From contig JAMPGX010000015.1 in assembly GCA_023663725.1 (NCBI GenBank), forward strand, positions 35,285 through 99,284: 64,000 bases of DNA, read 5' to 3'. This document shows positions 1 to 64,000 of this stretch, piece after piece. The stretch comes from a bacterium (GTDB taxonomy: Bacteria; Bacillota; Clostridia; Lachnospirales; Lachnospiraceae). The position numbers were made by a program, and so were the translations under genes. Numbering within the stretch: the first letter of the stretch is position 1; the number at the start of each line of letters is the position of its first letter. The notes under the pieces were generated by a model. It did no database searches. It saw nothing but the letters and a program-made list of their open reading frames with translations, and was not told where the DNA came from.

Positions 1-1475
1 TAATCTTAAGCGCTGTAATCATGGCATCAACGACTGGTTTGACGGTTCTTGCTGCGGACAGGAGCTATACATATAATTATGACTACTGGGGAGATGTGCA
101 GGATTCTCCAGATGCATATACGGTCTGTAATGTGTTTGCCTCCATAGATCTCGGACTGGATAAGAATATGTTGAGTCCGGATGGATTATATGTGTCTGGA
201 GAGCTGATCTATATCTGTGACACGGGCAATAACCGCATCATTGAGCTGGAGAGACTATCTCAGGAAGAGATCAAGGTCTCAAGGATTATTGACAGCTTTA
301 GTGGTAATGTAGAGGTAAAGACATTTTCCAGTCCTACGGATATTGCGATATCCGAGGAGGGCGAATTCTATATTGCGGATAAGGGAAATGGGCGTATTCT
401 GAAGCTGGATAAGGATCTGAATTATATTATGGAGTTCAAGAAGCCCATTGATTCCACATTGGATCCGGCGCTTACCTTTCAGCCTGACAAGATTGTCATT
501 GACACGGCAGGGCGTGTGTATTGCAGTGCTACAGGTATCAATAAGGGCCTGATCAAATATGAGAATGATGGTGTGTTCTCAGGATTTGTAGGCGCAACAC
601 CAGCGGTATACAATCTGTTGGATTACTTGTGGAAGAAGTTTGCTACACAGGCGCAGAGGGCACAGATGGAGTCATTTGTTCCCACAGAGTACGACAATAT
701 TTATATGGATTATGAGGGCTTCATCTATGGCGTGATTGGTTCGGTGGATGAGGATGCGCTGGACAATGAAACTGCTCATGCGATTCGCAAGCTTAATCTA
801 TTGGGCAATGACATCTTGGTAAGAAATGGTGAGTATCCGATTTATGGCGATCTGTATTGGGGAAATGGCGGCGGTCATGAGGGTCCGTCACATTTTGCGG
901 ACGTCACTGTGTTAGACAATGATATCTATGTTTGCCTGGACAGCAACAGAGGGCGTCTCTTCGGCTATGATGATCAGGGAAGACTGGTATATGCCTTTGG
1001 CGGTAATGGCAATATGGATGGATATTTCAGAATGCCTGTCGCGATTGAGCATATAGGTAACGATCTGTTGGTGCTTGATTCTCTGGATTGCAGTCTTACG
1101 CTGTTTACTCCGACAGAATTTGGCTCCAAGGTCTATGAAGCGGTTGAGCTTTTTGATGATGGCGATTATGATGGTTCTGAGATGGCCTGGAGACAGGTAA
1201 TGATGATGAATGGCAACTATGACTTGGCATATATTGGCATTGGCCGTGCTCTTCTCAGACAGGAGAAATACCACGAGGCCATGGATTATTTTGAACTGAA
1301 ATATGATGAGGAGAATTATTCCAAGGCCTATAAGCAGTACCGCAAGGAATGGGTGGAAGAGCATATCGGCGTGATCGTCATAGTGGTAGTTGCGCTGTTT
1401 GTGATTCCCTTGTCCATAGGCAAAGTAAAGAAAATCAAGCATGAGATAGATATCGCTGATATCTTTCAACGCTAG
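1..1475 (+). CDS. NHL-repeat/TPR membrane-anchored protein, 5' end cut by window edge
   Basis: The reading frame is open from the first bases of the window, and the residues before the ATG at 21 (I-L-S-A-V-I) extend a hydrophobic stretch ending in LTVLAAD. That looks like the tail of a signal peptide, so the true start is probably upstream of the window. The body contains NHL-type beta-propeller segments such as NNRIIEL, NGRILKLD and RGRLFGYDDQGRL. A TPR-like helical stretch follows at about residues 370-440 of the part counted from position 21, then one transmembrane helix near the C-terminus (IGVIVIVVVALFVIPL) and a short basic tail. It is predicted to be an extracytoplasmic propeller tethered to the membrane by its C-terminus. 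The YIP1-like gene begins 15 bases downstream, so they are probably cotranscribed. The fold call is good, but the ligand is unknown. Confidence 0.75.
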   Translation, partial: ILSAVIMASTTGLTVLAADRSYTYNYDYWGDVQDSPDAYTVCNVFASIDLGLDKNMLSPDGLYVSGELIYICDTGNNRIIELERLSQEEIKVSRIIDSFSGNVEVKTFSSPTDIAISEEGEFYIADKGNGRILKLDKDLNYIMEFKKPIDSTLDPALTFQPDKIVIDTAGRVYCSATGINKGLIKYENDGVFSGFVGATPAVYNLLDYLWKKFATQAQRAQMESFVPTEYDNIYMDYEGFIYGVIGSVDEDALDNETAHAIRKLNLLGNDILVRNGEYPIYGDLYWGNGGGHEGPSHFADVTVLDNDIYVCLDSNRGRLFGYDDQGRLVYAFGGNGNMDGYFRMPVAIEHIGNDLLVLDSLDCSLTLFTPTEFGSKVYEAVELFDDGDYDGSEMAWRQVMMMNGNYDLAYIGIGRALLRQEKYHEAMDYFELKYDEENYSKAYKQYRKEWVEEHIGVIVIVVVALFVIPLSIGKVKKIKHEIDIADIFQR

Positions 1476-1490
1476 TAAACGGAGGACGAT

Positions 1491-2147
1491 ATGATTGCTG
1501 CATTGAAAAAGAAAGAGACTTACCAACATTATATTGCCACTCTGAGATTTGCCTTATATTGCATTACGCATCCGTTTGACGGTTTCTGGGATCTGACGCA
1601 TGAGAAACGCGGCTCCTATGCAGCGGCGAACACCATATTGATCTTGACTCTGTTGGCCAGAGTGATGGGGCTTCGCTACACCAGCTTTGTGATACAGCGT
1701 GTGTACTGGGAGGGCATCAATATCTTCCTGTATCTTGCAAGTGTGCTGTTTCCGCTCCTATTATGGGTGGTTGGTAACTGGGCCTGCACGACGCTGTTCG
1801 ACGGCAAGGGGCGTCTGGGGCAGGTATATATGGCTACCTGCTATGCATTGACGCCATATCCCTTGATGCAGTTCCCGCTGATGATATTCAGTAATTTCGT
1901 GACGGTGGACGAGAGGGAGTTCTATGGCGTGCTTGCCGGAGTTTCTCTGGTGTGGTCACTCTTGCTTATCGTAGCGGCGATGGCTCAGATTCATGAGTAT
2001 CCGATGGGGAAGAATATCCTGTTTACTGTGATCAGCCTTTTTGCGATGCTTGTGATCATATTTATTCTGTTGTTGTTCTTCAGTATGATTTCTCAGGGCG
2101 TTGCATATTTTATCTCGCTGGGAAGAGAGATTTTGTATCGGCTGTAA
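1491..2147 (+). CDS. YIP1 family integral membrane protein
   Basis: A 218-residue polytopic protein with about five hydrophobic helices. An N-terminal soluble part contains the motif ITHPFDGFWDLTHEKRGS, and the membrane segments follow. The P-F-D-G-F-W-D-L pattern at the start, then a Yip1-type membrane domain, is typical of YIP1-family proteins encoded beside DUF5696 and sugar ABC importer genes in Clostridia. The start ATG sits directly behind GGAGGACG. It lies between the NHL protein and the DUF5696-like protein in one apparent operon. Its biochemical role is unknown; an assembly or accessory function for the neighbouring envelope proteins is inference from context only. Confidence 0.75.
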   Translation: MIAALKKKETYQHYIATLRFALYCITHPFDGFWDLTHEKRGSYAAANTILILTLLARVMGLRYTSFVIQRVYWEGINIFLYLASVLFPLLLWVVGNWACTTLFDGKGRLGQVYMATCYALTPYPLMQFPLMIFSNFVTVDEREFYGVLAGVSLVWSLLLIVAAMAQIHEYPMGKNILFTVISLFAMLVIIFILLLFFSMISQGVAYFISLGREILYRL

Positions 2148-2153
2148 AGGGAT

Positions 2154-2239
2154 GCCTGCCATGGCAGGCGGATAGGAGTGAGTCCGGGGTCTGCTCATCC
2201 GGATACTGATTAACGAGGCAACACAGGATTCGCCTGTGT
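2154..2239 (+). promoter_or_regulatory. cluster of three intercistronic hairpins
   Basis: The gap of about 110 bases between the YIP1-like gene and the DUF5696-like gene has three successive dyads. They are a perfect palindrome GCCTGCCATGGCAGGC (2154-2169), TCCGG/CCGGA (2183-2187 with 2199-2203) and ACACAGG/CCTGTGT (2221-2227 with 2233-2239). None is followed by a U-run, so they do not look like terminators. They may be RNA processing or stability elements that set different levels for the genes on either side. The dyads are visible; their function is inferred. Confidence 0.4.
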
Positions 2240-2259
2240 GATGCAGGAATGAGGTAACA

Positions 2260-4854
2260 ATGAAGAAGGAAAAATCGGTAAGGAATGCAGAAATAAAAGC
2301 TGCAATTGTCAAGCAATTAAAGAGTATGATTGCTCCGGTGGTTATCTTAGCCATTATAGTGGCGGCCGTCTTAGTTGTAGTATATTACAAGAACACGGCG
2401 GAGGAGAAAGAGATAATTCGGATCAATGGCTACGAGGGATCAGATGAGCCTATTGTGTTGGAGAATGATAAGCTGAAACTGACTATGGACCCTCTGACCA
2501 CTCAATTCTCCTTGGAGGTAAAGAGCTCTGGGAAGGTGTGGTATTCCAATCCTCCAGATGCCGCGTCTGATCCGCTTGCGCTGTCTGGTGAAAAGGGGAA
2601 TCTTCAATCTACCCTGTTGATGTCCTACAGCATTGTCTCAGGTCTGGAGTCAAAACTTAACAATTATGACTACAGTATCAAGAATGGCGTATATGAGATA
2701 GAGACTGGAGACGACTATATACGCGTTAATTATTCGATCGGTAATATTGAGAGAGAATATATGATTCCTCCGGTTACGACAGAGGATGACTTCAACGGCT
2801 GGCTTGATGCGATGAGCAAGGAAGCCGTCAATATGGCGAAGCAGTACTATAAAAAGTATGATATCAACAATCTGGGTAAAAAGGATAACAAGGAGGAGCT
2901 GCTTGCAAGTTATCCGATAATGGAGACAGAGGTCATCTATGTGCTCAGAACCAATGCCAGCGCTGCCATAAAGACTAAGCTGGAGGAGTATTTTGAGGAG
3001 GCGGGGTATACTCTTGAGAAGTATGCTGAGGACAAGGAATTAAACCTTGCCGAGAAGTCCTCCAATAAGCCGGTGTTTAATGTGGGTATGACGTACCGTC
3101 TGGTTGGAGATGAGTTTGAGGTCGCGATCAATCTGGCCGATCTGGAATCCAAGGACGAGTATCCTATTTATACATTGACTCCACTTCCCTATTTTGGAGC
3201 TGGTGGAGCGGACGAGGAAGGATTTATTCTGGTTCCCGAGGGCGGCGGTGCGCTGATCAATTTCAATAATGGCAGAACAGCACAGAACAGCTATTATGTC
3301 AATATGTATGGTTGGGATATGGCTCTCGGCCGTAAGTCAGTGGTACATAACACCATGGCGTATTTCAATTGTTATGGCATAGCTCAGGGTGATGATTCTT
3401 TCCTGTGTGTTCTGGAGGAGGGAGCTCCCTATGCTTCCGTACAGGCGGATATCAGCGGGCGCAATAACAGCTATAATACCGCCAGCACTGTGTACAGTGT
3501 GACGCTTCGTGAGCAGTATGAGGTGAGTTCAGTCGCTGACTCTCTGGTCTATGTGTATCTTCCTGAGTTGCCAGATGAGACGCTGACGCAGAGGTATCGG
3601 TTTATCGATTCCGGAAGCTATGTGGATATGGCCAAGGATTATCAGAGTTATCTGAAGGAAAAGCACGGTGATTATCTGACAAGGAATGACGATGTGGAGG
3701 CGCCGGTGGCCCTGACAGTTGTGGGGGCGGTGGATAAGGTGAAGCAGGTGTTGGGTGTTCCTGTTTCCAAGCCATTAAAGCTCACTACCTACAAAGAGGC
3801 GGAGGCAATGATCAGGGAGCTGAAGTCCGAGGGCATGAACAATATGTCGGTAAAGCTTACCGGGTGGTGCAACGGAGGCGTGAATCAGAAGATTCTGAAG
3901 AAGGTGAAGACGATATCTGAGCTGGGCAGTAAAAGAGATATGCAGTCGCTGGCTAACGCAGCCAATGAATTGGGAATAGATCTGTATCTCAACGGCGTCA
4001 CTCAGTATGAATATGACAGCAATATATTTGACGGCTTTTTCTCCTACGCGGATGCGGCGCGATTCATCAGCAAAGAAAGAGCAGAGCTCTTCCAGTACAG
4101 TGCTGTGACTTATGCACAGAGGGAGGGCGCGGACAGCTATTATCTCCTGCATGCGGATCTGGCGGAGAAGATGGCAGATAATCTGGCGGCGGCTGCTGCG
4201 AAATATGGCACAGGGGTATCCTTTGAGGATCTGGGAATGGATCTGTCGGCGGATTATTATGAGAAGGATATGGTCAGCAGGCAGGCTGCCAAAGAGAGGC
4301 ATGAGGCAAGGCTTAAAGCGTTGGCGGATGCAGATGTCAATATCATGATCAACATGGGAAATGAATATGCCGGCGTTTACAGCGATATGATCACAAACAT
4401 GGATCTGAGCGGCAGTGAATATACGATACTGGATGCCTTTGTTCCGTTCTATCAGTTGGCGATGCACGGTTATGTCAATTATACTGGGAGGGCATTGAAT
4501 GTCTGCGGCAATGAGGAGGAGGAGCTGCTCTACTCAGCTGCATATGGAGCAGGCCTGCATTTCTCTCTGATGAGGGAGACGGCGTTTGCTCTTCAGAAGA
4601 CGCTCTATACACAGTATTATGGCTCTGATTATGCGGCCTGGCATGACAGGATGATGGAGATTTATACGAGATACAATGCGGAGCTGGGACATACGTTCAA
4701 TCAGGAGATGACGGGACATGAGTATATTACTCCAAGTCTGTCCTGTACCACATATGAGGATGGCACAAGGGTGTATGTGAACTTCAGCTATGAGGATATT
4801 GCAGCGCCGGATGGCGTGAATGTACCCGCAAGAGATTATAAAGTTGTCAGGTAA
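2260..4854 (+). CDS. DUF5696-like membrane-anchored protein
   Basis: An 864-residue protein with a basic N-terminus and a single transmembrane helix at about residues 25-43 (APVVILAIIVAAVLVVVYY), then a very large extracytoplasmic part. The first half is beta-rich. From about residue 490 the protein looks like an alpha/beta barrel related to glycoside-hydrolase folds, with segments such as NMSVKLTGWCNGG, LGIDLYLNGVTQYEYD and VSFEDLGMDLSADYY. The size and the position between a YIP1-like gene and sugar ABC permease genes fit the DUF5696 family. No catalytic residues can be assigned with confidence. A role in binding or cleaving an extracellular glycan for the downstream transporter is plausible. 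A GAGG ribosome site precedes the ATG. Confidence 0.65.
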   Translation: MKKEKSVRNAEIKAAIVKQLKSMIAPVVILAIIVAAVLVVVYYKNTAEEKEIIRINGYEGSDEPIVLENDKLKLTMDPLTTQFSLEVKSSGKVWYSNPPDAASDPLALSGEKGNLQSTLLMSYSIVSGLESKLNNYDYSIKNGVYEIETGDDYIRVNYSIGNIEREYMIPPVTTEDDFNGWLDAMSKEAVNMAKQYYKKYDINNLGKKDNKEELLASYPIMETEVIYVLRTNASAAIKTKLEEYFEEAGYTLEKYAEDKELNLAEKSSNKPVFNVGMTYRLVGDEFEVAINLADLESKDEYPIYTLTPLPYFGAGGADEEGFILVPEGGGALINFNNGRTAQNSYYVNMYGWDMALGRKSVVHNTMAYFNCYGIAQGDDSFLCVLEEGAPYASVQADISGRNNSYNTASTVYSVTLREQYEVSSVADSLVYVYLPELPDETLTQRYRFIDSGSYVDMAKDYQSYLKEKHGDYLTRNDDVEAPVALTVVGAVDKVKQVLGVPVSKPLKLTTYKEAEAMIRELKSEGMNNMSVKLTGWCNGGVNQKILKKVKTISELGSKRDMQSLANAANELGIDLYLNGVTQYEYDSNIFDGFFSYADAARFISKERAELFQYSAVTYAQREGADSYYLLHADLAEKMADNLAAAAAKYGTGVSFEDLGMDLSADYYEKDMVSRQAAKERHEARLKALADADVNIMINMGNEYAGVYSDMITNMDLSGSEYTILDAFVPFYQLAMHGYVNYTGRALNVCGNEEEELLYSAAYGAGLHFSLMRETAFALQKTLYTQYYGSDYAAWHDRMMEIYTRYNAELGHTFNQEMTGHEYITPSLSCTTYEDGTRVYVNFSYEDIAAPDGVNVPARDYKVVR

Positions 4855-4902
4855 TATAAACAGGTATTTGTTGACTGAAAATGGTTAGAAAGGGTAGTGA
4901 TT

Positions 4903-5811
4903 ATGAAGAAACAGAAGAATAAGTTAGCGGGTCTTCAGAGGCGCAAAGCATTATCAGGATATCTGTTTATTGCACCGTTTATTGTGGGGTTCCTGGTATT
5001 TATGGTGAAGCCGTTTTGTCAATCCCTGTACATGAGCTTCTGCGATGTCCAGTTGGGAGCTGGAACCTTTGAACCGGTGTGGATCGGGCTTGCCAATTAT
5101 GTTCAGGCGTTCCGCGTGGATCCTGAGTTCGTCAGATTCCTGACCGAGGATCTGGGCAAGATGGGATTGTACACCGTTGCCATCTTGGTATTCAGCTTTT
5201 TCGTGGCATTGCTGTTGAACCAGAAATTTAAGGGCAGGGCGTTTGTGAGAGCCATATTTTTCCTGCCCGTTATCCTCTCCTCAGGTGTTATACTGGGATT
5301 AGAGTCAGAGAACTCTGTTATGGATGCCCTCAACGTCGCCATTGAGGATACGGCGCAGGGGATAAGTGTCACAGCGGCGTTGCAGGAGATTCTCAGAACT
5401 GCGGGAGTTGGTACCAGAGCTTACGAGTATGTGTTTGAGATCATTGACAATATATATGACATAGCGATTGCGTCAGGAATCCAGATCATCATATTCCTCT
5501 CCGGCTTGCAGACTATCTCCACCAGTATGTATGAGGCTGCGGATATCGAGGGCTGTACGAAGTGGGAGAGCCTGTGGAAGATCACTTTCCCGATGATCAG
5601 TTCTCTGCTATTGGTGAACACGATCTATACGGTGATTGACTTCTGTATGCGTACGGATGGTCAGGTGATGGAGAAGATTACTGAGGTTACGGTAGATCAG
5701 CTCAATTATGGGTTTGGGTCGGCTCTATCCTGGATATATTTTGTGATTGTCATGGCGATCATAGGTGTTGCTTCGCTAATTATCTCGAAGGGGGTTTACT
5801 ATTATGACTAA
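4903..5811 (+). CDS. sugar ABC transporter permease (MalF/UgpA type)
   Basis: A permease of about 302 residues with six predicted membrane helices, beginning with the usual segment RKALSGYLFIAPFIVGFLVF. It has the EAA-loop motif of ABC importer inner-membrane subunits near residue 207 (YEAADIEGCTKWESLWKITFPM). The start ATG at 4903 is chosen because AGAAAGGG ends eight bases upstream; a GTG at 4897 is in frame but too close to that site. The end overlaps the next permease by 8 bases, indicating translational coupling. It forms the membrane channel with that gene. No ATPase of the MsmX/MalK class lies nearby, so the energy subunit is probably shared and encoded elsewhere. Confidence 0.9.
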   Translation: MKKQKNKLAGLQRRKALSGYLFIAPFIVGFLVFMVKPFCQSLYMSFCDVQLGAGTFEPVWIGLANYVQAFRVDPEFVRFLTEDLGKMGLYTVAILVFSFFVALLLNQKFKGRAFVRAIFFLPVILSSGVILGLESENSVMDALNVAIEDTAQGISVTAALQEILRTAGVGTRAYEYVFEIIDNIYDIAIASGIQIIIFLSGLQTISTSMYEAADIEGCTKWESLWKITFPMISSLLLVNTIYTVIDFCMRTDGQVMEKITEVTVDQLNYGFGSALSWIYFVIVMAIIGVASLIISKGVYYYD

Positions 5812-6814
5812 GTCAATAAGAACGAGATATAGTGAATTCATGGAGAGAAACAGGAAATCCGGCGGTTATCTGCTGAAGAAGACGGCTATGAATTATCTGA
5901 TCAGTATCTGTAGGCTCATCCTGATGTTTGGTATGTGCTTCCTGATTCTGCAGCCGATCTTTAACAAGATATCCATCAGCTTTATGCCGGAGCGGGATAT
6001 CTACGATCCCACGGTTATTGTGATACCGGCGCACTTTACGACGAGGAATTATCAGTTGGCAATAGCCATTCTGAAATATGGCACGGCGTTGACGAATTCC
6101 TTCCTCATATCATTGACTATCGCCATTCTGCAGATTGGGGTATGTACTCTGGTGGGATATGGGTTTGCCCGCTTTGAGTTCCCTCTGAAGAAATTCTGGT
6201 TTGCATGTGTGATGTTAGTGATCCTGATTCCGCCCCAGACCATATCCGGTTCCCTGCATCTGCACTTCCGGTTCTTTGATATACTGGGGATATTTGAGGC
6301 GACAACAGGGAGTACGATTAATTTAAGAGGCTCCAAGATACCATATTACTTAATGAGCGCCTGCTGTATGGGTTTGAAGAATGGTCTGTACATCTATATG
6401 ATTCGCCAGTTCTTCCGCAATATTCCTAAGGAATTGGAGGAGGCGGCCTATGTGGATGGCTGCGGAACTCTGCGGACCTTCCTGCGGATCATGCTTCCGG
6501 ATGCCAAGCCCATCCTGACCTCCTGTTTCCTGTTTGCTTTTGTATGGCAGTGGACGGATGGTTTCTATTCCAGGATGTTCCTGGGAAAGACCCAGCTGTT
6601 GAGTACCGGCCTGGCCAGTATTGTGGACAGCCTGGGAGTCTTCATTGCGAGAGAGTCAGGTATGACAAGCGGAAGCGCCACCATATCCGTGGCGCAGTCC
6701 AACTCTATATTGGCCACAGGTACGCTTCTGATTATATTGCCGCTGATTGTTTTGTATCTGTTCGCACAGAAGGGATTTGTGGAGAGCCTGAGTAGTTCAG
6801 GCATCAAGATGTAG
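5804..6814 (+). CDS. carbohydrate ABC transporter permease (MalG/UgpE type)
   Basis: A 336-residue six-helix permease, the partner of the upstream one. The EAA loop is clear near residue 208 (ELEEAAYVDGCGTLRTFLRIMLPDAKP, quoted in parts: LEEAAYVDGCG, then FLRIMLP). The N-terminal cytoplasmic tail of about 35 residues is slightly longer than usual. It overlaps the end of the previous gene, so the two should be translated in fixed ratio. It is a component of a CUT1-type importer with the solute-binding lipoprotein that follows; the substrate is not determinable from sequence. Confidence 0.9.
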   Translation: MTKSIRTRYSEFMERNRKSGGYLLKKTAMNYLISICRLILMFGMCFLILQPIFNKISISFMPERDIYDPTVIVIPAHFTTRNYQLAIAILKYGTALTNSFLISLTIAILQIGVCTLVGYGFARFEFPLKKFWFACVMLVILIPPQTISGSLHLHFRFFDILGIFEATTGSTINLRGSKIPYYLMSACCMGLKNGLYIYMIRQFFRNIPKELEEAAYVDGCGTLRTFLRIMLPDAKPILTSCFLFAFVWQWTDGFYSRMFLGKTQLLSTGLASIVDSLGVFIARESGMTSGSATISVAQSNSILATGTLLIILPLIVLYLFAQKGFVESLSSSGIKM

Positions 6815-6842
6815 CGATATGAATTCCGGTTCATTCGTATTA

Positions 6843-6871
6843 GGGAGCATCCCGGAAGAAAATATGCTCCC
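6843..6871 (+). promoter_or_regulatory. intercistronic hairpin before the solute-binding protein
   Basis: The arms GGGAGCAT (6843-6850) and ATGCTCCC (6864-6871) form a perfect 8-bp stem in the gap between the permease and binding-protein genes. There is no U-run. Such stems before a binding-protein gene often protect the downstream mRNA and raise its level relative to the permeases; that role is inferred here. Confidence 0.4.
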
Positions 6872-6911
6872 GGGGAGGATGAAGGGATTTATATAAAAAA
6901 GGAGGATAAAA

Positions 6912-8426
6912 ATGAAAAGAAAAATGTTTCAGAAGTTAATGGCTGCCTCTCTGGCAACCGCAATGGCTGTAGGTATGGCAGGCTGTGGAAATACTCCCAG
7001 CGAGCCTACTAATGGCAATGATAATCAGTCTCAGCCCACTGACGAGAGCTCAGCTCCTTCAGACGACAATCAGGAGTCTACTCCCGAGGAGAGTTCAGCG
7101 GAGTCCGAGGAGAACGGAGTTGGCCAGTACACTGTTCTGACCGACGAGAATGGCAATACGTATGATCTGGGCGGCATGGAGATCATTATCCGTGACTGGT
7201 ATTCAGGCGATGGCACTGTACCCGAGGCTAAGAGTGATTTTGAGGAGGCACAGCAGGAGTACCGCGAGTGGCTTCAGGAGACCTACAACTTTACCTGCAA
7301 GGAGATGACAATCTCCGACTGGGCTAATGCTCCTAAGGATTTCGTTGACTATGTTACCACTGGCGGAGATGACAACAACTATATCTTCCGTCTGCGCGAT
7401 GACGCGGCTACCGCTTCCGCGATGGGCCAGGGCCTGATGTATGATCTTTCCTCACTGGATTGCCTGGATCTCACGGACAGCAAGTACACCAGGAACAAGC
7501 TGATTGATAAGTACAGCAATGCTAAGGGAGTTTTCGCTATGCATCCCGGCGATCCCGAGCCCCGTACCGGTATCTACTTCAATAAGAGAATACTGAGCGA
7601 GGCGGGTATCGATCCTGAGGAGCCCTATAATCTGCAGGCATCCGGCGATTGGACATGGGATAAGCTGAGAGAGTACATGGAGAAGGTGCAGCAGGATACC
7701 GACAACGACGGCGCTATCGATATCGCTGGATACAACGACAACAACGGAATGTTCGGATATAGCATTTTCTCCAACGGCGGCGCTTATATCGGCAAGGACG
7801 CAGATGGAAAGTACACCTATGACCTTGAGAACGCCAATACCATGGAGGCTATGGAGTTTGCTGTAGACATGATCACCAAGTATAAGCAGGTTCCGCCTCA
7901 GGATGCTCAGTGGGATTACTACAAGCAGGCTTTCCTGAACGGTGAGGTTGCCTTCCTGGTAGAGGATGCCTATGCTATGTACTATAAGACCGAAGAAGAT
8001 CATGGTTATCTGACTGATATGGAGGATGATTTCGGCTTCGTTATGTTCCCGAAGGGACCTCAGATGGATGATTACATCAATGTATGGGCTGATAATGTAA
8101 CCTGTATCCCTGGCTGCTATGACGCAGACAAGGCATGGAAGCTTGCATTTGCATTTGATCTCTGGACAGATGATGTACCTGGATATGAAGGCTATCAGAA
8201 CTGGGCTCACGTTTATGCAGGCGCTCGCGACACCAGAGCCGTAGATGAGACCTTCAAGATGATGATCACCAAGGGTATGGTAAGCTATGAGGGCGTTCTT
8301 CCTCAGCTGGATCTTGGTAATGACTTCCTGTGGAAGGGTGTTACCGCTAAGAATGCTGTTGTTTCCGAGTGTGTTGAGGCAATCAGAGACACCTGGAAGG
8401 GCTATGTAGAGGCAGCAAACCAGTAA
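6912..8426 (+). CDS. extracellular solute-binding lipoprotein (ABC importer, family 1 type)
   Basis: A 504-residue lipoprotein. A basic N-terminus and hydrophobic stretch end in the lipobox M-A-G-C with Cys25 as the lipidation site. A Ser/Glu/Asp/Gln-rich linker follows (about residues 26-70), then a periplasmic-binding-protein fold with the usual segments (GIYFNKRILSEAGID, DWTWDKLREYMEKV, NGEVAFLVEDAYAMYY). AAAGGAGG lies just upstream of the ATG. The codons (many GCT, GTT, ATC, TAC) differ from its neighbours and suggest high expression. It should deliver a sugar or oligosaccharide to the two permeases. The ligand is unknown, although the operon context suggests a glycan fragment. Confidence 0.9.
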   Translation: MKRKMFQKLMAASLATAMAVGMAGCGNTPSEPTNGNDNQSQPTDESSAPSDDNQESTPEESSAESEENGVGQYTVLTDENGNTYDLGGMEIIIRDWYSGDGTVPEAKSDFEEAQQEYREWLQETYNFTCKEMTISDWANAPKDFVDYVTTGGDDNNYIFRLRDDAATASAMGQGLMYDLSSLDCLDLTDSKYTRNKLIDKYSNAKGVFAMHPGDPEPRTGIYFNKRILSEAGIDPEEPYNLQASGDWTWDKLREYMEKVQQDTDNDGAIDIAGYNDNNGMFGYSIFSNGGAYIGKDADGKYTYDLENANTMEAMEFAVDMITKYKQVPPQDAQWDYYKQAFLNGEVAFLVEDAYAMYYKTEEDHGYLTDMEDDFGFVMFPKGPQMDDYINVWADNVTCIPGCYDADKAWKLAFAFDLWTDDVPGYEGYQNWAHVYAGARDTRAVDETFKMMITKGMVSYEGVLPQLDLGNDFLWKGVTAKNAVVSECVEAIRDTWKGYVEAANQ

Positions 8427-8463
8427 AGTAGTATTGCAATAACAATAATTAGTTTTAGTATGA

Positions 8464-8499
8464 AAAGGGATGGTGTTTTCCGGGCGCCATCCCCTTTCT
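8464..8499 (+). terminator. intrinsic terminator or attenuator after the binding-protein gene
   Basis: A stem GGGATGG/CCATCCC (8467-8473 with 8487-8493), flanked by an A-run on the left and CTTT on the right, lies about 40 bases past the stop of the solute-binding protein. The U-run is short. Termination may be partial, with read-through into the U32-like gene. The remaining sequence to 8679 contains no convincing gene; the in-frame codons from 8557 lack a good ribosome site. Confidence 0.55.
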
Positions 8500-8679
8500 A
8501 AAGATAAGCATACAGGATGAATCTTAAGTAGTTCCGAAGCTTTAATTATCACAGATGTGACTGTAGTACCATGCGTACAGGTTTGGATTGGAGCTTCGGA
8601 AATGTTTGAGATATCTGTAGTATGCGGTCGTATATTAGGAAGAGCGGCTGTGAGTAGAGAAAGGAAAGAAGAGAAGAAT

Positions 8680-10635
8680 ATGACAGTTAAATTTCATTTA
8701 CCAGGTCTGCGGCAGAACTTTCCTCTGAATATGCTGGTGCTCAGTCTGTTGGAGCAGAAGCCGGAGCGTTTCAGGGAGGGAATTGAGATCGCCTCTTTTT
8801 TTGGTGAATTTCCCGCTTCACTCTGGAATGGCGGCCGTCCCTCCAACTATGATCAATGTGATGAGGCGTATGTGAGAAATGTGATCAAGGCCATCAATGA
8901 CAAGGGGATTCCTGTACGCTATACCTATACCAACATGCTGCTTGGCGAGGAGGAGCTCAAGGATCCTTGGTGTAATTTCTGTATGCGAGCGGCGGATAAC
9001 GGTATGAATGAGGTAATTGTGTTCTCACCGGTTCTGGAGGAATATGTCAGGCAGACATATCCGAGCTTTAAGCTGAACAGTTCCACTTGTAAGGAAATCA
9101 GGGATATTGATGCCGTCAATCAGGAGTTGGACAAGGATTACCATCTGGTGGTGCTGGACTATAACCTGAATAACTGCTATGATAAGCTGGAGCAGATCAG
9201 GGATAAGGAGCGTTGTGAGATTCTGGTCAACGCGGTGTGCATTCCCAATTGTCCCAGGCGGGGGGAGCATTATCGTAACGTCGCGCGCAATCAGCGCATT
9301 ATGCTGGAGAATCGTGTTCTGCCGCAGGATAAGAGGCTTCCGCTGGAAGAGTGGAACTGTGAATACGGCGAGCACAACTGTCTCTATACAATTCAGCGCT
9401 ACAATACCTATGTTTCTCCGGAGTCTATCTGGGAAAAGTATGTGCCAATGGGTTTTACGAACTTTAAGATTGAGGGCAGGACAGCTAATCTCTTCTCGTT
9501 GATCGAGACCTATTGCCATTATCTGATCAGGCCTGAGTATCAGGGAGAGACGAGGATTATGTTGTTGAATAATCTGGTGGCGAGCAAGGTTATCTCACTC
9601 AGGCATCCTCGCGAGGCGTTTCCAGTGGGAGAGATGGCCATGAGGTCAGCGGCAGGAGTCGGAAGGACTGCCTCCGCTGCGAAGGTGATAGAGCAAACGG
9701 CGGAGGCTTCCAGCCGAGAGCACGGGAAGAGAGAAGTATTCTGGCATCTGCCGGGATTCTGTTATTTCAGACTGCTGAACCAGGTGGTAATCAACATGAT
9801 GAAGGATTATCCTGAGATGTTCCGAGAGGGATATCGGATTGGATCGGTCTACGGGACGTTTCCCGGTGCGATCTGGAATGGCGGTCGCACGGTGTTTGGC
9901 GTTACAGGGAAGCAGGAAATGGAGTCGATCCTGCAGGTCTATAACAAGAGGGGGATTCCCGTGCGCTTCACATGGACCAATTCTCTGTTGGAGGAAAAGC
10001 ATCTGCAGGATACATATTGCAATCTGATTATGCGGCTCGCGGATAATGGGTTGAATCAGGTGCTTGTCAATACGACGGTGCTGGAGAATTACATCAGAGA
10101 GAGTTATCCGAGCTTTCCTCTGATTTCCTCTACCACCAAACGGATAACCGATGAGGGCGCGCTTCTGGCGGAGCTGGACAAGGATTATTATCTGGTGGTG
10201 TTGGACTATGATCTCAATCATAATGAGGCGGTGCTGAAGGCGGCGGAGCCCTATGCAAACCGCGTGGAGATATTGGTCAATGAGGTCTGTCACCCCGGAT
10301 GCGCAAGAAGGTCGGAGCATTACCGTCAGGAATCCCTGATGCAGCTGGAGTATGATGTGCGCACGCCGTATCCCTGTCCTCACAATACTCGTGAGAGAAC
10401 ATTTGAAGACTGCATGGGCCAGCCGGCATTCATCTCCAATGAGGAGATAGTAAGGCTTGCGGAGAGAGGCTTTGTGAACTTTAAAATCGTTGGAAGAGGA
10501 ATGCCTCAGAGGTTTGTGGAGGACGCTTATCTGTATTATCTGGTCAAGGAGGAGCACAGAGACTTCGTCAGGAGCAGGATTGACGGACTGATGCAACAAT
10601 TCAGCGCGGCCAGGCGGAATCAGGGACGGCGTTAA
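8680..10635 (+). CDS. tandem-duplicated U32-peptidase-like protein
   Basis: A 651-residue protein made of two homologous halves (about residues 1-310 and 350-645). Both open with F-H/W-H-L-P-G and share GAIWNGGR/ASLWNGGR, KGIPVRYTYTN/RGIPVRFTWTN, LDKDYHLVVLDYNLN/LDKDYYLVVLDYDLN and FTNFKIEGR/FVNFKIVGR. Each half keeps four cysteines: Cys187, 191, 227 and 234, and Cys537, 541, 566 and 578, within N-x-V-C-x3-C-x-R-R-x-E-H-Y-R. This resembles the barrel and cysteine set of U32-family proteins, some of which bind an iron-sulfur cluster. The start at 8680 is chosen for AAGGAAAGAAGAG upstream; the 41 residues encoded before it are not conserved-looking. No signal peptide is present, so it is cytoplasmic. 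The exact family is uncertain. Confidence 0.6.
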   Translation: MTVKFHLPGLRQNFPLNMLVLSLLEQKPERFREGIEIASFFGEFPASLWNGGRPSNYDQCDEAYVRNVIKAINDKGIPVRYTYTNMLLGEEELKDPWCNFCMRAADNGMNEVIVFSPVLEEYVRQTYPSFKLNSSTCKEIRDIDAVNQELDKDYHLVVLDYNLNNCYDKLEQIRDKERCEILVNAVCIPNCPRRGEHYRNVARNQRIMLENRVLPQDKRLPLEEWNCEYGEHNCLYTIQRYNTYVSPESIWEKYVPMGFTNFKIEGRTANLFSLIETYCHYLIRPEYQGETRIMLLNNLVASKVISLRHPREAFPVGEMAMRSAAGVGRTASAAKVIEQTAEASSREHGKREVFWHLPGFCYFRLLNQVVINMMKDYPEMFREGYRIGSVYGTFPGAIWNGGRTVFGVTGKQEMESILQVYNKRGIPVRFTWTNSLLEEKHLQDTYCNLIMRLADNGLNQVLVNTTVLENYIRESYPSFPLISSTTKRITDEGALLAELDKDYYLVVLDYDLNHNEAVLKAAEPYANRVEILVNEVCHPGCARRSEHYRQESLMQLEYDVRTPYPCPHNTRERTFEDCMGQPAFISNEEIVRLAERGFVNFKIVGRGMPQRFVEDAYLYYLVKEEHRDFVRSRIDGLMQQFSAARRNQGRR

Positions 10636-10657
10636 AGCAATGTGGAGAGTGAGAGCG

Positions 10658-11770
10658 ATGGGAGAGTATAGAGCAGGCAATATTGCCAGGAAAATATGCG
10701 CGTGTGCGGCGGTGAGCATTCTGTTGTGCGGCTGTGGAAGGGGTGTCGAGGAGCCGGACAATATGGTGGTGATCGAACAGGAGGAGCCGGCGCTGTCTTA
10801 TAAGCTGGCCACAGTTGAGGTCGGCGAGGTGGTAAAGACGGAGAGAGTTCAGTGTACCTATCGGCAGATGAATGAGCAGGCGGTCAGCTTTACCATGAGC
10901 GGCAGACTGGTGGATCGGGTATATGTCGAGGAGGGCGATCATGTCAAAAAGGGCGACCTGCTGGTGGAGCTTTCCAGCGAGGAGCTGAAGCGGCAGATCG
11001 AGGATCTGGAATACCGCATTGCCAGGAACGAACTGTTGTTGAGCCACGCAGAAATGGACGAGGCATATGACATATCGGGAAAGTGGGTTGATTATCTCTA
11101 TTATTCCGGCATGTCTGATAAGGATAAAGAGAATCTGGACAATCAGATTGCGAATACACAGCGCAATTATCGATATCTGCGGGAGGACTATTCGGACGCT
11201 CTGGAGATTGACAGGAAGCAGTTGGATTCGCTCCGACAGGAGTATAGATTAAGTCGTGTCTATGCTGAAGTGGACGGCGTGATCTACAAGCTCAGAGATG
11301 GGCTCGAGGGTACTACCTCGCAGAGAGGCGAGACGATCATGAAGGTTCTGGATACCTCTGAGTGTCTGTTTCAGACAGAGATCCCGGAGCTTGCCGGCTC
11401 CTTCAGTGAGGGCGAGACGATACCGATGAGCCTGACTTACAGCCAGTCGGACGCACATTATGACCTGATGCCCTGGAATATAGAGGAGTGGGGAGATATC
11501 CAGCTGTTTGTCCTGTGCGATGTGGATGAGGACCTTGAGATAGAGGTAGGGACCACAGGGTACATCTGGGTGATTGCTGACAGTCGTGAAAATGTGCTCC
11601 GTGTGCCGGAGAAAGCGATATATGAGGCGGACGGCAAGGCTTATGTATATGTGTTGGGCGATGACGAGATGCGTGAGGTCAAGTGGGTGGAAACAGGCTT
11701 GTACGGCGATGACATGGTTGAGATTCTCAGCGGTCTCACGGAAGGGGAGAGGGTTGTTCTGAAATGGTAA
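10658..11770 (+). CDS. HlyD/MacA-like efflux adaptor lipoprotein
   Basis: About 370 residues. A basic start and hydrophobic segment end in L-C-G-C, a lipobox with an unusual Cys at -2. Then come a barrel-sandwich half (VYVEEGDHVKKGDLLVELSSEEL), a coiled coil, the returning half (EVDGVIYKL) and a beta-barrel ending in a membrane-proximal domain (VLRVPEKAIYEADGKAYVYVLG, GLTEGERVVLKW). This is the order of RND/MacA-type adaptors. The ATG at 10658 is preferred over that at 10640 because GGAGAG lies 10 bases upstream. Its end overlaps the next adaptor gene by 7 bases. It probably works with the FtsX-like permease and ATPases downstream. Confidence 0.8.
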   Translation: MGEYRAGNIARKICACAAVSILLCGCGRGVEEPDNMVVIEQEEPALSYKLATVEVGEVVKTERVQCTYRQMNEQAVSFTMSGRLVDRVYVEEGDHVKKGDLLVELSSEELKRQIEDLEYRIARNELLLSHAEMDEAYDISGKWVDYLYYSGMSDKDKENLDNQIANTQRNYRYLREDYSDALEIDRKQLDSLRQEYRLSRVYAEVDGVIYKLRDGLEGTTSQRGETIMKVLDTSECLFQTEIPELAGSFSEGETIPMSLTYSQSDAHYDLMPWNIEEWGDIQLFVLCDVDEDLEIEVGTTGYIWVIADSRENVLRVPEKAIYEADGKAYVYVLGDDEMREVKWVETGLYGDDMVEILSGLTEGERVVLKW

Positions 11771-13959
11771 AGAATATGCTGAAAAGGCTTATTCCCATAT
11801 GGTTATGTCTGTCGATGGTGTGTACTGGCTGCGGGCAGGACGCGGCATCTGCGTACGCGGAGGATGTAGAGCTCTTGGAGCCAGTGGGAATATCCTACAA
11901 TTATGAGATTGTCTCCAGGAGAGATATGTATGATGCGAAGATATATGCGGGCGTGGTGAGTCCGCATGTGGAAGAATATGAGTTGGAGCAAAATATCAGG
12001 TTCAGTGGCTTCGACGCATATCCCGGAGGGCTCGTGAGAAAGGGTGATAAGCTGCTTCATGCCAATACGGAGGAGATCGACAAGAAGATCGAGGATATGG
12101 AGAAACGCATTAAACAGATGGATGAGGAGTATCAGGAGTTTCTGGCGGAGGCCAACGAGTCCCTGATTGAACCGCGGGAGGAGAGAGACCGTTGCAAAAG
12201 TATACTGGACAATCTGGAGCGGGAGAAGCCGGAGGAGTTTATTCTGGTTCAGGTGGACGAATCCGCTGAGCCGGAGCAGCAGCCGAATCCTGAATATGCG
12301 ACATGGCAGCAGCAGTATAAACATTTTGACGGCCAGCACCGCAGGGTGGGACTTCAGGTGGATATGCTGGAGGAGGACATCAAGCAGCGCACAGAGCTGT
12401 ATGAGCTGGATCGCGCCTATAATATGTCTCAGCTGGGGCATCTGAAGGAGGAGAGAAGCAGAGGTATACTGTATGCGGGTATGGGCGGCAGGGTGGCCTC
12501 TATCAATCTTGGTCTGTTGAATAATTACTGGGCAGACGCAAAGACACCGTTGATGTCGGTGGTGGACGAGGCGAGGGTGGAGATATACAGCAATTATATC
12601 AACAGAGGGACGATCAATAAGGCGGAGGATGTCTATGTCATTGTCAACGGCAAGCGCTATGAAGTAGAATACCAGCCCATAGAGCCGGAGGAGTATAAAA
12701 AGCTTGAAGAGAAGAACGGCAGCGGCAACGTATTTTCCAATTTTACGGTTCTGGAGGGAGGAGAGGAGCTGCAGCTGGGCAGCTATGCCGTTATCGTGGT
12801 ACTCAACCAATCCAGACGGGATGTACTCACCGTACCCAAGGATGCCGTCAACAAGGATGACAGCGGTAATTATGTCTATAAGGTGGTGGACAATGAGAGT
12901 GTATACACCCCTGTCAAGACTGGGATGAAGGATGGACTCTACGTGGAGATTCTCTCTGGAATCGAGGAGGGGGATAAGGTACTGACGGAACAGAAGCAGG
13001 TGACAGGCAGCAAGTGGGGAGAGGTTACTCTGGGAAGCGTCGGCAATAAGTTCAGCGGCGATGGCTATGTCCAGTATCTCTCTGAGCAGGAGATAAAAAA
13101 TCCGGTCCAATACGGTACCTGCTATTTTGTGGAAAGCCTGGTCGATATCTCTCAGGTCGTGAAAAAGGGAGATGTGCTTGCCAGAGTCAGAGTGGTGCCG
13201 GATCAGGCGGAGCTTGATCGGAACGAGCATAAGCTCCAGCGGGAGAGGGAGCGTCTGGCGGAACTGAGGGCTATGGGAGAGGAGAAAAATAAGAAAGCCA
13301 TCGCAGCCAAGGAGGAGACAATCAAGGAGTTGGAGAAGCTGATTGCCGAGATGAAAGCTGATTTTGCTATCACAGAGATCAAGGCGCCTGCAGATGGAGT
13401 TATCACGGGCGAATATGATTATGAGACGGAGGCTCTGTTGCCGAAGGACGCCACTCTGTGCTGGCTGGCGGACAGCAATTACCGATATGTCATGGTAGAT
13501 GATCCCAATAGTCAGCTATCCTATGGAAATCGGGTGGAAATATCCTTCTATGACTCGAATACGGGCACATCATACAGCGTGCCGGGAACAGTGGTGTCTT
13601 TGAACCATATGGCGGTGAGCAAAAAGCTGTATTCCTTTAATTGGGGATACCGGATGCAGGATGTGAATGCGGTACTGATTTTGTTTGACCCGGAACACAG
13701 CGATGAGCTTCCGGATTCCGTGCTGACCAGAGAGGGATGGCGGGTTTCCCTGAGTGTGGACGCATCGTACAGGAATATGGAAAACGTATTGTTGGTGCCC
13801 AGAAAGGCGGTCACAGAGGTCATGGGCAGCACCTATGTGAAGGTCAGGGCTGAGGATGGAAGTATTCAGTATGTCAGCTTTCTTGCAGGCGGGGCTGACA
13901 GCAGTAATTATTGGGTAATAGAGGGCCTGACGGAAGGAATGGAAATATGTTTAGAATAA
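11764..13959 (+). CDS. double HlyD-like adaptor lipoprotein
   Basis: A 731-residue lipoprotein with lipobox C-T-G-C (Cys23). It holds two adaptor modules in tandem. The first has a coiled coil at about residues 98-160 rich in Glu/Lys/Arg and closes at about residue 410 with VLTVPKDAVNKDDSGNYVYKV and GIEEGDKVLTE. The second restarts with VVKKGDVLARVRVVPDQAEL, has another coiled coil at about 480-535, the returning lipoyl half IKAPADGVITGEY, and closes with VLLVPRKAVTEVMGSTYVKV and GLTEGMEICLE. The usual length for one adaptor is about 350-450 residues, so this is a duplication or fusion. It is coupled by overlap to genes on both sides. Confidence 0.8.
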   Translation: MVKNMLKRLIPIWLCLSMVCTGCGQDAASAYAEDVELLEPVGISYNYEIVSRRDMYDAKIYAGVVSPHVEEYELEQNIRFSGFDAYPGGLVRKGDKLLHANTEEIDKKIEDMEKRIKQMDEEYQEFLAEANESLIEPREERDRCKSILDNLEREKPEEFILVQVDESAEPEQQPNPEYATWQQQYKHFDGQHRRVGLQVDMLEEDIKQRTELYELDRAYNMSQLGHLKEERSRGILYAGMGGRVASINLGLLNNYWADAKTPLMSVVDEARVEIYSNYINRGTINKAEDVYVIVNGKRYEVEYQPIEPEEYKKLEEKNGSGNVFSNFTVLEGGEELQLGSYAVIVVLNQSRRDVLTVPKDAVNKDDSGNYVYKVVDNESVYTPVKTGMKDGLYVEILSGIEEGDKVLTEQKQVTGSKWGEVTLGSVGNKFSGDGYVQYLSEQEIKNPVQYGTCYFVESLVDISQVVKKGDVLARVRVVPDQAELDRNEHKLQRERERLAELRAMGEEKNKKAIAAKEETIKELEKLIAEMKADFAITEIKAPADGVITGEYDYETEALLPKDATLCWLADSNYRYVMVDDPNSQLSYGNRVEISFYDSNTGTSYSVPGTVVSLNHMAVSKKLYSFNWGYRMQDVNAVLILFDPEHSDELPDSVLTREGWRVSLSVDASYRNMENVLLVPRKAVTEVMGSTYVKVRAEDGSIQYVSFLAGGADSSNYWVIEGLTEGMEICLE

Positions 13960-16745
13960 TGCTGCAAAAATTATGGCATAAGAGGTGGATGAACCTCTGC
14001 CTGCTGCTGGGAAGCATACTGCTCATTGCGACGGTGGTCAGCTTTCCTCTGTATCAGGCGGCAGCCTATGACAGGATGCTGCAGGATGAATTTAACAGTT
14101 ATATAGCCACTCAGGGAAAATGGCCGACGATGTGTTCCCTGGTGACCGTGTCAAAAAAGGACAGGGGGGGCGTCGCCATCAAGCGCATGGAAGAGCTGAT
14201 GGCTAATATCGGCGGCGACCTGGGTGTCAATATGAAGGATACAGTGTATTATTATCTCCTCAGCGCTCAGGATGTACACTCTGTCATGAACAGGGCGGAT
14301 ATGGGCAAGCAGACCGTTCGTCTGTCGGCGCTGTCTGATCTGCCGGAGCATGCGCGTATGCTCAGCGGCGAGATGTTTTCAGAGGGCGGCATCACGGAGG
14401 ACGGCTGTATAGAGGTGGTGGTCAGCCAGGCAGGACTGGTGGGTATGAAGCTTCTGGTGGGGGAGACCATTGTTTTTGACGGTATGCGGGACGCGGAAGG
14501 CAACGAGATAAAGCTCTTTATCAAGGGTGTATTTGATGCGGAGGACCGCAATGATTTCTACTGGCAGGCCAAGCCCAACGAGATGGAAGACATCTGTCTC
14601 ATGAATATGGACCTGTTTCGCGAGATGTTCACCGGAGAGAATGCGGTGAAATACACGATCAGCTGTAGATATTTTCCGATGTTTGAGTATGAGGATATCA
14701 AGGCGGAGCAGGTGGAGGGACTTGCCCAGGCCACGGATTATCTGACACAGAAGGGGCCGTTCCGCAGCACGATTGACTATCCGGATTATCGGGATATCCT
14801 GGAGAGATATATGAATAAGTACAGCAGGATACAGGCAACGCTGGTAATTCTGCAGATTCCTGTGCTGATTATGCTGGGAGCGTTCCTGTTCATGATCTCC
14901 GGACAGATGTATGAGATGGAGCGCAATGAGATATCTGTCATCAAGAGCAGGGGAAGCTCGGGGGGACAAATCTTCCGACTGTATCTATATCAGAGCGGCT
15001 TTTTGGCTTTGGTGGGCGCCTGTCTGGGGATCCCCCTGGGAACAGTGTTCAGCCGTATACTGGGTTCGGCCCGCAGTTTTCTGGAGTTTGAGGATAGTAC
15101 TCCTCTCCAGATCGTGTTTACGACAGAGACATGGCTCTATGCGGGAGCAGCGATGCTCGCTACGCTTCTCATCATGGCGCTGCCCGCCATCAAGCACAGC
15201 CGTGTCACCATCGTAAAGCTGAAGCAGCAGAAGGCGCTGAAGAAAAAGAGCTGGTGGGAGATCATTTTTCTGGATGTCATCCTGCTCGCTATCTCTATAT
15301 ACGGATATTACAGCTTTCACAAGAGCTCGGGCATTATGGTTGAAAATGTGCTGATGGGCAAGTCTCTTGACCCGCTGCTCTATGTGAGCTCTTCTCTGTT
15401 TATCGTGGGTGCGGGGCTTCTGTATCTGAGGGTGCAGCCGTTGATCGTGCAGCTGATATATTTGATCGGCAAGCGGTTCTGGAAGCCGGCGAGCTATGCT
15501 TCCTTTATGGAGAATTTAAAGAATGGGCGGAAACAGCAGTTTATCATGCTTTTTCTGATTATGACGATCTCTCTGGGGATGTATCATGCCACGGTAGCCC
15601 GTACAATCCTGCAGAATGCCCAGGAGAACGCAGAGTATCTTGACGGTGCGGATATCATTATCAAGGAGGTCTGGCAGGGACTTGTAGATGAGAACGGCAA
15701 GAGTGCAGGCTATCTGGAACCGGACTTTAACAAGTACATAAATATGGAATGCGCGGAAAGCTATACGCGGGTGTTGAACGACGAGAGCGCTTATATTGGG
15801 GAGAGTAAGTCCGAGCGCCAGACGATCAGGCTGATGGGAATCCATACAAAGGATTTCGGAGAGATCACGCGGATGCCCCGCTATCTGACAGAGAAGCATT
15901 ATTACGAATATCTGAACAGTCTGGCAGAGGCCAGAGACGGGGTGCTGGTATCCGAAAATTTCCGTACGAAGCTGGGATATGATGTGGGCGACACAATCAC
16001 TGTGTACAACAGTCAGGGAGTGGGCACTACAGGCAAGATCGTCGACTTCTTTGCGTATTGGCCGGGATATTCGCCCACGGTGACAAGCATGAATCCCGAC
16101 GGAACCGTGGTTACGAGCGATAGTTTTCTGGCGGTGACCCACTATGATGTTCTGCGCCAGCAGTGGGGCGTAGTTCCCTACGAAGTATGGATCGGCCTCA
16201 AGGAGGGATATGATTCACAGGATGTCTACGAGTGGATTCAGCAAAATGACGTTCGTGTGAGAAAATATGTGTCTATGGAGACAGATGTGCAGAGCGCTAC
16301 GGAGGACCCTCTCCTGCAGGGAACCAACGGCGTGCTGACCATGGGCTTTGTCGTGACGATCTTGCTGTGCGCGGTGGGTTACCTGATCTACTGGATCATG
16401 TCCATTCGCTCCAGAGAGATGATGTTCGGCGTGCTGCGGGCCTGCGGTATGCACAAGAGCGAGTTATTCCATATGCTGATGAATGAGCAGATCTTTTCGG
16501 GTGTGTTCACGGTGCTTGCGGGGATCGGTATCGGCAAGCTGGCTTCAACGATGTTTGTGCCCCTGCTGCAGCAGGCTTACGCGGCGACCAATCAGGTGTT
16601 GCCGATGAAGCTGGTGGTTAATCAGGCGGATATGATCAGGCTCTATGGCGTGATTGCGGCAGTGATGGTGCTGTGTCTGCTCGTTCTGATCATACTGCTG
16701 TTTAAGCTTAATGTTGCCAAGGCTTTGAAATTGGGTGAGGAATAA
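13947..16745 (+). CDS. FtsX/MacB-like ABC transporter permease
   Basis: About 932 residues. An N-terminal helix (LCLLLGSILLIATVVSFPLYQ) is followed by a large extracytoplasmic domain, three or more helices with an FtsX-type segment (RNEISVIKSRGSSGGQIFRLYLYQ), a second extracytoplasmic domain of about 250 residues and a terminal FtsX repeat (IRSREMMFGVLRACGMHKSELFHML). This duplicated FtsX layout is that of large MacB/LolCDE-class permeases of Gram-positives. The start at 13947 follows GGAAGGA and overlaps the adaptor gene by 13 bases. The end overlaps the ATPase gene by one base (TAATG). Confidence 0.85.
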   Translation: MFRIMLQKLWHKRWMNLCLLLGSILLIATVVSFPLYQAAAYDRMLQDEFNSYIATQGKWPTMCSLVTVSKKDRGGVAIKRMEELMANIGGDLGVNMKDTVYYYLLSAQDVHSVMNRADMGKQTVRLSALSDLPEHARMLSGEMFSEGGITEDGCIEVVVSQAGLVGMKLLVGETIVFDGMRDAEGNEIKLFIKGVFDAEDRNDFYWQAKPNEMEDICLMNMDLFREMFTGENAVKYTISCRYFPMFEYEDIKAEQVEGLAQATDYLTQKGPFRSTIDYPDYRDILERYMNKYSRIQATLVILQIPVLIMLGAFLFMISGQMYEMERNEISVIKSRGSSGGQIFRLYLYQSGFLALVGACLGIPLGTVFSRILGSARSFLEFEDSTPLQIVFTTETWLYAGAAMLATLLIMALPAIKHSRVTIVKLKQQKALKKKSWWEIIFLDVILLAISIYGYYSFHKSSGIMVENVLMGKSLDPLLYVSSSLFIVGAGLLYLRVQPLIVQLIYLIGKRFWKPASYASFMENLKNGRKQQFIMLFLIMTISLGMYHATVARTILQNAQENAEYLDGADIIIKEVWQGLVDENGKSAGYLEPDFNKYINMECAESYTRVLNDESAYIGESKSERQTIRLMGIHTKDFGEITRMPRYLTEKHYYEYLNSLAEARDGVLVSENFRTKLGYDVGDTITVYNSQGVGTTGKIVDFFAYWPGYSPTVTSMNPDGTVVTSDSFLAVTHYDVLRQQWGVVPYEVWIGLKEGYDSQDVYEWIQQNDVRVRKYVSMETDVQSATEDPLLQGTNGVLTMGFVVTILLCAVGYLIYWIMSIRSREMMFGVLRACGMHKSELFHMLMNEQIFSGVFTVLAGIGIGKLASTMFVPLLQQAYAATNQVLPMKLVVNQADMIRLYGVIAAVMVLCLLVLIILLFKLNVAKALKLGEE

Positions 16746-17443
16746 TGGATAATAATCAAATGATTGAAGTGAATGGAGTGAATCGGATATTTCCCATCCC
16801 GGGTGGGGAATTCCAGGCGCTCAAAAATATCTGCACCGCGATCCCCAAGGGGAATCTCGCTATCCTGAGGGGACGTTCCGGATCGGGTAAGACGACGCTG
16901 ATGAATATCATAGGCGCGTTGGACGATCCCACATCGGGAACGGTGCGCATCGATGGCAAGGAGATCGGACGGCTCTCCGGCAAGGCCAGGGAGAAGCTTC
17001 GGAGAAAGGATATGGGCTTCGTGTTCCAGTCGGTGTCTCTGATGCCGACGATGAACGCGTTCCAGAATGTGGAGTTTTCCATGCGTCTGGCGGGAATCAA
17101 AGCTGGAAAAGAGCGCGATAAGCGGGTGGAGGAGTGCTTGAGACTGGTGGGCCTGGGCAACCGTATGAACCATATGCCGGCGGAGATGTCCGGCGGTGAG
17201 CAACAGCGTGTGGCTATCGCCAGAGCTTTTGCCCACAGACCCAAGATTATCCTGGCGGATGAGCCCACGGCAGAGCTGGACAGCGCGATGGCGGCACAGG
17301 TGACCAGGCTGTTTCAGGAGATGACCAGGAAGGAAGATATCACGATTCTGATGACGACTCATGATGTGGGTCTGATGGATGCCGGAGATATGATTATCGA
17401 GCTTGAAAGCGGTGAGCAGGTTCAGCACAGCGAGGAGGAATAG
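16745..17443 (+). CDS. ABC transporter ATP-binding protein (MacB/LolD type)
   Basis: A 232-residue ATPase with Walker A GRSGSGKTT, Q-loop VFQSVSLMPTMN, signature MSGGEQQRVAIARA, Walker B IILADEPT followed by A-E-L-D, and an H-loop MTTHD. The Glu after Walker B Asp is present, so it should be active. It pairs with the FtsX-like permease whose stop overlaps its start. A second ATPase follows after 2 bases, so the transporter may use a heterodimer. Confidence 0.9.
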   Translation: MDNNQMIEVNGVNRIFPIPGGEFQALKNICTAIPKGNLAILRGRSGSGKTTLMNIIGALDDPTSGTVRIDGKEIGRLSGKAREKLRRKDMGFVFQSVSLMPTMNAFQNVEFSMRLAGIKAGKERDKRVEECLRLVGLGNRMNHMPAEMSGGEQQRVAIARAFAHRPKIILADEPTAELDSAMAAQVTRLFQEMTRKEDITILMTTHDVGLMDAGDMIIELESGEQVQHSEEE

Positions 17444-17445
17444 AT

Positions 17446-18330
17446 ATGCCGGAGGCAATGATACAGGCGGACGGTCTGGTAAAGATATATAAGTCAAAGC
17501 AGACGGAGGTGCTGGCGCTGCAGGGGCTGGATCTGACGGTCGAGGATGGGGAACTGACGGCGATTATTGGAAACAGCGGAAGCGGCAAGTCCACCTTCCT
17601 GAATATGATAGGCGGCCTGGATCGTCCCAGCGCCGGTTCCCTGCTGGTGGGCGGCAAGAATCTGTTCACGATGACGGAGAAGGAGCTGGTATTATACAAG
17701 AGGGATACAGTGGGTTTCGTGTGGCAGAACAATGGAAGGAATCTGCTGCCCTATTTGACGGTGCTGGAAAATATTATGCTTCCGATGAGTCTGTCGGATG
17801 TGAAAAAAAAGAAATCCAAGGCACTGTCGCTGCTGGAGATGGTGGGGCTCAGTCATAAGAAGCACAGCCGGATGAATATGCTCTCCGGCGGTGAGCAGCA
17901 GAGGGTGGCGATAGCGATAGCGCTGGCGAATTCTCCCAAGCTTCTGCTGGCGGATGAGCCTACGGGAAGTGTGGACGTGAAGACGGCCAACTATATCTTT
18001 GACGTGTTTACGGAGCTGAACAAGAATGGACAGACGATTCTGATCGTTACGCATGATGTGGCATTGTCCAGAAAGGTGAAGCGTGTGGTGGCTATACGCG
18101 ATGGCAAGATCAGCAGTGAGCGCGTGCTGAAGGAGGCCTATGCGGACCGCCTGCAGGAGAGCAATATCGACTGGAGGCAGGAGGAGACACAGGACGAGTA
18201 TGCCATCATTGACCGCGCCGGCCGCGTGCAGATCCCCGCGGAGCTTCTGGAGGAGCTGCACTTAAAGGATAACAAGGTCAGCATTGGTCTCCACGACGGT
18301 AAGGTGATCATCTCAAAACCGGAGGAGTGA
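17446..18330 (+). CDS. ABC transporter ATP-binding protein with C-terminal AbrB/SpoVT-like domain
   Basis: A 294-residue protein. Residues 1-225 are a LolD/MacB-type ATPase: Walker A GNSGSGKST, signature LSGGEQQRVAIAIA, Walker B LLLADEPT and H-loop VTHD. An extension of about 65 residues ends in a segment (about 252-294) with the pattern D-R-A-G-R-V-Q-I-P-A-E-L-L-E-E-L, then L-K-D-N-K-V-S-I-G and G-K-V-I-I-S-K. That is the signature of swapped-hairpin AbrB/SpoVT/MraZ-like folds. Such a fusion is unusual for an efflux ATPase; the domain could mediate dimerisation or, less likely, DNA contact. The gene's 3' end overlaps the convergent AraC gene by 18 bases. Confidence 0.85.
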   Translation: MPEAMIQADGLVKIYKSKQTEVLALQGLDLTVEDGELTAIIGNSGSGKSTFLNMIGGLDRPSAGSLLVGGKNLFTMTEKELVLYKRDTVGFVWQNNGRNLLPYLTVLENIMLPMSLSDVKKKKSKALSLLEMVGLSHKKHSRMNMLSGGEQQRVAIAIALANSPKLLLADEPTGSVDVKTANYIFDVFTELNKNGQTILIVTHDVALSRKVKRVVAIRDGKISSERVLKEAYADRLQESNIDWRQEETQDEYAIIDRAGRVQIPAELLEELHLKDNKVSIGLHDGKVIISKPEE

Positions 18331-19218
18331 GACGGGAGAATCAGTATTCTTCTCTCTGAATTCGCTGGGGGTGCAGCCCTTGAGCTGCTTAAACAGTCGG
18401 TTGAAGGTGGATATGCTGGGGAATCCGGAATGCAGGGCCACCTCCGTGATTGAGAGGTCGGGCTGTGCCAGAAACTCCTCCGCGACCTTGATTCTGCGTC
18501 TGGTAACATAGTTGCAGAAAGTATAGTTGGTATATTGCTTAAACAACCTGGAGAAATGGTATTTGCTGAAGCCGACTGAGGCGGCGATATCGTCGATGTT
18601 CAGGTCCTCCATGTAGTGTGTGTCAATATACTCAATGACAGTGTTGAATTTGTCCATATATTCCTTTTGCTTATAGACCCGCATGTTGGGAAACAGATTG
18701 ACTTCCACCAGATGATTGGTCCCCAGCCGGACCAGCATATCGAGCAGCAGGGAGTATATCGTCAGTTCGGCGAATTCATTTTTGCTGAAATATTCTTTTT
18801 TAATCTGCATCAGAATTTGATATATGCCATCATAGATATTGGAATGTGTGGTACGGGTGAGATGCAGCGGCTTAGACAGGATGGCCAGAATGCTTGAAAA
18901 GCCGCGCATTCCATTAAAGCTGGACAGGTCGAACTGAAATATAAAGCGTTTGCCTGCCTCCGGCGCCATCAGGGTATGCAGCTCCCCGGGCGGAATGATG
19001 AGAATATCTCCCGGGACTACATGATAGGACTGTTCGCAGGCGACTACATTATACCAGCTTTCCATGGGGACAATGATCTCCAGAGCAGAGTGCCAGTGGG
19101 GGTCATAATCTATAGGCTGGTCGTTATACCAGATGCGGACGGAAGAGTCCACATGGTATTGAATCAGTTCTTGTCTGGTATCTGTCAGGACATGGCGGAG
19201 GGTGTTATCTGTATTCAT
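18313..19218 (-). CDS. AraC family transcriptional regulator
   Basis: About 301 residues. An N-terminal cupin-like sensor domain (DPHWHSALEIIVPME, VVPGDILIIPPGELHTL) is followed by two helix-turn-helix units at the C-terminus (LNIDDIAASVGFSKYHFSRLFKQ, then LSITEVALHSGFPSISTFNRLFKQ and the closing G-C-T-P-S-E-F-R). The start at 19218 is chosen because AAAAAGGAG lies a proper distance upstream; the longer frame adds 27 unlikely residues. It is divergent from the GH43 gene and convergent with the transporter block. By context it likely senses a sugar and activates the glycosidase gene, perhaps the transporter block too. Confidence 0.88.
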   Translation of the reverse strand: MNTDNTLRHVLTDTRQELIQYHVDSSVRIWYNDQPIDYDPHWHSALEIIVPMESWYNVVACEQSYHVVPGDILIIPPGELHTLMAPEAGKRFIFQFDLSSFNGMRGFSSILAILSKPLHLTRTTHSNIYDGIYQILMQIKKEYFSKNEFAELTIYSLLLDMLVRLGTNHLVEVNLFPNMRVYKQKEYMDKFNTVIEYIDTHYMEDLNIDDIAASVGFSKYHFSRLFKQYTNYTFCNYVTRRRIKVAEEFLAQPDLSITEVALHSGFPSISTFNRLFKQLKGCTPSEFREKNTDSPVSLLRF

Positions 19219-19359
19219 GGCGTATCTGCTCCTTTTTATCAGTTGAATCTCATGGCTCTTACTTGATTGTAGCATCTTTTTTGGCAATTGTAAATTCAAA
19301 AACGCAAAATATAGGAGGTAAATAGCAAGAATTAAGAAGTAAAAGGAAATGTATTTTCG

Positions 19360-19365
19360 TATAAT
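19360..19365 (+). promoter_or_regulatory. candidate -10 element for the GH43 gene
   Basis: A perfect TATAAT lies in the divergent AT-rich gap between the AraC gene and the GH43 gene. No good -35 hexamer is found 16-18 bases upstream, which is what one expects of an AraC-activated promoter. A well-formed AGGAGGT at about 19314 is not followed by a gene. Confidence 0.4.
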
Positions 19366-19449
19366 AAACAGATAAGCATTTACAGGATTTCCCTATTGAT
19401 TGATGCGTCGCCGCAGTAAAGCTGTGGCATGCAGGAAAAGAGGACAACT

Positions 19450-21087
19450 ATGCCGATAACAGCGAAGAACCCAATTATGTCGGGATTCTATCCCGATCCC
19501 TCCATCTGCGCGGTGGGTGGAGACTATTACCTGATCAATTCAACATTTGCCTATTTTCCAGGGCTTCCAATCATGCACAGCAAGGATTTGGTGCATTGGG
19601 AGCAGATCGGCAATGCCATGCACAGGCAGGAGCAGTTGCCTCTTAAGAATGCGGGCCATTCCCAGGGGTTGTTTGCCCCCACGATGCGGTATCATGACGG
19701 TACATACTATGTCATCTGCACCAATGTGTCCCACGGCGGCAATTATATAGTCACGGCGGAGAATCCCGCAGGTCCATGGTCTGACCCTTATTATCTGGAG
19801 GGGGCGGACGGGATCGATCCCAGCCTGTTCTTTGACGAGGACGGAAAGTGTTATTATATCGGCACACATCCCAATCCCGAAGGTTGTCAGTACAATGGGG
19901 ATTATTATATCTGGATACAGGAGCTGGATGTACAGAGCATGAAGCTGGTGGGGGAGGTTCATAATGTCTGGAATGGCTCCTCCAAGCAGATTCCCTGGCC
20001 GGAGGGCCCGCATCTGTACAAAAAGGACGGCTATTATTATATCATGCACGCGGAGGGAGGCACCGGACCGGAGCACGCGGTATCCGTGTGTCGGAGCAAA
20101 ACAGTATTTGGACCTTACCAGAACAATTATTGCAATCCCATTTTGACGCACAGGCATCTGGGCAGGGATTATCCCATCAAGTATGTGGGGCATTCCGATA
20201 TCATCGAGACTCCTGCGGGGGAGTGGTATATGGTGATGCTGGCAGTGCGTCCGCTCGAGGGATACACGACGATGGGACGTGAGACGTTCTTGGCAAAAGT
20301 AGTGTGGGAGAATGACTGGCCGGTGGTCAATCCTGGAGTGGGCCTGTTGACGGATGAGGTGGAGATTGATCTACCCGAGTGGGACCCTGCAAAGGATACC
20401 TCCTTTGACACGAGCGCCAACTGTGTGCCCGGAAGCAGTCGCACTTATGATTTTGCGGCGATGGAAAAGCTGGGCGATGAGTTCCTGATGCTGAGGAATC
20501 CAGGTGATGATCTGTATGCGCTGGATGGGGACGGTCTCAAGCTCTCATTCCGCACGGAGACCTTGAAGCAGAAGGCAAGTCCCTCCTACATAGCCGTGAG
20601 GCAGCAGCATCACCAGTTCGAGGCGGTGGCGTCCCTGTGCACGGACAATCTGACTGAGGGCAGGCGGGCAGGAGTCGCGCTGATGCAGAGCAACGAGTAT
20701 CATCTGCGGGTGGAGATCAGCCGTCTGGATGAGAAACAGCAGAAGGCAGTGCAGGCGGATGTGATTCTGTGCCGTAAGGGAGAAGATACGGTGATATGTC
20801 ACACAGGCTGGGGGAATATGCAACTGCATGGCGATGAGAAGATATGGTCGTCCATGGAGGAGATACGGGTGGTTCTGAAAGTAAATGGCCTGAAAGCGTC
20901 CGTGGAGTTGCAGTCAACGGACGATCCGGCGGTGAAAGCGTTGCTGTGCGATGAACTGGATATCCGCGATCTCTCCACGGAGGTGGCAGGCGGTTTTGTG
21001 GGCTGTACCGTGGGCATGTATGCCGTGTCTGACGGGGAGTGTTCTGGGCAGGCGGCGTGCTTCAAGAGCTTTACCTATCAGGCATAG
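19450..21087 (+). CDS. glycoside hydrolase family 43 protein (beta-xylosidase/arabinofuranosidase type)
   Basis: About 545 residues with no signal peptide, hence cytoplasmic. The five-bladed propeller starts with NPIMSGFYPDPSICAVGGDY, where the first Asp of P-D-P-S is the expected base. G-I-D-P-S-L-F-F-D-E-D-G carries the pKa-modulating Asp, and W-P-E-G-P-H-L-Y-K carries the acid Glu. The C-terminal 200 residues form a beta-sandwich of the kind found in XynB-like GH43 enzymes. The start at 19450 follows GGAAAAGAGG; the in-frame ATG at 19429 has no such site. It would release xylose or arabinose from imported oligosaccharides. The adjacent divergent AraC gene is the likely regulator. Confidence 0.9.
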   Translation: MPITAKNPIMSGFYPDPSICAVGGDYYLINSTFAYFPGLPIMHSKDLVHWEQIGNAMHRQEQLPLKNAGHSQGLFAPTMRYHDGTYYVICTNVSHGGNYIVTAENPAGPWSDPYYLEGADGIDPSLFFDEDGKCYYIGTHPNPEGCQYNGDYYIWIQELDVQSMKLVGEVHNVWNGSSKQIPWPEGPHLYKKDGYYYIMHAEGGTGPEHAVSVCRSKTVFGPYQNNYCNPILTHRHLGRDYPIKYVGHSDIIETPAGEWYMVMLAVRPLEGYTTMGRETFLAKVVWENDWPVVNPGVGLLTDEVEIDLPEWDPAKDTSFDTSANCVPGSSRTYDFAAMEKLGDEFLMLRNPGDDLYALDGDGLKLSFRTETLKQKASPSYIAVRQQHHQFEAVASLCTDNLTEGRRAGVALMQSNEYHLRVEISRLDEKQQKAVQADVILCRKGEDTVICHTGWGNMQLHGDEKIWSSMEEIRVVLKVNGLKASVELQSTDDPAVKALLCDELDIRDLSTEVAGGFVGCTVGMYAVSDGECSGQAACFKSFTYQA

Positions 21088-21179
21088 CTTCTATTTTGCC
21101 GATATTGGCTAATTGCGTTTCTTGCAGAGAGAGTTTCGCAATGGTCTGGAAATATGAATTGGGGAAAGGGGAGTATGTA

Positions 21180-21704
21180 ATGCAGAAGCGTTTATGCTCC
21201 CTTTTTTTGAATGATAGAGCTGTGTTACAGGGGAGGTGTGTGGAGGTGACAGAGTATCGCGTGGCAGCGAGGGAGGATATGGAGCTTTTGATGAGCAGCC
21301 GTCTGGAGATGCTGCGGGTGGTGAACGGTCTGCCGGAGACGGAAGACTTTGATGAAGAACTGGTCAGGGAGAGTCGGGAGTATTTTGAGAGCGGTGAACA
21401 GACCACGATATTGGCGCAGGAATGGGGGATTGTCATCGGCTGCGCCACACTGTGCTATATCAGGATGATGCCTACCTTCTCCCACCCGACGGGCAAGCGC
21501 GCGCATCTGATGAACGTGTATGTGAGGGAGCAGTACCGCAGGCAGGGCATTGCCGTCAAAATGGCGGAAATGTTGATACAGGAGGCCACAGCGCGGGGCG
21601 TCACGGAGATCAGCCTGGATGCCACACCGCAGGGGCGGCTCCTGTATGAGAGGATGGGCTTTGCGGCGTCGGAGGAATGCATGGTGTTACCACTTGGAAA
21701 GTGA
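21180..21704 (+). CDS. GNAT family N-acetyltransferase
   Basis: A GNAT fold: V-T-E-Y-R-V-A-A-R-E-D-M-E-L-L at the start, and the acetyl-CoA motif V-R-E-Q-Y-R-R-Q-G-I-A-V-K-M near residue 120, then GVTEISLDATPQGRLLYERMGF. Two starts are possible. The ATG at 21180 has AAAGGGGAG upstream, and the GTG at 21246 fits the usual domain beginning and has GGGGAGG upstream. The substrate is unknown. It is followed by a HAD hydrolase gene on the same strand. Confidence 0.82.
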   Translation: MQKRLCSLFLNDRAVLQGRCVEVTEYRVAAREDMELLMSSRLEMLRVVNGLPETEDFDEELVRESREYFESGEQTTILAQEWGIVIGCATLCYIRMMPTFSHPTGKRAHLMNVYVREQYRRQGIAVKMAEMLIQEATARGVTEISLDATPQGRLLYERMGFAASEECMVLPLGK

Positions 21705-21760
21705 CGCTTTGTGCGGGGACTGGTTTAGCGTGGCAGGCAGATGAGGAGAGTTGGGCAGAA

Positions 21761-22489
21761 ATGAAAAAACCGGAGATGATCTTGTTCGATTATGGGCAGA
21801 CACTTGTAAACGAGGCGCCCTTTGACGGGGTGAGGGGAACGGAGGCTGTGCTGCGCTATTGCAGCGAAAATAAATACAACTTGACGGCGGAGCAGATTCA
21901 GCGCGAGGCCGACGCCATCAACAGAGAACTGGGCAGGTTTGATCCGGCCAGGCGGCATCTGTTTCAGGTGGAGGTGCCAAGGCATATGTTCAGCTCCTAT
22001 CTGTATGAGTCGCTGGGAATCAAGATTGCGCTGACACAGGAAGAGGAGGATCGGGTATTCTGGGATGCTGCCGCTCCGGGAAAGCCCACAGAAGGGGCGG
22101 CAGAATTCCTGGAGTACCTTAACAGTCAGGGAATCCGCACCGGCGTGATCAGCAATATCAGTTACTGCGGGCGAGTGGTGGAACAGCGCATCAGAACGTT
22201 ATTTCCAGAGCAGCCGTTTGCGTTTATCCTGACCACCAGCGAATATATGTTTCGCAAGCCCCACAAGCGTATCTTCCAGTTAGCGCTGGAGAAAGCGGGG
22301 GTGGAAGCGGAGAAGGTCTGGTATATCGGCGATCAGTATGAGTGTGATATCGTGGGAGCAGCCGGGGCTGGGCTGTTTCCCGTATGGTATATTGGGGCGA
22401 TAGACTTGCCCTATACACCCCACGAGGAAGTGCTGACGGTGGACAGTTGGGGGGAAGTGCGAAAGATACTGGAAGGGAAGGACAGCTAA
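21761..22489 (+). CDS. HAD family hydrolase
   Basis: About 242 residues. The expected HAD motifs are present in order, with a change: motif I reads I-L-F-D-Y-G-Q-T-L, where the second Asp of DxD is replaced by Gly, as in several HAD subfamilies. Motif II is GVISN, and the conserved Lys/motif III-IV region includes FRKPHKRIF and VWYIGDQYECDIVGAAGAG. The start at 21761 follows GAGGAGAG. It is a cytoplasmic phosphatase or dehalogenase-like enzyme of unknown substrate. The loss of the motif I general acid/base Asp leaves its activity uncertain. Confidence 0.8.
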   Translation: MKKPEMILFDYGQTLVNEAPFDGVRGTEAVLRYCSENKYNLTAEQIQREADAINRELGRFDPARRHLFQVEVPRHMFSSYLYESLGIKIALTQEEEDRVFWDAAAPGKPTEGAAEFLEYLNSQGIRTGVISNISYCGRVVEQRIRTLFPEQPFAFILTTSEYMFRKPHKRIFQLALEKAGVEAEKVWYIGDQYECDIVGAAGAGLFPVWYIGAIDLPYTPHEEVLTVDSWGEVRKILEGKDS

Positions 22490-22550
22490 GTTAACCTGGA
22501 ATATGTTTGTGATGGCGAAGAAAAGAGTGTAGAATGTGAAGAGATAGATT

Positions 22551-22569
22551 GAAAAATCACAGATTTTTC
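22551..22569. terminator. hairpin GAAAAATC-ACA-GATTTTTC
   Basis: A perfect 8-bp AT-rich stem with a 3-base loop in the gap of about 170 bases between the HAD and ASCH genes. It is symmetrical and has a T-rich side in both directions, so it could act as a weak bidirectional terminator. Confidence 0.35.
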
Positions 22570-22661
22570 ATTTTCTATTTGGGCAATAACGCAGACGGGG
22601 TCTGTGATATGCATGGGGATTATTGATTGGTATGCGCGCCGAAGCGCGCTGGGGTATAAAT

Positions 22662-23108
22662 ATGACGGCACAGGAAATGTGGAATTTGTATGTGGAAAAA
22701 AGTGGACTGCCGAATGAAGAAGGGTATGAGGCGTGGTCGTTCGGCGATGATGCGGACAAGCTGGCGGAACTGGTAGTCAGTGGGAAAAAGACGGCCACCG
22801 CGTCAGCCTATCCGTTGTATGAGCGGGAGCGGGAACCTCTTCCCCAAGCAGGGGAGTACAGTGTGATCCTGGATAGCAAAGAACAGGCGGTGTGCGTGAT
22901 ACGCACAGAGCGGGTGTATGTGGCGCCTTTTCGGGAAGTCAGTGAGGAACACGCCCGCCGGGAGGGGGAGGGCGACGGTAGCTTGGCCTACTGGCGGGAG
23001 GTGCATGAACGCTTCTTTCGGTTGGAGATGGAGGAGGCGGGCCTTAATTTTGATGAGGATATGCCGGTGGTGTGCGAGGAATTTTCATGTGTGTATATGG
23101 GAGAGTGA
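22662..23108 (+). CDS. ASCH domain-containing protein
   Basis: About 148 residues with the ASCH/PUA-like pattern: SWSFGDDADKLAELVVSGKKTATAS-like core (W-S-F-G-D, then V-S-G-K-K-T-A-T-A-S), VCVIRTERVYVAPFREVSEEHARREGEG (in part) and LAYWREVHERFF. This is the EVE/ASCH subgroup seen in Firmicutes, thought to bind RNA or modified nucleosides. The ATG at 22662 is preferred; upstream codons are not family-like. It is a stand-alone gene. Confidence 0.82.
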   Translation: MTAQEMWNLYVEKSGLPNEEGYEAWSFGDDADKLAELVVSGKKTATASAYPLYEREREPLPQAGEYSVILDSKEQAVCVIRTERVYVAPFREVSEEHARREGEGDGSLAYWREVHERFFRLEMEEAGLNFDEDMPVVCEEFSCVYMGE

Positions 23109-23221
23109 TTCCCGCTGGCAGAGCCGCTATGTAAATTGTGTACAGGTCCCGCTATGCGTAAGTGGGAAATGGATTTACGGGAGGAAGCGTCACATTAGTA
23201 GATTGTGCGCAAGGAGGAGTT

Positions 23222-23938
23222 ATGGTGAGCGATATAGGAGAACGGATACAGGCAGAACTGTGGGAACTGCAGGATAATGAGTATAAGGATTTTCATGCAA
23301 AACTAATTCCCACGGTGGCGCAGGAGAATATTATTGGGGTGCGTACCCCGCAGGTGCGTAAGCTGGCGAAAAAATGGGCGAAAGACCCGGAGATAGGGGA
23401 GTTTTTGGCACAGCTTCCCCATCGGTATTATGATGAGAACAATGTACACGCATTTGTGGTGGAGCAGATTAAGGACTATGAGGTTTGTCTGGCGCAGACG
23501 GAGCGTTTTTTGCCCTACATCGACAACTGGGCCACCTGCGATATGATGGCTCCCAAGGTGTTTGGCAGGCACAGGGAAGAGCTATTGGAGCCCATCTGCA
23601 GGTGGATAGCGTCGGGGGATACCTATACGGTCCGCTATGGGATAGGGATGCTGATGCGATTCTATCTGGAGGAGGATTTTAAGCCAAAGTATTTGCAGTG
23701 GGTGGCGGAGGTGTCTTCCCAGGAGTACTATGTGAATATGATGCGGGCGTGGTATTTTGCCACGGCGCTGGCGAAACAGTATGAGGCGGCGGTAGTCTGG
23801 CTGGAGGAGAAACGCCTGGACGCCTGGACGCACAACAAGGCCATCCAGAAGGCGTGTGAGAGTCTGCGGGTGACAGCGGAGCAGAAAAAGTATCTGCGGG
23901 GGCTGAAGGTGCAGCCGGTGGCAACAGACGCGGATTAG
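23222..23938 (+). CDS. DNA alkylation repair protein (AlkD-like)
   Basis: About 238 residues, mainly helical HEAT-like repeats. Family landmarks are GVRTPQVRKLAKKWAKD near the start, H-A-F-V-V-E-Q-I-K-D, IDNWATCDMMAPKVFGRH and YYVNMMRAWYFATALAKQYE. AlkD-type proteins excise bulky or cationic alkylated bases without base flipping. AAGGAGG stands five bases before the ATG at 23222, which decides the start. The Trp/Asp positions of the family appear kept, but some members of this subgroup lack glycosylase activity. Confidence 0.82.
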   Translation: MVSDIGERIQAELWELQDNEYKDFHAKLIPTVAQENIIGVRTPQVRKLAKKWAKDPEIGEFLAQLPHRYYDENNVHAFVVEQIKDYEVCLAQTERFLPYIDNWATCDMMAPKVFGRHREELLEPICRWIASGDTYTVRYGIGMLMRFYLEEDFKPKYLQWVAEVSSQEYYVNMMRAWYFATALAKQYEAAVVWLEEKRLDAWTHNKAIQKACESLRVTAEQKKYLRGLKVQPVATDAD

Positions 23939-24004
23939 TGCCGGATGAAAGAGTCTGGGAAGAGCAATAAAACAGCGGGACGGATAAATCCTGGGAGGGG
24001 CAAA

Positions 24005-24493
24005 ATGATCAGACAGATGAAGACGGAAGAGATAGATCGCTGTGTACAGGTGATCAGGGACAGCTTTATGACGGTGGCGGATGCCTTTGGCTTTACGCGG
24101 GAGAACGCGCCCCGTTTTACCGCTTTTGCCACCACCAGGGAGCGGCTCGCGTGGCAGAGGCAGGAGGGACGGCCGATGTATGTGTGGGAGGAGGACGGAC
24201 AGATCGTGGGATATTATTCCCTGCACTTACAGGGAGAGGGGAAGTGTGAGCTGAACAACTTATGTGTGTTGCCCGCATTCCGCCACAGGCAGATCGGTGA
24301 GAAGCTCCTGGAGCATGCCTTCTCGTAGGCCAGAGGGCAGGGCTGCAGGCAGATGTTTATCGGTATCGTGGAGGAGAACACGCAGCTTCGGCAATGGTAC
24401 GAGGCCCATGGCGCGGTGCATGTGGGGACGGAGAAATATGATTTTTTCCCGTTTACATGCGGGTATCTGGAGAAAGATATGGACAAATCATGA
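24005..24493 (+). pseudogene. GNAT acetyltransferase interrupted by a nonsense codon
   Basis: The frame starts at ATG 24005 behind GGGAGGGG. It encodes a normal GNAT N-terminal half up to ALPAFRHRQIGEKLLEHAFS-like motif (here L-P-A-F-R-H-R-Q-I-G-E-K-L-L), then meets TAG at 24326-24328. The same frame stays open past the stop for another 54 codons and encodes the missing family C-terminus (G-C-R-Q-M-F-I-G-I-V-E-E-N, W-Y-E-A-H-G-A, H-V-G-T-E-K-Y-D-F-F-P) to TGA at 24491. A single substitution (for example CAG to TAG) explains this. Either the product is truncated and inactive, or the change is a sequencing error. Confidence 0.8.
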
Positions 24494-24566
24494 ATGGGAT
24501 TACCAAAGGCCAGAAATCCATCGTGAATCATAGGAGGTTGCGGAGGAAATTCAAATAGGAGATAGG

Positions 24567-25619
24567 ATGAAGAAAAATCAGACAATTAGCAAACAGCTTA
24601 AATGCTTATTATCGGTATTGATAATCCAACTAGCTTTCATCTCAGGACTGAGCGGTTGTTCTTTTTCGCTGGAAAAAAAATCTGATCCGTTACTCGAATC
24701 GGATTACCTGAGTCATGATATTGAATACAGGGACCCGGACGACAGGGAATGCCTGCGGGTTTTGGTGCGATTGCTGCAGGCGGTGGATCAAAGGGATCGC
24801 GAGGCCATAAAGGATATGTTTTCTAAAGAGGCATTGGAGCATATCGAGGACATTGATGAGAAGATAGATCTGTTTATTGAGACATTTCCAACATGGGAAT
24901 GTGAGTATGACCCTACCTTTGGGGGGATGGGAAAACATGCCAATAGGGGAACCATTACCAAATGGATTAAGCCAACTTTTGATTTTACATCAGAAGGAAG
25001 GCAATATGTATTAAAATTCATCTATTATACAGACGCAGACGAGAATCCGGACCAACTGGGATTGTCTATGATTCAAATTTTTGAAAGAAATGCAGTCGGT
25101 TATAGCGAGGATTTTATGGCACAGGGGGAAGACTCTCCACATGATATCTATTTGTGGGATTATACTATGGATATTAAGGAGCGAAAACCGTTATATAACA
25201 CTTCGCCTTTTGGAGTGTATGAAAAGACTGACGAGGAGAAGTATGAATATTTGGACACCATGACTTCTGAGGAGGTTGACATGATTGTCAGAAGTGATGA
25301 CGTGGAAGCGTATTTCAATAAAAAGCTCTATTCCTACCAGATTGATCATTACTATGTTGCGCTGCATGAATTGAGATTCGCACACGACTATATAGAGAAA
25401 AATAATGCACAGGATTTGGTGGTTTTTGAAGGGGTTCAGGTGAGATATTTTGACCAGTCGTTATTAAGTGACCGGGGCCCCGATTTTGTTACTTTTCATC
25501 TCACAGATGACGAGAGAAAAACACAGATTTTTATCTATTTAGAAGTAAATGGGGACGAAGTTACCGTTATAAATGAAGACCAGATTCAAGGGTACATTCA
25601 TGGTGAAACAACTCATTGA
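24567..25619 (+). CDS. lipoprotein, possibly DUF5104 family
   Basis: A 350-residue lipoprotein. The signal peptide ends in L-S-G-C (about Cys32). The following residues include VLVRLLQAVDQRDREAIKDMFSKEAL and IDEKIDLFIETFPTWECE, resembling DUF5104-type lipoproteins in which a helical pair precedes an NTF2-like fold. The second half (from about residue 200) is acidic and not recognised. AGGAGATAGG precedes the ATG. Codons here are AT-richer than in the flanking genes. Function unknown. Confidence 0.6.
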   Translation: MKKNQTISKQLKCLLSVLIIQLAFISGLSGCSFSLEKKSDPLLESDYLSHDIEYRDPDDRECLRVLVRLLQAVDQRDREAIKDMFSKEALEHIEDIDEKIDLFIETFPTWECEYDPTFGGMGKHANRGTITKWIKPTFDFTSEGRQYVLKFIYYTDADENPDQLGLSMIQIFERNAVGYSEDFMAQGEDSPHDIYLWDYTMDIKERKPLYNTSPFGVYEKTDEEKYEYLDTMTSEEVDMIVRSDDVEAYFNKKLYSYQIDHYYVALHELRFAHDYIEKNNAQDLVVFEGVQVRYFDQSLLSDRGPDFVTFHLTDDERKTQIFIYLEVNGDEVTVINEDQIQGYIHGETTH

Positions 25620-25639
25620 TGCTTTGTTGGAGGTAGTAC

Positions 25640-26149
25640 ATGGAAAAAATTCTCGTAATGGACGAACACAATTATTGTGATGGTTTGGAAGAGATCTACA
25701 GGGTATCCGTAAGAGGAATTATATTTGTTGACGGCAAACTACTGATGATTGAGGATTCTTATGGAGAGGTCAAATTGCCGGGCGGGGGTATGGAACTCGG
25801 AGAGGAGGATTATCAGGTTCTGATCCGAGAGGTGAAAGAAGAGACGGGGTATGATGTAATTCCCGCGTCCATAAGACCTTTTGGAGAGATAGAGGAAAAG
25901 CGCTTATCCGTTCATGAGCCGATGATCTGGCATCAGATCAACCGCTTGTATTTCTGTGAGGTTTATCCAGAAAAAGGGCAGTGCGAATACTCTGAAAACG
26001 AACAGAAATACGGGTTTCATCAGGTATTTTATACAATAGAAGAGGCGTTGGAAAAGAACGAAAGAATGTTGCAAAAGGAAGGGCGACAGGCTTGGAATCA
26101 ACGGGAATATAAGACTCTGCTGCTCATAAAGGATCATTTTGACAAGTAG
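25640..26149 (+). CDS. Nudix hydrolase
   Basis: A 169-residue protein with a complete Nudix box: G-G-G-M-E-L-G-E at about residue 49, then R-E-V-K-E-E-T-G-Y, matching GX5EX7REUXEEXGU. It hydrolyses a nucleoside diphosphate linked to another group; the substrate is unknown. TTGGAGG precedes the ATG. The gene lies 20 bases after the lipoprotein gene. Confidence 0.88.
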   Translation: MEKILVMDEHNYCDGLEEIYRVSVRGIIFVDGKLLMIEDSYGEVKLPGGGMELGEEDYQVLIREVKEETGYDVIPASIRPFGEIEEKRLSVHEPMIWHQINRLYFCEVYPEKGQCEYSENEQKYGFHQVFYTIEEALEKNERMLQKEGRQAWNQREYKTLLLIKDHFDK

Positions 26150-26228
26150 GAAGTAAACGGAAATCTCTGTGCCATTGCAGGGGAAAATATATTATATAAA
26201 TCAAGATAAGATAGGAGGATATCGCAAG

Positions 26229-26552
26229 ATGATGAAGAACATTGGCAAAGCGGAAGTATTGGTATTAAAGGAACAGGTGGCCTATCAGCAGGGACAGGTG
26301 GTCAGTAGGACGCTGGCGCAGAATGAGGCGCTAAGCGTCACCTTGTTTGCCTTTGACAAAGGCGAGGAGATCAGCACCCACAAGTCTGACGGGGACGCCT
26401 TCGTGACCTGTCTGGACGGGGTGGGCCGTATTACGATCGACGGCGTGGAATATGAACTCACCCAGGGGCAATCAATCGTCATGCCGGCGGGACATCCTCA
26501 TGCGGTCTATGGAAAAGAGCAGTTCAAGATGTTGCTGGTGGTGGTGATGTAA
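26229..26552 (+). CDS. small cupin domain protein
   Basis: A single-domain cupin of about 107 residues: I-S-T-H-K-S-D-G-D-A-F-V-T forms motif 1 and P-A-G-H-P-H-A-V motif 2. Small stand-alone cupins of this kind bind a metal and are of unknown function. ATAGGAGG is placed upstream; ATG 26229 and ATG 26232 are both possible. The next gene starts 2 bases after its stop. Confidence 0.85.
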   Translation: MMKNIGKAEVLVLKEQVAYQQGQVVSRTLAQNEALSVTLFAFDKGEEISTHKSDGDAFVTCLDGVGRITIDGVEYELTQGQSIVMPAGHPHAVYGKEQFKMLLVVVM

Positions 26553-26554
26553 CG

Positions 26555-26926
26555 ATGAAAGAATTAAGCAGTTTTCCTTCGGAAGACGGCCATATAGAGA
26601 GTATATTGATCGGTGTAGATATGGTTAAGGTTTCCTTCCAGACATGGGATGCCAGGCAACTGGTTTTCATATATGAAAATGTATGCTCTGTGGAAGCGCA
26701 TCACGCTGTGTATGGGGATATCGGGGCATACGAAGAATGCGCGATCGACGGGGAGACGAAGCAATATAGCTTTTATGACGCGTGGGATGATGGCGAGAAA
26801 GTAGTGTTAAAAATCCAGGCAGAATCTCTCAGGATCTATCAGGTTGGGAACAGTGGCGGAATCAACTCCGCGCTATTTGATGTGGGTTATGATTATATCG
26901 GCAATCAGGAATTAGAAATAACTTGA
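26555..26926 (+). CDS. hypothetical protein, 123 residues
   Basis: Not recognised. It is a soluble beta-rich protein without a signal peptide, acidic, with segments FQTWDARQLVFIYENV and YSFYDAWDDGEKVVLKIQAE. It follows the cupin gene by 2 bases and so may be translationally coupled. The size and composition recall immunity-type or DUF single-domain proteins, but no toxin gene is adjacent. Confidence 0.6.
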   Translation: MKELSSFPSEDGHIESILIGVDMVKVSFQTWDARQLVFIYENVCSVEAHHAVYGDIGAYEECAIDGETKQYSFYDAWDDGEKVVLKIQAESLRIYQVGNSGGINSALFDVGYDYIGNQELEIT

Positions 26927-27034
26927 CGGAATGTCGAAGCGATGGCAACAAACCGATTGAACATAGGGGCGGAGTGGGATATAATAAGCATAATCAGTAA
27001 AATGGGAACTATGGGCCGGAAAGGAAAAATAAAA

Positions 27035-28741
27035 ATGGAGAAAATTGTAAAACTGCCTGTTGGAATAGAAAATTTTGAAAAGATTCGTACAGAAGGTTTT
27101 TATTATGTGGATAAGACCGGCCTGATTAGGGAACTTTTGGATAACTGGGGGGAGGTCAACCTGTTTACCCGTCCCAGGCGGTTTGGAAAGTCCCTGAATA
27201 TGAGTATGCTGCGGTATTTTTTTGAATACGGCTGTGACAGCGCGCTCTTTGACGGTCTGGAGATCAGACAGGAAAAGAGCTATTGCGACGCGTACATGGG
27301 GAAATTTCCTGTGATCTCCATTACCCTGAAGGATGTATGCGATATGCACTTTACCGGGGCAAAAAATATGCTCCGTAGTATCATAGGGAGCGAGGCCATG
27401 CGGTTCCAGTTTCTCTTGGAGAGTGAAAAGCTTACCACAGAGGAAAGGGAGCAGTATCACCAGATGATCCGGATCGACACCACAGACCGTCAGCAGTTTG
27501 CCATGCCGGATGAAACCATGATGAGCAGTCTGCGCATCTTATGTGAATTTTTGCATAAGCATTACGGACAAAAGCCGATTCTCCTGATTGATGAATATGA
27601 TGTGCCGTTGGATAAAGCCCAGTACTACGGTTATTATGAGGAGATGGTATCTTTGCTCCGAAGTCTGTTCGCGCAGGTGTTAAAGAGCAATGAAAGTCTT
27701 CAGTTTGCGGTGCTGACAGGGTGCCTTAGAATTGCAAAAGAGAGTATTTTTACCGGTCTGAATAATCTGCGTGTATTTTCCATAACGAATCTGCGTTTTG
27801 ATGAACATTTTGGATTTACTGACAGGGAAGTAAGGGCCATGCTGGATTATTACGGAGTCGGAGATAAGTTTGACACGGTCAAGGCCTGGTATGACGGATA
27901 CCGTTTCGGGGACGCAGATGTCTACTGCCCATGGGACGTCATTAACTACTGCGCGGACTTGCGCAGTGATCCGAACGCATTCCCGATGGCATTCTGGATC
28001 AATACCAGCGGAAATGATATCGTCAGGAGCTTTATTCATCAGGCGACACCGCAGACCAGACAGGAGATCGAACAGTTGGTAAACGGGGAGAGCGTTGTTC
28101 ACAGCATCCGTCAGGAGTTGACTTATCGGGAGCTGTATGACAGCATAGATAATCTGTGGAGTGTGTTGTTTACCACCGGCTATCTGACCCAGAGAGAGAA
28201 GATCGATGCGACCACCTACCGCCTGGCGATTCCGAATCTGGAGATTCGGCAGATTTTTTCTGAGCAGGTCAAGGAGTGGTTCCAGGAAGAGACGCGGCGG
28301 GACACGCCAACGCTGGATGCCTTTTGCGCCGCTTTTCTGCGGGGAGACGCCCCAGCGGTGGAGAGACAGTTCGGCGCGTATCTGCGCAGAACGATCAGCA
28401 TCCGAGATACGGGCGCGCGCAGAGGGCAGAAGGAGAACTTTTACCATGGCGTTCTGCTGGGACTGCTGCGGCATCGGGAAGACTGGCTCCTGTATTCCAA
28501 TCTGGAGTCGGGGGAGGGCTACAGCGATATTCTGGTGGAAGACCCAGAGGCCGGTATTGGCATTGTAATCGAGCTGAAATACAGGGAGGACGGGAAGTTG
28601 GAGGAGGGTTGCCTGGAGGCCCTGAGTCAGATAGACACTTTGCGGTATCAGGACAGGCTGGAGGATGACGGAATCGAGACTGTCATAAAATATGGAATTG
28701 CGTGTTATAAAAAGAGATGCAGGGTGCAAATAGAGGAATAA
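27035..28741 (+). CDS. AAA-ATPase-like protein with C-terminal PD-(D/E)XK nuclease domain
   Basis: About 568 residues. The N-terminus has the family opening F-E-K-I-R-T-E-G-F-Y-Y-V-D-K-T. A divergent Walker A follows in F-T-R-P-R-R-F-G-K-S-L-N-M-S-M-L, with Walker B/DE region I-L-L-I-D-E-Y-D-V-P. The C-terminal 120 residues are a PD-(D/E)XK nuclease: G-Y-S-D-I-L-V, then I-V-I-E-L-K-Y, giving the D and E-x-K active site. It is the AAA-ATPase-like (PF09820) plus DUF1703-type arrangement, widespread in gut Clostridia and Bacteroidetes. Its role is unknown, with mobile or defence functions suggested. The start at 27035 follows AAGGAAA. It is intact, unlike the relative at 38.9 kb. Confidence 0.85.
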   Translation: MEKIVKLPVGIENFEKIRTEGFYYVDKTGLIRELLDNWGEVNLFTRPRRFGKSLNMSMLRYFFEYGCDSALFDGLEIRQEKSYCDAYMGKFPVISITLKDVCDMHFTGAKNMLRSIIGSEAMRFQFLLESEKLTTEEREQYHQMIRIDTTDRQQFAMPDETMMSSLRILCEFLHKHYGQKPILLIDEYDVPLDKAQYYGYYEEMVSLLRSLFAQVLKSNESLQFAVLTGCLRIAKESIFTGLNNLRVFSITNLRFDEHFGFTDREVRAMLDYYGVGDKFDTVKAWYDGYRFGDADVYCPWDVINYCADLRSDPNAFPMAFWINTSGNDIVRSFIHQATPQTRQEIEQLVNGESVVHSIRQELTYRELYDSIDNLWSVLFTTGYLTQREKIDATTYRLAIPNLEIRQIFSEQVKEWFQEETRRDTPTLDAFCAAFLRGDAPAVERQFGAYLRRTISIRDTGARRGQKENFYHGVLLGLLRHREDWLLYSNLESGEGYSDILVEDPEAGIGIVIELKYREDGKLEEGCLEALSQIDTLRYQDRLEDDGIETVIKYGIACYKKRCRVQIEE

Positions 28742-28745
28742 AATT

Positions 28746-29360
28746 GTGAATGAGAGACTTCAAAAGCTTCTGAATGAGGTAAAACGGTCTACAAAGGATA
28801 TAAAAATCCTGCCCAGCGATAATCAGGCCAGAGAGAAATGGAAGGAAAAATATGATATTCCATTGGAAAGTCTGTTAGGTGTACTTCTTGAAGGCACAGG
28901 AGGAATCATAATAGAGAATTGGATACGCTTTTATGGAAGCGGGGAGGTCGATTTCGTCACCCGAAACGAGTTGTATCCGCTTGAAGGGATTGTGATAGCT
29001 GAGGATATTCTGGGTGGATTATTTGTGTATCTGGAGAATGAAAGTATTGGATATTTTGCGCCGGATTGTCTGAGTGTAGAGGATATGGAGATATCCCTTA
29101 ATCAGTTCCTGTACTGGTGCTTACATGGCGACACGGACACTTTTTATATGGACTATCGGTGGGCAAATTGGCGGGAGGACGTCTCGGATATAAAAAGCGA
29201 CAAAGGGATAGCTTTTTATCCGTTTCTGTGGGCGGAGGCGGAGAGCCTTGAGAGCAGGACTCGAAAGATTGTGCCAATCAAGGAGATCATAGAATTAGAA
29301 TTTGATATTTTGCACCAGTTGAACAGCTCGCAGGAAGAGGATCAGCGTATGGATTCATAG
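28746..29360 (+). CDS. DUF2625 family protein
   Basis: A 204-residue soluble protein starting with GTG. It carries the DUF2625 landmarks I-L-P-S-D-N-Q-A-R, G-G-I-I-I-E-N-W-I-R-F-Y-G-S-G, I-A-E-D-I-L-G-G-L-F, F-A-P-D-C-L-S-V-E-D-M-E, F-L-Y-W-C-L-H-G-D-T-D-T-F-Y and G-I-A-F-Y-P-F-L-W. Family function is unknown. It begins 4 bases after the AAA-ATPase-like gene, so the two are probably cotranscribed. Its end overlaps the convergent DUF402 gene by 19 bases. Confidence 0.8.
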   Translation: MNERLQKLLNEVKRSTKDIKILPSDNQAREKWKEKYDIPLESLLGVLLEGTGGIIIENWIRFYGSGEVDFVTRNELYPLEGIVIAEDILGGLFVYLENESIGYFAPDCLSVEDMEISLNQFLYWCLHGDTDTFYMDYRWANWREDVSDIKSDKGIAFYPFLWAEAESLESRTRKIVPIKEIIELEFDILHQLNSSQEEDQRMDS

Positions 29361-29872
29361 CACTTTTGAGTAAAGCGCACAAAGGAATCGATGTCCTGTA
29401 GCAAGCCCATCTTCAATGCAGCTGCAGTGTGGACGGCAAGGTTAAATTGTTCTTGGGAGATATCCTGTTGACGCAATGCCTCCTCCAGTTCATCTCTGTC
29501 GTCCTCTATGATCTCGCCGTTTGGATAGACGACCAAGTCCAAATAGAGGTCATAAAAATACGGAATACCGTCTTCACATATGCCCTGCTCCGCTATCATG
29601 TCGATGTACCATACCAGGATATCACCTGCCGCGTTCATCATGGCCGTGATACAATAGAAGTCATCCTGCGGCAAGATGGACAGCCATTGTAATCCCTTGT
29701 CGCAGACAATAATATCTTCCCCGTTAAAATGCCATTTTTGAACTTCCGACACCTCTTTGATTGTAATAAGCCCAATATATCCCTGAAAAAAGTTTGTATG
29801 TACTTTTTTCCCATACATTTCTTTTGCGGTGATGCATTTCCACTCTTCGTAGGATAAGTTACATTTTTTCAT
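29342..29872 (-). CDS. DUF402 domain-containing protein
   Basis: About 176 residues. The DUF402/FomD-like core is clear: V-W-Y-I-D-M-I near residue 88, then Y-F-Y-D-L-Y-L-D-L-V-V-Y-P-N-G-E-I and D-E-L-E-E-A-L. The acidic residues of these motifs bind metal in characterised relatives that hydrolyse nucleotide diphosphates. The AGGAGGG site touches the first ATG (29878) but is six bases from the ATG at 29872, so the second is preferred. It is read toward DUF2625 and overlaps it. Confidence 0.8.
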   Translation of the reverse strand: MKKCNLSYEEWKCITAKEMYGKKVHTNFFQGYIGLITIKEVSEVQKWHFNGEDIIVCDKGLQWLSILPQDDFYCITAMMNAAGDILVWYIDMIAEQGICEDGIPYFYDLYLDLVVYPNGEIIEDDRDELEEALRQQDISQEQFNLAVHTAAALKMGLLQDIDSFVRFTQKCYESIR

Positions 29873-29883
29873 CGACATCCCTC

Positions 29884-30717
29884 CTAGTCAGGGCTTTGCT
29901 GGCAGGCAGGGCAGTACACGCTGCTTCTGCCGCCGACTGTGATGCGGCGGAGGCTCTCGCCACATTTTTGGCAGGGTTGACCCTTTCGCCCATAAACCTG
30001 TAAAAATGGCGTGTTGCGGTAATCCTGTCCTCTGGTTTTCAGGTAATCCTCTGGCGTTATCTCATTTTTTTCGATGAAGAAGGTGAGTCGCTGGGGGATA
30101 ACCTCGGCCAGACGCTCCCAATCCTCGTGCTTCAGGCTGTTTGCCGGACGCGTCGGATGAATCCCAGCCGCAAACAGAATCTCGTCCGAATAGATATTGC
30201 CGATACCGGCAATTATGCTCTGATCCAGCAGACATTCCTTGACCGGCTTTTTTCTTTTCTGCATATGGGTGCTCAAATATTCGGCAGTCAGCGCTCCTTC
30301 CAGCGGTTCTACCCCTAATTTGTGGATTCCGGTGCAGGTATCTGCCTCGCCCGCATGAAGCAGCCAGAAACGTCCGAAGCGGCGCATATCGGAAAAGCGC
30401 AGCTCCCTGCCGTCGCTCAGATGGAAAATAATATGGGTGTGTGTTTCCTCGGGAGCATCCGGTAGGGTAAGCAAGAGGCAACCTGTCATCCGCAGGTGCA
30501 GGATGATGCGGTCGTTGCTGATTAATTCAATGATCATAAATTTTCCCCTGCGGGCCATGTGGGAGATGGTCTGTCCTGCCAGCAGACGGCAGAATTCATC
30601 CGCCGATGGGTGGGCGGTGACTTCGGGACGTTTTACAGTTACTTTTTCGATCATGAGCCCCTGTATCTGTGGCTCCAGCACTCTTTTGATCGTTTCGACT
30701 TCCGGCAGTTCAGGCAT
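29884..30717 (-). CDS. mutM: bifunctional DNA-formamidopyrimidine glycosylase/AP lyase
   Basis: About 277 residues beginning M-P-E-L-P-E-V-E, with catalytic Pro2 and Glu3. This N-terminus fixes the start at 30717, seven codons inside the longest frame. The helix-two-turn-helix segment (Q-S-I-I-A-G-I-G-N-I-Y-S-D-E) and the C-terminal zinc finger (C-Q-K-C ... C-P-A-C) are complete. It removes 8-oxoguanine and other oxidised purines and nicks the abasic site. The DUF402 gene lies 11 bases downstream on the same strand. Confidence 0.95.
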   Translation of the reverse strand: MPELPEVETIKRVLEPQIQGLMIEKVTVKRPEVTAHPSADEFCRLLAGQTISHMARRGKFMIIELISNDRIILHLRMTGCLLLTLPDAPEETHTHIIFHLSDGRELRFSDMRRFGRFWLLHAGEADTCTGIHKLGVEPLEGALTAEYLSTHMQKRKKPVKECLLDQSIIAGIGNIYSDEILFAAGIHPTRPANSLKHEDWERLAEVIPQRLTFFIEKNEITPEDYLKTRGQDYRNTPFLQVYGRKGQPCQKCGESLRRITVGGRSSVYCPACQQSPD

Positions 30718-30870
30718 GGCTCTTATGTCCCTTCTCATGTTAAGTGGTTGTTAAATGGCTGTTGATTCGTGTCTATAAGTGTTTCTAAGTTCTCAGGAGA
30801 GGAATTTCCGTTTCAGCTTTATCGTAGCAGAGGCCATTATTTTTGTCAAGGAAGCAGAAGTAGTTCACTG

Positions 30871-30899
30871 TTTTCATAAGGGATGAGATGCGCTATAAT
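30871..30899 (+). promoter_or_regulatory. candidate promoter for the XRE regulator gene
   Basis: TTTTCA, a 17-base spacer and a perfect TATAAT lie about 150 bases before the XRE gene. The gap between mutM and this gene (30718-31047) contains no other feature that can be supported. Confidence 0.45.
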
Positions 30900-31047
30900 G
30901 GGAAAGGCGGAGTGGTCGCCGAACGAACAGTACGCAGTTGAAAAGAAATCAACCAAACGGTGATTGCCTTGTTCCTCTATTCCAGCTTATCATACAGGTA
31001 TAGCCCATGAGAGGAAGTAAATTGCATGAGCGGAAGGAGAAAGAGAG

Positions 31048-32037
31048 ATGGAACATACAATCGGTAGCGTCATTAAGCAGCTTCGAGGAAAAAAACAGAT
31101 TACGCAGGAGGAGCTGGCAGCATATCTCCATGTGTCTGCTCAGTCGGTCAGTAAATGGGAATCCAATACGGCCAATCCGGATATAGCTTACATCCCTCAA
31201 ATCGCCGGATTCTTTGGCGTGACGACAGATTATCTATTTGGACTTCAGATTAGCCAGAACAGGCCGGCAGGGGAAATCATTAGTGAACTGCAGGGGTTGT
31301 TCGCCAGGGGGCAGTATGAGGCATTGGTGATAAGCTGTAACAAAATTCTGGAGGAGGATCATCTGGAATCGGAGCTATACTATAGCTGTCTACAGCACCT
31401 ATGCTATGCCTACAGTAAGATGGGGAGGCGCGGCGCGGCGGAAGCAATTGCAAGGCGATTGCCGAGAACGCCGATCTGTCAAGACCTGATGCTGGAGCAG
31501 GTACTTGAGGGAGAGGAACTGAAGCATTGCCTGGATGCTAATCTTGAGCATTTTCTGCTGTATCTGTGGCTGAGACTGGGGAACGGTGGAAAACACAGTC
31601 CAGACCGGACTCTGCAGGACCGTATACGGGGACAGGAGAGTGCCCGACAGTTATATGAATTGGTCTTTTATGATGGTCAGTTGGGGGTATATAGCGCGTA
31701 CCTCGCCGAGAATGAGCGGCAACTGGTACGGCTATATACGCAGAACGGCGATCTGGAGAAGGCGATGGAGAGCCTGAAGCGTGCCCTGCAATATGCGCGG
31801 ATGTATCAGGAGAGCTTCTCACAGGAGATGGATACGGAGTCCATATTTTTGTACAACAAGAGAACCAGTGTCCTGCGGGAAGAGGCGGATGCCAGACCGG
31901 AACGGTATCTGACAGTGCTGCGGGAGCTGGCATATTCTGAGGAACTGGAACCGCTGAGGCAGTCGGCCGGATGGCAGGAGATGAAAAGTGTGGTTGACGC
32001 GATACCGTTGTCACAGTCCGGTACAATAAGCGGTTAA
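31048..32037 (+). CDS. XRE-family helix-turn-helix regulator with TPR-like C-terminus
   Basis: A 329-residue protein. Residues 5-60 are an XRE helix-turn-helix (I-K-Q-L-R-G-K-K-Q-I-T-Q-E-E-L-A, then V-S-A-Q-S-V-S-K-W-E and F-G-V-T-T-D-Y-L). The remaining 260 residues are helical with TPR-like periodicity (ALVISCNKILEEDHLESELY, LVRLYTQNGDLEKAMESLKRAL), which often bind peptides or sense metabolites. AAGGAGAAAGAGAG precedes the ATG. It is 25 bases upstream of the sugar O-acetyltransferase gene, which may be its partner or target. Confidence 0.85.
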   Translation: MEHTIGSVIKQLRGKKQITQEELAAYLHVSAQSVSKWESNTANPDIAYIPQIAGFFGVTTDYLFGLQISQNRPAGEIISELQGLFARGQYEALVISCNKILEEDHLESELYYSCLQHLCYAYSKMGRRGAAEAIARRLPRTPICQDLMLEQVLEGEELKHCLDANLEHFLLYLWLRLGNGGKHSPDRTLQDRIRGQESARQLYELVFYDGQLGVYSAYLAENERQLVRLYTQNGDLEKAMESLKRALQYARMYQESFSQEMDTESIFLYNKRTSVLREEADARPERYLTVLRELAYSEELEPLRQSAGWQEMKSVVDAIPLSQSGTISG

Positions 32038-32062
32038 GCATATATATTTTTGGAGGTGTGAT

Positions 32063-32698
32063 ATGAGTATGATGAAAGATCGAATGCACACAGGTGAGCT
32101 TTATCTCCCGAGAGACGAGGAGATCATGCGGGAACAGATGCGCTATCAGGATATGCTGTGCGACTACAATCTGACCAAACCGTCTGAGACAGTAAAACGG
32201 ATGGAAATGCTCAAGAAGATGTTGGGAGACTGCGGGGAGGACGTATATATCGAGGCTCCGTTCTATGCCAACTTTGGCGGCCGGCACTGTCACTTTGGCG
32301 ATAAGGTCTACGCGAACTATCATCTGACCTGCGTGGATGACACCCATATCTATATAGGCGACTACACGATGATCGGCCCCAATGTCACGATTGCCACGGC
32401 GGGACATCCGATACTGCCGGAGCTTCGCCGGCAGGTCTATCAGTACAATATGCCGGTTCATATCGGCAATAATTGCTGGCTGGGCGCCGGTGTGATCGTC
32501 ATGCCTGGAGTTACTATCGGAGATGACACGGTGATCGGGGCGGGAAGCGTAGTGACCAGAGATATTCCGTCGGGGGTGGTTGCGGTGGGCAATCCCTGCA
32601 GGGTTATGCGCAAAGTCAACGAGCATGATAGAAAGTATTATTATAAGGACAGGGAAATCAGAGCGGAGGAGTTGGAAGAAGCTGGCCAGAAAGGATGA
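32063..32698 (+). CDS. sugar O-acetyltransferase (maltose/galactoside acetyltransferase type)
   Basis: A 211-residue left-handed parallel beta-helix enzyme. The Mac-domain N-terminus includes RMHTGELYLPRDEEIMREQ, the helix FGDKVYANYHLTCVDDTHIYIGD, the catalytic region with G-H-P (T-A-G-H-P-I-L-P), and the terminal coils NCWLGAGVIVMPGVTIGDDTVIGAGSV (in part) with AVGNPCRVMRKV. Such enzymes transfer acetyl from acetyl-CoA to sugars. GGAGGTG is placed before the ATG. Confidence 0.9.
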   Translation: MSMMKDRMHTGELYLPRDEEIMREQMRYQDMLCDYNLTKPSETVKRMEMLKKMLGDCGEDVYIEAPFYANFGGRHCHFGDKVYANYHLTCVDDTHIYIGDYTMIGPNVTIATAGHPILPELRRQVYQYNMPVHIGNNCWLGAGVIVMPGVTIGDDTVIGAGSVVTRDIPSGVVAVGNPCRVMRKVNEHDRKYYYKDREIRAEELEEAGQKG

Positions 32699-32890
32699 TG
32701 GGAGAATCATATTTTTGGAGGCAGACAGGATTTTGCACTGTCATATGCGCGGATGAATTGTCTGAAGCCTGACAGATATCTCTAGCCAATCTCCCCCAAA
32801 TGTGGTATGATAACTAAATAGGCAAACAAGATAGAGCATTTGCCTGAAAATGGCAGGTGCTATATTTTATGTATCTTTTAGAGCCGTCGC

Positions 32891-32930
32891 GAAGGGACTT
32901 TACCCTTTAGAGCCGCCGCGCAGCGACTTA
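32891..32930 (+). repeat. 40-bp direct repeat, copy 1
   Basis: The 40 bases from 32891 recur at 33011-33050 with one difference (CCGCCG versus CCGTCG). Each copy contains an AAGGG...CCCTT dyad and ends in CGCGCAGCGACTTA. The pair flanks the hairpin at 32954-32997. Confidence 0.85.
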
Positions 32931-32953
32931 ACAGTAAAGTTGCGAAGGCGCAC

Positions 32954-32997
32954 GAGAGAAATTTTCATGAGTGTATTCCCTCATGAAAGTTTCTCTC
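32954..32997 (+). repeat. 18-bp-stem inverted repeat upstream of ispG
   Basis: Arms GAGAGAAATTTTCATGAG (32954-32971) and CTCATGAAAGTTTCTCTC (32980-32997) pair over 18 bases with a single G-U wobble and an 8-base loop. There is no following U-run on the + strand. It sits between two 40-bp direct repeats. A dispersed palindromic element or a regulatory leader of ispG are the main readings. Confidence 0.8.
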
Positions 32998-33010
32998 ATG
33001 AAGGCGCGCC

Positions 33011-33050
33011 GAAGGGACTTTACCCTTTAGAGCCGTCGCGCAGCGACTTA
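33011..33050 (+). repeat. 40-bp direct repeat, copy 2
   Basis: Second copy of the repeat at 32891-32930, ending just before the TTAGGAGG ribosome site of ispG. The long frame crossing both copies (from 32850) is not taken as a gene because it runs into ispG in another frame. Confidence 0.85.
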
Positions 33051-33066
33051 ATTAGGAGGAACTTCC

Positions 33067-34155
33067 ATGCAGAGCGAAGACAGACAGATTTTTCATCGGC
33101 AGCGCACCAAATCCGTACAGATCGGCGGGGTAGCCATCGGCGGAGGCGCGCCCGTCGCCATCCAGTCCATGACCAACACCCGCACGGAGGATGTGGCGGC
33201 CACGGTGGAACAGATTCATCGTCTGGAACGGGCGGGCTGCGAGATTGTCCGCTGCACGGTGCCTACTCTGGAGGCAGCCGAGGCGATAAGACAGATCAAG
33301 AGACAGATACATATTCCCCTGGTGGCGGATATTCATTTTGACTATAAGATGGCGATTGTCGCCATGGAGAACGGCGCGGACAAGATCCGCATCAACCCCG
33401 GCAATATCGGCTCCGCCCAGAAGGTGAAGGCGGTGGTGGATGTGGCGAGGGAGAGGAGTATCCCCATTCGAGTCGGAGTCAACAGCGGTTCTCTGGAGAG
33501 GAACCTGCTGGAAAAGTACGGCGGGGTGACAGCAGAGGGCATCGTGGAGAGCGCCATGGACAAGGTGCATATGATAGAGGATCTGGGTTATGACAATCTG
33601 GTGATCAGCATCAAGTCCTCAGATGTGCTGATGTGTGTAAAAGCCCATGAGCTGTTGGCTACCCAAACCCTGTATCCGCTGCATGTCGGCATCACGGAAG
33701 CCGGCACAGTGCAGAGCGGCAATATCAAGTCGGCCGCAGGGCTGGGAATCATTCTCTATCAGGGAATCGGCGATACGGTCCGGGTATCCCTGACAGGAGA
33801 CCCGGTGGAGGAGATCAAGTCGGCGAAGCTGATTCTGCGCACGCTGGGACTGCGGCGGGGCGGGATCGAGGTGGTATCCTGTCCCACCTGCGGCAGAACC
33901 AGGATCGATCTGATCGGTCTGGCGACACAGGTGGAAGAGCTGGTGGAGGATTATCCTCTGGATATCAAGGTGGCGGTCATGGGCTGCGCCGTGAACGGTC
34001 CGGGGGAAGCCAGAGAAGCGGATATCGGGATTGCGGGCGGTGACGGCGAGGGGTTGCTGTTTCGCAAGGGAGAGATTGTGCGCAAGATGCCGGAGGGAGA
34101 GCTGCTTGCCGCTCTGAAGGAGGAGCTGGAGCACTGGGGAGAAGGGGATAGATAA
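33067..34155 (+). CDS. ispG: flavodoxin-dependent 4-hydroxy-3-methylbut-2-enyl diphosphate synthase
   Basis: A 362-residue enzyme of the MEP isoprenoid pathway. The TIM barrel opens with SVQIGGVAIGGGAPVAIQSMTNT (in part Q-S-M-T-N-T). The [4Fe-4S] ligands lie in S-C-P-T-C-G-R and M-G-C-A-V-N-G-P-G-E-A, the family signature. ATTAGGAGG precedes the ATG. The stop overlaps the start of polC by one base (TAATG), a linkage often seen in Clostridia. Confidence 0.96.
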   Translation: MQSEDRQIFHRQRTKSVQIGGVAIGGGAPVAIQSMTNTRTEDVAATVEQIHRLERAGCEIVRCTVPTLEAAEAIRQIKRQIHIPLVADIHFDYKMAIVAMENGADKIRINPGNIGSAQKVKAVVDVARERSIPIRVGVNSGSLERNLLEKYGGVTAEGIVESAMDKVHMIEDLGYDNLVISIKSSDVLMCVKAHELLATQTLYPLHVGITEAGTVQSGNIKSAAGLGIILYQGIGDTVRVSLTGDPVEEIKSAKLILRTLGLRRGGIEVVSCPTCGRTRIDLIGLATQVEELVEDYPLDIKVAVMGCAVNGPGEAREADIGIAGGDGEGLLFRKGEIVRKMPEGELLAALKEELEHWGEGDR

Positions 34156-37100
34156 TGGCAAAGCCTTTTTATGAAGTATTTCCCACATTGCGATTGAACG
34201 GGAAGGTTCACGATATTCTGGAGCAGACGGAGGTGGAGAAGATATCCGCCACCAAGCGCAAGGATTTTCTGCGGATCTATCTGCACAGCAGCCGCCTGAT
34301 CATGAAGGAGGATATCAGGACTGCGGAGGGGGAGATCAAGAGGCAGTTATTCCCCAATGCCAATATGACTGTGAAGATATATGAGAGGTTCGAGCTTTCC
34401 TCCCAGTATACGCCGGAGAAGCTGATGGATGTATATCGGGACAGTATCCTGGAGGAACTTCGGGAGTACAATCATATTGACTATAACAGCTTCAGGACGG
34501 CGGAGCTGTCCTATCCCGATGACGGTCAGATGCTGCTTACGCTGGAGGACAGCGTGCTGGCCCGCAGCAGAGAGGAGGAGCTGGTGCGGGTGCTGGAAAA
34601 GATCCTGGTGGAGCGCTGCGGCTTTGCATTGTCTTTGCAGGTGGCGTACCGGGAAGCCCAGGAGGGAAAGTATGCCGAGGATGACGAACAGAAGCTTCGG
34701 CTTCAGGTGGCGGAGATTGCCCGACGTGCCGGGCGGGGGAATGGTCACGGGCAGACGGAAGGCGGGGCTGACCTGCCGCGGGAGGATATGACATCCGCAT
34801 CGGATGCCGCGGATTCCCGTGCGGGCTCTGCGGGAGCGGACGGAGATATGGCGGCGGGTTCGGGCTCTGCGGGCGGAAGCGTTAACAAGGCGGACAGTGT
34901 GGGACAGGCCGGAGGGCTGGCTCGAAAGTCTGCCGCATTCGGGGGCGGCAAGCCAGCCTATGGCATCAGGGGAGATTCCTCGAGAGGCGGCTTCAAGAGG
35001 GGAGAGTCTTCCAGAGGCGGCGCTTACGGCAGCAGTGTGAAGCGCTCTGACAACCCGGATGTGATCTATGGCAGGGATTTTGAGGAGGAGGCGATGCGGA
35101 TCGAGGACATCATCGGCGAGATTGGTGAGGTAGTGATTCGCGGCAAGATCCTGTCAGTGGACAAGAGAGAGATCAAGAATGAGAAGACCATCATTATCTT
35201 TGATGTGACGGATTTTTCCGATACCATGACGGTGAAAATGTTTGTCCGCAACGACCAGGTGGAGGAGGTGCTGGGCGGCGTCAAGGCGGGGGCTTTTGTC
35301 AAGATCAAGGGCATTGTGATGATGGATAAATTTGACCACGAGCTGACGATCGGGTCTCTGGCCGGTATCAAGAAAGCGGCTGATTTTACGACCGGCAGGA
35401 TGGACACGGCTCCCCATAAGCGGGTAGAGCTGCACTGTCATACCAAGATGAGCGACATGGACGGGGTATCCGAGGCCAAGGATATTGTGAAGCGGGCCTA
35501 CCAGTGGGGGCATCGGGCCATCGCGATCACAGATCACGGCGTGGTGCAGGGATTTACCGATGCAGGACATGTGTGGGACGATCTGTGGAAGGCGGAGAAG
35601 GGCAGACGCAAGGAGGCCGGCGAGGAGAATCCTGACAGGCAGGATTTCTTCAAGGTGATCTACGGCGTGGAGGCCTATCTGGTGGACGATCTGAAGAATA
35701 TCGTGACCGGGGATGCGGGACAGGATTTGGATACGGATTTTGTCGTGTTTGATATCGAGACCACGGGTTTTTCTCCGGTGAACAACCGGATTATCGAGAT
35801 CGGCGCGGTGAAGGTGGAGCAGGGAGAGATCACGGAGCGTTTTTCCAGCTTTGTGAATCCTGATGTACCCATTCCCTTTGAGATAGAGAAGCTCACCGGT
35901 ATCAATGACAGCATGGTCGTGGATGCTCCCACCATAGAGGATGTGCTGCCGCAGTTTCTGGAGTTCTGCGAGGGCTGTGTGCTGGTGGCGCACAATGCCA
36001 GCTTTGATATGAGCTTTATCATGGAGAACTGTAAGCGGCAGGGATTTTCTGATCAGTTCACCTATGTGGACACGGTGGGGATTGCCCGCATCCTGCTGCC
36101 AAATCAGGCCAAACACACGCTGGACGCGGTGGCCAAGTCCATGGGAGTCTCCCTGGAGAATCATCATCGGGCGGTGGATGACGCGGAGGCCACGGCGCGG
36201 ATATTTGAGAAATTCATTCCTCTGCTTCGGGAGAACGGCGCACAGAACCTGGCGCAGGTCAATGCCATGGGAGCCTCCAGCCCTGACATCATTAAGAGGC
36301 TGCCCACTTACCATGCGATCATCCTTGCCAAGAACGATCTGGGACGGATTAATATGTACCGATTGATATCCGAATCGCACACCACCTATTACAGCAAGCG
36401 TCCTCGCATCCCCAAGAGTCTGATTCTGCAATACAGGGAAGGGTTGATCCTGGGAAGCGCTTGCGAGGCGGGAGAGCTGTACCGCGCACTGTTGGAGGAC
36501 AAGGCGGATGCGGAGATCGTGAGGCTGGCTGATTTCTATGACTATCTGGAGATTCAGCCGGAGGGAAACAACCGCTTTATGATCCTTTCTGACAGGCATC
36601 CGCAGATTCAGTCGGTGGAGGATATTCGGAATGTGAACCGCCGGATCGTGAAGCTGGGAGAACAGTTGCACAAGCCGGTGGTGGCCACCTGCGACGTGCA
36701 TTTCCTGGACCCGGAGGACGAGGTATACCGCAGGATCATCATGGCGGGCAAGGGCTTCGAGGATGCCGATCAGCAGGCTCCCCTGTACCTGCATACCACG
36801 GAGGAGATGCTGGAGGAATTCGCCTATCTGGGGCCGGATAAGGCCAGGGAGATCGTGATCACCAATCCGAACCGTATTGCGGATATGGTGGAGTCCATCG
36901 CTCCGGTGCGTCCCGACAAATGCCCTCCCGTGATACCGGATTCCGACAAGACGCTGACGAAGATCTGCTATGACAAGGCGCATGAGCTGTACGGAGAGAA
37001 GCTTCCTCAGATTGTGCAGGACCGACTGGACAAGGAGCTGCACTCCATTATTACCAACGGGTTTGCCGTGATGTACATCATTGCGCAGAAGCTGGTGTGG

Positions 37101-38816
37101 AAGTCTGTGGAGGACGGCTATCTGGTGGGCTCGCGGGGCTCGGTGGGCTCCTCTCTGGTGGCGTTCATGGCGGGCATCACGGAGGTGAACTCCCTGAGCG
37201 CCCACTATCGTTGCGGCAAATGCTATTATTATGATTTTGACTCGCCGGAGGTGAAAGCCTTTGCGGGCAACGCAGGCTGTGATATGCCGGACAGGATCTG
37301 TCCAGTGTGCGGGGAGCCGTTGATCAAGGATGGCTTCGATATTCCCTTTGAGACCTTTCTGGGCTTCAAGGGGGACAAGGAGCCGGATATTGACCTGAAT
37401 TTTTCGGGAGAGTATCAGTCCAAGGCTCATAAGTATACAGAGGTGATCTTTGGGGCCGGACAGACCTTCCGAGCGGGCACGATCGGCACACTGGCGGACA
37501 AGACGGCCTTCGGCTATGTGAAAAACTATTACGAAGAGCGGGGACAGCACAAGCGCACCTGTGAGATCAATCGGATTACAGTGGGCTGTACCGGAATCCG
37601 TCGCAGCACGGGTCAGCACCCTGGCGGTATCATCGTGTTACCCATGGGTCAGGATATCAATTCCTTTACCCCGGTGCAGCATCCCGCCAACGATATGACA
37701 ACGGATATCATCACCACCCATTTTGACTATCATTCCATTGACCATAACCTGCTCAAGCTGGACATCCTCGGACATGATGATCCGACGATGATTCGAATGT
37801 TACAGGATTTGACGGGCATTGATCCCACTAAGATCCCCTTAGATGACAAGGGTGTCATGAGCCTGTTCCAGAAAACTGACGCTCTGGGCATTACGCCGGA
37901 GCAGATCAGTGGCTGTCCGGTGGGTTCGCTGGGGATTCCGGAGTTCGGTACGGAGTTCGTGATTCAGATGCTGCTGGACACCAAGCCTCAGCAGTTTTCC
38001 GACCTGATCCGCATCTCAGGCCTGGGACATGGCACAGATGTGTGGCTGGGCAATGCCCAGACGCTGATATTGGAGGGGAAGGCCACTATTTCCACCGCCA
38101 TCTGCTGTCGAGACGATATCATGATCTATCTGATCAATCAGGGGGTGGAGAGTTCTCTGTCCTTTACGATCATGGAGAGTGTGCGCAAGGGCAAGGGATT
38201 GAAGGACGAGTGGATCACAGCCATGAAGGAGAAGGATGTGCCGGACTGGTATATCTGGTCCTGCAAAAAGATCAAATATATGTTCCCCAAGGCTCATGCG
38301 GCCGCCTATGTGATGATGGCCTGGAGGATTGCCTACTGCAAGATCAATTATCCGCTGGCTTATTATGCGGCGTTTTTCAGCATTCGGGCCAAGGCTTTTT
38401 CCTATGAGCTCATGTGTCAGGGGCAGAAGCACTTAGAGAACATCATGGCGGATTACCAGAGGCGGTCCGACTCTCTCTCCAACAAGGAGGAGCTGGCCTA
38501 CGGTGATATGAAGATCGTGCAGGAGATGTATGCCAGAGGTTTTGATTTTATGCCCATTGACATCTTCCGCGCCCAGTCCCGCTCTTTTCAGATTGTGGAT
38601 GGCAAGCTGATGCCCTCCTTGAACAGCATCGAGGGACTGGGGGAGAAAGCGGCGGACGCTATCGTGGAGGCGGCCAAGGACGGGCCATTTCTGTCCAAGG
38701 ACGATTTTCGGGAGCGCTGCAAGGTGTCCAAGACGATCGTGGATCTGATGGCGGACCTGGGACTCTTGGGCAGCCTGCCGGAATCGAATCAGATCAGTCT
38801 GTTTGATTTTGTGTAG
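34155..38816 (+). CDS. polC: DNA polymerase III alpha subunit, PolC type
   Basis: A 1553-residue replicative polymerase with built-in proofreading. Order: N-terminal domain, a Gly/Ser/Ala/Arg-rich insert (about residues 190-305), OB fold (EVVIRGKILSVDKREIKNEK, in part), PHP domain (V-E-L-H-C-H-T-K-M-S), inserted DEDDh exonuclease (V-V-F-D-I-E-T-T-G-F, H-N-A-S-F-D, H-H-R-A-V-D-D-A), PHP remainder, a zinc ribbon (C-G-K-C ... C-P-V-C-G) and the polymerase domain (K-E-P-D-I-D-L-N-F-S-G). The usual length is about 1430-1450 residues; the insert accounts for most of the excess. The reading frame is intact throughout. Confidence 0.96.
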   Translation: MAKPFYEVFPTLRLNGKVHDILEQTEVEKISATKRKDFLRIYLHSSRLIMKEDIRTAEGEIKRQLFPNANMTVKIYERFELSSQYTPEKLMDVYRDSILEELREYNHIDYNSFRTAELSYPDDGQMLLTLEDSVLARSREEELVRVLEKILVERCGFALSLQVAYREAQEGKYAEDDEQKLRLQVAEIARRAGRGNGHGQTEGGADLPREDMTSASDAADSRAGSAGADGDMAAGSGSAGGSVNKADSVGQAGGLARKSAAFGGGKPAYGIRGDSSRGGFKRGESSRGGAYGSSVKRSDNPDVIYGRDFEEEAMRIEDIIGEIGEVVIRGKILSVDKREIKNEKTIIIFDVTDFSDTMTVKMFVRNDQVEEVLGGVKAGAFVKIKGIVMMDKFDHELTIGSLAGIKKAADFTTGRMDTAPHKRVELHCHTKMSDMDGVSEAKDIVKRAYQWGHRAIAITDHGVVQGFTDAGHVWDDLWKAEKGRRKEAGEENPDRQDFFKVIYGVEAYLVDDLKNIVTGDAGQDLDTDFVVFDIETTGFSPVNNRIIEIGAVKVEQGEITERFSSFVNPDVPIPFEIEKLTGINDSMVVDAPTIEDVLPQFLEFCEGCVLVAHNASFDMSFIMENCKRQGFSDQFTYVDTVGIARILLPNQAKHTLDAVAKSMGVSLENHHRAVDDAEATARIFEKFIPLLRENGAQNLAQVNAMGASSPDIIKRLPTYHAIILAKNDLGRINMYRLISESHTTYYSKRPRIPKSLILQYREGLILGSACEAGELYRALLEDKADAEIVRLADFYDYLEIQPEGNNRFMILSDRHPQIQSVEDIRNVNRRIVKLGEQLHKPVVATCDVHFLDPEDEVYRRIIMAGKGFEDADQQAPLYLHTTEEMLEEFAYLGPDKAREIVITNPNRIADMVESIAPVRPDKCPPVIPDSDKTLTKICYDKAHELYGEKLPQIVQDRLDKELHSIITNGFAVMYIIAQKLVWKSVEDGYLVGSRGSVGSSLVAFMAGITEVNSLSAHYRCGKCYYYDFDSPEVKAFAGNAGCDMPDRICPVCGEPLIKDGFDIPFETFLGFKGDKEPDIDLNFSGEYQSKAHKYTEVIFGAGQTFRAGTIGTLADKTAFGYVKNYYEERGQHKRTCEINRITVGCTGIRRSTGQHPGGIIVLPMGQDINSFTPVQHPANDMTTDIITTHFDYHSIDHNLLKLDILGHDDPTMIRMLQDLTGIDPTKIPLDDKGVMSLFQKTDALGITPEQISGCPVGSLGIPEFGTEFVIQMLLDTKPQQFSDLIRISGLGHGTDVWLGNAQTLILEGKATISTAICCRDDIMIYLINQGVESSLSFTIMESVRKGKGLKDEWITAMKEKDVPDWYIWSCKKIKYMFPKAHAAAYVMMAWRIAYCKINYPLAYYAAFFSIRAKAFSYELMCQGQKHLENIMADYQRRSDSLSNKEELAYGDMKIVQEMYARGFDFMPIDIFRAQSRSFQIVDGKLMPSLNSIEGLGEKAADAIVEAAKDGPFLSKDDFRERCKVSKTIVDLMADLGLLGSLPESNQISLFDFV

Positions 38817-38875
38817 GAAATGGTGTATACTGGTTAACAGGGGAACTGTCCCATTGTATATCGGGAGGGCATTGT

Positions 38876-40284
38876 ATGGGGATTTATTTGAATCCGAAGA
38901 ACAAAGGATTTGCGGAGTCCATTCATTCGGAGATATATGTGGATAAATCAGGGCTGATAGCACATACGAATAAATGCTTAAATTCCAAAGAAAAATATAT
39001 CTGTGTCAGCAGGCCGCGACGATTTGGAAAGACCATGGCTCTGGAGATGCTGGCCGCATACTACAGCTTGGGTTGTGATTCCAGAGAATTGTTTGCGGGG
39101 TTAAAAGATAGAAGAGAGCGCGACATTCGAGGAGCATCTGAATCGGTATGATGTGATATGCCTGAATATGCAGCAGTTTGTGATTCGCGCGGGGAATGAG
39201 GATGCGACGAAGGTTCTGGAACAGGCGGTTGTCGAAGAACTGCGGGAGGTATATGGGGAGTTCTTCTCTGAGAGGGAAACGACTCTTGCCGCTGTGTTGG
39301 AGAGAATCTATGTCAGAACAGACAGACCGTTTATCTTTCTGATCGACGAGTGGGACTGTGTGATGCGGGAGCGGCAGGAATCAGAAGACCTGCAGAGACA
39401 GTATCTGGATTTCCTGCGCAATCTGTTAAAGGATCAGCCCTATGTGGCGCTGGTCTATATGACAGGCATTCTACCTGTGAAAAAATATGGGCTGCACTCA
39501 GCTCTGAACATGTTCTGGGAGTATTCCATGACAGACCAGAATATGTTTGAGGAGTACACCGGTTTCACGGAGAGCGAGGTACGGAAGCTATGTGCTGAGC
39601 ATGGCATGAGCTTTGTCGAGACCAGTAGTTGGTACGACGGATATCAGTTCAGGCGGTATAAGCATGTGTATAACCCCAGGTCCATTGTCGCGGCCATGAG
39701 AAATGGTTATTTTTCCAATTTCTGGACTTCCACTGAGACTTACGAGGCGCTGAAGGTATATATAGATATGGATTTTGACGGGCTGCGTCAGAATATTGTG
39801 CGGATGTTGGGTGGGGAGCGTGTCTTGGTCAATACTCTTAGCTTCCAGAATGACATGCGTACCCTCTCCACCAGGGACGACGTGCTGACATTGTTGATTC
39901 ATCTTGGCTATCTGGGATATGACGCTGAGACAAAAGAGGCATTTATTCCCAACAGGGAGATCATCGGTGAATTTGAGAACGCCATGAACGTGAGCGGTTG
40001 GCCGGAGATCATGCGGATTCTTAAGGCGTCGGATAGGCTGTTAGAGGATACACTGCGCTGCGACGAACAGGCGGTTGCCAGAGGCCTGGATATGGCTCAT
40101 GCCGAGGCCGCCTCGATTCTCGCCTGCCGACACAGCCCTGCGACAGATCAGGGAGCGACATTATTCTCAGACGTTGGAGGGTTACTGCGGGGATATCCTG
40201 CTGGTGGGAGTCAATTACGATAAGGACGATAAAAATAAGCCGCATAGCTGCGTGATCGAGAAGCTGGAGTATGGCATGAGGTAG
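38876..40284 (+). pseudogene. decayed AAA-ATPase-like gene with its nuclease core deleted
   Basis: Three frames together encode one family member. Frame 1 (38876-39151) gives the start, K-G-F-A-E-S-I-H-S-E-I-Y-V-D-K-S and Walker A (S-R-P-R-R-F-G-K-T). An extra A in the run at 39103-39106 shifts the frame; removing it restores L-K-I-E-E-S-A-T-F-E-E-H-L. Frame 2 (to about 40120) continues with Walker B (F-L-I-D-E-W-D) as far as D-M-A-H-A-E-A-A-S-I-L-A. Frame 3 resumes with D-T-A-L-R-Q-I-R-E-R-H-Y-S and L-L-V-G-V-N-Y-D-K to the stop at 40282. The family segment between the last two, which holds the D and ExK nuclease residues, is missing. Confidence 0.85.
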
Positions 40285-40322
40285 TTTGCAGCGGACAATG
40301 GGGCGCGAGAGGGGGTGTCCTA

Positions 40323-40643
40323 ATGATCTGTCGGGAATGTGAGAAACAGATTCCAGATTTTATAGGGCGAAAAATGGATTATCGCAAGATAAAGCGTTTC
40401 ATAGACCATGTGGATACCTGTGAAAACTGTCGGGAGGAGTTAGTCATCCAGTTTTTGATTCAGGAAGGCATGGTTCATCTGGAGGTGGGAGATGTCTTTG
40501 ACCTGCAGGGCGAGCTGCAGGAGAGGATGGAGGAGGCCCGAATCAAGGTGCGTATCAACGAGGGTATCCTGCGGGTGGGAACTCTCTTTGAGACCCTTGT
40601 CATGGCGGGCATTTTGGGGATCGTAGTGTGGATATTACTGTGA
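40323..40643 (+). CDS. small zinc-finger-like membrane protein (zf-HC2 type)
   Basis: A 106-residue protein. The N-terminus has C-R-E-C-E, then H-V-D-T-C-E-N-C-R-E-E-L, a His/Cys arrangement like the anti-sigma zf-HC2 fold. One transmembrane helix lies at the very end (LVMAGILGIVVWILL). GAGGGGGTG precedes the ATG. It sits 16 bases upstream of polA and may be cotranscribed with it. No sigma factor gene is beside it, so an anti-sigma role is only a possibility. Confidence 0.65.
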   Translation: MICRECEKQIPDFIGRKMDYRKIKRFIDHVDTCENCREELVIQFLIQEGMVHLEVGDVFDLQGELQERMEEARIKVRINEGILRVGTLFETLVMAGILGIVVWILL

Positions 40644-40659
40644 ATATGAGGAGTATATC

Positions 40660-43377
40660 ATGGCAGAAAAACTGGTATTAATTGACGGACACAGCATATT
40701 GAATCGGGCCTTCTATGGCGTGCCGGACCTAAGCAACGCCAAGGGCCTGCACACCAATGCAATCTTTGGCTTCCTGAACATCCTGTTCAAGATATTGGAG
40801 GAGGAGCGCCCAGACTATCTGGCGGTGGCGTTCGACGTACACGCGCCCACGTTCCGGCATGAGATGTATGAGGGCTATAAGGGAACCCGAAAGCCCATGC
40901 CCGAGGAACTGCGTCAGCAGGTGCCGGTGATGAAGGAAGTGCTGCAGGCCATGCAGATCACGATCATGGAGCAGGCCGGCCTGGAGGCCGACGATATCCT
41001 GGGAACGCTGGCCAGAAAAGCGGAGTCAGAGGGCATGGAAGTATCGCTGGTATCAGGGGATCGGGATCTGTTGCAGATTGCCACGGAGCATATCAAGATC
41101 CGTATCCCCAAGACCAAAATGGGGCGGACGGAGATCGAGGACTATTACGCGGAGGATGTGAAGGCGCTGTACCAGGTAACGCCCACGCAGTTTATCGAGC
41201 TGAAAGCGCTGATGGGGGACGCCTCCGACAATATCCCCGGCGTGCCCAAGGTGGGGGAGAAGACCGCCATAGCACTGATGACGGAGTACGGTTCCATCGA
41301 CAATATCTATGCCCATCTGGAGGAGATCGGCAAGAAGAGCATTCGGGAGTCTCTGGCTCAGAATCGAGAGCTGGCGGACCTGAGCAAGAAGCTTGCCACG
41401 ATCAGGACAGACTGCGATCTGACGTTGGATTATCAGGCATCCAGGGCGGAGGGCTTTTACACCCCCGAGGCCTATCAGATGTTCAAGCGTCTGGAGTTTA
41501 AGAATATCCTCAGCCGCTTTGACTTGCAGGAAAGCGATAAGACGCAGGAGCAGATCACGGAGGGCTTTCATCTGCTGCGGGACAGTAAGCAGATGGTGAA
41601 GGAGCTGGAAAAGCTGGCGAAAAAGTCCAGCCGACCCGTGGGACTGCTGGCATTGCTCCATGAGGGCAGACTGGCTGGCGTGGCAGTGTCAGATCAGGAC
41701 AGACAGAGCTATTTTTACTGTGGGGAGATCGGCGATGCTCCGAAGGAGAATCAACAGCTCTCGCTGTTTGACGAAGTGGAGGAAAAGCAGGAGGATACGG
41801 CGCTGGCACAGGCTGTCCGCGAACTCACTGCCCGCTGTCAGGTATACACGCTGGATATCAAGGGACAGTACGGTTACTATGCTTGGGAGAAGTTGGGCGA
41901 GAATCCCACAAAGAACTATTTTGACGCCATTATTGGGGCGTATCTGCTGAATCCTCTCAAGAACGACTATGACGGGGAGTCTGTCGCGGCGGAGTATTTG
42001 GACCTCACTGTTCCCGGCTACAAGGAGTGTTTCGGGAAAAAGAGTCTGGCGCAGGCGGCTGCGGAGAATCTGGAGCAGTTGGCGGTATTTTATCAGTATC
42101 AGGCATATACGGCGCTGCAGGCAGGTCTTCTGATCCGGCAGAAGCTGGAGGAGAACGGCATGGGGCAGTTGATGCGGGAAGTGGAGATGCCCCTCTCTCT
42201 GGTGCTCCACGAGATGGAACAGGAGGGCGTGGCAGTGCGCCGGCAGGAGTTAAAGAGCTACGGCGACGCCTTGACAGATCGCATACAGGAGCTGGAGGAG
42301 AGCATCCACAAGCAGGCGGGATGCGCTTTTAACATCAATTCTCCCAAGCAGCTGGGGGAGATATTGTTTGACCAGATGAAGTTGCCCGGAGGGAAGAAGA
42401 CCAAGTCCGGTTATTCCACGGCGGCTGACGTGCTGGAGAAGCTGGCGCCGGAGCATCCCATCATAGCGGATATCCTGGAGTACAGGGGACTGACCAAGCT
42501 AAAGAGCACCTATGCGGACGGACTGGCGGAGTATATTGATGCGTCGGGCAGGATACACACCAATTTCAACCAGACCATCACAGCCACCGGACGCATTAGC
42601 TCCACGGAGCCGAATCTCCAGAATATCCCGATGCGGATGGAGCTGGGGCGGCGCATCCGCAAGGTCTTTGTGCCCAGGGAGGGCTGTGTGCTGACAGATG
42701 CGGACTATTCGCAGATCGAGCTGCGGGTGCTGGCCCATATGTCCGGCGATGAGGAATTGATTCAGGCCTATCATATGGATCAGGATATTCACCGGATCAC
42801 TGCCTCCAAGGTGTTCAAGACGCCCTTTGAGGAGGTGACGGATCTGCAGCGGCGCAATGCCAAGGCCGTGAATTTCGGTATCGTGTACGGCATCAGCTCT
42901 TTTGGACTGAGTCAGGACTTAAGCATCAGCAAAAAGGAGGCAGCGGAGTATATCGAGCAATATTTTGCCACCTATCCCAAGGTCAAGGAGTATCTGGACA
43001 GGCTGGTGGCGTACGCCAAAGAGAAGGGATATACCGCTACCATGTACGGCAGGCGCAGGCCCATCCCTGAGCTCTCGTCCTCCAACTTCATGCAGCGCTC
43101 CTTCGGGGAGAGAGTGGCGATGAACAGTCCCATACAGGGCACGGCGGCGGATATCATCAAGATTGCGATGATCCGTGTGTGGAAGGAGCTGCGCAGGGCG
43201 GGCCTGGCCTCCCGGTTGATCTTGCAGGTACACGACGAACTGGTCATCGAGACCCGTAAGGAGGAGACCGAGCAGGTGGGCCGGATTCTGGAGGAGAGTA
43301 TGAAGGGGGCGGCGCAGTTGGCAGTGCCTCTGGAGGTAGATCTGCATACCGGAGAGAATTGGTATGAGGCCCATTAA
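40660..43377 (+). CDS. polA: DNA polymerase I
   Basis: A 905-residue protein. Residues 1-290 are the 5'-3' exonuclease (LVLIDGHSILNRAFYGVP, GLEADDILGTLARKAE, MGDASDNIPGVPKVGEKTA, each in part). The middle 3'-5' exonuclease-like domain lacks the D-x-E motif (the site reads Y-T-L-D-I-K-G-Q), as in Bacillus-type Pol I without proofreading. The polymerase part has motif A D-A-D-Y-S-Q-I-E-L-R, motif B R-R-N-A-K-A-V-N-F-G-I-V-Y-G and motif C V-H-D-E-L. It acts in Okazaki fragment maturation and repair. coaE follows after 20 bases. Confidence 0.97.
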   Translation: MAEKLVLIDGHSILNRAFYGVPDLSNAKGLHTNAIFGFLNILFKILEEERPDYLAVAFDVHAPTFRHEMYEGYKGTRKPMPEELRQQVPVMKEVLQAMQITIMEQAGLEADDILGTLARKAESEGMEVSLVSGDRDLLQIATEHIKIRIPKTKMGRTEIEDYYAEDVKALYQVTPTQFIELKALMGDASDNIPGVPKVGEKTAIALMTEYGSIDNIYAHLEEIGKKSIRESLAQNRELADLSKKLATIRTDCDLTLDYQASRAEGFYTPEAYQMFKRLEFKNILSRFDLQESDKTQEQITEGFHLLRDSKQMVKELEKLAKKSSRPVGLLALLHEGRLAGVAVSDQDRQSYFYCGEIGDAPKENQQLSLFDEVEEKQEDTALAQAVRELTARCQVYTLDIKGQYGYYAWEKLGENPTKNYFDAIIGAYLLNPLKNDYDGESVAAEYLDLTVPGYKECFGKKSLAQAAAENLEQLAVFYQYQAYTALQAGLLIRQKLEENGMGQLMREVEMPLSLVLHEMEQEGVAVRRQELKSYGDALTDRIQELEESIHKQAGCAFNINSPKQLGEILFDQMKLPGGKKTKSGYSTAADVLEKLAPEHPIIADILEYRGLTKLKSTYADGLAEYIDASGRIHTNFNQTITATGRISSTEPNLQNIPMRMELGRRIRKVFVPREGCVLTDADYSQIELRVLAHMSGDEELIQAYHMDQDIHRITASKVFKTPFEEVTDLQRRNAKAVNFGIVYGISSFGLSQDLSISKKEAAEYIEQYFATYPKVKEYLDRLVAYAKEKGYTATMYGRRRPIPELSSSNFMQRSFGERVAMNSPIQGTAADIIKIAMIRVWKELRRAGLASRLILQVHDELVIETRKEETEQVGRILEESMKGAAQLAVPLEVDLHTGENWYEAH

Positions 43378-43397
43378 GATCGGAGGAAGGTAAGAGG

Positions 43398-44003
43398 ATG
43401 CGTTTGATCGGGATCACAGGAGGCGTGGGAGCGGGAAAGACGACGGTACTGGAATATATCAGGGCGCATTACCGCTGCCGTATCTATCTGGCGGACGAGG
43501 TGGCTCATGTGGTCAAGGAGCCGGGGCAACCCTGCTATCAGGCGCTGGTATCGCTCCTTGGCAGGGAGATTCTGGAGGAGGACGGGCGGATTCACAAGGG
43601 CAGGATGGCCGAGAGAATCTTTCGGGACGAGGGCCTGCTGGAGCGGGTCAACGCCATCGTCCATCCGGCGGTGAGAGATTACCTGTTGGAGAAGATCGGG
43701 GAGGCACGGCGGGAGGGACAAGTGGAGCTGTTCTTTATCGAGGCGGCGCTGCTGATCGAGTGCGGGTACGGTGAGATCGTGGATGAGATGTGGTATATCC
43801 ATGCTTCAGAGGAAGCGCGCAGAAAGCGCCTTGCCGAGAGCAGGGGCTATAGTTCGGAGAAGATAGAGCAGATCATGGGAAATCAGCTGACGGAAACAGA
43901 ATTTCGGGCGGGCAGTGATTTTGTCATAGACAACAGCGGAGCGCCGGAGGAGAGTTACCGGCAGATTCGCGGGAGGCTGGAGGGTTATACATGGCGGCAG
44001 TAG
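43398..44003 (+). CDS. coaE: dephospho-CoA kinase
   Basis: A 201-residue P-loop kinase: G-I-T-G-G-V-G-A-G-K-T-T at residues 4-15, then Y-L-A-D-E-V-A-H and FFIEAALLIECGYGEIVDEMWY. It phosphorylates the ribose 3'-OH of dephospho-CoA, the last step of CoA synthesis. AGGAAGGTAAGAGG precedes the ATG. It lies in the frequent polA-coaE order and overlaps the FtsA/PilM-like gene by 13 bases. Confidence 0.95.
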   Translation: MRLIGITGGVGAGKTTVLEYIRAHYRCRIYLADEVAHVVKEPGQPCYQALVSLLGREILEEDGRIHKGRMAERIFRDEGLLERVNAIVHPAVRDYLLEKIGEARREGQVELFFIEAALLIECGYGEIVDEMWYIHASEEARRKRLAESRGYSSEKIEQIMGNQLTETEFRAGSDFVIDNSGAPEESYRQIRGRLEGYTWRQ

Positions 44004-46105
44004 AGGGAAGGGAATTGGTATTTGGACTGGATATCGGCACCAGGAGCATCGTGGGAACGGTGGGATATAAGGACGGCACCCGCTTTCATGTGGTGGCGCA
44101 GCGGGAGAAGGAGCATGAGACCAGAGCGATGCTGGACGGACAGATTCACGATATCGGTAAGGTGGGCGCTACGATTGCCGAGGTGAAGAATTTGTTGGAG
44201 CGAGACCTGGGGAAAAAGCTGACGCAGGTGTGCATTGCGGCAGCAGGTCGGGTGCTGCGGACAGTGACTACCTTTGCAGAGTACACCTACGGTATGGAAA
44301 AGGAACTGAGCAGTGAGGATGTCTATGCGTTGGACACCATGGGAGTGGAGCAGGCCTACGAGGAGTTTACCAGAGACAATGACACGGATATGCAGTTCTA
44401 CTGTGTGGGTTACACAGCCATGCGCTATTACCTGAACGGCTATCCCATAGGCAATCTGGAGGGACATAAGGCCAGGACCGCGGGGGTGGATCTGATTGCC
44501 ACATTTCTGCCGGATGATGTCGTGGATGGTCTGTACAAGGCGGTAGGAGCCGCCGGTTTGCAGGTGATGAACCTGACGCTGGAGCCCATTGCGGCCATCC
44601 AGGTAGCCATACCGGAGAAGTTTCGGATGCTGAATTTGGCTCTGGTGGACGTGGGAGCGGGAACCAGCGATATCTCCATCACCAGGGAGGGAACGATCAC
44701 CGCCTATGGTATGATCCCCATCGCCGGAGACAGCCTGACCGAGATACTGGTACAGCACTGTCTGGTAGATTTTGAGACGGCGGAGCAGATCAAGCGCAGG
44801 ATTGGCGTGGAGGAAAATATAGATTACGCGGATATTCTGGGACTGCCACAGTCCATCAGCACACAGCAGGCCCTGGAGCTGTTGCAGGATAATATTCAGC
44901 GGATGACCAAAGAGGTGGCGGACTGCATTCGGGAGCTGAACGGGGAGAAGCCGGTCAGCGCGGTGTTTGTCGTGGGCGGCGGCGGCATGATTCCCGGCTA
45001 TACTCAGGCGTTGGCGCAGCAGCTCGGCATAGCCGCGGAGCGGGTGGCCATAAGGGGACAGGAGGTCATGCAGGCCATCAGCTTTGACATGGAGAATGCC
45101 CGCAAGGATTCTCTGATGGTGACACCGATCGGTATCTGCTTAAGCTATTATGAACAGAGCAATAACTTCATCTTTGTGGGATTTAATGATCAGCGGGTAA
45201 AGCTCTATGACAACGGCCGCCTGTCCGTGGTGGAGGCCGCTATCGCCGCGGGATTTCCCAATGAAAACCTGTTTCCCCGGCGGGGGGAGGCCGTGGAGTT
45301 TACCGTGGATGGCAAGAGTCGCATGGTCAGAGGCGAGCAGGGGGAGGCCGCAGTGATCACGGTAAACGGGCAGGAGGCGGATATCCATACCCGTGTCCAG
45401 AGTGGGGACAAGGTGGTGTTAGTGCCCTCCACGGCGGGCGAAGCGGCTCATCCGCTGCTGGAAAAGCTGCCTGAGATGGCCTCCCAGCTACATATCCAGA
45501 TAAACGGCATCCAGATCGTGCTGCCTCAGTTGGCCTATGTGAACGGGCAGCAGCAGATGGGCTCTTATGAGATTCAGAACGGGGACGAGATTTGTATCCA
45601 GAATTGGTACACGGCGGAGCAGGTGGCCCAGTATGCCGACATTCCCGTGCAGGGCAGGATACTGGTCAACGACACTCCGGCCAAAGCGAATACCAGAGTA
45701 TACGAGGGATTTGATATAAAATTTGAGCCGGAGGAAGACATGGCGTCGGAAGACTTGGAGGAGGAGTATGCCGAAGATTCGGATATGGACGGGTATGGCG
45801 AAGAGTCAGACGAGGATGAGGAGTATATCGCGCCTCAGCTGGCACATACTGCGGGCGTCAGAGAGTCAGGCAGGAAAGAGGAGCCCAAGCCTAAGATAGA
45901 GAGCAGTTTGCAGGTGACGGTGAACGGGCAGAGCGTAACGCTGCGGGGCAAGGAACAGTATGTCTTTGTGGATGTCTTTGACTTTATCGAGTTCGATCTG
46001 GGAGATTCCAGAGGGAGGAGCATAGTGACCCTGCTCAACGGCAGACCGGCGAGGCATATGGAGGCGCTGCACGGAGGAGATGTGATCGACATCCATTGGA
46101 ACTAA
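43991..46105 (+). CDS. FtsA/PilM-like actin-fold ATPase with extended C-terminus
   Basis: A 704-residue protein. Residues 8-390 are an actin/FtsA fold: V-F-G-L-D-I-G-T-R-S-I-V-G-T phosphate-1 loop, L-A-L-V-D-V-G-A-G-T-S-D-I-S phosphate-2 loop and F-V-V-G-G-G-G-M-I-P adenosine motif. The rest is unlike standard FtsA (about 420 residues). Repeated beta-grasp-like units (FTVDGKSRMVRGEQGEA, IQINGIQIVLPQLAYVNG, LQVTVNGQSVTLRG, in part) surround an acidic stretch at about residues 575-615. No amphipathic membrane-targeting helix is obvious at the end. It is a cell-division or pilus-type ATPase by fold; the role of the tail is unknown. Confidence 0.8.
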   Translation: MAAVEGRELVFGLDIGTRSIVGTVGYKDGTRFHVVAQREKEHETRAMLDGQIHDIGKVGATIAEVKNLLERDLGKKLTQVCIAAAGRVLRTVTTFAEYTYGMEKELSSEDVYALDTMGVEQAYEEFTRDNDTDMQFYCVGYTAMRYYLNGYPIGNLEGHKARTAGVDLIATFLPDDVVDGLYKAVGAAGLQVMNLTLEPIAAIQVAIPEKFRMLNLALVDVGAGTSDISITREGTITAYGMIPIAGDSLTEILVQHCLVDFETAEQIKRRIGVEENIDYADILGLPQSISTQQALELLQDNIQRMTKEVADCIRELNGEKPVSAVFVVGGGGMIPGYTQALAQQLGIAAERVAIRGQEVMQAISFDMENARKDSLMVTPIGICLSYYEQSNNFIFVGFNDQRVKLYDNGRLSVVEAAIAAGFPNENLFPRRGEAVEFTVDGKSRMVRGEQGEAAVITVNGQEADIHTRVQSGDKVVLVPSTAGEAAHPLLEKLPEMASQLHIQINGIQIVLPQLAYVNGQQQMGSYEIQNGDEICIQNWYTAEQVAQYADIPVQGRILVNDTPAKANTRVYEGFDIKFEPEEDMASEDLEEEYAEDSDMDGYGEESDEDEEYIAPQLAHTAGVRESGRKEEPKPKIESSLQVTVNGQSVTLRGKEQYVFVDVFDFIEFDLGDSRGRSIVTLLNGRPARHMEALHGGDVIDIHWN

Positions 46106-46122
46106 AGCCGGTGGCGGGATTG

Positions 46123-46151
46123 TTGACTTATTTGGAAACGCTTGATATAAT
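46123..46151 (+). promoter_or_regulatory. strong promoter for the small hydrophobic peptide
   Basis: TTGACT, a 17-base spacer and TATAAT (46146-46151) fit sigma-A consensus in 11 of 12 positions. The predicted transcript starts near 46158, at the edge of the left inverted-repeat arm, and leads into the 32-residue peptide gene. Confidence 0.75.
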
Positions 46152-46160
46152 ACCGTTATG

Positions 46161-46189
46161 GGTACTACCATAACGGTAGGCGGTTAGTC
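46161..46189 (+). repeat. left arm of inverted repeat flanking the peptide cassette
   Basis: GGTACTACC and CGGTTAGTC at the ends of this 29-base segment recur inverted at 46414-46437. The central bases differ between arms. A second dyad, CGGAGG/CCTCCG (46196-46201 with 46209-46214), follows in the 5' leader. Confidence 0.75.
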
Positions 46190-46263
46190 TTTCTACGGAG
46201 GACTGTGACCTCCGATTACATAGAAATCTGCTTGCAGAAATTGTGGATCAGGAGGAATTGCAT

Positions 46264-46362
46264 ATGCTCACCATCGAAAGCTTAATTGCAGTTATAAGCT
46301 TGTGCCTGACTTGCTTTGGTCTTGGCTATTCGATTGGTAGGAATAGCAAGACACAAAAATAA
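46264..46362 (+). CDS. putative holin-like/type I toxin peptide, 32 residues
   Basis: A 33-codon gene with ATCAGGAGG eight bases before its ATG. The product opens M-L-T-I-E-S-L-I-A-V, has one hydrophobic helix with two Cys (residues 4-22) and ends in a short basic tail G-R-N-S-K-T-Q-K. This fits the holin-like toxin family related to TxpA-type peptides, which insert in the membrane and are silenced by an antisense RNA. It has its own promoter, an opposing promoter downstream, and sits between inverted repeats. The membrane peptide is visible; toxicity is inferred from family and layout. Confidence 0.75.
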   Translation: MLTIESLIAVISLCLTCFGLGYSIGRNSKTQK

Positions 46363-46396
46363 CCGCCCAAGCCTCGCAAACTTAGCGGTTACTTTT
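46361..46396. terminator. bidirectional terminator between peptide gene and antisense RNA
   Basis: The stem AACCGC (46361-46366) with GCGGTT (46385-46390) is followed by ACTTTT on the + strand and ATTTTT on the - strand. It could end both convergent transcripts, leaving an overlap confined to the 3' ends. Confidence 0.6.
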
Positions 46397-46413
46397 GAAT
46401 CACTATAAATGCG

Positions 46414-46437
46414 GACTAACCGTCTATCGGTAGTACC
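46414..46437 (-). repeat. right arm of inverted repeat flanking the peptide cassette
   Basis: This arm reads, on the minus strand, GGTACTACC, six unmatched bases, then CGGTTAGTC, the inverse of the arm at 46161-46189. The two arms enclose the entire sense gene and most of the predicted antisense RNA. Confidence 0.75.
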
Positions 46438-46449
46438 TTTTATAATGTT

Positions 46450-46478
46450 ATCTTACCACCTGCTTGCCAATATGTCAA
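46450..46478 (-). promoter_or_regulatory. antisense promoter opposite the peptide gene
   Basis: On the minus strand: TTGACA (46478-46473), a 17-base spacer, TAAGAT (46455-46450). It points toward the peptide gene and is the proposed promoter of the antisense RNA. There is no minus-strand protein gene it could serve before the FtsA/PilM-like gene. Confidence 0.65.
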
Positions 46479-46512
46479 ATTTTTTATTGCAAACTTTTGC
46501 TAGGAGATATTT

Positions 46513-46954
46513 ATGTGTTTGGAAATCAAGAAACTTAGTATAGGCGACGGACGTGACATCTACGAAATGTTGCAGGAATTACCTTCAGAAGAAAATGGAT
46601 TTATCAATTCGGTAAACGGCAAAACTTTTGACGAGTACAGGGAATGGTTAAAAAAGTCAGCTCAAAGTTCTGAGCAGGTTGGCGTCGTGGACGGATGGAA
46701 GGTTCCAGAAACTATTTATTGGTTTTATGAGAATAACAGGCCAGTAGGTTTTGGCAAAGTACGGCATTTTTTGACAGATGCTTTACTGGAAAATATTATC
46801 CTCTTTGATTGTTGAGAGTAAAGAAATTGGTGTAGCCAAATTGCTGCTCACTATCCGAAATTATAATATACCGTCTATCCATGTCGCATTGGCAAATGGC
46901 GGTAAAATAGAAAAGATCACGGCAGACAGACACTATATCTGGATTGAGCCATAG
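46513..46954 (+). pseudogene. GNAT acetyltransferase with internal deletion and frameshift
   Basis: The first frame (46513 to about 46800) gives a normal GNAT N-terminal half, ending in I-Y-W-F-Y-E-N-N-R-P-V-G-F-G-K-V-R-H-F-L-T-D-A-L-L-E (listed by letters). It then shifts frame. The other frame continues with S-L-I-V-E-S-K-E-I-G-V-A-K-L-L-L-T and ends A-N-G-G-K-I-E-K-I-T-A-D-R-H-Y-I-W-I to TAG at 46952. The family segment between, which holds the acetyl-CoA loop R-x-x-G-x-G, is absent. The loss is several tens of bases and not a multiple of three. The product cannot be an active acetyltransferase. Confidence 0.75.
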
Positions 46955-47093
46955 CGTCCAATTGACCGGACGGTTTTTGGCAATAGCAAATGCCATTTTG
47001 AGAAACAGTGATTAACAGACACTACAGGGAAAAGGGCATTGACAGAACAGACGGAAGGGGACGGGGCGAAGCTTCCCCGTGTATGGAAGAGAT

Positions 47094-47891
47094 ATGAGAA
47101 TGTGCAGTATAGCAAGCGGGAGCAGCGGCAACTGTGTCTATGTGGGCTCGGATGCCACGCATCTGCTTGTCGATGTAGGCATCAGCGGGAAGAGGACGGA
47201 GAGCGGACTGGAGGAGCTCGGACTCACTGGACGGGACCTGGACGGCATCCTGATCACGCATGAACACGCGGACCATATCAGCGGACTGGGGGTGCTGGCC
47301 CGCAAATATGAGATTCCGCTGTATGCCACCAGGGGAACGATAGAGGCGGTCAGGGGAATGAAGGGGATGGGCAACATAGATCCTCAACTGTGGGTGGAGG
47401 TACAGGAGGATCAGCGCTTTACCATTAAGGATTTGACGATAAATCCGTTAAAGATCAGCCATGACGCCGCTCAGCCGGTGGCTTACCGTATCAGCTATGG
47501 CAACAGAAGGGTGGCGGTGTGTACGGATCTGGGGGTCTACAATGACTATACAGTGGAGTGTCTGAAGGACTTGGACGCTATCCTGCTGGAAGCCAACCAC
47601 GACGTAAATATGCTCCAGGTGGGGCCCTATCCCTACTACTTAAAGCAGCGGATATTGGGAAACAGAGGGCATCTCTCCAACGAGAATTCCGGAAGGCTGC
47701 TGTGCCGGATTCTGCACGACGGACTCAAATACATCTCTCTGGGACATCTGAGTCAGGAAAATAACCTGCCGGAGTTGGCTTACGAGGCGGTGCGCATGGA
47801 GATCACGCTGGGGGACAATCCCTACAGCGCGGAGGATTTCCAGATCCAGGTGGCGCGGCGCAGCGAGATATCGCCGGTGATGGTGGTATAG
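47094..47891 (+). CDS. MBL-fold metallo-hydrolase (YycJ/WalJ-like)
   Basis: About 265 residues. It opens M-R-M-C-S-I-A-S-G-S-S-G-N-C, a hallmark of the YycJ/VicX group, and has the metal site T-H-E-H-A-D-H-I-S-G-L near residue 63, with later ligands in K-I-S-H-D-A, C-T-D-L-G and L-E-A-N-H-D. Members are linked to cell-wall stress control or exonuclease-like activity. No WalRK genes are beside it here. GAAGAGATATG precedes the ATG at 47094, and an internal ATG at 47100 is also possible. Confidence 0.88.
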   Translation: MRMCSIASGSSGNCVYVGSDATHLLVDVGISGKRTESGLEELGLTGRDLDGILITHEHADHISGLGVLARKYEIPLYATRGTIEAVRGMKGMGNIDPQLWVEVQEDQRFTIKDLTINPLKISHDAAQPVAYRISYGNRRVAVCTDLGVYNDYTVECLKDLDAILLEANHDVNMLQVGPYPYYLKQRILGNRGHLSNENSGRLLCRILHDGLKYISLGHLSQENNLPELAYEAVRMEITLGDNPYSAEDFQIQVARRSEISPVMVV

Positions 47892-47949
47892 CGTATCTAT
47901 GGAGTAAAGGAAAAAACAGAGCCCCCAGGAGGGGCAGATAGGAGTTGAC

Positions 47950-48222
47950 ATGAAAAAGGCAATTATTACAGTGGTGGGCAAGGACACAGTGGGAATTATC
48001 GCCAGAGTGTGTACTTATCTGGCGGAAAATCGGGTGAATATTCTGGATATCTCACAGACCATCGTACAGGGCTATTTTAATATGATGATGATCGTGGATA
48101 TCAGCAATATGACCGGACAGTATGGGGACATGGCGGATGCGCTGGAGAGCTTGGGTCAGGAGATCGGGGTGGCGGTAAAATGTCAGAAGGAAGAGATCTT
48201 CGACCAGATGCACAGGATCTAG
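47950..48222 (+). CDS. ACT domain-containing protein (UPF0237)
   Basis: A 90-residue ACT domain: [18 protein letters not shown] near the start, then [10 protein letters not shown]. These small GcvR-like proteins are thought to bind amino acids. ATAGGAGTTGAC precedes the ATG. It lies directly before the PFL/UPF0210 gene, a pairing common in Firmicutes and archaea, and probably works with it. Confidence 0.92.
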
Positions 48223-48236
48223 GAAAGAGGGAAAAG

Positions 48237-49601
48237 ATGATAAACAGATATGAAGTGGCGGAAACCAATGAAATGATCGAGAAGGAAAATCTGGACGTGC
48301 GCACCATCACTATGGGTATCAGTCTGTTAGATTGTATTGACTCGGATCTGAAACGTTTGAATGAGAAGATATATGAGAAAATCTACGAGTCGGCCAGGGA
48401 TCTGGTGAAGACGGGAGAAGAGATCTCCAGGGAGTACGGCATCCCTATCGTGAATAAACGGATCTCTGTAACGCCCATTGCTCTGGTGGGGGCCGCGGCC
48501 TGCAGGACACCTCAGGACTTCGTGGGCATAGCTAATACTCTGGACAAAGTAGCTCATGAGGTGGGCGTGAACTTTATCGGCGGCTATTCCGCTCTGGTCA
48601 GCAAGGGTATGACTGCGGCCGAGGAGATGCTGATCCGCTCGATTCCGCAGGCTCTGTCTGCCACGGAGAGGGTGTGCAGCTCCGTGAATCTTGGTTCCAC
48701 CAGAACCGGTATCAATATGGACGCGGTGAGGCTGATGGGCGAGATCATCAAGGAGACGGCGCAGTGTACTAGAGAACAGGACTCTCTGGGCTGTGCCAAG
48801 CTGGTGGTGTTCTGCAACGCGCCGGACGACAATCCGTTCATGGCGGGGGCCTTCCATGGGGTCACAGAGGCCGACCGCATTATCAACGTGGGTGTCAGCG
48901 GTCCGGGCGTCGTGAAGAACGCGCTGGAGAAGGTGCGGGGAGAGAATTTTGAAGTCCTGTGCGAGACCATCAAGAAGACGGCCTTCAAGGTCACAAGGGT
49001 GGGACAGTTGGTGGCGAGGGAGGCATCCCAGAGATTGGGAGTTCCCTTTGGCATCGTGGACCTGTCCCTGGCGCCCACGCCGGCCATCGGGGACAGCGTG
49101 GCGGATATTCTGTGTGAGATTGGCCTGGAGCACGCGGGCGCGCCAGGCACCACGGCAGCGTTGGCGCTGCTCAACGATCAGGTGAAAAAGGGAGGCGTCA
49201 TGGCTTCCTCCTATGTGGGGGGCTTAAGCGGGGCGTTTATTCCGGTCAGCGAGGATCAGGGCATGATCGACGCGGTGACTGCGGGCGCGTTGACGCTGGA
49301 GAAGCTGGAAGCCATGACCTGTGTCTGCTCGGTCGGGCTGGATATGATTGCCATTCCCGGAGATACCAAAGCCACCACGATCTCCGGCATTATCGCCGAT
49401 GAGATGGCGATTGGCATGGTCAACCAGAAGACCACCGCCGTCAGGATTATTCCAGTGATTGGCAAGGGCGTGGGCGAGACCGTGGAGTTCGGCGGCCTGT
49501 TGGGATATGCGCCCATCATGCCGGTTAACGGCTTTTCCTGCGATGCCTTCGTGGAGAGAGGAGGGCGTATTCCTGCGCCCATCCACAGTTTTAAGAATTG
49601 A
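48237..49601 (+). CDS. PFL family protein (UPF0210/DUF711)
   Basis: About 454 residues. The start [14 protein letters not shown] follows GGAAAGAGGG, which excludes the longer frame overlapping the ACT gene. The family body includes [27 protein letters not shown] and [18 protein letters not shown]. The fold resembles pyruvate-formate-lyase-like barrels, but the Gly-radical loop is absent. Biochemical function is unknown. Confidence 0.9.
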
Positions 49602-49610
49602 AGCGCGCCA

Positions 49611-49650
49611 AAAAACCGGACAGTCCCTTTTGGGATATGTCCGGTTTTCT
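49611..49650 (+). terminator. intrinsic terminator after the PFL gene
   Basis: The stem AACCGGACA (49614-49622) with TGTCCGGTT (49638-49646), preceded by an A-run and followed by TTCT, lies 10 bases past the PFL stop. The A-run also makes it usable for the convergent minus-strand gene ending at 49666. Confidence 0.8.
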
Positions 49651-49665
49651 GGATAGGATGCCGCA

Positions 49666-50103
49666 TTAGTCACATGATTGTTTTGGCGTGTCTATCTCCA
49701 GTATATATGAATCTGCAACAATGTTGTAGACAATATCATATGTGTATATCCGAAAGTGTTTGTACATGTCCTTGTGATAGTCTTTTCGCACTGGCAGCGA
49801 TTCCAGCCATTTGCTATTTTCTATGATGTCAAAGTCACTGCCCAACAAATCACTGGCTTCCATTATATTTCCATAAGTCTCCAACTCGCAGGAAAAGCAG
49901 GCAATTACATTGTGAAAAGCAAGTGTGAAGGGAACCCATTTTTCCCCTTGGGAATTTCTCTTTGACTTGGACGTCAAAACACTGTTTATCTCGCCAGAAA
50001 AAGTAAGATTTCCTCTATCATTCTGTTCTACTCGATCTAAAAATATACAATCTCGACCGCGGAGAACACCTAAGCAGGTATCGATGGCAATCAGTTTTTC
50101 CAT
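49666..50103 (-). CDS. hypothetical protein, 145 residues
   Basis: Not recognised. A soluble protein without signal or membrane helix. Segments seen are MEKLIAIDTCLGVLRGRD, S-K-S-K-R-N-S-Q-G-E-K-W-V-P-F-T-L-A-F and Y-T-Y-D-I-V-Y-N-I-V-A. AAAAGGAGCG precedes the ATG. It is downstream of tmcAL on the same strand with a gap of 56 bases. The gene is AT-rich compared with its neighbours, which may indicate acquisition. Confidence 0.65.
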   Translation of the reverse strand: MEKLIAIDTCLGVLRGRDCIFLDRVEQNDRGNLTFSGEINSVLTSKSKRNSQGEKWVPFTLAFHNVIACFSCELETYGNIMEASDLLGSDFDIIENSKWLESLPVRKDYHKDMYKHFRIYTYDIVYNIVADSYILEIDTPKQSCD

Positions 50104-50159
50104 TGGTATCGCTCCTTTTATTGACCTATTTTTAAAGACAATTTAGGTGCTCCACTGTT

Positions 50160-51398
50160 TTACACAACAATCATCGGCCTTGTGTACTCGTGGTACATCC
50201 TGTGTCCGGCTTTGGCGGCCTGGATGCTGCTGTAGATATCCGTGACCTGCATCTCCTGCTGGAACATATGGTGTCCCCCCAGAGTCAGCAGCTTATCCGC
50301 GTCGGCCATCTTGGAGATCAGCGGAATGGAGGTGTGACGGTCAATGGCGGTCAACAGGGGCTTGGCCTCCTCGCGGAATCCCAGTATGCGGGCGTAAGAC
50401 ACGGAGTCCTGATTGTCTATGTAGAACTGCATACTGTCCTTCGTGATATTCAGAAGAATATGCAGCAGACAGCGGCTGATGCGGGTGTATGTCATATCCT
50501 TGGACTTCAGCAGATCACAGAACTCGCCAAATGTCGTAAATTGATAGACATATTTGCAGATTTTATCAGATAAATCCGGCGAGACATCCATGTATTCCGT
50601 GTAGCCCTTGGCCTGCTCCGACAAGAGCTTATAGTGCAGCAGCGTTGAAAAGTCGTCCTGAAACAGGGGGCGTTCGCTGGTGAAATAGTCCGCCAGTACA
50701 CGGTATGCCTCCTCAGGCATGTGGGAACGCAACTCCTCTATGCTGCGGTTGCTGTGTATGGCCTGGCGCAGCGCTCTGGCGGAGCTCTGGAAGGCGCCCA
50801 GGCGCTTGTCCCTGTAGTCTGAACCGATCCGACGGATGTTGACTGGGTGAATCATGCTGCGACGCCGATGTAGCGCCTTGATATATTCAATGCCCAGTAT
50901 GTTGTTGGGGCTGGTGACCACGGCTATATCCGCCGCCAGCGAAGGATAGGCGATGACCAGCGCATTGGAGCGGGCGGTGGGGTAGGAGTAACCGAGCTTT
51001 AGCTTTTCTAACAACAACTTCTTGTAGGGCTCTGGCTCCTCCAGAAATATGTCCGCAAACTGGGACAGGAATTGTATGTCAGTACATTCGCTTCCGAAGC
51101 ACAGGTAGTCCACCATACCGAGGTGATCCAACATGGAGACGGCTCCTCTGGCAAAATACTCCGCGCTGCCCGTCGAGAAACAGGAGGGCAGTTCCAGCAC
51201 CAGGTCAGCCCCACAGGATAGAGCGGCTCGGGTGCGGGCGTATTTGTCTACCAGTGCCGGATCTCCACGCTGTACGAAATTGCCGCTCATCACGACGATG
51301 ATATAGTCGGCGTCTGTGAGCAGGCGCGCCTGCTTCAGGTGATATGCGTGACCGAGATGGAACGGATTGTACTCCGCAATGACAGCACATACCTTCAT
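50160..51398 (-). CDS. tmcAL: tRNA(Met) cytidine acetate ligase
   Basis: A 412-residue nucleotidyltransferase-fold protein with V-I-A-E-Y-N-P-F-H-L-G-H-A-Y-H-L at residues 6-21, including the HxGH ATP-binding motif, and I-V-V-M-S-G-N-F-V-Q-R-G-D-P-A. TmcAL forms N4-acetylcytidine at the wobble base of elongator tRNA-Met using acetate and ATP. It is divergent from pta, as in many Lachnospiraceae. The use of acetate fits its position beside the acetate genes, though that link is inference. Confidence 0.92.
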   Translation of the reverse strand: MKVCAVIAEYNPFHLGHAYHLKQARLLTDADYIIVVMSGNFVQRGDPALVDKYARTRAALSCGADLVLELPSCFSTGSAEYFARGAVSMLDHLGMVDYLCFGSECTDIQFLSQFADIFLEEPEPYKKLLLEKLKLGYSYPTARSNALVIAYPSLAADIAVVTSPNNILGIEYIKALHRRRSMIHPVNIRRIGSDYRDKRLGAFQSSARALRQAIHSNRSIEELRSHMPEEAYRVLADYFTSERPLFQDDFSTLLHYKLLSEQAKGYTEYMDVSPDLSDKICKYVYQFTTFGEFCDLLKSKDMTYTRISRCLLHILLNITKDSMQFYIDNQDSVSYARILGFREEAKPLLTAIDRHTSIPLISKMADADKLLTLGGHHMFQQEMQVTDIYSSIQAAKAGHRMYHEYTRPMIVV

Positions 51399-51597
51399 GG
51401 TGGTGATCCTTCCTTTCTGTAGTGAAAAAATTAGATTTTTTGTAAAAATAAACTAAATAACGTTTATAAATCAAGCTGAGTGTATGAAAAAACAACATAC
51501 AGCACAACTGTTTGTTTTAACATAAAAACCGTGTCTTAACAATGCCTCGGAATAATGCCTTGTATTCCAAAATATACAAATTATCGCTAATTACACC

Positions 51598-51626
51598 TTG
51601 TTAATTTTTTCTATTTCCAGTATAAT
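51598..51626 (+). promoter_or_regulatory. promoter of pta
   Basis: TTGTTA, a 17-base spacer and TATAAT lie about 95 bases before pta, in a very AT-rich divergent gap (51399-51721). No coding sequence or further structure could be supported in this gap. Confidence 0.6.
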
Positions 51627-51721
51627 ATAAAAAAAGAATTTTGTTAAGCATAATTCGCAAAAAATAGAAAATTTTTTAAAAATAGAAAAAGATTGCGGCA
51701 ATTCCGCGGGAAGGAGAAAAT

Positions 51722-52723
51722 ATGTCATATATTGACTCAATTAAGGCTCGTGCAAGGATTGATAAGAAGACCATTGTGCTGCCGGAGACTACAGACAAGC
51801 GAACATTAATTGCGGCGGCAAAAATTATGGAAGAGGGTATCGCCAATATTATCATGATCGGCGACGAGGAAAAGATCATGGATGGAGCGGGCTGGCTGGA
51901 GGTCGATCTGACGGGCGTGAGGGTGATCAATCCCAAGACAACGGAAAAACTGGATGAATATGTGAATCTGCTGTATGAGACGAGGAAGTCGAAGGGGATG
52001 ACGCCGGAGAAGGCAAGGGATATTTTGCTCAATGATCCGCTGACTTTCGGCATTGTGATGGTCAAAGCCAACGATGCCGACGGCATGGTGGCAGGCGCGT
52101 GCCATTCCACAGCGGATACGCTGCGTCCGGCACTGCAGATATTGAAGACCGCGCCCGGCGTCAAGCTGGTGTCGGCCTTCTTTGTGATGGATACGCAGTT
52201 CAAGGAGCAGGGAGAAAATGGCACATTTATCTTTGCTGACTGCGGACTGAATCAGGACCCTACGGCTGAGGAGCTGGCGGCCATAGCGGAGACCTCCGCC
52301 AAAAGCTTTAAGAGTCTGGTGGGGCCCAAGCCTGTGATCGCGATGCTGAGCCACTCTTCGAAGGGCAGCGCAAAGCACGCTCTGGTGGACAAGGTGGTAG
52401 AGGCGACCAGGATCGCGCATGAGCAGTATCCCCAGCTGACACTGGACGGCGAGTTGCAGCCAGATGCCGCTCTGGTCCCCAGTGTGGCCAAGTCCAAGGC
52501 TCCTGGAAGCTGTGTGGGCGGCAAAGCCAATGTGCTGATCTTTCCCAATCTGGACGCTGGTAATATTGGATACAAGCTGGTCCAGAGACTTGGCGGAGCC
52601 GAGGCATACGGCCCCATGCTGCAGGGGATTGCCAAGCCGGTCAACGATCTGTCCAGAGGCTGCTCCTGGCAGGATATCGTGGGTGTGGTCGCGCTGACCG
52701 CTGTGCAGGCGCAGTTAGTATAG
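51722..52723 (+). CDS. pta: phosphate acetyltransferase
   Basis: A 333-residue single-domain enzyme: T-I-V-L-P-E-T-T-D-K-R-T near the start, D-G-M-V-A-G-A-C-H-S-T-A-D-T-L-R-P-A-L-Q and S-H-S-S-K-G-S-A. The end is R-G-C-S-W-Q-D-I-V-G-V-V-A-L-T-A. It converts acetyl-CoA and phosphate to acetyl phosphate. Length and lack of the N-terminal regulatory part match the short Gram-positive type. GGGAAGGAG precedes the ATG. ackA follows. Confidence 0.96.
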   Translation: MSYIDSIKARARIDKKTIVLPETTDKRTLIAAAKIMEEGIANIIMIGDEEKIMDGAGWLEVDLTGVRVINPKTTEKLDEYVNLLYETRKSKGMTPEKARDILLNDPLTFGIVMVKANDADGMVAGACHSTADTLRPALQILKTAPGVKLVSAFFVMDTQFKEQGENGTFIFADCGLNQDPTAEELAAIAETSAKSFKSLVGPKPVIAMLSHSSKGSAKHALVDKVVEATRIAHEQYPQLTLDGELQPDAALVPSVAKSKAPGSCVGGKANVLIFPNLDAGNIGYKLVQRLGGAEAYGPMLQGIAKPVNDLSRGCSWQDIVGVVALTAVQAQLV

Positions 52724-52887
52724 CGGTACATATTGCTGCCTGCTGAAACGTATTGACAGATAATTGGTTCTTGTAGGTCGAAATAACAGAAAAGATAAAT
52801 AACAGATTAAGATAGACAATTGCGAAACTGTTTTTTGCCAGTACCGAATTGTGCATATTGTATATTCCATAAGCAGTGCTCTTTCGA

Positions 52888-52937
52888 GCCGTCGGTATTT
52901 AGATGCTGTATTTTAGCATCTTATGTACCGTTACGGC
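52888..52937 (+). promoter_or_regulatory. structured element between pta and ackA
   Basis: In the gap of 332 bases, nested complements GCCGT/ACGGC, GGTA/TACC and GATGCT/AGCATC fold into one imperfect hairpin (52888-52937). A TTGACA at 52753 lacks a matching -10. No gene is seen in the gap. It may be a processing site or a leader that sets ackA expression relative to pta. Confidence 0.45.
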
Positions 52938-53055
52938 GAGAACGAAGCGAGAGCGTGCCTGCGTTGGAGTATACAATGTGCACAATGACACTCGCAAAGT
53001 AACTAAGTTTCACAAATGCCTAATAACAGATAAGCTGTGGAAAGGAAGCCAGGTT

Positions 53056-54249
53056 ATGAATATATTAGTGATTAATTGTGGAAGCTCTTCTCTGAAATTC
53101 CAGTTGATTGATTCCGAGTCGGAGCAGTGCATTGCCAAGGGTCTGTGCGAGCGCATCGGCATCGAGGGGAGCCAGATTACCTATGCTCCGGCGGGAGGCC
53201 AAAAGGAGCTTCGTGTGACACCCATGCCGGATCACACCGAGGCAATCCGCCTGGTGCTGGAGGCTCTGACCGACGAGAGGACCGGCGTGGTTAAAAGCCT
53301 TGAAGATATAGGCGCGGTGGGACATCGGGTCGTACACGGCGGCGAGAGATTTGCCAAGTCTGTGATCATTGACAGCGAGGTGTTGGCGGCGATAGAGGCC
53401 TGCAACGATCTGGCTCCTCTGCACAATCCGGCCAATCTGATCGGCATAGACGCCTGCCGCAAGCTGATGCCTGGCACGCCTATGGTGGCCGTGTTCGACA
53501 CTGCCTTTCACCAGACGATGCCTCAGGAGGCCTATATGTACGGCCTGCCTGTGGAGTATTATGAGAAATATAAGATTCGCCGCTACGGTTTTCACGGCAC
53601 CAGCCACGCCTATGTGTCCAGGCATGCGGCCGAGGTGCTGGGCGTACCCTACGAATCTCTGAAAACCATTGTGTGTCATCTGGGAAACGGCGCCAGCGTG
53701 TCGGCGGTAAAGCACGGCAAGTGCGTGGACACCTCCATGGGGCTGACTCCTCTGGAGGGGCTGATCATGGGAACCCGCAGCGGCGATATCGATCCCGCCA
53801 TCATTGAATTCCTGGCCCACAAGGAGAACAAGAGCATCGACGAGATCATGAATATTCTGAACAAAAAGTCAGGCGTGTTGGGACTGTCCAACAATCTTTC
53901 CTCGGATTTTCGCGATCTGGAGGAGGGATATCATCAGAAGGACGCCTATGCCATCTGTGCGATGAAGACCTTTGCCTATCGGGTGGCCAAGTATATCGGC
54001 GCTTACACCGCCGCCATGAACGGTGTGGATTTGATCTGTTTCACTGCCGGCGTGGGCGAGAATGCGGCCCTGGTGCGGACTATGATCTGCGAATATCTGG
54101 GTTATCTGGGTGTGACGCTCGATCAGGAGGCCAACCGGAAGCGAGGCGAGGACATCGTGATCAGCACTCCTGATTCCCGCACCAGAGTCATGGTGATCCC
54201 CACCAATGAGGAGTTGGCGATCGCCAGGGAGACTGCGGCGCTGGTATAG
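53056..54249 (+). CDS. ackA: acetate kinase
   Basis: About 397 residues starting M-N-I-L-V-I-N-C-G-S-S-S-L-K-F-Q, which fixes the start; AAAGGAAGCCAGG is upstream. Further landmarks are G-H-R-V-V-H-G-G-E, V-F-D-T-A-F-H-Q-T-M-P, R-R-Y-G-F-H-G-T-S-H and H-L-G-N-G-A-S-V. It makes ATP from acetyl phosphate, completing acetate fermentation with Pta. Confidence 0.97.
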   Translation: MNILVINCGSSSLKFQLIDSESEQCIAKGLCERIGIEGSQITYAPAGGQKELRVTPMPDHTEAIRLVLEALTDERTGVVKSLEDIGAVGHRVVHGGERFAKSVIIDSEVLAAIEACNDLAPLHNPANLIGIDACRKLMPGTPMVAVFDTAFHQTMPQEAYMYGLPVEYYEKYKIRRYGFHGTSHAYVSRHAAEVLGVPYESLKTIVCHLGNGASVSAVKHGKCVDTSMGLTPLEGLIMGTRSGDIDPAIIEFLAHKENKSIDEIMNILNKKSGVLGLSNNLSSDFRDLEEGYHQKDAYAICAMKTFAYRVAKYIGAYTAAMNGVDLICFTAGVGENAALVRTMICEYLGYLGVTLDQEANRKRGEDIVISTPDSRTRVMVIPTNEELAIARETAALV

Positions 54250-54284
54250 ATCGATGAGAGAATAAAGAGGAAGGAGAGAGTCGC

Positions 54285-54737
54285 ATGATGATAGAATTTG
54301 ATGAAAGCTTACTGACAGGAAACAATACAATCGATACGCAGCACAGGGAATTGATCGAGCGTATCGCCGTCTTCGTGAGCGCCTGCGAAGAGGGCAATGG
54401 CAAAATAAAGGCCATCAAGATGATGGATTATCTGACGGAATATACGGAGTTTCATTTCTCTGAGGAAGAAAAGCTTCAGCAGGATGCCGGTTATCCGGGC
54501 TATGAAGAGCACAAGGCCAAGCATGAGGAGTTAAAAAAGACGGTGAAAGCCCTGCATGAATTCCTGGAAGAGCTGGAGTGGCCTACCGCCGCTTTCGTGG
54601 AGAAGGTAAAAGAGCAGGTATTGAACTGGTTCCTGAAGCACATAGATGGGGATGACCGCGCGATAGTAGAATACATAAACAGTGCAAATTACTCTGAACT
54701 GACAGAAAAAGACAGTCTTGAAGAAAAAAATACTTGA
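54285..54737 (+). CDS. bacteriohemerythrin
   Basis: A 150-residue four-helix protein with the di-iron ligands of the family: N-T-I-D-T-Q-H-R-E-L near residue 18, T-E-F-H-F-S-E-E-E near 56, G-Y-E-E-H-K-A-K-H-E-E-L near 73 and W-F-L-K-H-I-D-G-D-D near 114. It binds oxygen, which in an anaerobe may serve sensing or scavenging. The stop codon lies inside the -35 region of the trp promoter. A Lys/Glu-rich tail follows the last ligand. Confidence 0.93.
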   Translation: MMIEFDESLLTGNNTIDTQHRELIERIAVFVSACEEGNGKIKAIKMMDYLTEYTEFHFSEEEKLQQDAGYPGYEEHKAKHEELKKTVKALHEFLEELEWPTAAFVEKVKEQVLNWFLKHIDGDDRAIVEYINSANYSELTEKDSLEEKNT

Positions 54738-54762
54738 CACCTCTCTCCTGTTGGAGTAATAT
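54734..54762 (+). promoter_or_regulatory. promoter of the trp operon
   Basis: TTGACA (54734-54739), a 17-base spacer and TAATAT (54757-54762) precede the T-box leader. The -35 overlaps the stop codon of the bacteriohemerythrin gene. Confidence 0.75.
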
Positions 54763-54778
54763 AATATAAAATAAATAG

Positions 54779-55067
54779 CGGAACACAAACCGTTGAAGTG
54801 GAGATAAAAACAGTAGATGCGCTTACAGAGAGACCGTATGCTGAGAAAGGTTGGAAATGCAGGCTGTTAAATGGACCACTGAGGGCATGAGGAAAGGCGC
54901 TTGAGAGAAAGGCCGAGTATTTCATGACGTGCGCATACGTCAGTTGCAAGGGATATGTTGGTATCCTGAAGAGGGCATGCTATCATGGCATGAATCAAGG
55001 TGGCACCGCGGGATTATGTTCGTTTACCCGTCCTTGACAGAGAATATTTCTGTCGAGGACTTTTTTT
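54779..55067 (+). promoter_or_regulatory. T-box leader, tRNA-Trp specific
   Basis: The conserved T-box AAGGTGGCACCGCG lies at 54997-55010. The competing terminator is GTCCTTGACAGA (55030-55041) with TCTGTCGAGGAC (55049-55060), followed by seven T (55061-55067). In the Stem I region the sequence AATGGACC at 54870-54877 supplies UGG (54872-54874) as the likely specifier codon for tryptophan. Uncharged tRNA-Trp would pair with specifier and T-box and prevent termination, switching on trpE to trpA. Confidence 0.92.
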
Positions 55068-55134
55068 GTGCAATGCAGGAGTATAGCGGCAAAATGCCGC
55101 AGAGAGATTCTGAAAAGAAAGGTGAGGATACGAT

Positions 55135-56619
55135 ATGGAAATCAGGCCGACACTGGAGGAAGTCAAACAGATGATGGCGCAGGGAGACTATGGCGTCATC
55201 CCAGTCAGCGCAGAGATCTACTCAGACAGCACGACACCGATAGAGGTGTTGCGCAGACTGAAGGGAATCAGCAGGCATGTCTATCTGTTGGAGAGTGCGG
55301 AGGCGGACAAAAAGTGGGGGCGGTATTCCTTTCTGGGTTATGATCCAGCTATGTCCATCCGCTGCTGTGACGGACAGATGACGATCACGACCCAGATGAC
55401 AACTCAGAATATCGAGGGCAATCCCAGGTGGCAGATTCGAAATATCATGGCGGAGAACCGAAGCCCGCGGCTTGCTTATCTCCCCAGCTTTACCGGCGGT
55501 CTGGTCGGGTACTTTTCCTACGATTATATCAAGTACAGCGAGCCAACGCTGAAGCTGGATGCAGAGGACGAGGATGGCTTTCAGGATGTGGACCTGATGC
55601 TCTTTGACAAGGTCATCGCTTTTGATAACTATCGGCAGAAGATCGTGTTGATCGCAAACATGAAGACGGTGGATGGGGAGACCGGATATCGCAGGGCGAC
55701 GTTGGAGCTTGAGCGTATGAGAGTGTTGGTGGAGCGGGAGGAAAAACAGCCCATTCCCCCGCTGAAGCTGCTCAGCGCCTTTGAACCATTGTTTGACAAG
55801 GCACAGTACTGCGCGATGGTGGAGAGAGCCAAGCACTATATCAGGGAGGGGGATATCTTTCAGGTGGTGCTGTCCAACCGCCTGGAGGCGAGGATGGAGG
55901 GGAGTCTGCTCAATGCGTATCGGACATTGCGTACCCTGAATCCCTCCCCCTATATGTTCTATTTTTCCGGTCAGGACGGGGAGATCACCGGAGCCAGCCC
56001 GGAGACGCTGGTAAAGCTGGAAAATGGGAGGCTGCATACCTTCCCGCTGGCGGGCACCAGGCCCAGAGGCAGGGATGAGGCGGAGGATCTGGCATTGGAG
56101 AGGGAGCTGCTTACAGATGAAAAGGAGCGGGCGGAACACAATATGCTGGTGGATCTGGGCCGCAATGATCTCGGCAGGATCAGCGCCGTGGGCAGTGTGC
56201 GGGTGGAAAAATACATGGCGGTGGAGCGGTATTCCCACGTGATGCATCTCGGCTCCACAGTCAGCGGACAGATCGACACGGGCAGGGACGCGCTTGACGC
56301 AGTGGATGCCGTTCTGCCGGCGGGTACGCTGTCAGGAGCGCCGAAGCTGAGGGCCTGTGAGATCATCAACGAGCTGGAGAATAACAAGAGGGGAATCTAT
56401 GGAGGGGCCATCGGCTATCTGTCCTTCACCGGCAATCTGGACACCTGTATCGCAATCAGGCTGGCCTTCAGCAAGAATGGCAAGGTGTTCGTCCGCTCCG
56501 GGGCTGGCATTGTGGCTGACAGTGTCCCAGAAAGGGAGTACAGGGAGTGTATCCAGAAGGCGGCAGCGGTGCAGAGCGCGATACAGACAGCCTGTGAAAT
56601 GGGAGGTGAGGCGACATGA
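55135..56619 (+). CDS. trpE: anthranilate synthase component I
   Basis: A 494-residue chorismate-using enzyme. The N-terminal regulatory part includes L-L-E-S-A-E, the tryptophan-binding type motif. The catalytic C-terminal half has [60 protein letters not shown] and [14 protein letters not shown] (each a family signature). It forms anthranilate with ammonia from TrpG. AGAAAGGTGAGGA precedes the ATG; the stop overlaps trpGD (ATGA). Confidence 0.96.
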
Positions 56620-58241
56620 TTCTTTTGATTGACAACTATGACAGCTTTTCCTACAACGTATATCAATTGATAGGCTCTATTGAACCGGATGTGAAGGTGA
56701 TCCGCAATGACGAGCTCACAATAGAGGAGATAGAGGCAAGCGCGCCCAGCCATATTGTGCTGTCTCCGGGTCCGGGAAGACCGGCGGATGCCGGCGTCTG
56801 CGAGGACGTGATCCGGTATTTTCAGGGGCGTATCCCGATACTGGGCATCTGTCTGGGGCATCAGGCCATATGCGAGGTGTATGGGGCGAAGATCACTTAC
56901 GCCCGGGAATTGATGCACGGCAAGCAGTCCACAGTGACAGTGAGCCAGGACAGCGGACTGTTTGCGGGTATGAAGCGGCAGATCACGGTGGCGAGGTATC
57001 ATTCCCTGGCGGCAGACCCCGACACAATGCCGCCCTGCCTGCAGGTCACTGCCGTCACCCAGGACGGGGAGATTATGGCGGTGCAGCACAGGGAATATCC
57101 CGTGTACGGCGTTCAGTTCCACCCGGAGTCGGTGCTGACGCCGGATGGGGAGACTATGATTCGGAATTTCCTGTCAGGGACAGGCGGAGGAACGAATATA
57201 GACAGAAAAGAGGAGAAAGAGATGATCGGAGAGGCAATTATCAAACTGAGCAAAAAGGAAGACATCGGTTACGACATGGCTAAGGCAGTCATGAACGAGA
57301 TCATGAGCGGAGAGGCGACGGACGTGCAAAAGAGCGCTTATCTCACGGCGCTGTCGATGAAGGGCGAGACCATTGAGGAGATCACCGGCTCGGCAGAGGA
57401 GATGCGCAGACATGCCGCTCGTCTGCTACATGAGCAGGACGTGTTGGAGATCGTGGGTACCGGAGGAGACGGGGCCAATTCCTTCAATATCTCCACCACA
57501 GCGGCGTTGGTGGTTTCTTCCGCAGGCGTGCCAGTAGCGAAGCACGGCAATCGGGCGGCCAGCTCCAGATCCGGAGCGGCGGATTGCCTGGAAGCGCTGG
57601 GCGTCAATATTGGTCTGGAGCCGCAGCAGAGCCTGAAGCTGTTAAATGAGATCAACATCTGCTTTCTGTTTGCCCAGAAGTATCACAGTGCCATGAAGTA
57701 TGTAGGCCCGATTCGCAAGGAGCTGGGAATCCGCACGATATTCAATATCCTGGGGCCTCTGACCAATCCAGCGGGCGCCAATATGGAAGTGCTGGGCGTC
57801 TACGATGAGTCGCTGGTGGAGGTGCTTGCGGAGGTGCTGCGTAACCTGGGCGTCACCAGAGGAATGGTAGTATATGGGCAGGATAAGCTGGATGAGATTT
57901 CGGTATGCGCCCCTACCACGGTGTGCGAGATACGGGACGGGCAACTCCGAAACTATGTGATCACTCCAGAGCAGCTTGGATTGAATACTTATGACAAAGG
58001 TGACCTTCTGGGCGGAACGGCGGCAGAGAACGCGGCCATAACCAGAGCTATCTTAAATGGGCAGGAGCAGGGAGCCCGGCGAGATGCGGTGCTTATCAAC
58101 GCGGCTGCAGGTCTGTATGTAGCGGATCAGGCGGAGGATTTACGGGACGGTATAAAATTGGCGCAGGAGCTGATTGACTCAGGCAGAGCCATGCGGCAGC
58201 TGGAGCGATTTGTGCAATACTCCCAGGAGTATGGGCGATAA
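56616..58241 (+). CDS. trpGD: bifunctional anthranilate synthase component II/anthranilate phosphoribosyltransferase
   Basis: A 541-residue fusion. Residues 1-190 are the glutamine amidotransferase: [10 protein letters not shown], oxyanion loop S-P-G-P-G-R-P, nucleophile Cys79 in G-I-C-L-G-H-Q, and F-H-P-E-S. From about residue 203 the phosphoribosyltransferase begins M-I-G-E-A-I-I-K-L and has [17 protein letters not shown] and [10 protein letters not shown]. The linker is about 12 residues, rich in Lys and Glu. An in-frame ATG at 57222 is a conceivable internal start for TrpD alone, but its upstream AGAGGAGAAAGAG could simply be coding sequence. Confidence 0.95.
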
Positions 58242-58337
58242 GACTGTGTCCAGTTTCCTGTCGGGAAAGAGACATTGGGCATACTTCAGGGGATTGTGCA
58301 AACACGTGGGCGAGGATGAGACGAAGGGAGAAGAGAT

Positions 58338-59120
58338 ATGATCCTACAGGAGATAGCGGAAAAGACCAGAGAAAGGATTGCGTTAGAAAAGGCGGTGGTT
58401 CCTCTGTCCGAATTGAAACATCAAGCTGGGGAATGTGACGCGGATACGAGATTTCCCTTTGAAACGGCGCTGCGAAAGCCCGGTATCAGTTTTATCTGTG
58501 AGGCTAAAAAAGCGTCGCCTTCCAGAGGCGTCATCGCGGAGGATTTTCCTTATGTGGAGATCGCCAGGGAGTATCAGCAAGCCGGGGCAGACGCCATGTC
58601 CGTGTTGACGGAGCCGTATTATTTCCAGGGGCAGGACAGCTTTTTGAAACAGATCCGGCAGGCGGTGTCCATCCCTCTGCTGCGCAAGGATTTTACGGTG
58701 GATGAATACATGCTCTATCAGGCGAAGTTGATGGGCGCGGACGCGGTGCTGTTGATCTGCGCCATCCTCAGCCCTATGCAGCTAGAGGAGTATCAGGGCA
58801 TTGCCCGCGAGCTGGGACTGTCAGCGCTGGTGGAGGCCCATGATGAGCAGGAGATTGATAAGGCGCTGGCAGCGGGAGCAGGAATCGTCGGTGTCAACAA
58901 TCGCAATCTGAAGGACTTTACGGTGGATGTCGGCAATTCCATACGGCTGCGGGAGCTGGTGCCGCCGGAGATACTATTTGTGTCTGAGAGTGGCATGAGG
59001 ACCAGAGAGGATATCCGTAGGCTGGAGGAGAATGGTACGGATGCGGTGCTGATCGGGGAGAGCTTTATGCGCAGCGAAGACAAGGCGGGGCTACTGCGGC
59101 AGATGCGGGGCGCAAAGTGA
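58338..59120 (+). CDS. trpC: indole-3-glycerol phosphate synthase
   Basis: A 260-residue TIM-barrel enzyme: I-C-E-A-K-K-A-S-P-S-R-G near residue 53, LLRKDFTVDEYMLYQAKLMGAD (in part), L-V-E-A-H-D and G-V-N-N-R-N-L-K-D-F, S-E-S-G-M. It closes the indole ring from CdRP. GGAGAAGAG precedes the ATG. A gap of 96 bases separates it from trpGD; no gene is seen there. Confidence 0.95.
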   Translation: MILQEIAEKTRERIALEKAVVPLSELKHQAGECDADTRFPFETALRKPGISFICEAKKASPSRGVIAEDFPYVEIAREYQQAGADAMSVLTEPYYFQGQDSFLKQIRQAVSIPLLRKDFTVDEYMLYQAKLMGADAVLLICAILSPMQLEEYQGIARELGLSALVEAHDEQEIDKALAAGAGIVGVNNRNLKDFTVDVGNSIRLRELVPPEILFVSESGMRTREDIRRLEENGTDAVLIGESFMRSEDKAGLLRQMRGAK

Positions 59121-59156
59121 GCGGCAGCCGTTCGGCTGCGGGAGTCTGCGCCCCGC
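59105..59156 (+). promoter_or_regulatory. two-tier hairpin at the trpC-trpF junction
   Basis: An outer stem GCGGGGCGCA (59105-59114) with TGCGCCCCGC (59147-59156) encloses an inner stem GCAGCC/GGCTGC (59124-59129 with 59134-59139). The trpC stop codon lies inside the outer loop. There is no U-run, so it is more likely to modulate stability or processing than to terminate. Confidence 0.55.
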
Positions 59157-59238
59157 TGTTGGATTGACAGTATGCAAGCGCTCATGTTCGCATATGCGGA
59201 AGGCAGATAGGCACGCAGCTATGGGAGGAAATACGACT

Positions 59239-59871
59239 ATGAAGATCAAGATTTGCGGCCTGACGAGACCGGAGGATATCGCCTGTGTGAACAGGCTGCT
59301 GCCAGACTATATCGGTTTTGTGTTCTGGCGAGAGAGCAGGAGGTTTGTAAGTGAAGAACAGGCGGCAGGGTTAAAAGCGGCGCTTTCTCTACAGATCAAG
59401 GCAGTGGGAGTGTTTGTGGATGCACCGGTGGAAGAGATAGCCGATCTTTTGCGAAAGGGTGTGATCGACATGGCTCAGCTCCACGGAGAGGAGTCGGAGG
59501 AGGATGTGCGCCGTATCAGAGAACTGACCGGTAAGCCTGTTATCCGGGCTGTAAAGGTAAGCTGCCGACGGGATGTGGAGGAAGGGCAGCGCAGCGCGGC
59601 GGATTATCTGCTGTTTGACAGCGGCATGGGCGGTGGCAGGACTTTTGACTGGAGCCTGTTGGGGGAGGTGAAACGGCCTTATTTTCTGGCCGGAGGTCTG
59701 GGAGAGGACAATCTGGAGCAGGTGCTGGCCCAGGTTCGGCCATATGGGGTGGACTTAAGTTCCTCTCTGGAGACGGACGGATACAAGGATCCGCAAAAAA
59801 TGGGCAGGGTGATGGAGATGATCAGATCTGGCCGACGAGATAGGCGGTCTCATGTCGGTAGTATGGAATAG
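59239..59871 (+). CDS. trpF: phosphoribosylanthranilate isomerase
   Basis: About 210 residues, starting M-K-I-K-I-C-G-L-T-R-P-E-D, where Cys7 is the catalytic base position. Further motifs are Y-I-G-F-V-F, V-G-V-F-V-D, A-Q-L-H-G-E-E and F-D-S-G-M-G-G-G with a later Y-G-V-D-L-S-S-S-L-E. GGGAGGAAATACG precedes the ATG at 59239, which rules out the longer frame. Confidence 0.95.
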   Translation: MKIKICGLTRPEDIACVNRLLPDYIGFVFWRESRRFVSEEQAAGLKAALSLQIKAVGVFVDAPVEEIADLLRKGVIDMAQLHGEESEEDVRRIRELTGKPVIRAVKVSCRRDVEEGQRSAADYLLFDSGMGGGRTFDWSLLGEVKRPYFLAGGLGEDNLEQVLAQVRPYGVDLSSSLETDGYKDPQKMGRVMEMIRSGRRDRRSHVGSME

Positions 59872-59906
59872 TAGGAACCAAATAGGATGATGGCAGGAGG
59901 AGTAAA

Positions 59907-61091
59907 ATGAGTAAAGGACGATATGGTATCCACGGAGGGCAGTATGTTCCCGAGACATTGATGAACGAGCTGATCCGTCTGGAGGAATGTTATGAGCAGT
60001 ATAAAAGAGACCCGGAGTTTCAGCGGGAATTGCAGACGCTGTTAAACGAATACGCGGGCAGGCCCTCCCTGCTCTACTATGCGGAGAAGATGACCAGAGA
60101 TCTGGGCGGAGCCAGGATCTATCTGAAGAGAGAGGATTTGAATCACACTGGCTCTCACAAGATCAACAATGTGCTGGGGCAGGCGCTGCTCGCTAAAAAG
60201 ATGGGTAAGACCCGAATCATCGCCGAGACCGGAGCGGGTCAGCACGGCGTGGCCACGGCCACGGCAGCGGCTCTGCTGGGTATGGAGTGCGAGATCTATA
60301 TGGGGGAGGAGGACACCGTGCGCCAGGCGCTGAATGTGTACCGCATGGAACTGCTGGGAGCCAAGGTACATCCCGTCACCAGCGGTACTCGTACATTAAA
60401 GGATGCGGTCAACGCCTGTATGCGGGAGTGGACCGGTCGGGTGGAGGATACGCTGTATGTGTTGGGCTCCGTCATGGGTCCCCATCCCTTTCCCATGATT
60501 GTGCGGGATTTTCAGAGTGTGATCAGTAGGGAGGCCAGAGCGCAGATATTGGAAAAGGAGGGAAAGCTTCCCGCCGCTGTGGTGGCCTGCGTGGGCGGCG
60601 GCAGCAATTCCATGGGCATGTTCTACAATTTTATCGAAGATAAAGAAGTGGAGCTGATCGGATGTGAGGCTGCGGGCAAGGGTGTGGACACGGCGCTGAC
60701 AGCGGCGACGATTGCCACGGGCAGCCTGGGGATATTCCACGGCATGAAGTCCTATTTTTGCCAGGATGAATATGGGCAGATCGCGCCGGTGTATTCCATA
60801 TCCGCAGGGCTGGACTATCCGGGCATCGGGCCTGAGCACGCGCATCTCCACGATATCGGCAGGGCGCAATATGTACCCGTCACGGATGACGAGGCAGTGG
60901 ATGCTTTTGAGTATATCGCCCGCACGGAGGGAATCATCTGCGCCGTGGAAAGCGCCCATGCGGTGGCCCATGTGCGGAAAATAGCGGGAAACTACCGGCC
61001 CGACCAGAGCATTATCATCTGTCTGTCGGGCCGGGGAGATAAGGATGTGGCGGCGATCGCCAGATACAGGGGGGTGGATATCCATGAATAA
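59907..61091 (+). CDS. trpB: tryptophan synthase beta chain
   Basis: A 394-residue PLP enzyme. Opening [17 protein letters not shown] lysine in [21 protein letters not shown], and phosphate loop [10 protein letters not shown]. It is the TrpB1 type that pairs with TrpA. GGCAGGAGG precedes the ATG. The end overlaps trpA by 8 bases, giving balanced synthesis. Confidence 0.97.
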
Positions 61092-61899
61092 AGAATATGA
61101 AAACAGCATCAGCAGGGCGTTTCAGACGCCCAATCACAAAGCGTTTATCGCCTTTTTGACGGCGGGAGATCCGACGCCGGACTGCACGGTGGAATATATT
61201 CTGGAGATGGAGCGGGCAGGGGCGGACCTGATTGAGATCGGCATTCCCTTTTCTGACCCCACGGCGGAGGGCGTGGTGATCCAGGACGCCAATATCAGGG
61301 CGCTCGCGGGCGGCATGACTACGGATGGTGTGTTTGATATCGTGCGCAGGGTGAGGGCAAGGGCTCGGGAGAGCGGGAGGGCTCCCGTACCGCTGGCCTT
61401 TATGACTTATGTCAATCCTGTGTTCCACTATGGCTGTGAGCGCTTTTTTTCCCAGTGTGAGGAGTTGGGCGTGGGGGCTGTCATTGTCCCCGACCTTCCC
61501 TATGAGGAAAAGCGGGAGCTGGAAGGGGTAGCGGACATCCATCATGTGGCGCTGGTCTCTATGATCGCACCCACCTCCCAGGAGCGGATACAGATGATCG
61601 CTAGAGAGGCGAAAGGTTTTATCTATGTGGTATCCTCTCTGGGAGTCACAGGGGTGCGCAGCGAGATTACTACTGACCTGGAGTCCATCGTGAAGAGTAT
61701 TAGGGAGGTGACGGATGTACCCTGCGCCGTCGGTTTTGGCATCAGCACTCCCGAGCAGGCTCGGCGTATGGCCCGAATATCCGACGGCGCCATCGTGGGC
61801 AGCGCCATCGTAAGGCTGATCGCTCAAGGCGGTGAAAACGCGGCTCCGGCTATATACGAGTATGTAAAGAGCATGAAGGAGGCTGTGGCTGGGGGCTGA
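61084..61899 (+). CDS. trpA: tryptophan synthase alpha chain
   Basis: About 271 residues. Catalytic Glu in [12 protein letters not shown] and Asp in V-P-D-L-P-Y-E-E, with [10 protein letters not shown] and [10 protein letters not shown] as phosphate-binding loops. The start at 61084 lies inside the end of trpB. It cleaves indole-3-glycerol phosphate and passes indole to TrpB. Confidence 0.96.
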
Positions 61900-61914
61900 A
61901 AATATTTTAGCCCC
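61892..61914 (+). terminator. hairpin at the end of the trp operon
   Basis: GGGGCT (61892-61897) and AGCCCC (61909-61914), with AAAAT/ATTTT inside, form a near-perfect stem that includes the trpA stop. The next bases are AGAAATTTTCGGTTTT, so the U-run is interrupted. It is probably the operon terminator, with limited strength. Confidence 0.6.
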
Positions 61915-61932
61915 AGAAATTTTCGGTTTTCG

Positions 61933-61963
61933 TTGATTTTTGTCAGAGGATATGGTATATAAT
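61933..61963 (+). promoter_or_regulatory. candidate promoter for the Rpn-type gene
   Basis: TTGATT, a 19-base spacer and TATAAT. The leader that follows contains a hairpin GGAACTGC/GCAGTTCC (62045-62052 with 62068-62075). No other gene is seen between trpA and 62199. Confidence 0.4.
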
Positions 61964-62198
61964 AATTGTAGGGATACACTTTCCCGGATACGTCCGATAT
62001 CCGAAGGTGGCGCGTTAAATCTGGATGACGCATGTCCCCGGACTGGAACTGCAACAACAATTCACTGGCAGTTCCGCAGTACTTCTGGTACGGCAGTAGC
62101 AGGCCGTCTATATAAGCAAAACAGGCTTATTGTCCTTATTTTTCCCTTTGTAAATATAGATCAACAACACTGCCGTGGCAGGGAAAGGGAGGAAAAGG

Positions 62199-63059
62199 AT
62201 GACATTTGAGGAAAAGAAAGAACGGGTGGAGGGCTTTCGCCCCATCGACGACGTATTCTTTGAGGTACTCGCCGACGACAGGGAGGTATGCCAGGAAATC
62301 CTGCGGACGATCCTGGAGGACAAGGCGCTGATCGTTGAGGAAGTGATCGTGCAGCGGAGCCTCAAGAATATCTACGGGCGGTCTGTGCGGCTGGACGCCC
62401 TGTGCATTCTCGGGGACGGGGCGAAGTGTAATATCGAGGTACAGCGCGCCCATTCCGACGACCACTTAAAGAGGGCGAGATACAATGCCGCGAGCATTGT
62501 CACCAAGAATACCGAACCTGGCGAGCGTTTTGAGAATGTGCCACGGGTAATCATTGTGTACATTTCGGAGAGGGATTTCCTGGGCTACGGGCGGACGATC
62601 TATCATATCGACAAGGTGATTCGGGAAAATGGGGAACCGATTGATGACGGTCTGCAGGAGGTATTTGTCAACACCTGCATAGACGACGGGACGGATATAG
62701 CGGGCCTGATGAGGTGTTTCATGCAGCAGGAGGTACACGATCCGCGCTTTCCCAAGCTGTCCTCCCGCGTGCATTACCTGAAGGAGCAGGAAGGAGGTGT
62801 GTCTGCGATGTGTGAGATCATGGAGAAATACATGGAGGAGGCAAAAGCCGCCGGAATCAAAGAGGGCAAGGAAGCTGGCATGAGGGAAGGCAAGGAGGCC
62901 GGAATTAGAGAGGGCAAAGCCGCCGGACTCCAGGAAGGTAAAAGGCAGGCAATCTGCAGAATGATAAAGAAAGGGTTTGATAAGCAGACGATTATGGAAT
63001 TGGGCTATACGGAACTCGAATATGAGGAGGCCGAGGCTGCTGAGACGGAGTCTGTATGA
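62199..63059 (+). CDS. Rpn family PD-(D/E)XK nuclease/putative transposase
   Basis: About 286 residues. The N-terminal nuclease fold has F-R-P-I-D-D-V-F-F-E-V-L, then R-L-D-A-L-C-I-L-G-D and C-N-I-E-V-Q-R-A, giving the D and E-x-Q active site of the Rpn/PDDEXK_2 type. The C-terminus carries four copies of a six-to-eight-residue unit around E-G-K-E-A-G (about residues 218-250), a helical repeat usual in this family. Rpn proteins promote RecA-independent recombination; they spread widely but rarely transpose visibly. GGGAGGAAAAGG precedes the ATG at 62199. Confidence 0.85.
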   Translation: MTFEEKKERVEGFRPIDDVFFEVLADDREVCQEILRTILEDKALIVEEVIVQRSLKNIYGRSVRLDALCILGDGAKCNIEVQRAHSDDHLKRARYNAASIVTKNTEPGERFENVPRVIIVYISERDFLGYGRTIYHIDKVIRENGEPIDDGLQEVFVNTCIDDGTDIAGLMRCFMQQEVHDPRFPKLSSRVHYLKEQEGGVSAMCEIMEKYMEEAKAAGIKEGKEAGMREGKEAGIREGKAAGLQEGKRQAICRMIKKGFDKQTIMELGYTELEYEEAEAAETESV

Positions 63060-63173
63060 TCGAGCGACTGCCGCAGGCGGAAAATGCGGTCTTTCGTGTA
63101 TCTGATACGCTATGCAGGAGAACGTGAATGGATATATACATGGTGGCAGACTGACAGCACTGTCTACGTGATA

Positions 63174-63208
63174 CAGAGATCGGAAAGGTGTTTTCCGGTC
63201 TCTGTTTT
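63174..63208 (+). terminator. intrinsic terminator after the Rpn-type gene
   Basis: CAGAGATCGGAAA (63174-63186) pairs with TTTCCGGTCTCTG (63192-63204) over 13 bases with one wobble, followed by TTTT. It is the clearest Rho-independent terminator in this part of the window. Confidence 0.8.
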
Positions 63209-63250
63209 GGTAGTGCATTCGCAAACATTTCTCTGGAAAAGATTATTTTC

Positions 63251-63279
63251 TTGCGGTTTTTTTATCCCTGTGATAGAAT
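63251..63279 (+). promoter_or_regulatory. candidate promoter for the last gene
   Basis: TTGCGG, a 17-base spacer and TAGAAT, placed after the terminator and about 150 bases before the final gene. Confidence 0.45.
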
Positions 63280-63430
63280 CAGAACAATATTTGCCAGAGC
63301 AATCTTACAAGTATGGTTACAAGAACGGCGATTATGAAAGTTATACTGCATATGACGAAATAGGGGCATGAAACAGAACGGTTACACGGGACGTGGCCCG
63401 TGTTATGTATGTATGCATGGAGGGGTAAAA

Positions 63431-63958
63431 TTGGGCCTGGACTTATATATCGAGGCAAGGATCAGAGTAAGAAAAACAGATCGTATCATTTCAGGTAGAG
63501 AAAACTACCCTGGGGATGAGGATATTGGTTTTTTCGAAATATGCTGGTGGTGTAGCTGGGATTTTTGTGATATAAGGGATAAGATGATTGAAATCAGCAA
63601 CAGACATGCAGGGACGAATTACACAAATGCCGATTCCAGGATTCCGGTTCCGCAGTCTGCCCTGCGAGAAATCTATGCATATCTTGTACAGCGTTGTTGC
63701 CTTTCTCCTGAAGAGACTCTGGACGACGAGAAATATAGTGAGTGTCCATGGGCACTTCGGATGGGATATGAAAAGATGAATCTGGCAAACGCGGACAAGC
63801 TTCTCGATCTGCTGCGGGTTCTGCAAAACATAGAATATGATAATGATATATATTTTCCCGATGCGTACAAGGAGAATATTTCCGACGAAAACGACTTGAA
63901 ACGGCTGGAAGAAGATCCGCAGGCATACAGATGGGAATTCAGAATATTTAATCTGTAA
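63431..63958 (+). CDS. hypothetical protein, about 175 residues
   Basis: Not recognised as a named family. The product is soluble and acidic, with G-L-D-L-Y-I-E-A-R-I-R near the start, F-F-E-I-C-W-W-C-S-W-D-F-C in the first third and a helical C-terminal half (L-L-D-L-L-R-V-L-Q-N-I-E-Y-D-N-D). The TTG at 63431 is chosen because GGAGGGG ends five bases upstream; an ATG at 63413 is a less likely alternative. The Cys/Trp cluster could bind metal, but this is a guess. Confidence 0.65.
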   Translation: MGLDLYIEARIRVRKTDRIISGRENYPGDEDIGFFEICWWCSWDFCDIRDKMIEISNRHAGTNYTNADSRIPVPQSALREIYAYLVQRCCLSPEETLDDEKYSECPWALRMGYEKMNLANADKLLDLLRVLQNIEYDNDIYFPDAYKENISDENDLKRLEEDPQAYRWEFRIFNL

Positions 63959-64000
63959 CGATTGAAATTAGGTATGCCATAACAAATCTACTGACCAGAT

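What the first reader, a model, noticed from the sequence alone, without database searches (positions are those of the whole stretch)
46123..46478. Complete type I toxin-antitoxin candidate inside an inverted-repeat cassette
In 360 bases there is a sense promoter (TTGACT-17-TATAAT), a good ribosome site, a 32-residue single-helix peptide and a bidirectional terminator. An antisense promoter (TTGACA-17-TAAGAT) fires back over the 3' end, and 24-29-base inverted repeats enclose the whole. The layout matches TxpA/RatA-type loci. The shared inverted-repeat arms mean both RNAs begin with nearly the same sequence (GGTACTACC ... CGGTTAGTC). This is unusual and may allow cassette mobility or cross-regulation.
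Basis: partly seen in the sequence, partly recalled or inferred. Interest (0 to 1): 0.8.

Follow-up and report, generated by a model that had tools for sequence, protein, structure and literature searches.

The report
Toxin gene with mirrored RNA switch
A tiny gene cassette, found in many gut bacteria of one family, probably makes a membrane-damaging peptide together with a small opposing RNA that keeps it silent; unusually, that RNA starts with a near-copy of the toxin message's own first bases, which suggests a new way of switching such toxins.

Summary
Window 46123-46478 holds two convergent promoters, a 32-residue one-helix peptide, a terminator read both ways and near-identical RNA starts. 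It is a family, not chance: 91 of 299 genomes of the host's family match, and I compared 152 copies. The peptide is under purifying selection (dN/dS about 0.16). In the 108 copies built like the window, 97% have an antisense promoter of at least 9/12, against 18% in shuffles. Relatives carry other membrane peptides in the same RNA frame; one is a Hol_Tox peptide (PF16935, E 2.7e-9). So: a type I toxin-antitoxin family without a match in Rfam or, for this peptide, in Pfam or NCBIfam.

The arms do not look like transposon ends. They co-evolve as a helix of the sense strand, and a terminator-like signature follows the 3' arm. My model: the toxin leader shuts its own ribosome site; the 3' arm can capture that leader; the antitoxin's copy of the leader takes the 3' arm instead, so the site stays shut. 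The toxin-antitoxin class is well supported (about 0.9); this use of the arms is inferred (about 0.4). No transcript or toxicity was tested.

The parts
46123..46151 (+). sense (toxin) promoter TTGACT-17-TATAAT
   Evidence: sense promoter >=9/12 in 71% of 152 copies against 11% of shuffles
46161..46169 (+). 5' arm, outer block GGTACTACC
   Evidence: co-changes with the 3' arm
46175..46189 (+). 5' arm, core GGTAGGCGGTTAGTC
   Evidence: near-invariant in 152 copies (copies were selected with a pattern for this stretch)
46184..46193 (+). strand 1 (UUAGUCUUUC), putative anti-Shine-Dalgarno strand of the family; also pairs with strand 2 of hairpin H2
   Evidence: cognate strand 1:SD and strand 1:2 duplexes stronger than permuted partners over 137 copies; in the window itself strand 1:SD is predicted at only about 0.0001
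46196..46214 (+). leader hairpin H2, CGGAGG-ACTGTGA-CCTCCG; its 3' strand ACCTCC can also pair with the SD
   Evidence: one pair of the stem is GC in 19 and AU in 17 of 38 sequences
46227..46238 (+). leader hairpin H3 (TCTGC-TT-GCAGA)
   Evidence: seen by eye; not in the RNAalifold consensus; not separately tested
46250..46255 (+). Shine-Dalgarno AGGAGG
46264..46362 (+). toxin peptide MLTIESLIAVISLCLTCFGLGYSIGRNSKTQK, one hydrophobic stretch
   Evidence: dN/dS about 0.16 over 1,041 pairs; hydropathy
46355..46396 (.). T1, terminator hairpin read from both sides; overlaps the end of the peptide and its stop
   Evidence: antisense T-run in 140 of 152 and sense T-run in 130 of 152 copies
46352..46443 (-). 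predicted antitoxin RNA, about 92 nt; after a few bases it reads GGTACTACCGATAGACGGTTAGTCC
   Evidence: placed from the promoter and T1; antisense promoter conservation; transcript not observed
46414..46428 (+). 3' arm, core GACTAACCGTCTATC
46429..46437 (+). 3' arm, outer block GGTAGTACC
46438..46441 (+). T-run directly after the 3' arm
   Evidence: window class: 5.2 T of 8 against 3.3 in shuffles, >=5 T in 87 of 108 copies
46450..46478 (-). antisense (antitoxin) promoter TTGACA-17-TAAGAT

Best explanation
A chromosomal type I toxin-antitoxin module of a family not found in the libraries searched. The sense RNA codes for a one-helix membrane peptide; a convergent antisense RNA of about 92 nt silences it. 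Shown from sequence: two conserved convergent promoters, a conserved coding frame, a terminator hairpin with T-runs on both sides, and a 5' arm and 3' arm that co-evolve as a helix of the sense strand. Inferred: leader strands (the end of the 5' arm and the 3' strand of hairpin H2) shut the ribosome site. When the sense RNA extends through the 3' arm, that arm captures the 5' arm in a 5'-3' helix that includes two fixed G.U pairs and loosens the leader's hold on the ribosome site. The antitoxin's first 25 or so bases copy the toxin's 5' arm but match the 3' arm perfectly, so it wins that arm; the leader then shuts the site again and the duplex can be degraded. The repeat is inverted because toxin leader and antitoxin compete for one partner. 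Toxin-antitoxin identity about 0.9; this use of the arms about 0.4.
For: Antisense promoter conserved next to the arm in the window's class; in the second class (44 copies) it lies further out, behind a hairpin, and is also enriched there (>=10/12: 30% against 1%; >=9/12: 57% against 13%). Coding constraint. 159 of 161 peptides have a 19-residue stretch of hydropathy >=1.6, and 159 of 161 have two or more K/R in the last ten residues. The same RNA frame carries different membrane peptides, one a Hol_Tox peptide above Pfam's cut-off. Arms: 61 same-branch changes against 23.7 +- 4.1 (maximum 37 of 1,000), 41 of the 61 to the same base. Unequal positions outside the two fixed columns favour sense-strand G.U over antisense G.U, 178 to 53; the two fixed columns are G.U in the sense strand in 141 and 152 of 152. 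A terminator-like signature follows the 3' arm: hairpin plus T-run in 41 of 44 copies of class B, T-run in 87 of 108 of class A. Predicted long RNAs pair at least 10 of the 16 core positions with the 3' side in 140 of 152; blocking the 3' arm raises leader:SD pairing from 0.43 to 0.67 on average (151 copies). Antitoxin:3' arm is stronger than the cis helix in 152 of 152, by 11.8 kcal/mol on average (perfect match by construction). Precedents: SR4 binds the 3' end of bsrG mRNA and lengthens the SD-blocking stem (PMC6562991, passages); TimR undoes an activating pseudoknot of timP (PMC11228461, abstract and start of the introduction).
Against: T1 also has a T-run on the sense side in 130 of 152 copies, so much of the toxin RNA may end before the 3' arm. 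Predicted opening of the SD itself hardly rises when the 3' arm is free (0.247 to 0.285; 28 copies up, 9 down by more than 0.1); in the window it does not change (0.169 to 0.168), although leader:SD pairing falls from 0.83 to 0.27. In the window the strand that covers the SD is the 3' strand of H2, not strand 1 (strand 1:SD probability about 0.0001). 20 of the 61 same-branch arm changes are to different bases. The T-run after the 3' arm is also the A-rich start of the antitoxin. The 152 copies passed a pattern filter on the arm cores, which inflates core invariance, and the arm is rich in G and T, which by itself tilts the G.U count to the sense side. The energy comparisons are not corrected for kinship. 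Class-B copies show no promoter enrichment next to the arm (7% against 7%), so there the copied stretch is not the antitoxin's very start. In hok and aapA RNAs a 5'-3' helix shuts the message instead of opening it (PMC6733600, passages). No transcript, toxicity or antitoxin effect is shown.
Confidence: 0.6

Rival explanations
1. Plain 3'-overlap type I module: the antitoxin pairs with the toxin message at the shared terminator, and RNase III destroys the duplex. The alike 5' ends are only protective start hairpins.
For: T1 has T-runs on both sides in most copies and its loops are complementary between the two RNAs; RatA works by 3' pairing and RNase III (PMC6562991, passages).
Against: Does not explain why the outer arm blocks change together on the tree, the bias to sense-strand G.U, or the terminator signature beyond the 3' arm.
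Confidence: 0.3
2. hok/aapA-like lock: the full-length sense RNA is closed and inert through the 5'-3' helix, and shortening (at T1 or by a nuclease) makes it translatable; the antitoxin acts on the shortened form.
For: Long RNAs are predicted to close in 140 of 152; the same architecture is known for hok and aapA (PMC6733600, passages).
Against: The 3' arm pairs with the leader's anti-SD strand, not with the SD; predicted leader:SD pairing falls when the helix forms. Antitoxin likeness to the 5' arm would have no clear purpose.
Confidence: 0.2
3. The antitoxin's arm acts directly on the leader: it copies the toxin's own anti-SD strand and pairs in trans with the SD or with strand 2 of hairpin H2.
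For: Strand 1:SD and strand 1:2 duplexes are stronger with cognate partners (z -6.1 and -9.6; kinship not removed); antitoxin start against leader about -23 kcal/mol.
Against: Does not explain concordant changes of the outer blocks (8 of 8 same-branch changes at the A/G column are concordant). The pairing is far weaker than antitoxin with 3' arm (-50.7).
Confidence: 0.2
4. A small mobile cassette whose inverted repeats are its ends (MITE-like).
For: Inverted arms; three copies in the genome; the window copy lies in a roughly 1-kb insertion between genes adjacent in relatives; some clustered copies.
Against: Conservation runs past the arms to the promoters; the other own copies are only 67-83% identical to the window's; no flanking target repeat seen by eye; two arm columns stay different in nearly all copies, unlike transposon ends.
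Confidence: 0.04
5. A structured leader controlling a harmless small membrane protein, without toxin function.
For: Toxicity untested; no family library match above a cut-off for the window peptide.
Against: Conserved antisense promoter, exchange of the peptide for a Hol_Tox peptide in the same frame.
Confidence: 0.08

Closest known systems
par/Fst family (par of pAD1: RNA I, RNA II)
   Same: Convergent promoters, shared terminator read both ways, peptide of 33 residues, leader structures that hide the SD and the 5' end (PMC7472228, passages).
   Different: par has direct repeats, which make the two RNAs complementary there; here the repeats are inverted, which makes the starts alike. No PXXXG motif: the window peptide has no proline.
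txpA/RatA, bsrG/SR4, bsrE/SR5 (Bacillus subtilis)
   Same: [quoted passage not shown] short membrane toxins (PMC6562991, passages).
   Different: Those pairs share 100-140 bp and have antitoxins of 163-222 nt; here about 92 nt predicted, with about 45 nt of overlap unless the sense RNA runs past T1. Window peptide without profile match to Hol_Tox or any other family.
Hol_Tox / PepG1 toxins (PF16935, NF041589)
   Same: A relative (L216) carries a Hol_Tox peptide in the same RNA frame: 37.1 bits against a cut-off of 23.3; PepG1 29.1 bits, below its cut-off of 70.
   Different: The window peptide itself has no match.
hok and aapA messages with 5'-3' long-distance helix
   Same: Ends of the toxin message predicted to pair.
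   Different: There the helix hides the SD (PMC6733600, passages); here the 3' arm would take the anti-SD strand.
timPR
   Same: Mutually exclusive toxin RNA folds; the antitoxin undoes the active one (PMC11228461, abstract and start of the introduction).
   Different: There a pseudoknot within the message; a copied leader is not mentioned in what I read.

Membership tests
type I toxin-antitoxin module (general) | small hydrophobic peptide under coding constraint | tested here: met
type I toxin-antitoxin module (general) | antisense RNA promoter conserved opposite the toxin gene | tested here: met
type I toxin-antitoxin module (general) | peptide toxic, antisense RNA protective | not testable with these tools
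   needs growth assays
par/Fst | direct repeats giving complementary RNA stretches | tested here: not met
   repeats are inverted in the window (no direct repeat family found in 45900-46700) and in 152 copies
par/Fst | PXXXG motif in the toxin | tested here: not met
   no proline in the window peptide; definition from PMC7472228
par/Fst | convergent promoters and shared terminator | tested here: met
TxpA/RatA-type | convergent RNAs overlapping at the toxin 3' end | tested here: met
   (anatomy only; transcripts not seen)
TxpA/RatA-type | complementary stretch of 100-140 bp | tested here: not met
   predicted antitoxin about 92 nt in all (ends predicted, not mapped); definition
Hol_Tox (PF16935) | window peptide above Pfam gathering score | tested here: not met
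   no match; but the L216 peptide meets it
hok/aapA-type long-distance lock | 5'-3' helix hides the SD of the full-length message | tested here: inconclusive
   helix predicted and co-evolving, but it lowers leader:SD pairing
MITE / transposable cassette | conserved unit ends at the inverted repeats | tested here: not met
   promoters outside the arms are conserved
any Rfam family | covariance-model match | tested here: not met
   window at gathering score, 46100-46500 at E<=1, and 8 relatives at gathering score: none

The most novel reading that the evidence does not exclude
A new class of type I control in which the antitoxin RNA carries a near-copy, not a complement, of the toxin message's own 5' leader, and silences the toxin by outcompeting that leader for a shared 3' arm. 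This RNA chassis is a portable switch in Lachnospiraceae and some other Firmicutes that has taken on several unrelated membrane peptides.
Probability: 0.35. Interest if true: 0.85.

Novelty: new variant of a known kind. Interest (0 to 1): 0.72.

Why it matters
Lachnospiraceae are major gut bacteria (recalled). I found no published type I toxin-antitoxin system in them: three searches gave no paper, and of 199 papers of a looser one I saw 10 titles, none on this; only openly licensed full texts are held. A module present in about 30% of the sampled genomes of the family (91 of 299) would be a large missed class. If the arms work as proposed, an antisense RNA acts by imitating its target's leader, a logic I did not meet in the papers read, and easy to test with paired mutations. 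The exchange of peptides on one RNA chassis offers a way to find further toxins by searching for the RNA, not the protein.

Tried and rejected
Protein look-up by back-translation failed because the query is too short, so I went by DNA and RNA model. Rfam gave nothing. Pfam and PHROGs gave nothing for the window peptide and NCBIfam only PsbN at E 0.12, below cut-off and taken as chance. A strict leader pattern found nothing in viral contigs; a looser one found 6 stretches. The phage and plasmid collections hold one and two matching records; the Hol_Tox peptide of L216 found nothing among phages. The MITE idea was set aside (see rivals). Gene conversion between the arms as cause of their likeness was set aside because two columns stay different in 141 and 152 of 152 copies. 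I had expected the free 3' arm to open the SD clearly; it did so only weakly.

Rows dropped before counts: 243 matches in 200 of 200 sequences (sequences fetched because they match); 173 full length, 163 unique cores; 161 with a peptide found (2 missing); 152 with both arms found by pattern (9 dropped); 151 with an SD found; 148 parsed, 137 unique; 38 of 42 selected leaders aligned (I left out L030, L060, L067 and L115). dN/dS used peptides of 31-34 residues, pairs 8-30% different, first codon and last five left out. The class split is a pattern call and misfiles at least L184 (class B, counted in A); L026 has a cut flank.

Full report
What is there. The promoters lie outside the arms, so the arms enclose the RNAs and not the whole cassette. 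The peptide MLTIESLIAVISLCLTCFGLGYSIGRNSKTQK has one hydrophobic stretch (19-residue hydropathy 2.07). No Rfam, Pfam or NCBIfam family matches above a cut-off.

It is a family. The host genome has three copies: the window, one on contig C33, and one on C22 in which an internal deletion has removed the start codon and first part of the peptide while both arms and T1 remain. In 299 genomes of the host's family 91 have a match at E<=1e-5, own genome included. The family is not named by the tool; I take it for Lachnospiraceae because contigs of its genomes have the same lengths as named records (148,788 bases, Fusicatenibacter; 60,189 bases, a Lachnospiraceae MAG). With an RNA model of the leader (R1, 38 sequences) matches at E<=1e-4 are found in 25 of 246 genomes drawn from the order (20 in the same family, own included, 5 in other families), 11 of 341 drawn from the class (2 outside the order) and 4 of 299 from the phylum (1 outside the class); these draws overlap in part, and filters were strict. 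One unannotated phage-labelled record and two Lachnospira eligens records hold it among phages and plasmids, with no gene listed under the match (PLSDB's gene table is incomplete). Six viral contigs hold it.

It is a coding module with a conserved antisense promoter. Among 1,041 pairs of related copies, changes fall mostly on the third codon position (10,709 against 5,160 and 2,002), dN/dS about 0.16 (pairs are not independent). In the 108 copies built like the window, an antisense promoter of >=9/12 lies next to the 3' arm in 97% (18% in dinucleotide shuffles) and of >=10/12 in 79% (2.7%). In 44 copies of a second class a hairpin follows the 3' arm; there the zone next to the arm shows no enrichment (7% against 7% at >=9/12), and the promoter lies beyond the hairpin (>=10/12 in 30% against 1%; >=9/12 in 57% against 13%). 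T1 has an antisense T-run in 140 and a sense T-run in 130 of 152 copies.

The peptide can be exchanged. Most copies carry relatives of the window peptide (134 of 142 distinct peptides in one cluster). Others, within the same arms and T1, carry other membrane peptides: a cluster of five of the type MSDYEVLSLVLMILGIITSLLISLINHTKK (for two of them Hol_Tox is listed only below cut-off, E 0.11 and 0.96), MVNFSDLFQYTMMIVAVATFAYLLGKRK (L219), MSLDQILQFVIMLTAVAALFYQIGKRK (L212), MMTVSLEAVYYMVVIASILCGASYKLGYEMGKHTKR (L217), and in L216 MVTYNELFQFGMLIVALITLVVTVMKDKKK, which is Hol_Tox at 37.1 bits against a cut-off of 23.3. I looked at 13 loci from the model searches for this; not every weak match was checked.

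The arms. Taking the 25 arm positions, 16 core and 9 outer, in 152 copies, the toxin's 5' arm and the antitoxin's arm agree at 3,191 of 3,496 cells outside two core columns, against 2,977 +- 12 when arms are permuted between copies. Those two columns differ as a rule: G in the toxin, A in the antitoxin, in 141 and 152 of 152. In sense RNA both make G.U pairs. Of the remaining unequal cells 178 are G.U in the sense strand, 53 would be G.U only in the antisense strand, 74 neither. The arm is rich in G and T, which by itself favours the sense side when the antitoxin arm is the one that changes, so the ratio alone is only supporting. On a tree built without the arms, arm changes fall on the same branch 61 times against 23.7 +- 4.1 by chance (maximum 37 of 1,000 draws); 41 are to the same base and 20 are not; at the A/G column of the outer block 8 of 8 are. 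This speaks for pairing between the arms beyond kinship. The copies had to pass a pattern for the arm cores, so core invariance is partly selected; the outer block was only aligned to its consensus.

Which RNA holds both arms? After the 3' arm, 41 of 44 class-B copies have a hairpin of <=-8 kcal/mol with >=4 T in the next 8, and 87 of 108 class-A copies have >=5 T in the next 8 (mean 5.2, shuffled 3.3 +- 0.12). That is where a sense RNA holding both arms would end; in class A the same T-run is also the antitoxin's A-rich start. In such long RNAs at least 10 of the 16 core positions are predicted to pair with the 3' side in 140 of 152.

How it may work. The leader holds four strands that can pair in mutually exclusive ways: strand 1 (end of the 5' arm), strands 2 and 3 (hairpin H2) and the SD. 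All four pairings tested (1:SD, 3:SD, 1:2, 2:3) are stronger with the cognate partner than with permuted ones (z -6.1, -10.5, -9.6, -14.3; kinship not removed). H2 shows two-sided changes (17 of 38 at one pair; 3 of the 13 consensus pairs have any), and in L070 its stem is kept around an insert. With the 3' arm free, SD pairing to the leader averages 0.43; with the 3' arm blocked, as by antitoxin, 0.67 (86 of 151 copies lower by >0.1 when free, 3 higher). The SD as a whole opens only slightly, 0.247 to 0.285; in the window leader:SD falls from 0.83 to 0.27 but SD opening does not change. Antitoxin with 3' arm is stronger than the cis helix in 152 of 152, by 11.8 kcal/mol on average, a matter of construction in sign. 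I therefore propose that the antitoxin silences by taking the 3' arm from the leader. Shown by sequence: promoters, frame, arm co-evolution. Inferred: read-through past T1, the sign of the effect, RNase involvement. T1's sense T-run in most copies is the main point against.

Where it sits. Of 17 same-genus loci fetched with the downstream gene, one is the window itself, three had no match to the upstream FtsA-like gene and three matched it only in part; in the other 10, 0-88 bp separate it from the metallo-beta-lactamase-fold gene, in the window 976 bp do (Pfam names). The cassette is thus probably a gain at this site, with a broken-looking neighbour gene (46513 onward) in the same insertion.

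Compared with known kinds. It works like a type I module with convergent RNAs. The nearest layout is par/Fst, but there direct repeats make the RNAs complementary (PMC7472228, passages), here inverted repeats make the starts alike. The B. subtilis pairs overlap by 100-140 bp (PMC6562991, passages). hok and aapA use a 5'-3' helix to hide the SD (PMC6733600, passages); timPR is a precedent for an antitoxin that undoes an active fold (PMC11228461, abstract and start of the introduction). The review of type I systems in Clostridia does not hold the terms Lachnospir-, Roseburia, Blautia or inverted repeat (PMC6563280, term search). Searches for a published description: no paper; 3 listed; 1 listed; 12 of 24 listed; 12 of 37; 10 of 199; none of the titles and abstract starts seen describes this family. 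Only openly licensed papers are held.

Verdict. A real, widespread family that is most likely type I toxin-antitoxin, with an unusual and testable arm architecture: new variant of a known kind.

Noticed in passing
46513-46960: Open frame of 100 aa followed by sequence that seems to go on in another frame, by eye a broken acetyltransferase-like gene sharing the insertion with the cassette; Pfam gives nothing for the first piece and it was not read through.
   Followed up: partly
L004:1450-1760 (contig C22 of the host genome): A decayed copy without ATG start or N-terminal part of the peptide but with T1, both arms and, by eye, the promoter regions: a possible orphan antitoxin.
   Followed up: partly
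L103:2716-3011 and 3189-3487; L136:1004-1318 and 1997-2312; L188; L120; L046; L069: Tandem or clustered copies, in L103 with two different peptides side by side; some clusters hold only a 3' part, i.e. the antitoxin side.
   Followed up: partly
L070:260-320, also L062, L023/L051: About 45 extra bases inside the loop of leader hairpin H2, stem kept (for L070; the others from match gaps).
   Followed up: partly
L206:4001-4288 (Lachnospira eligens replicon NC_012780.1): Near full-length copy with no gene listed under it; the gene table of that collection is incomplete.
   Followed up: no
L223 and L227: Distant copies with a TTG-started 37-residue membrane peptide unlike the main family; start site uncertain, since an ATG with a better SD opens another frame just upstream.
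   Followed up: partly
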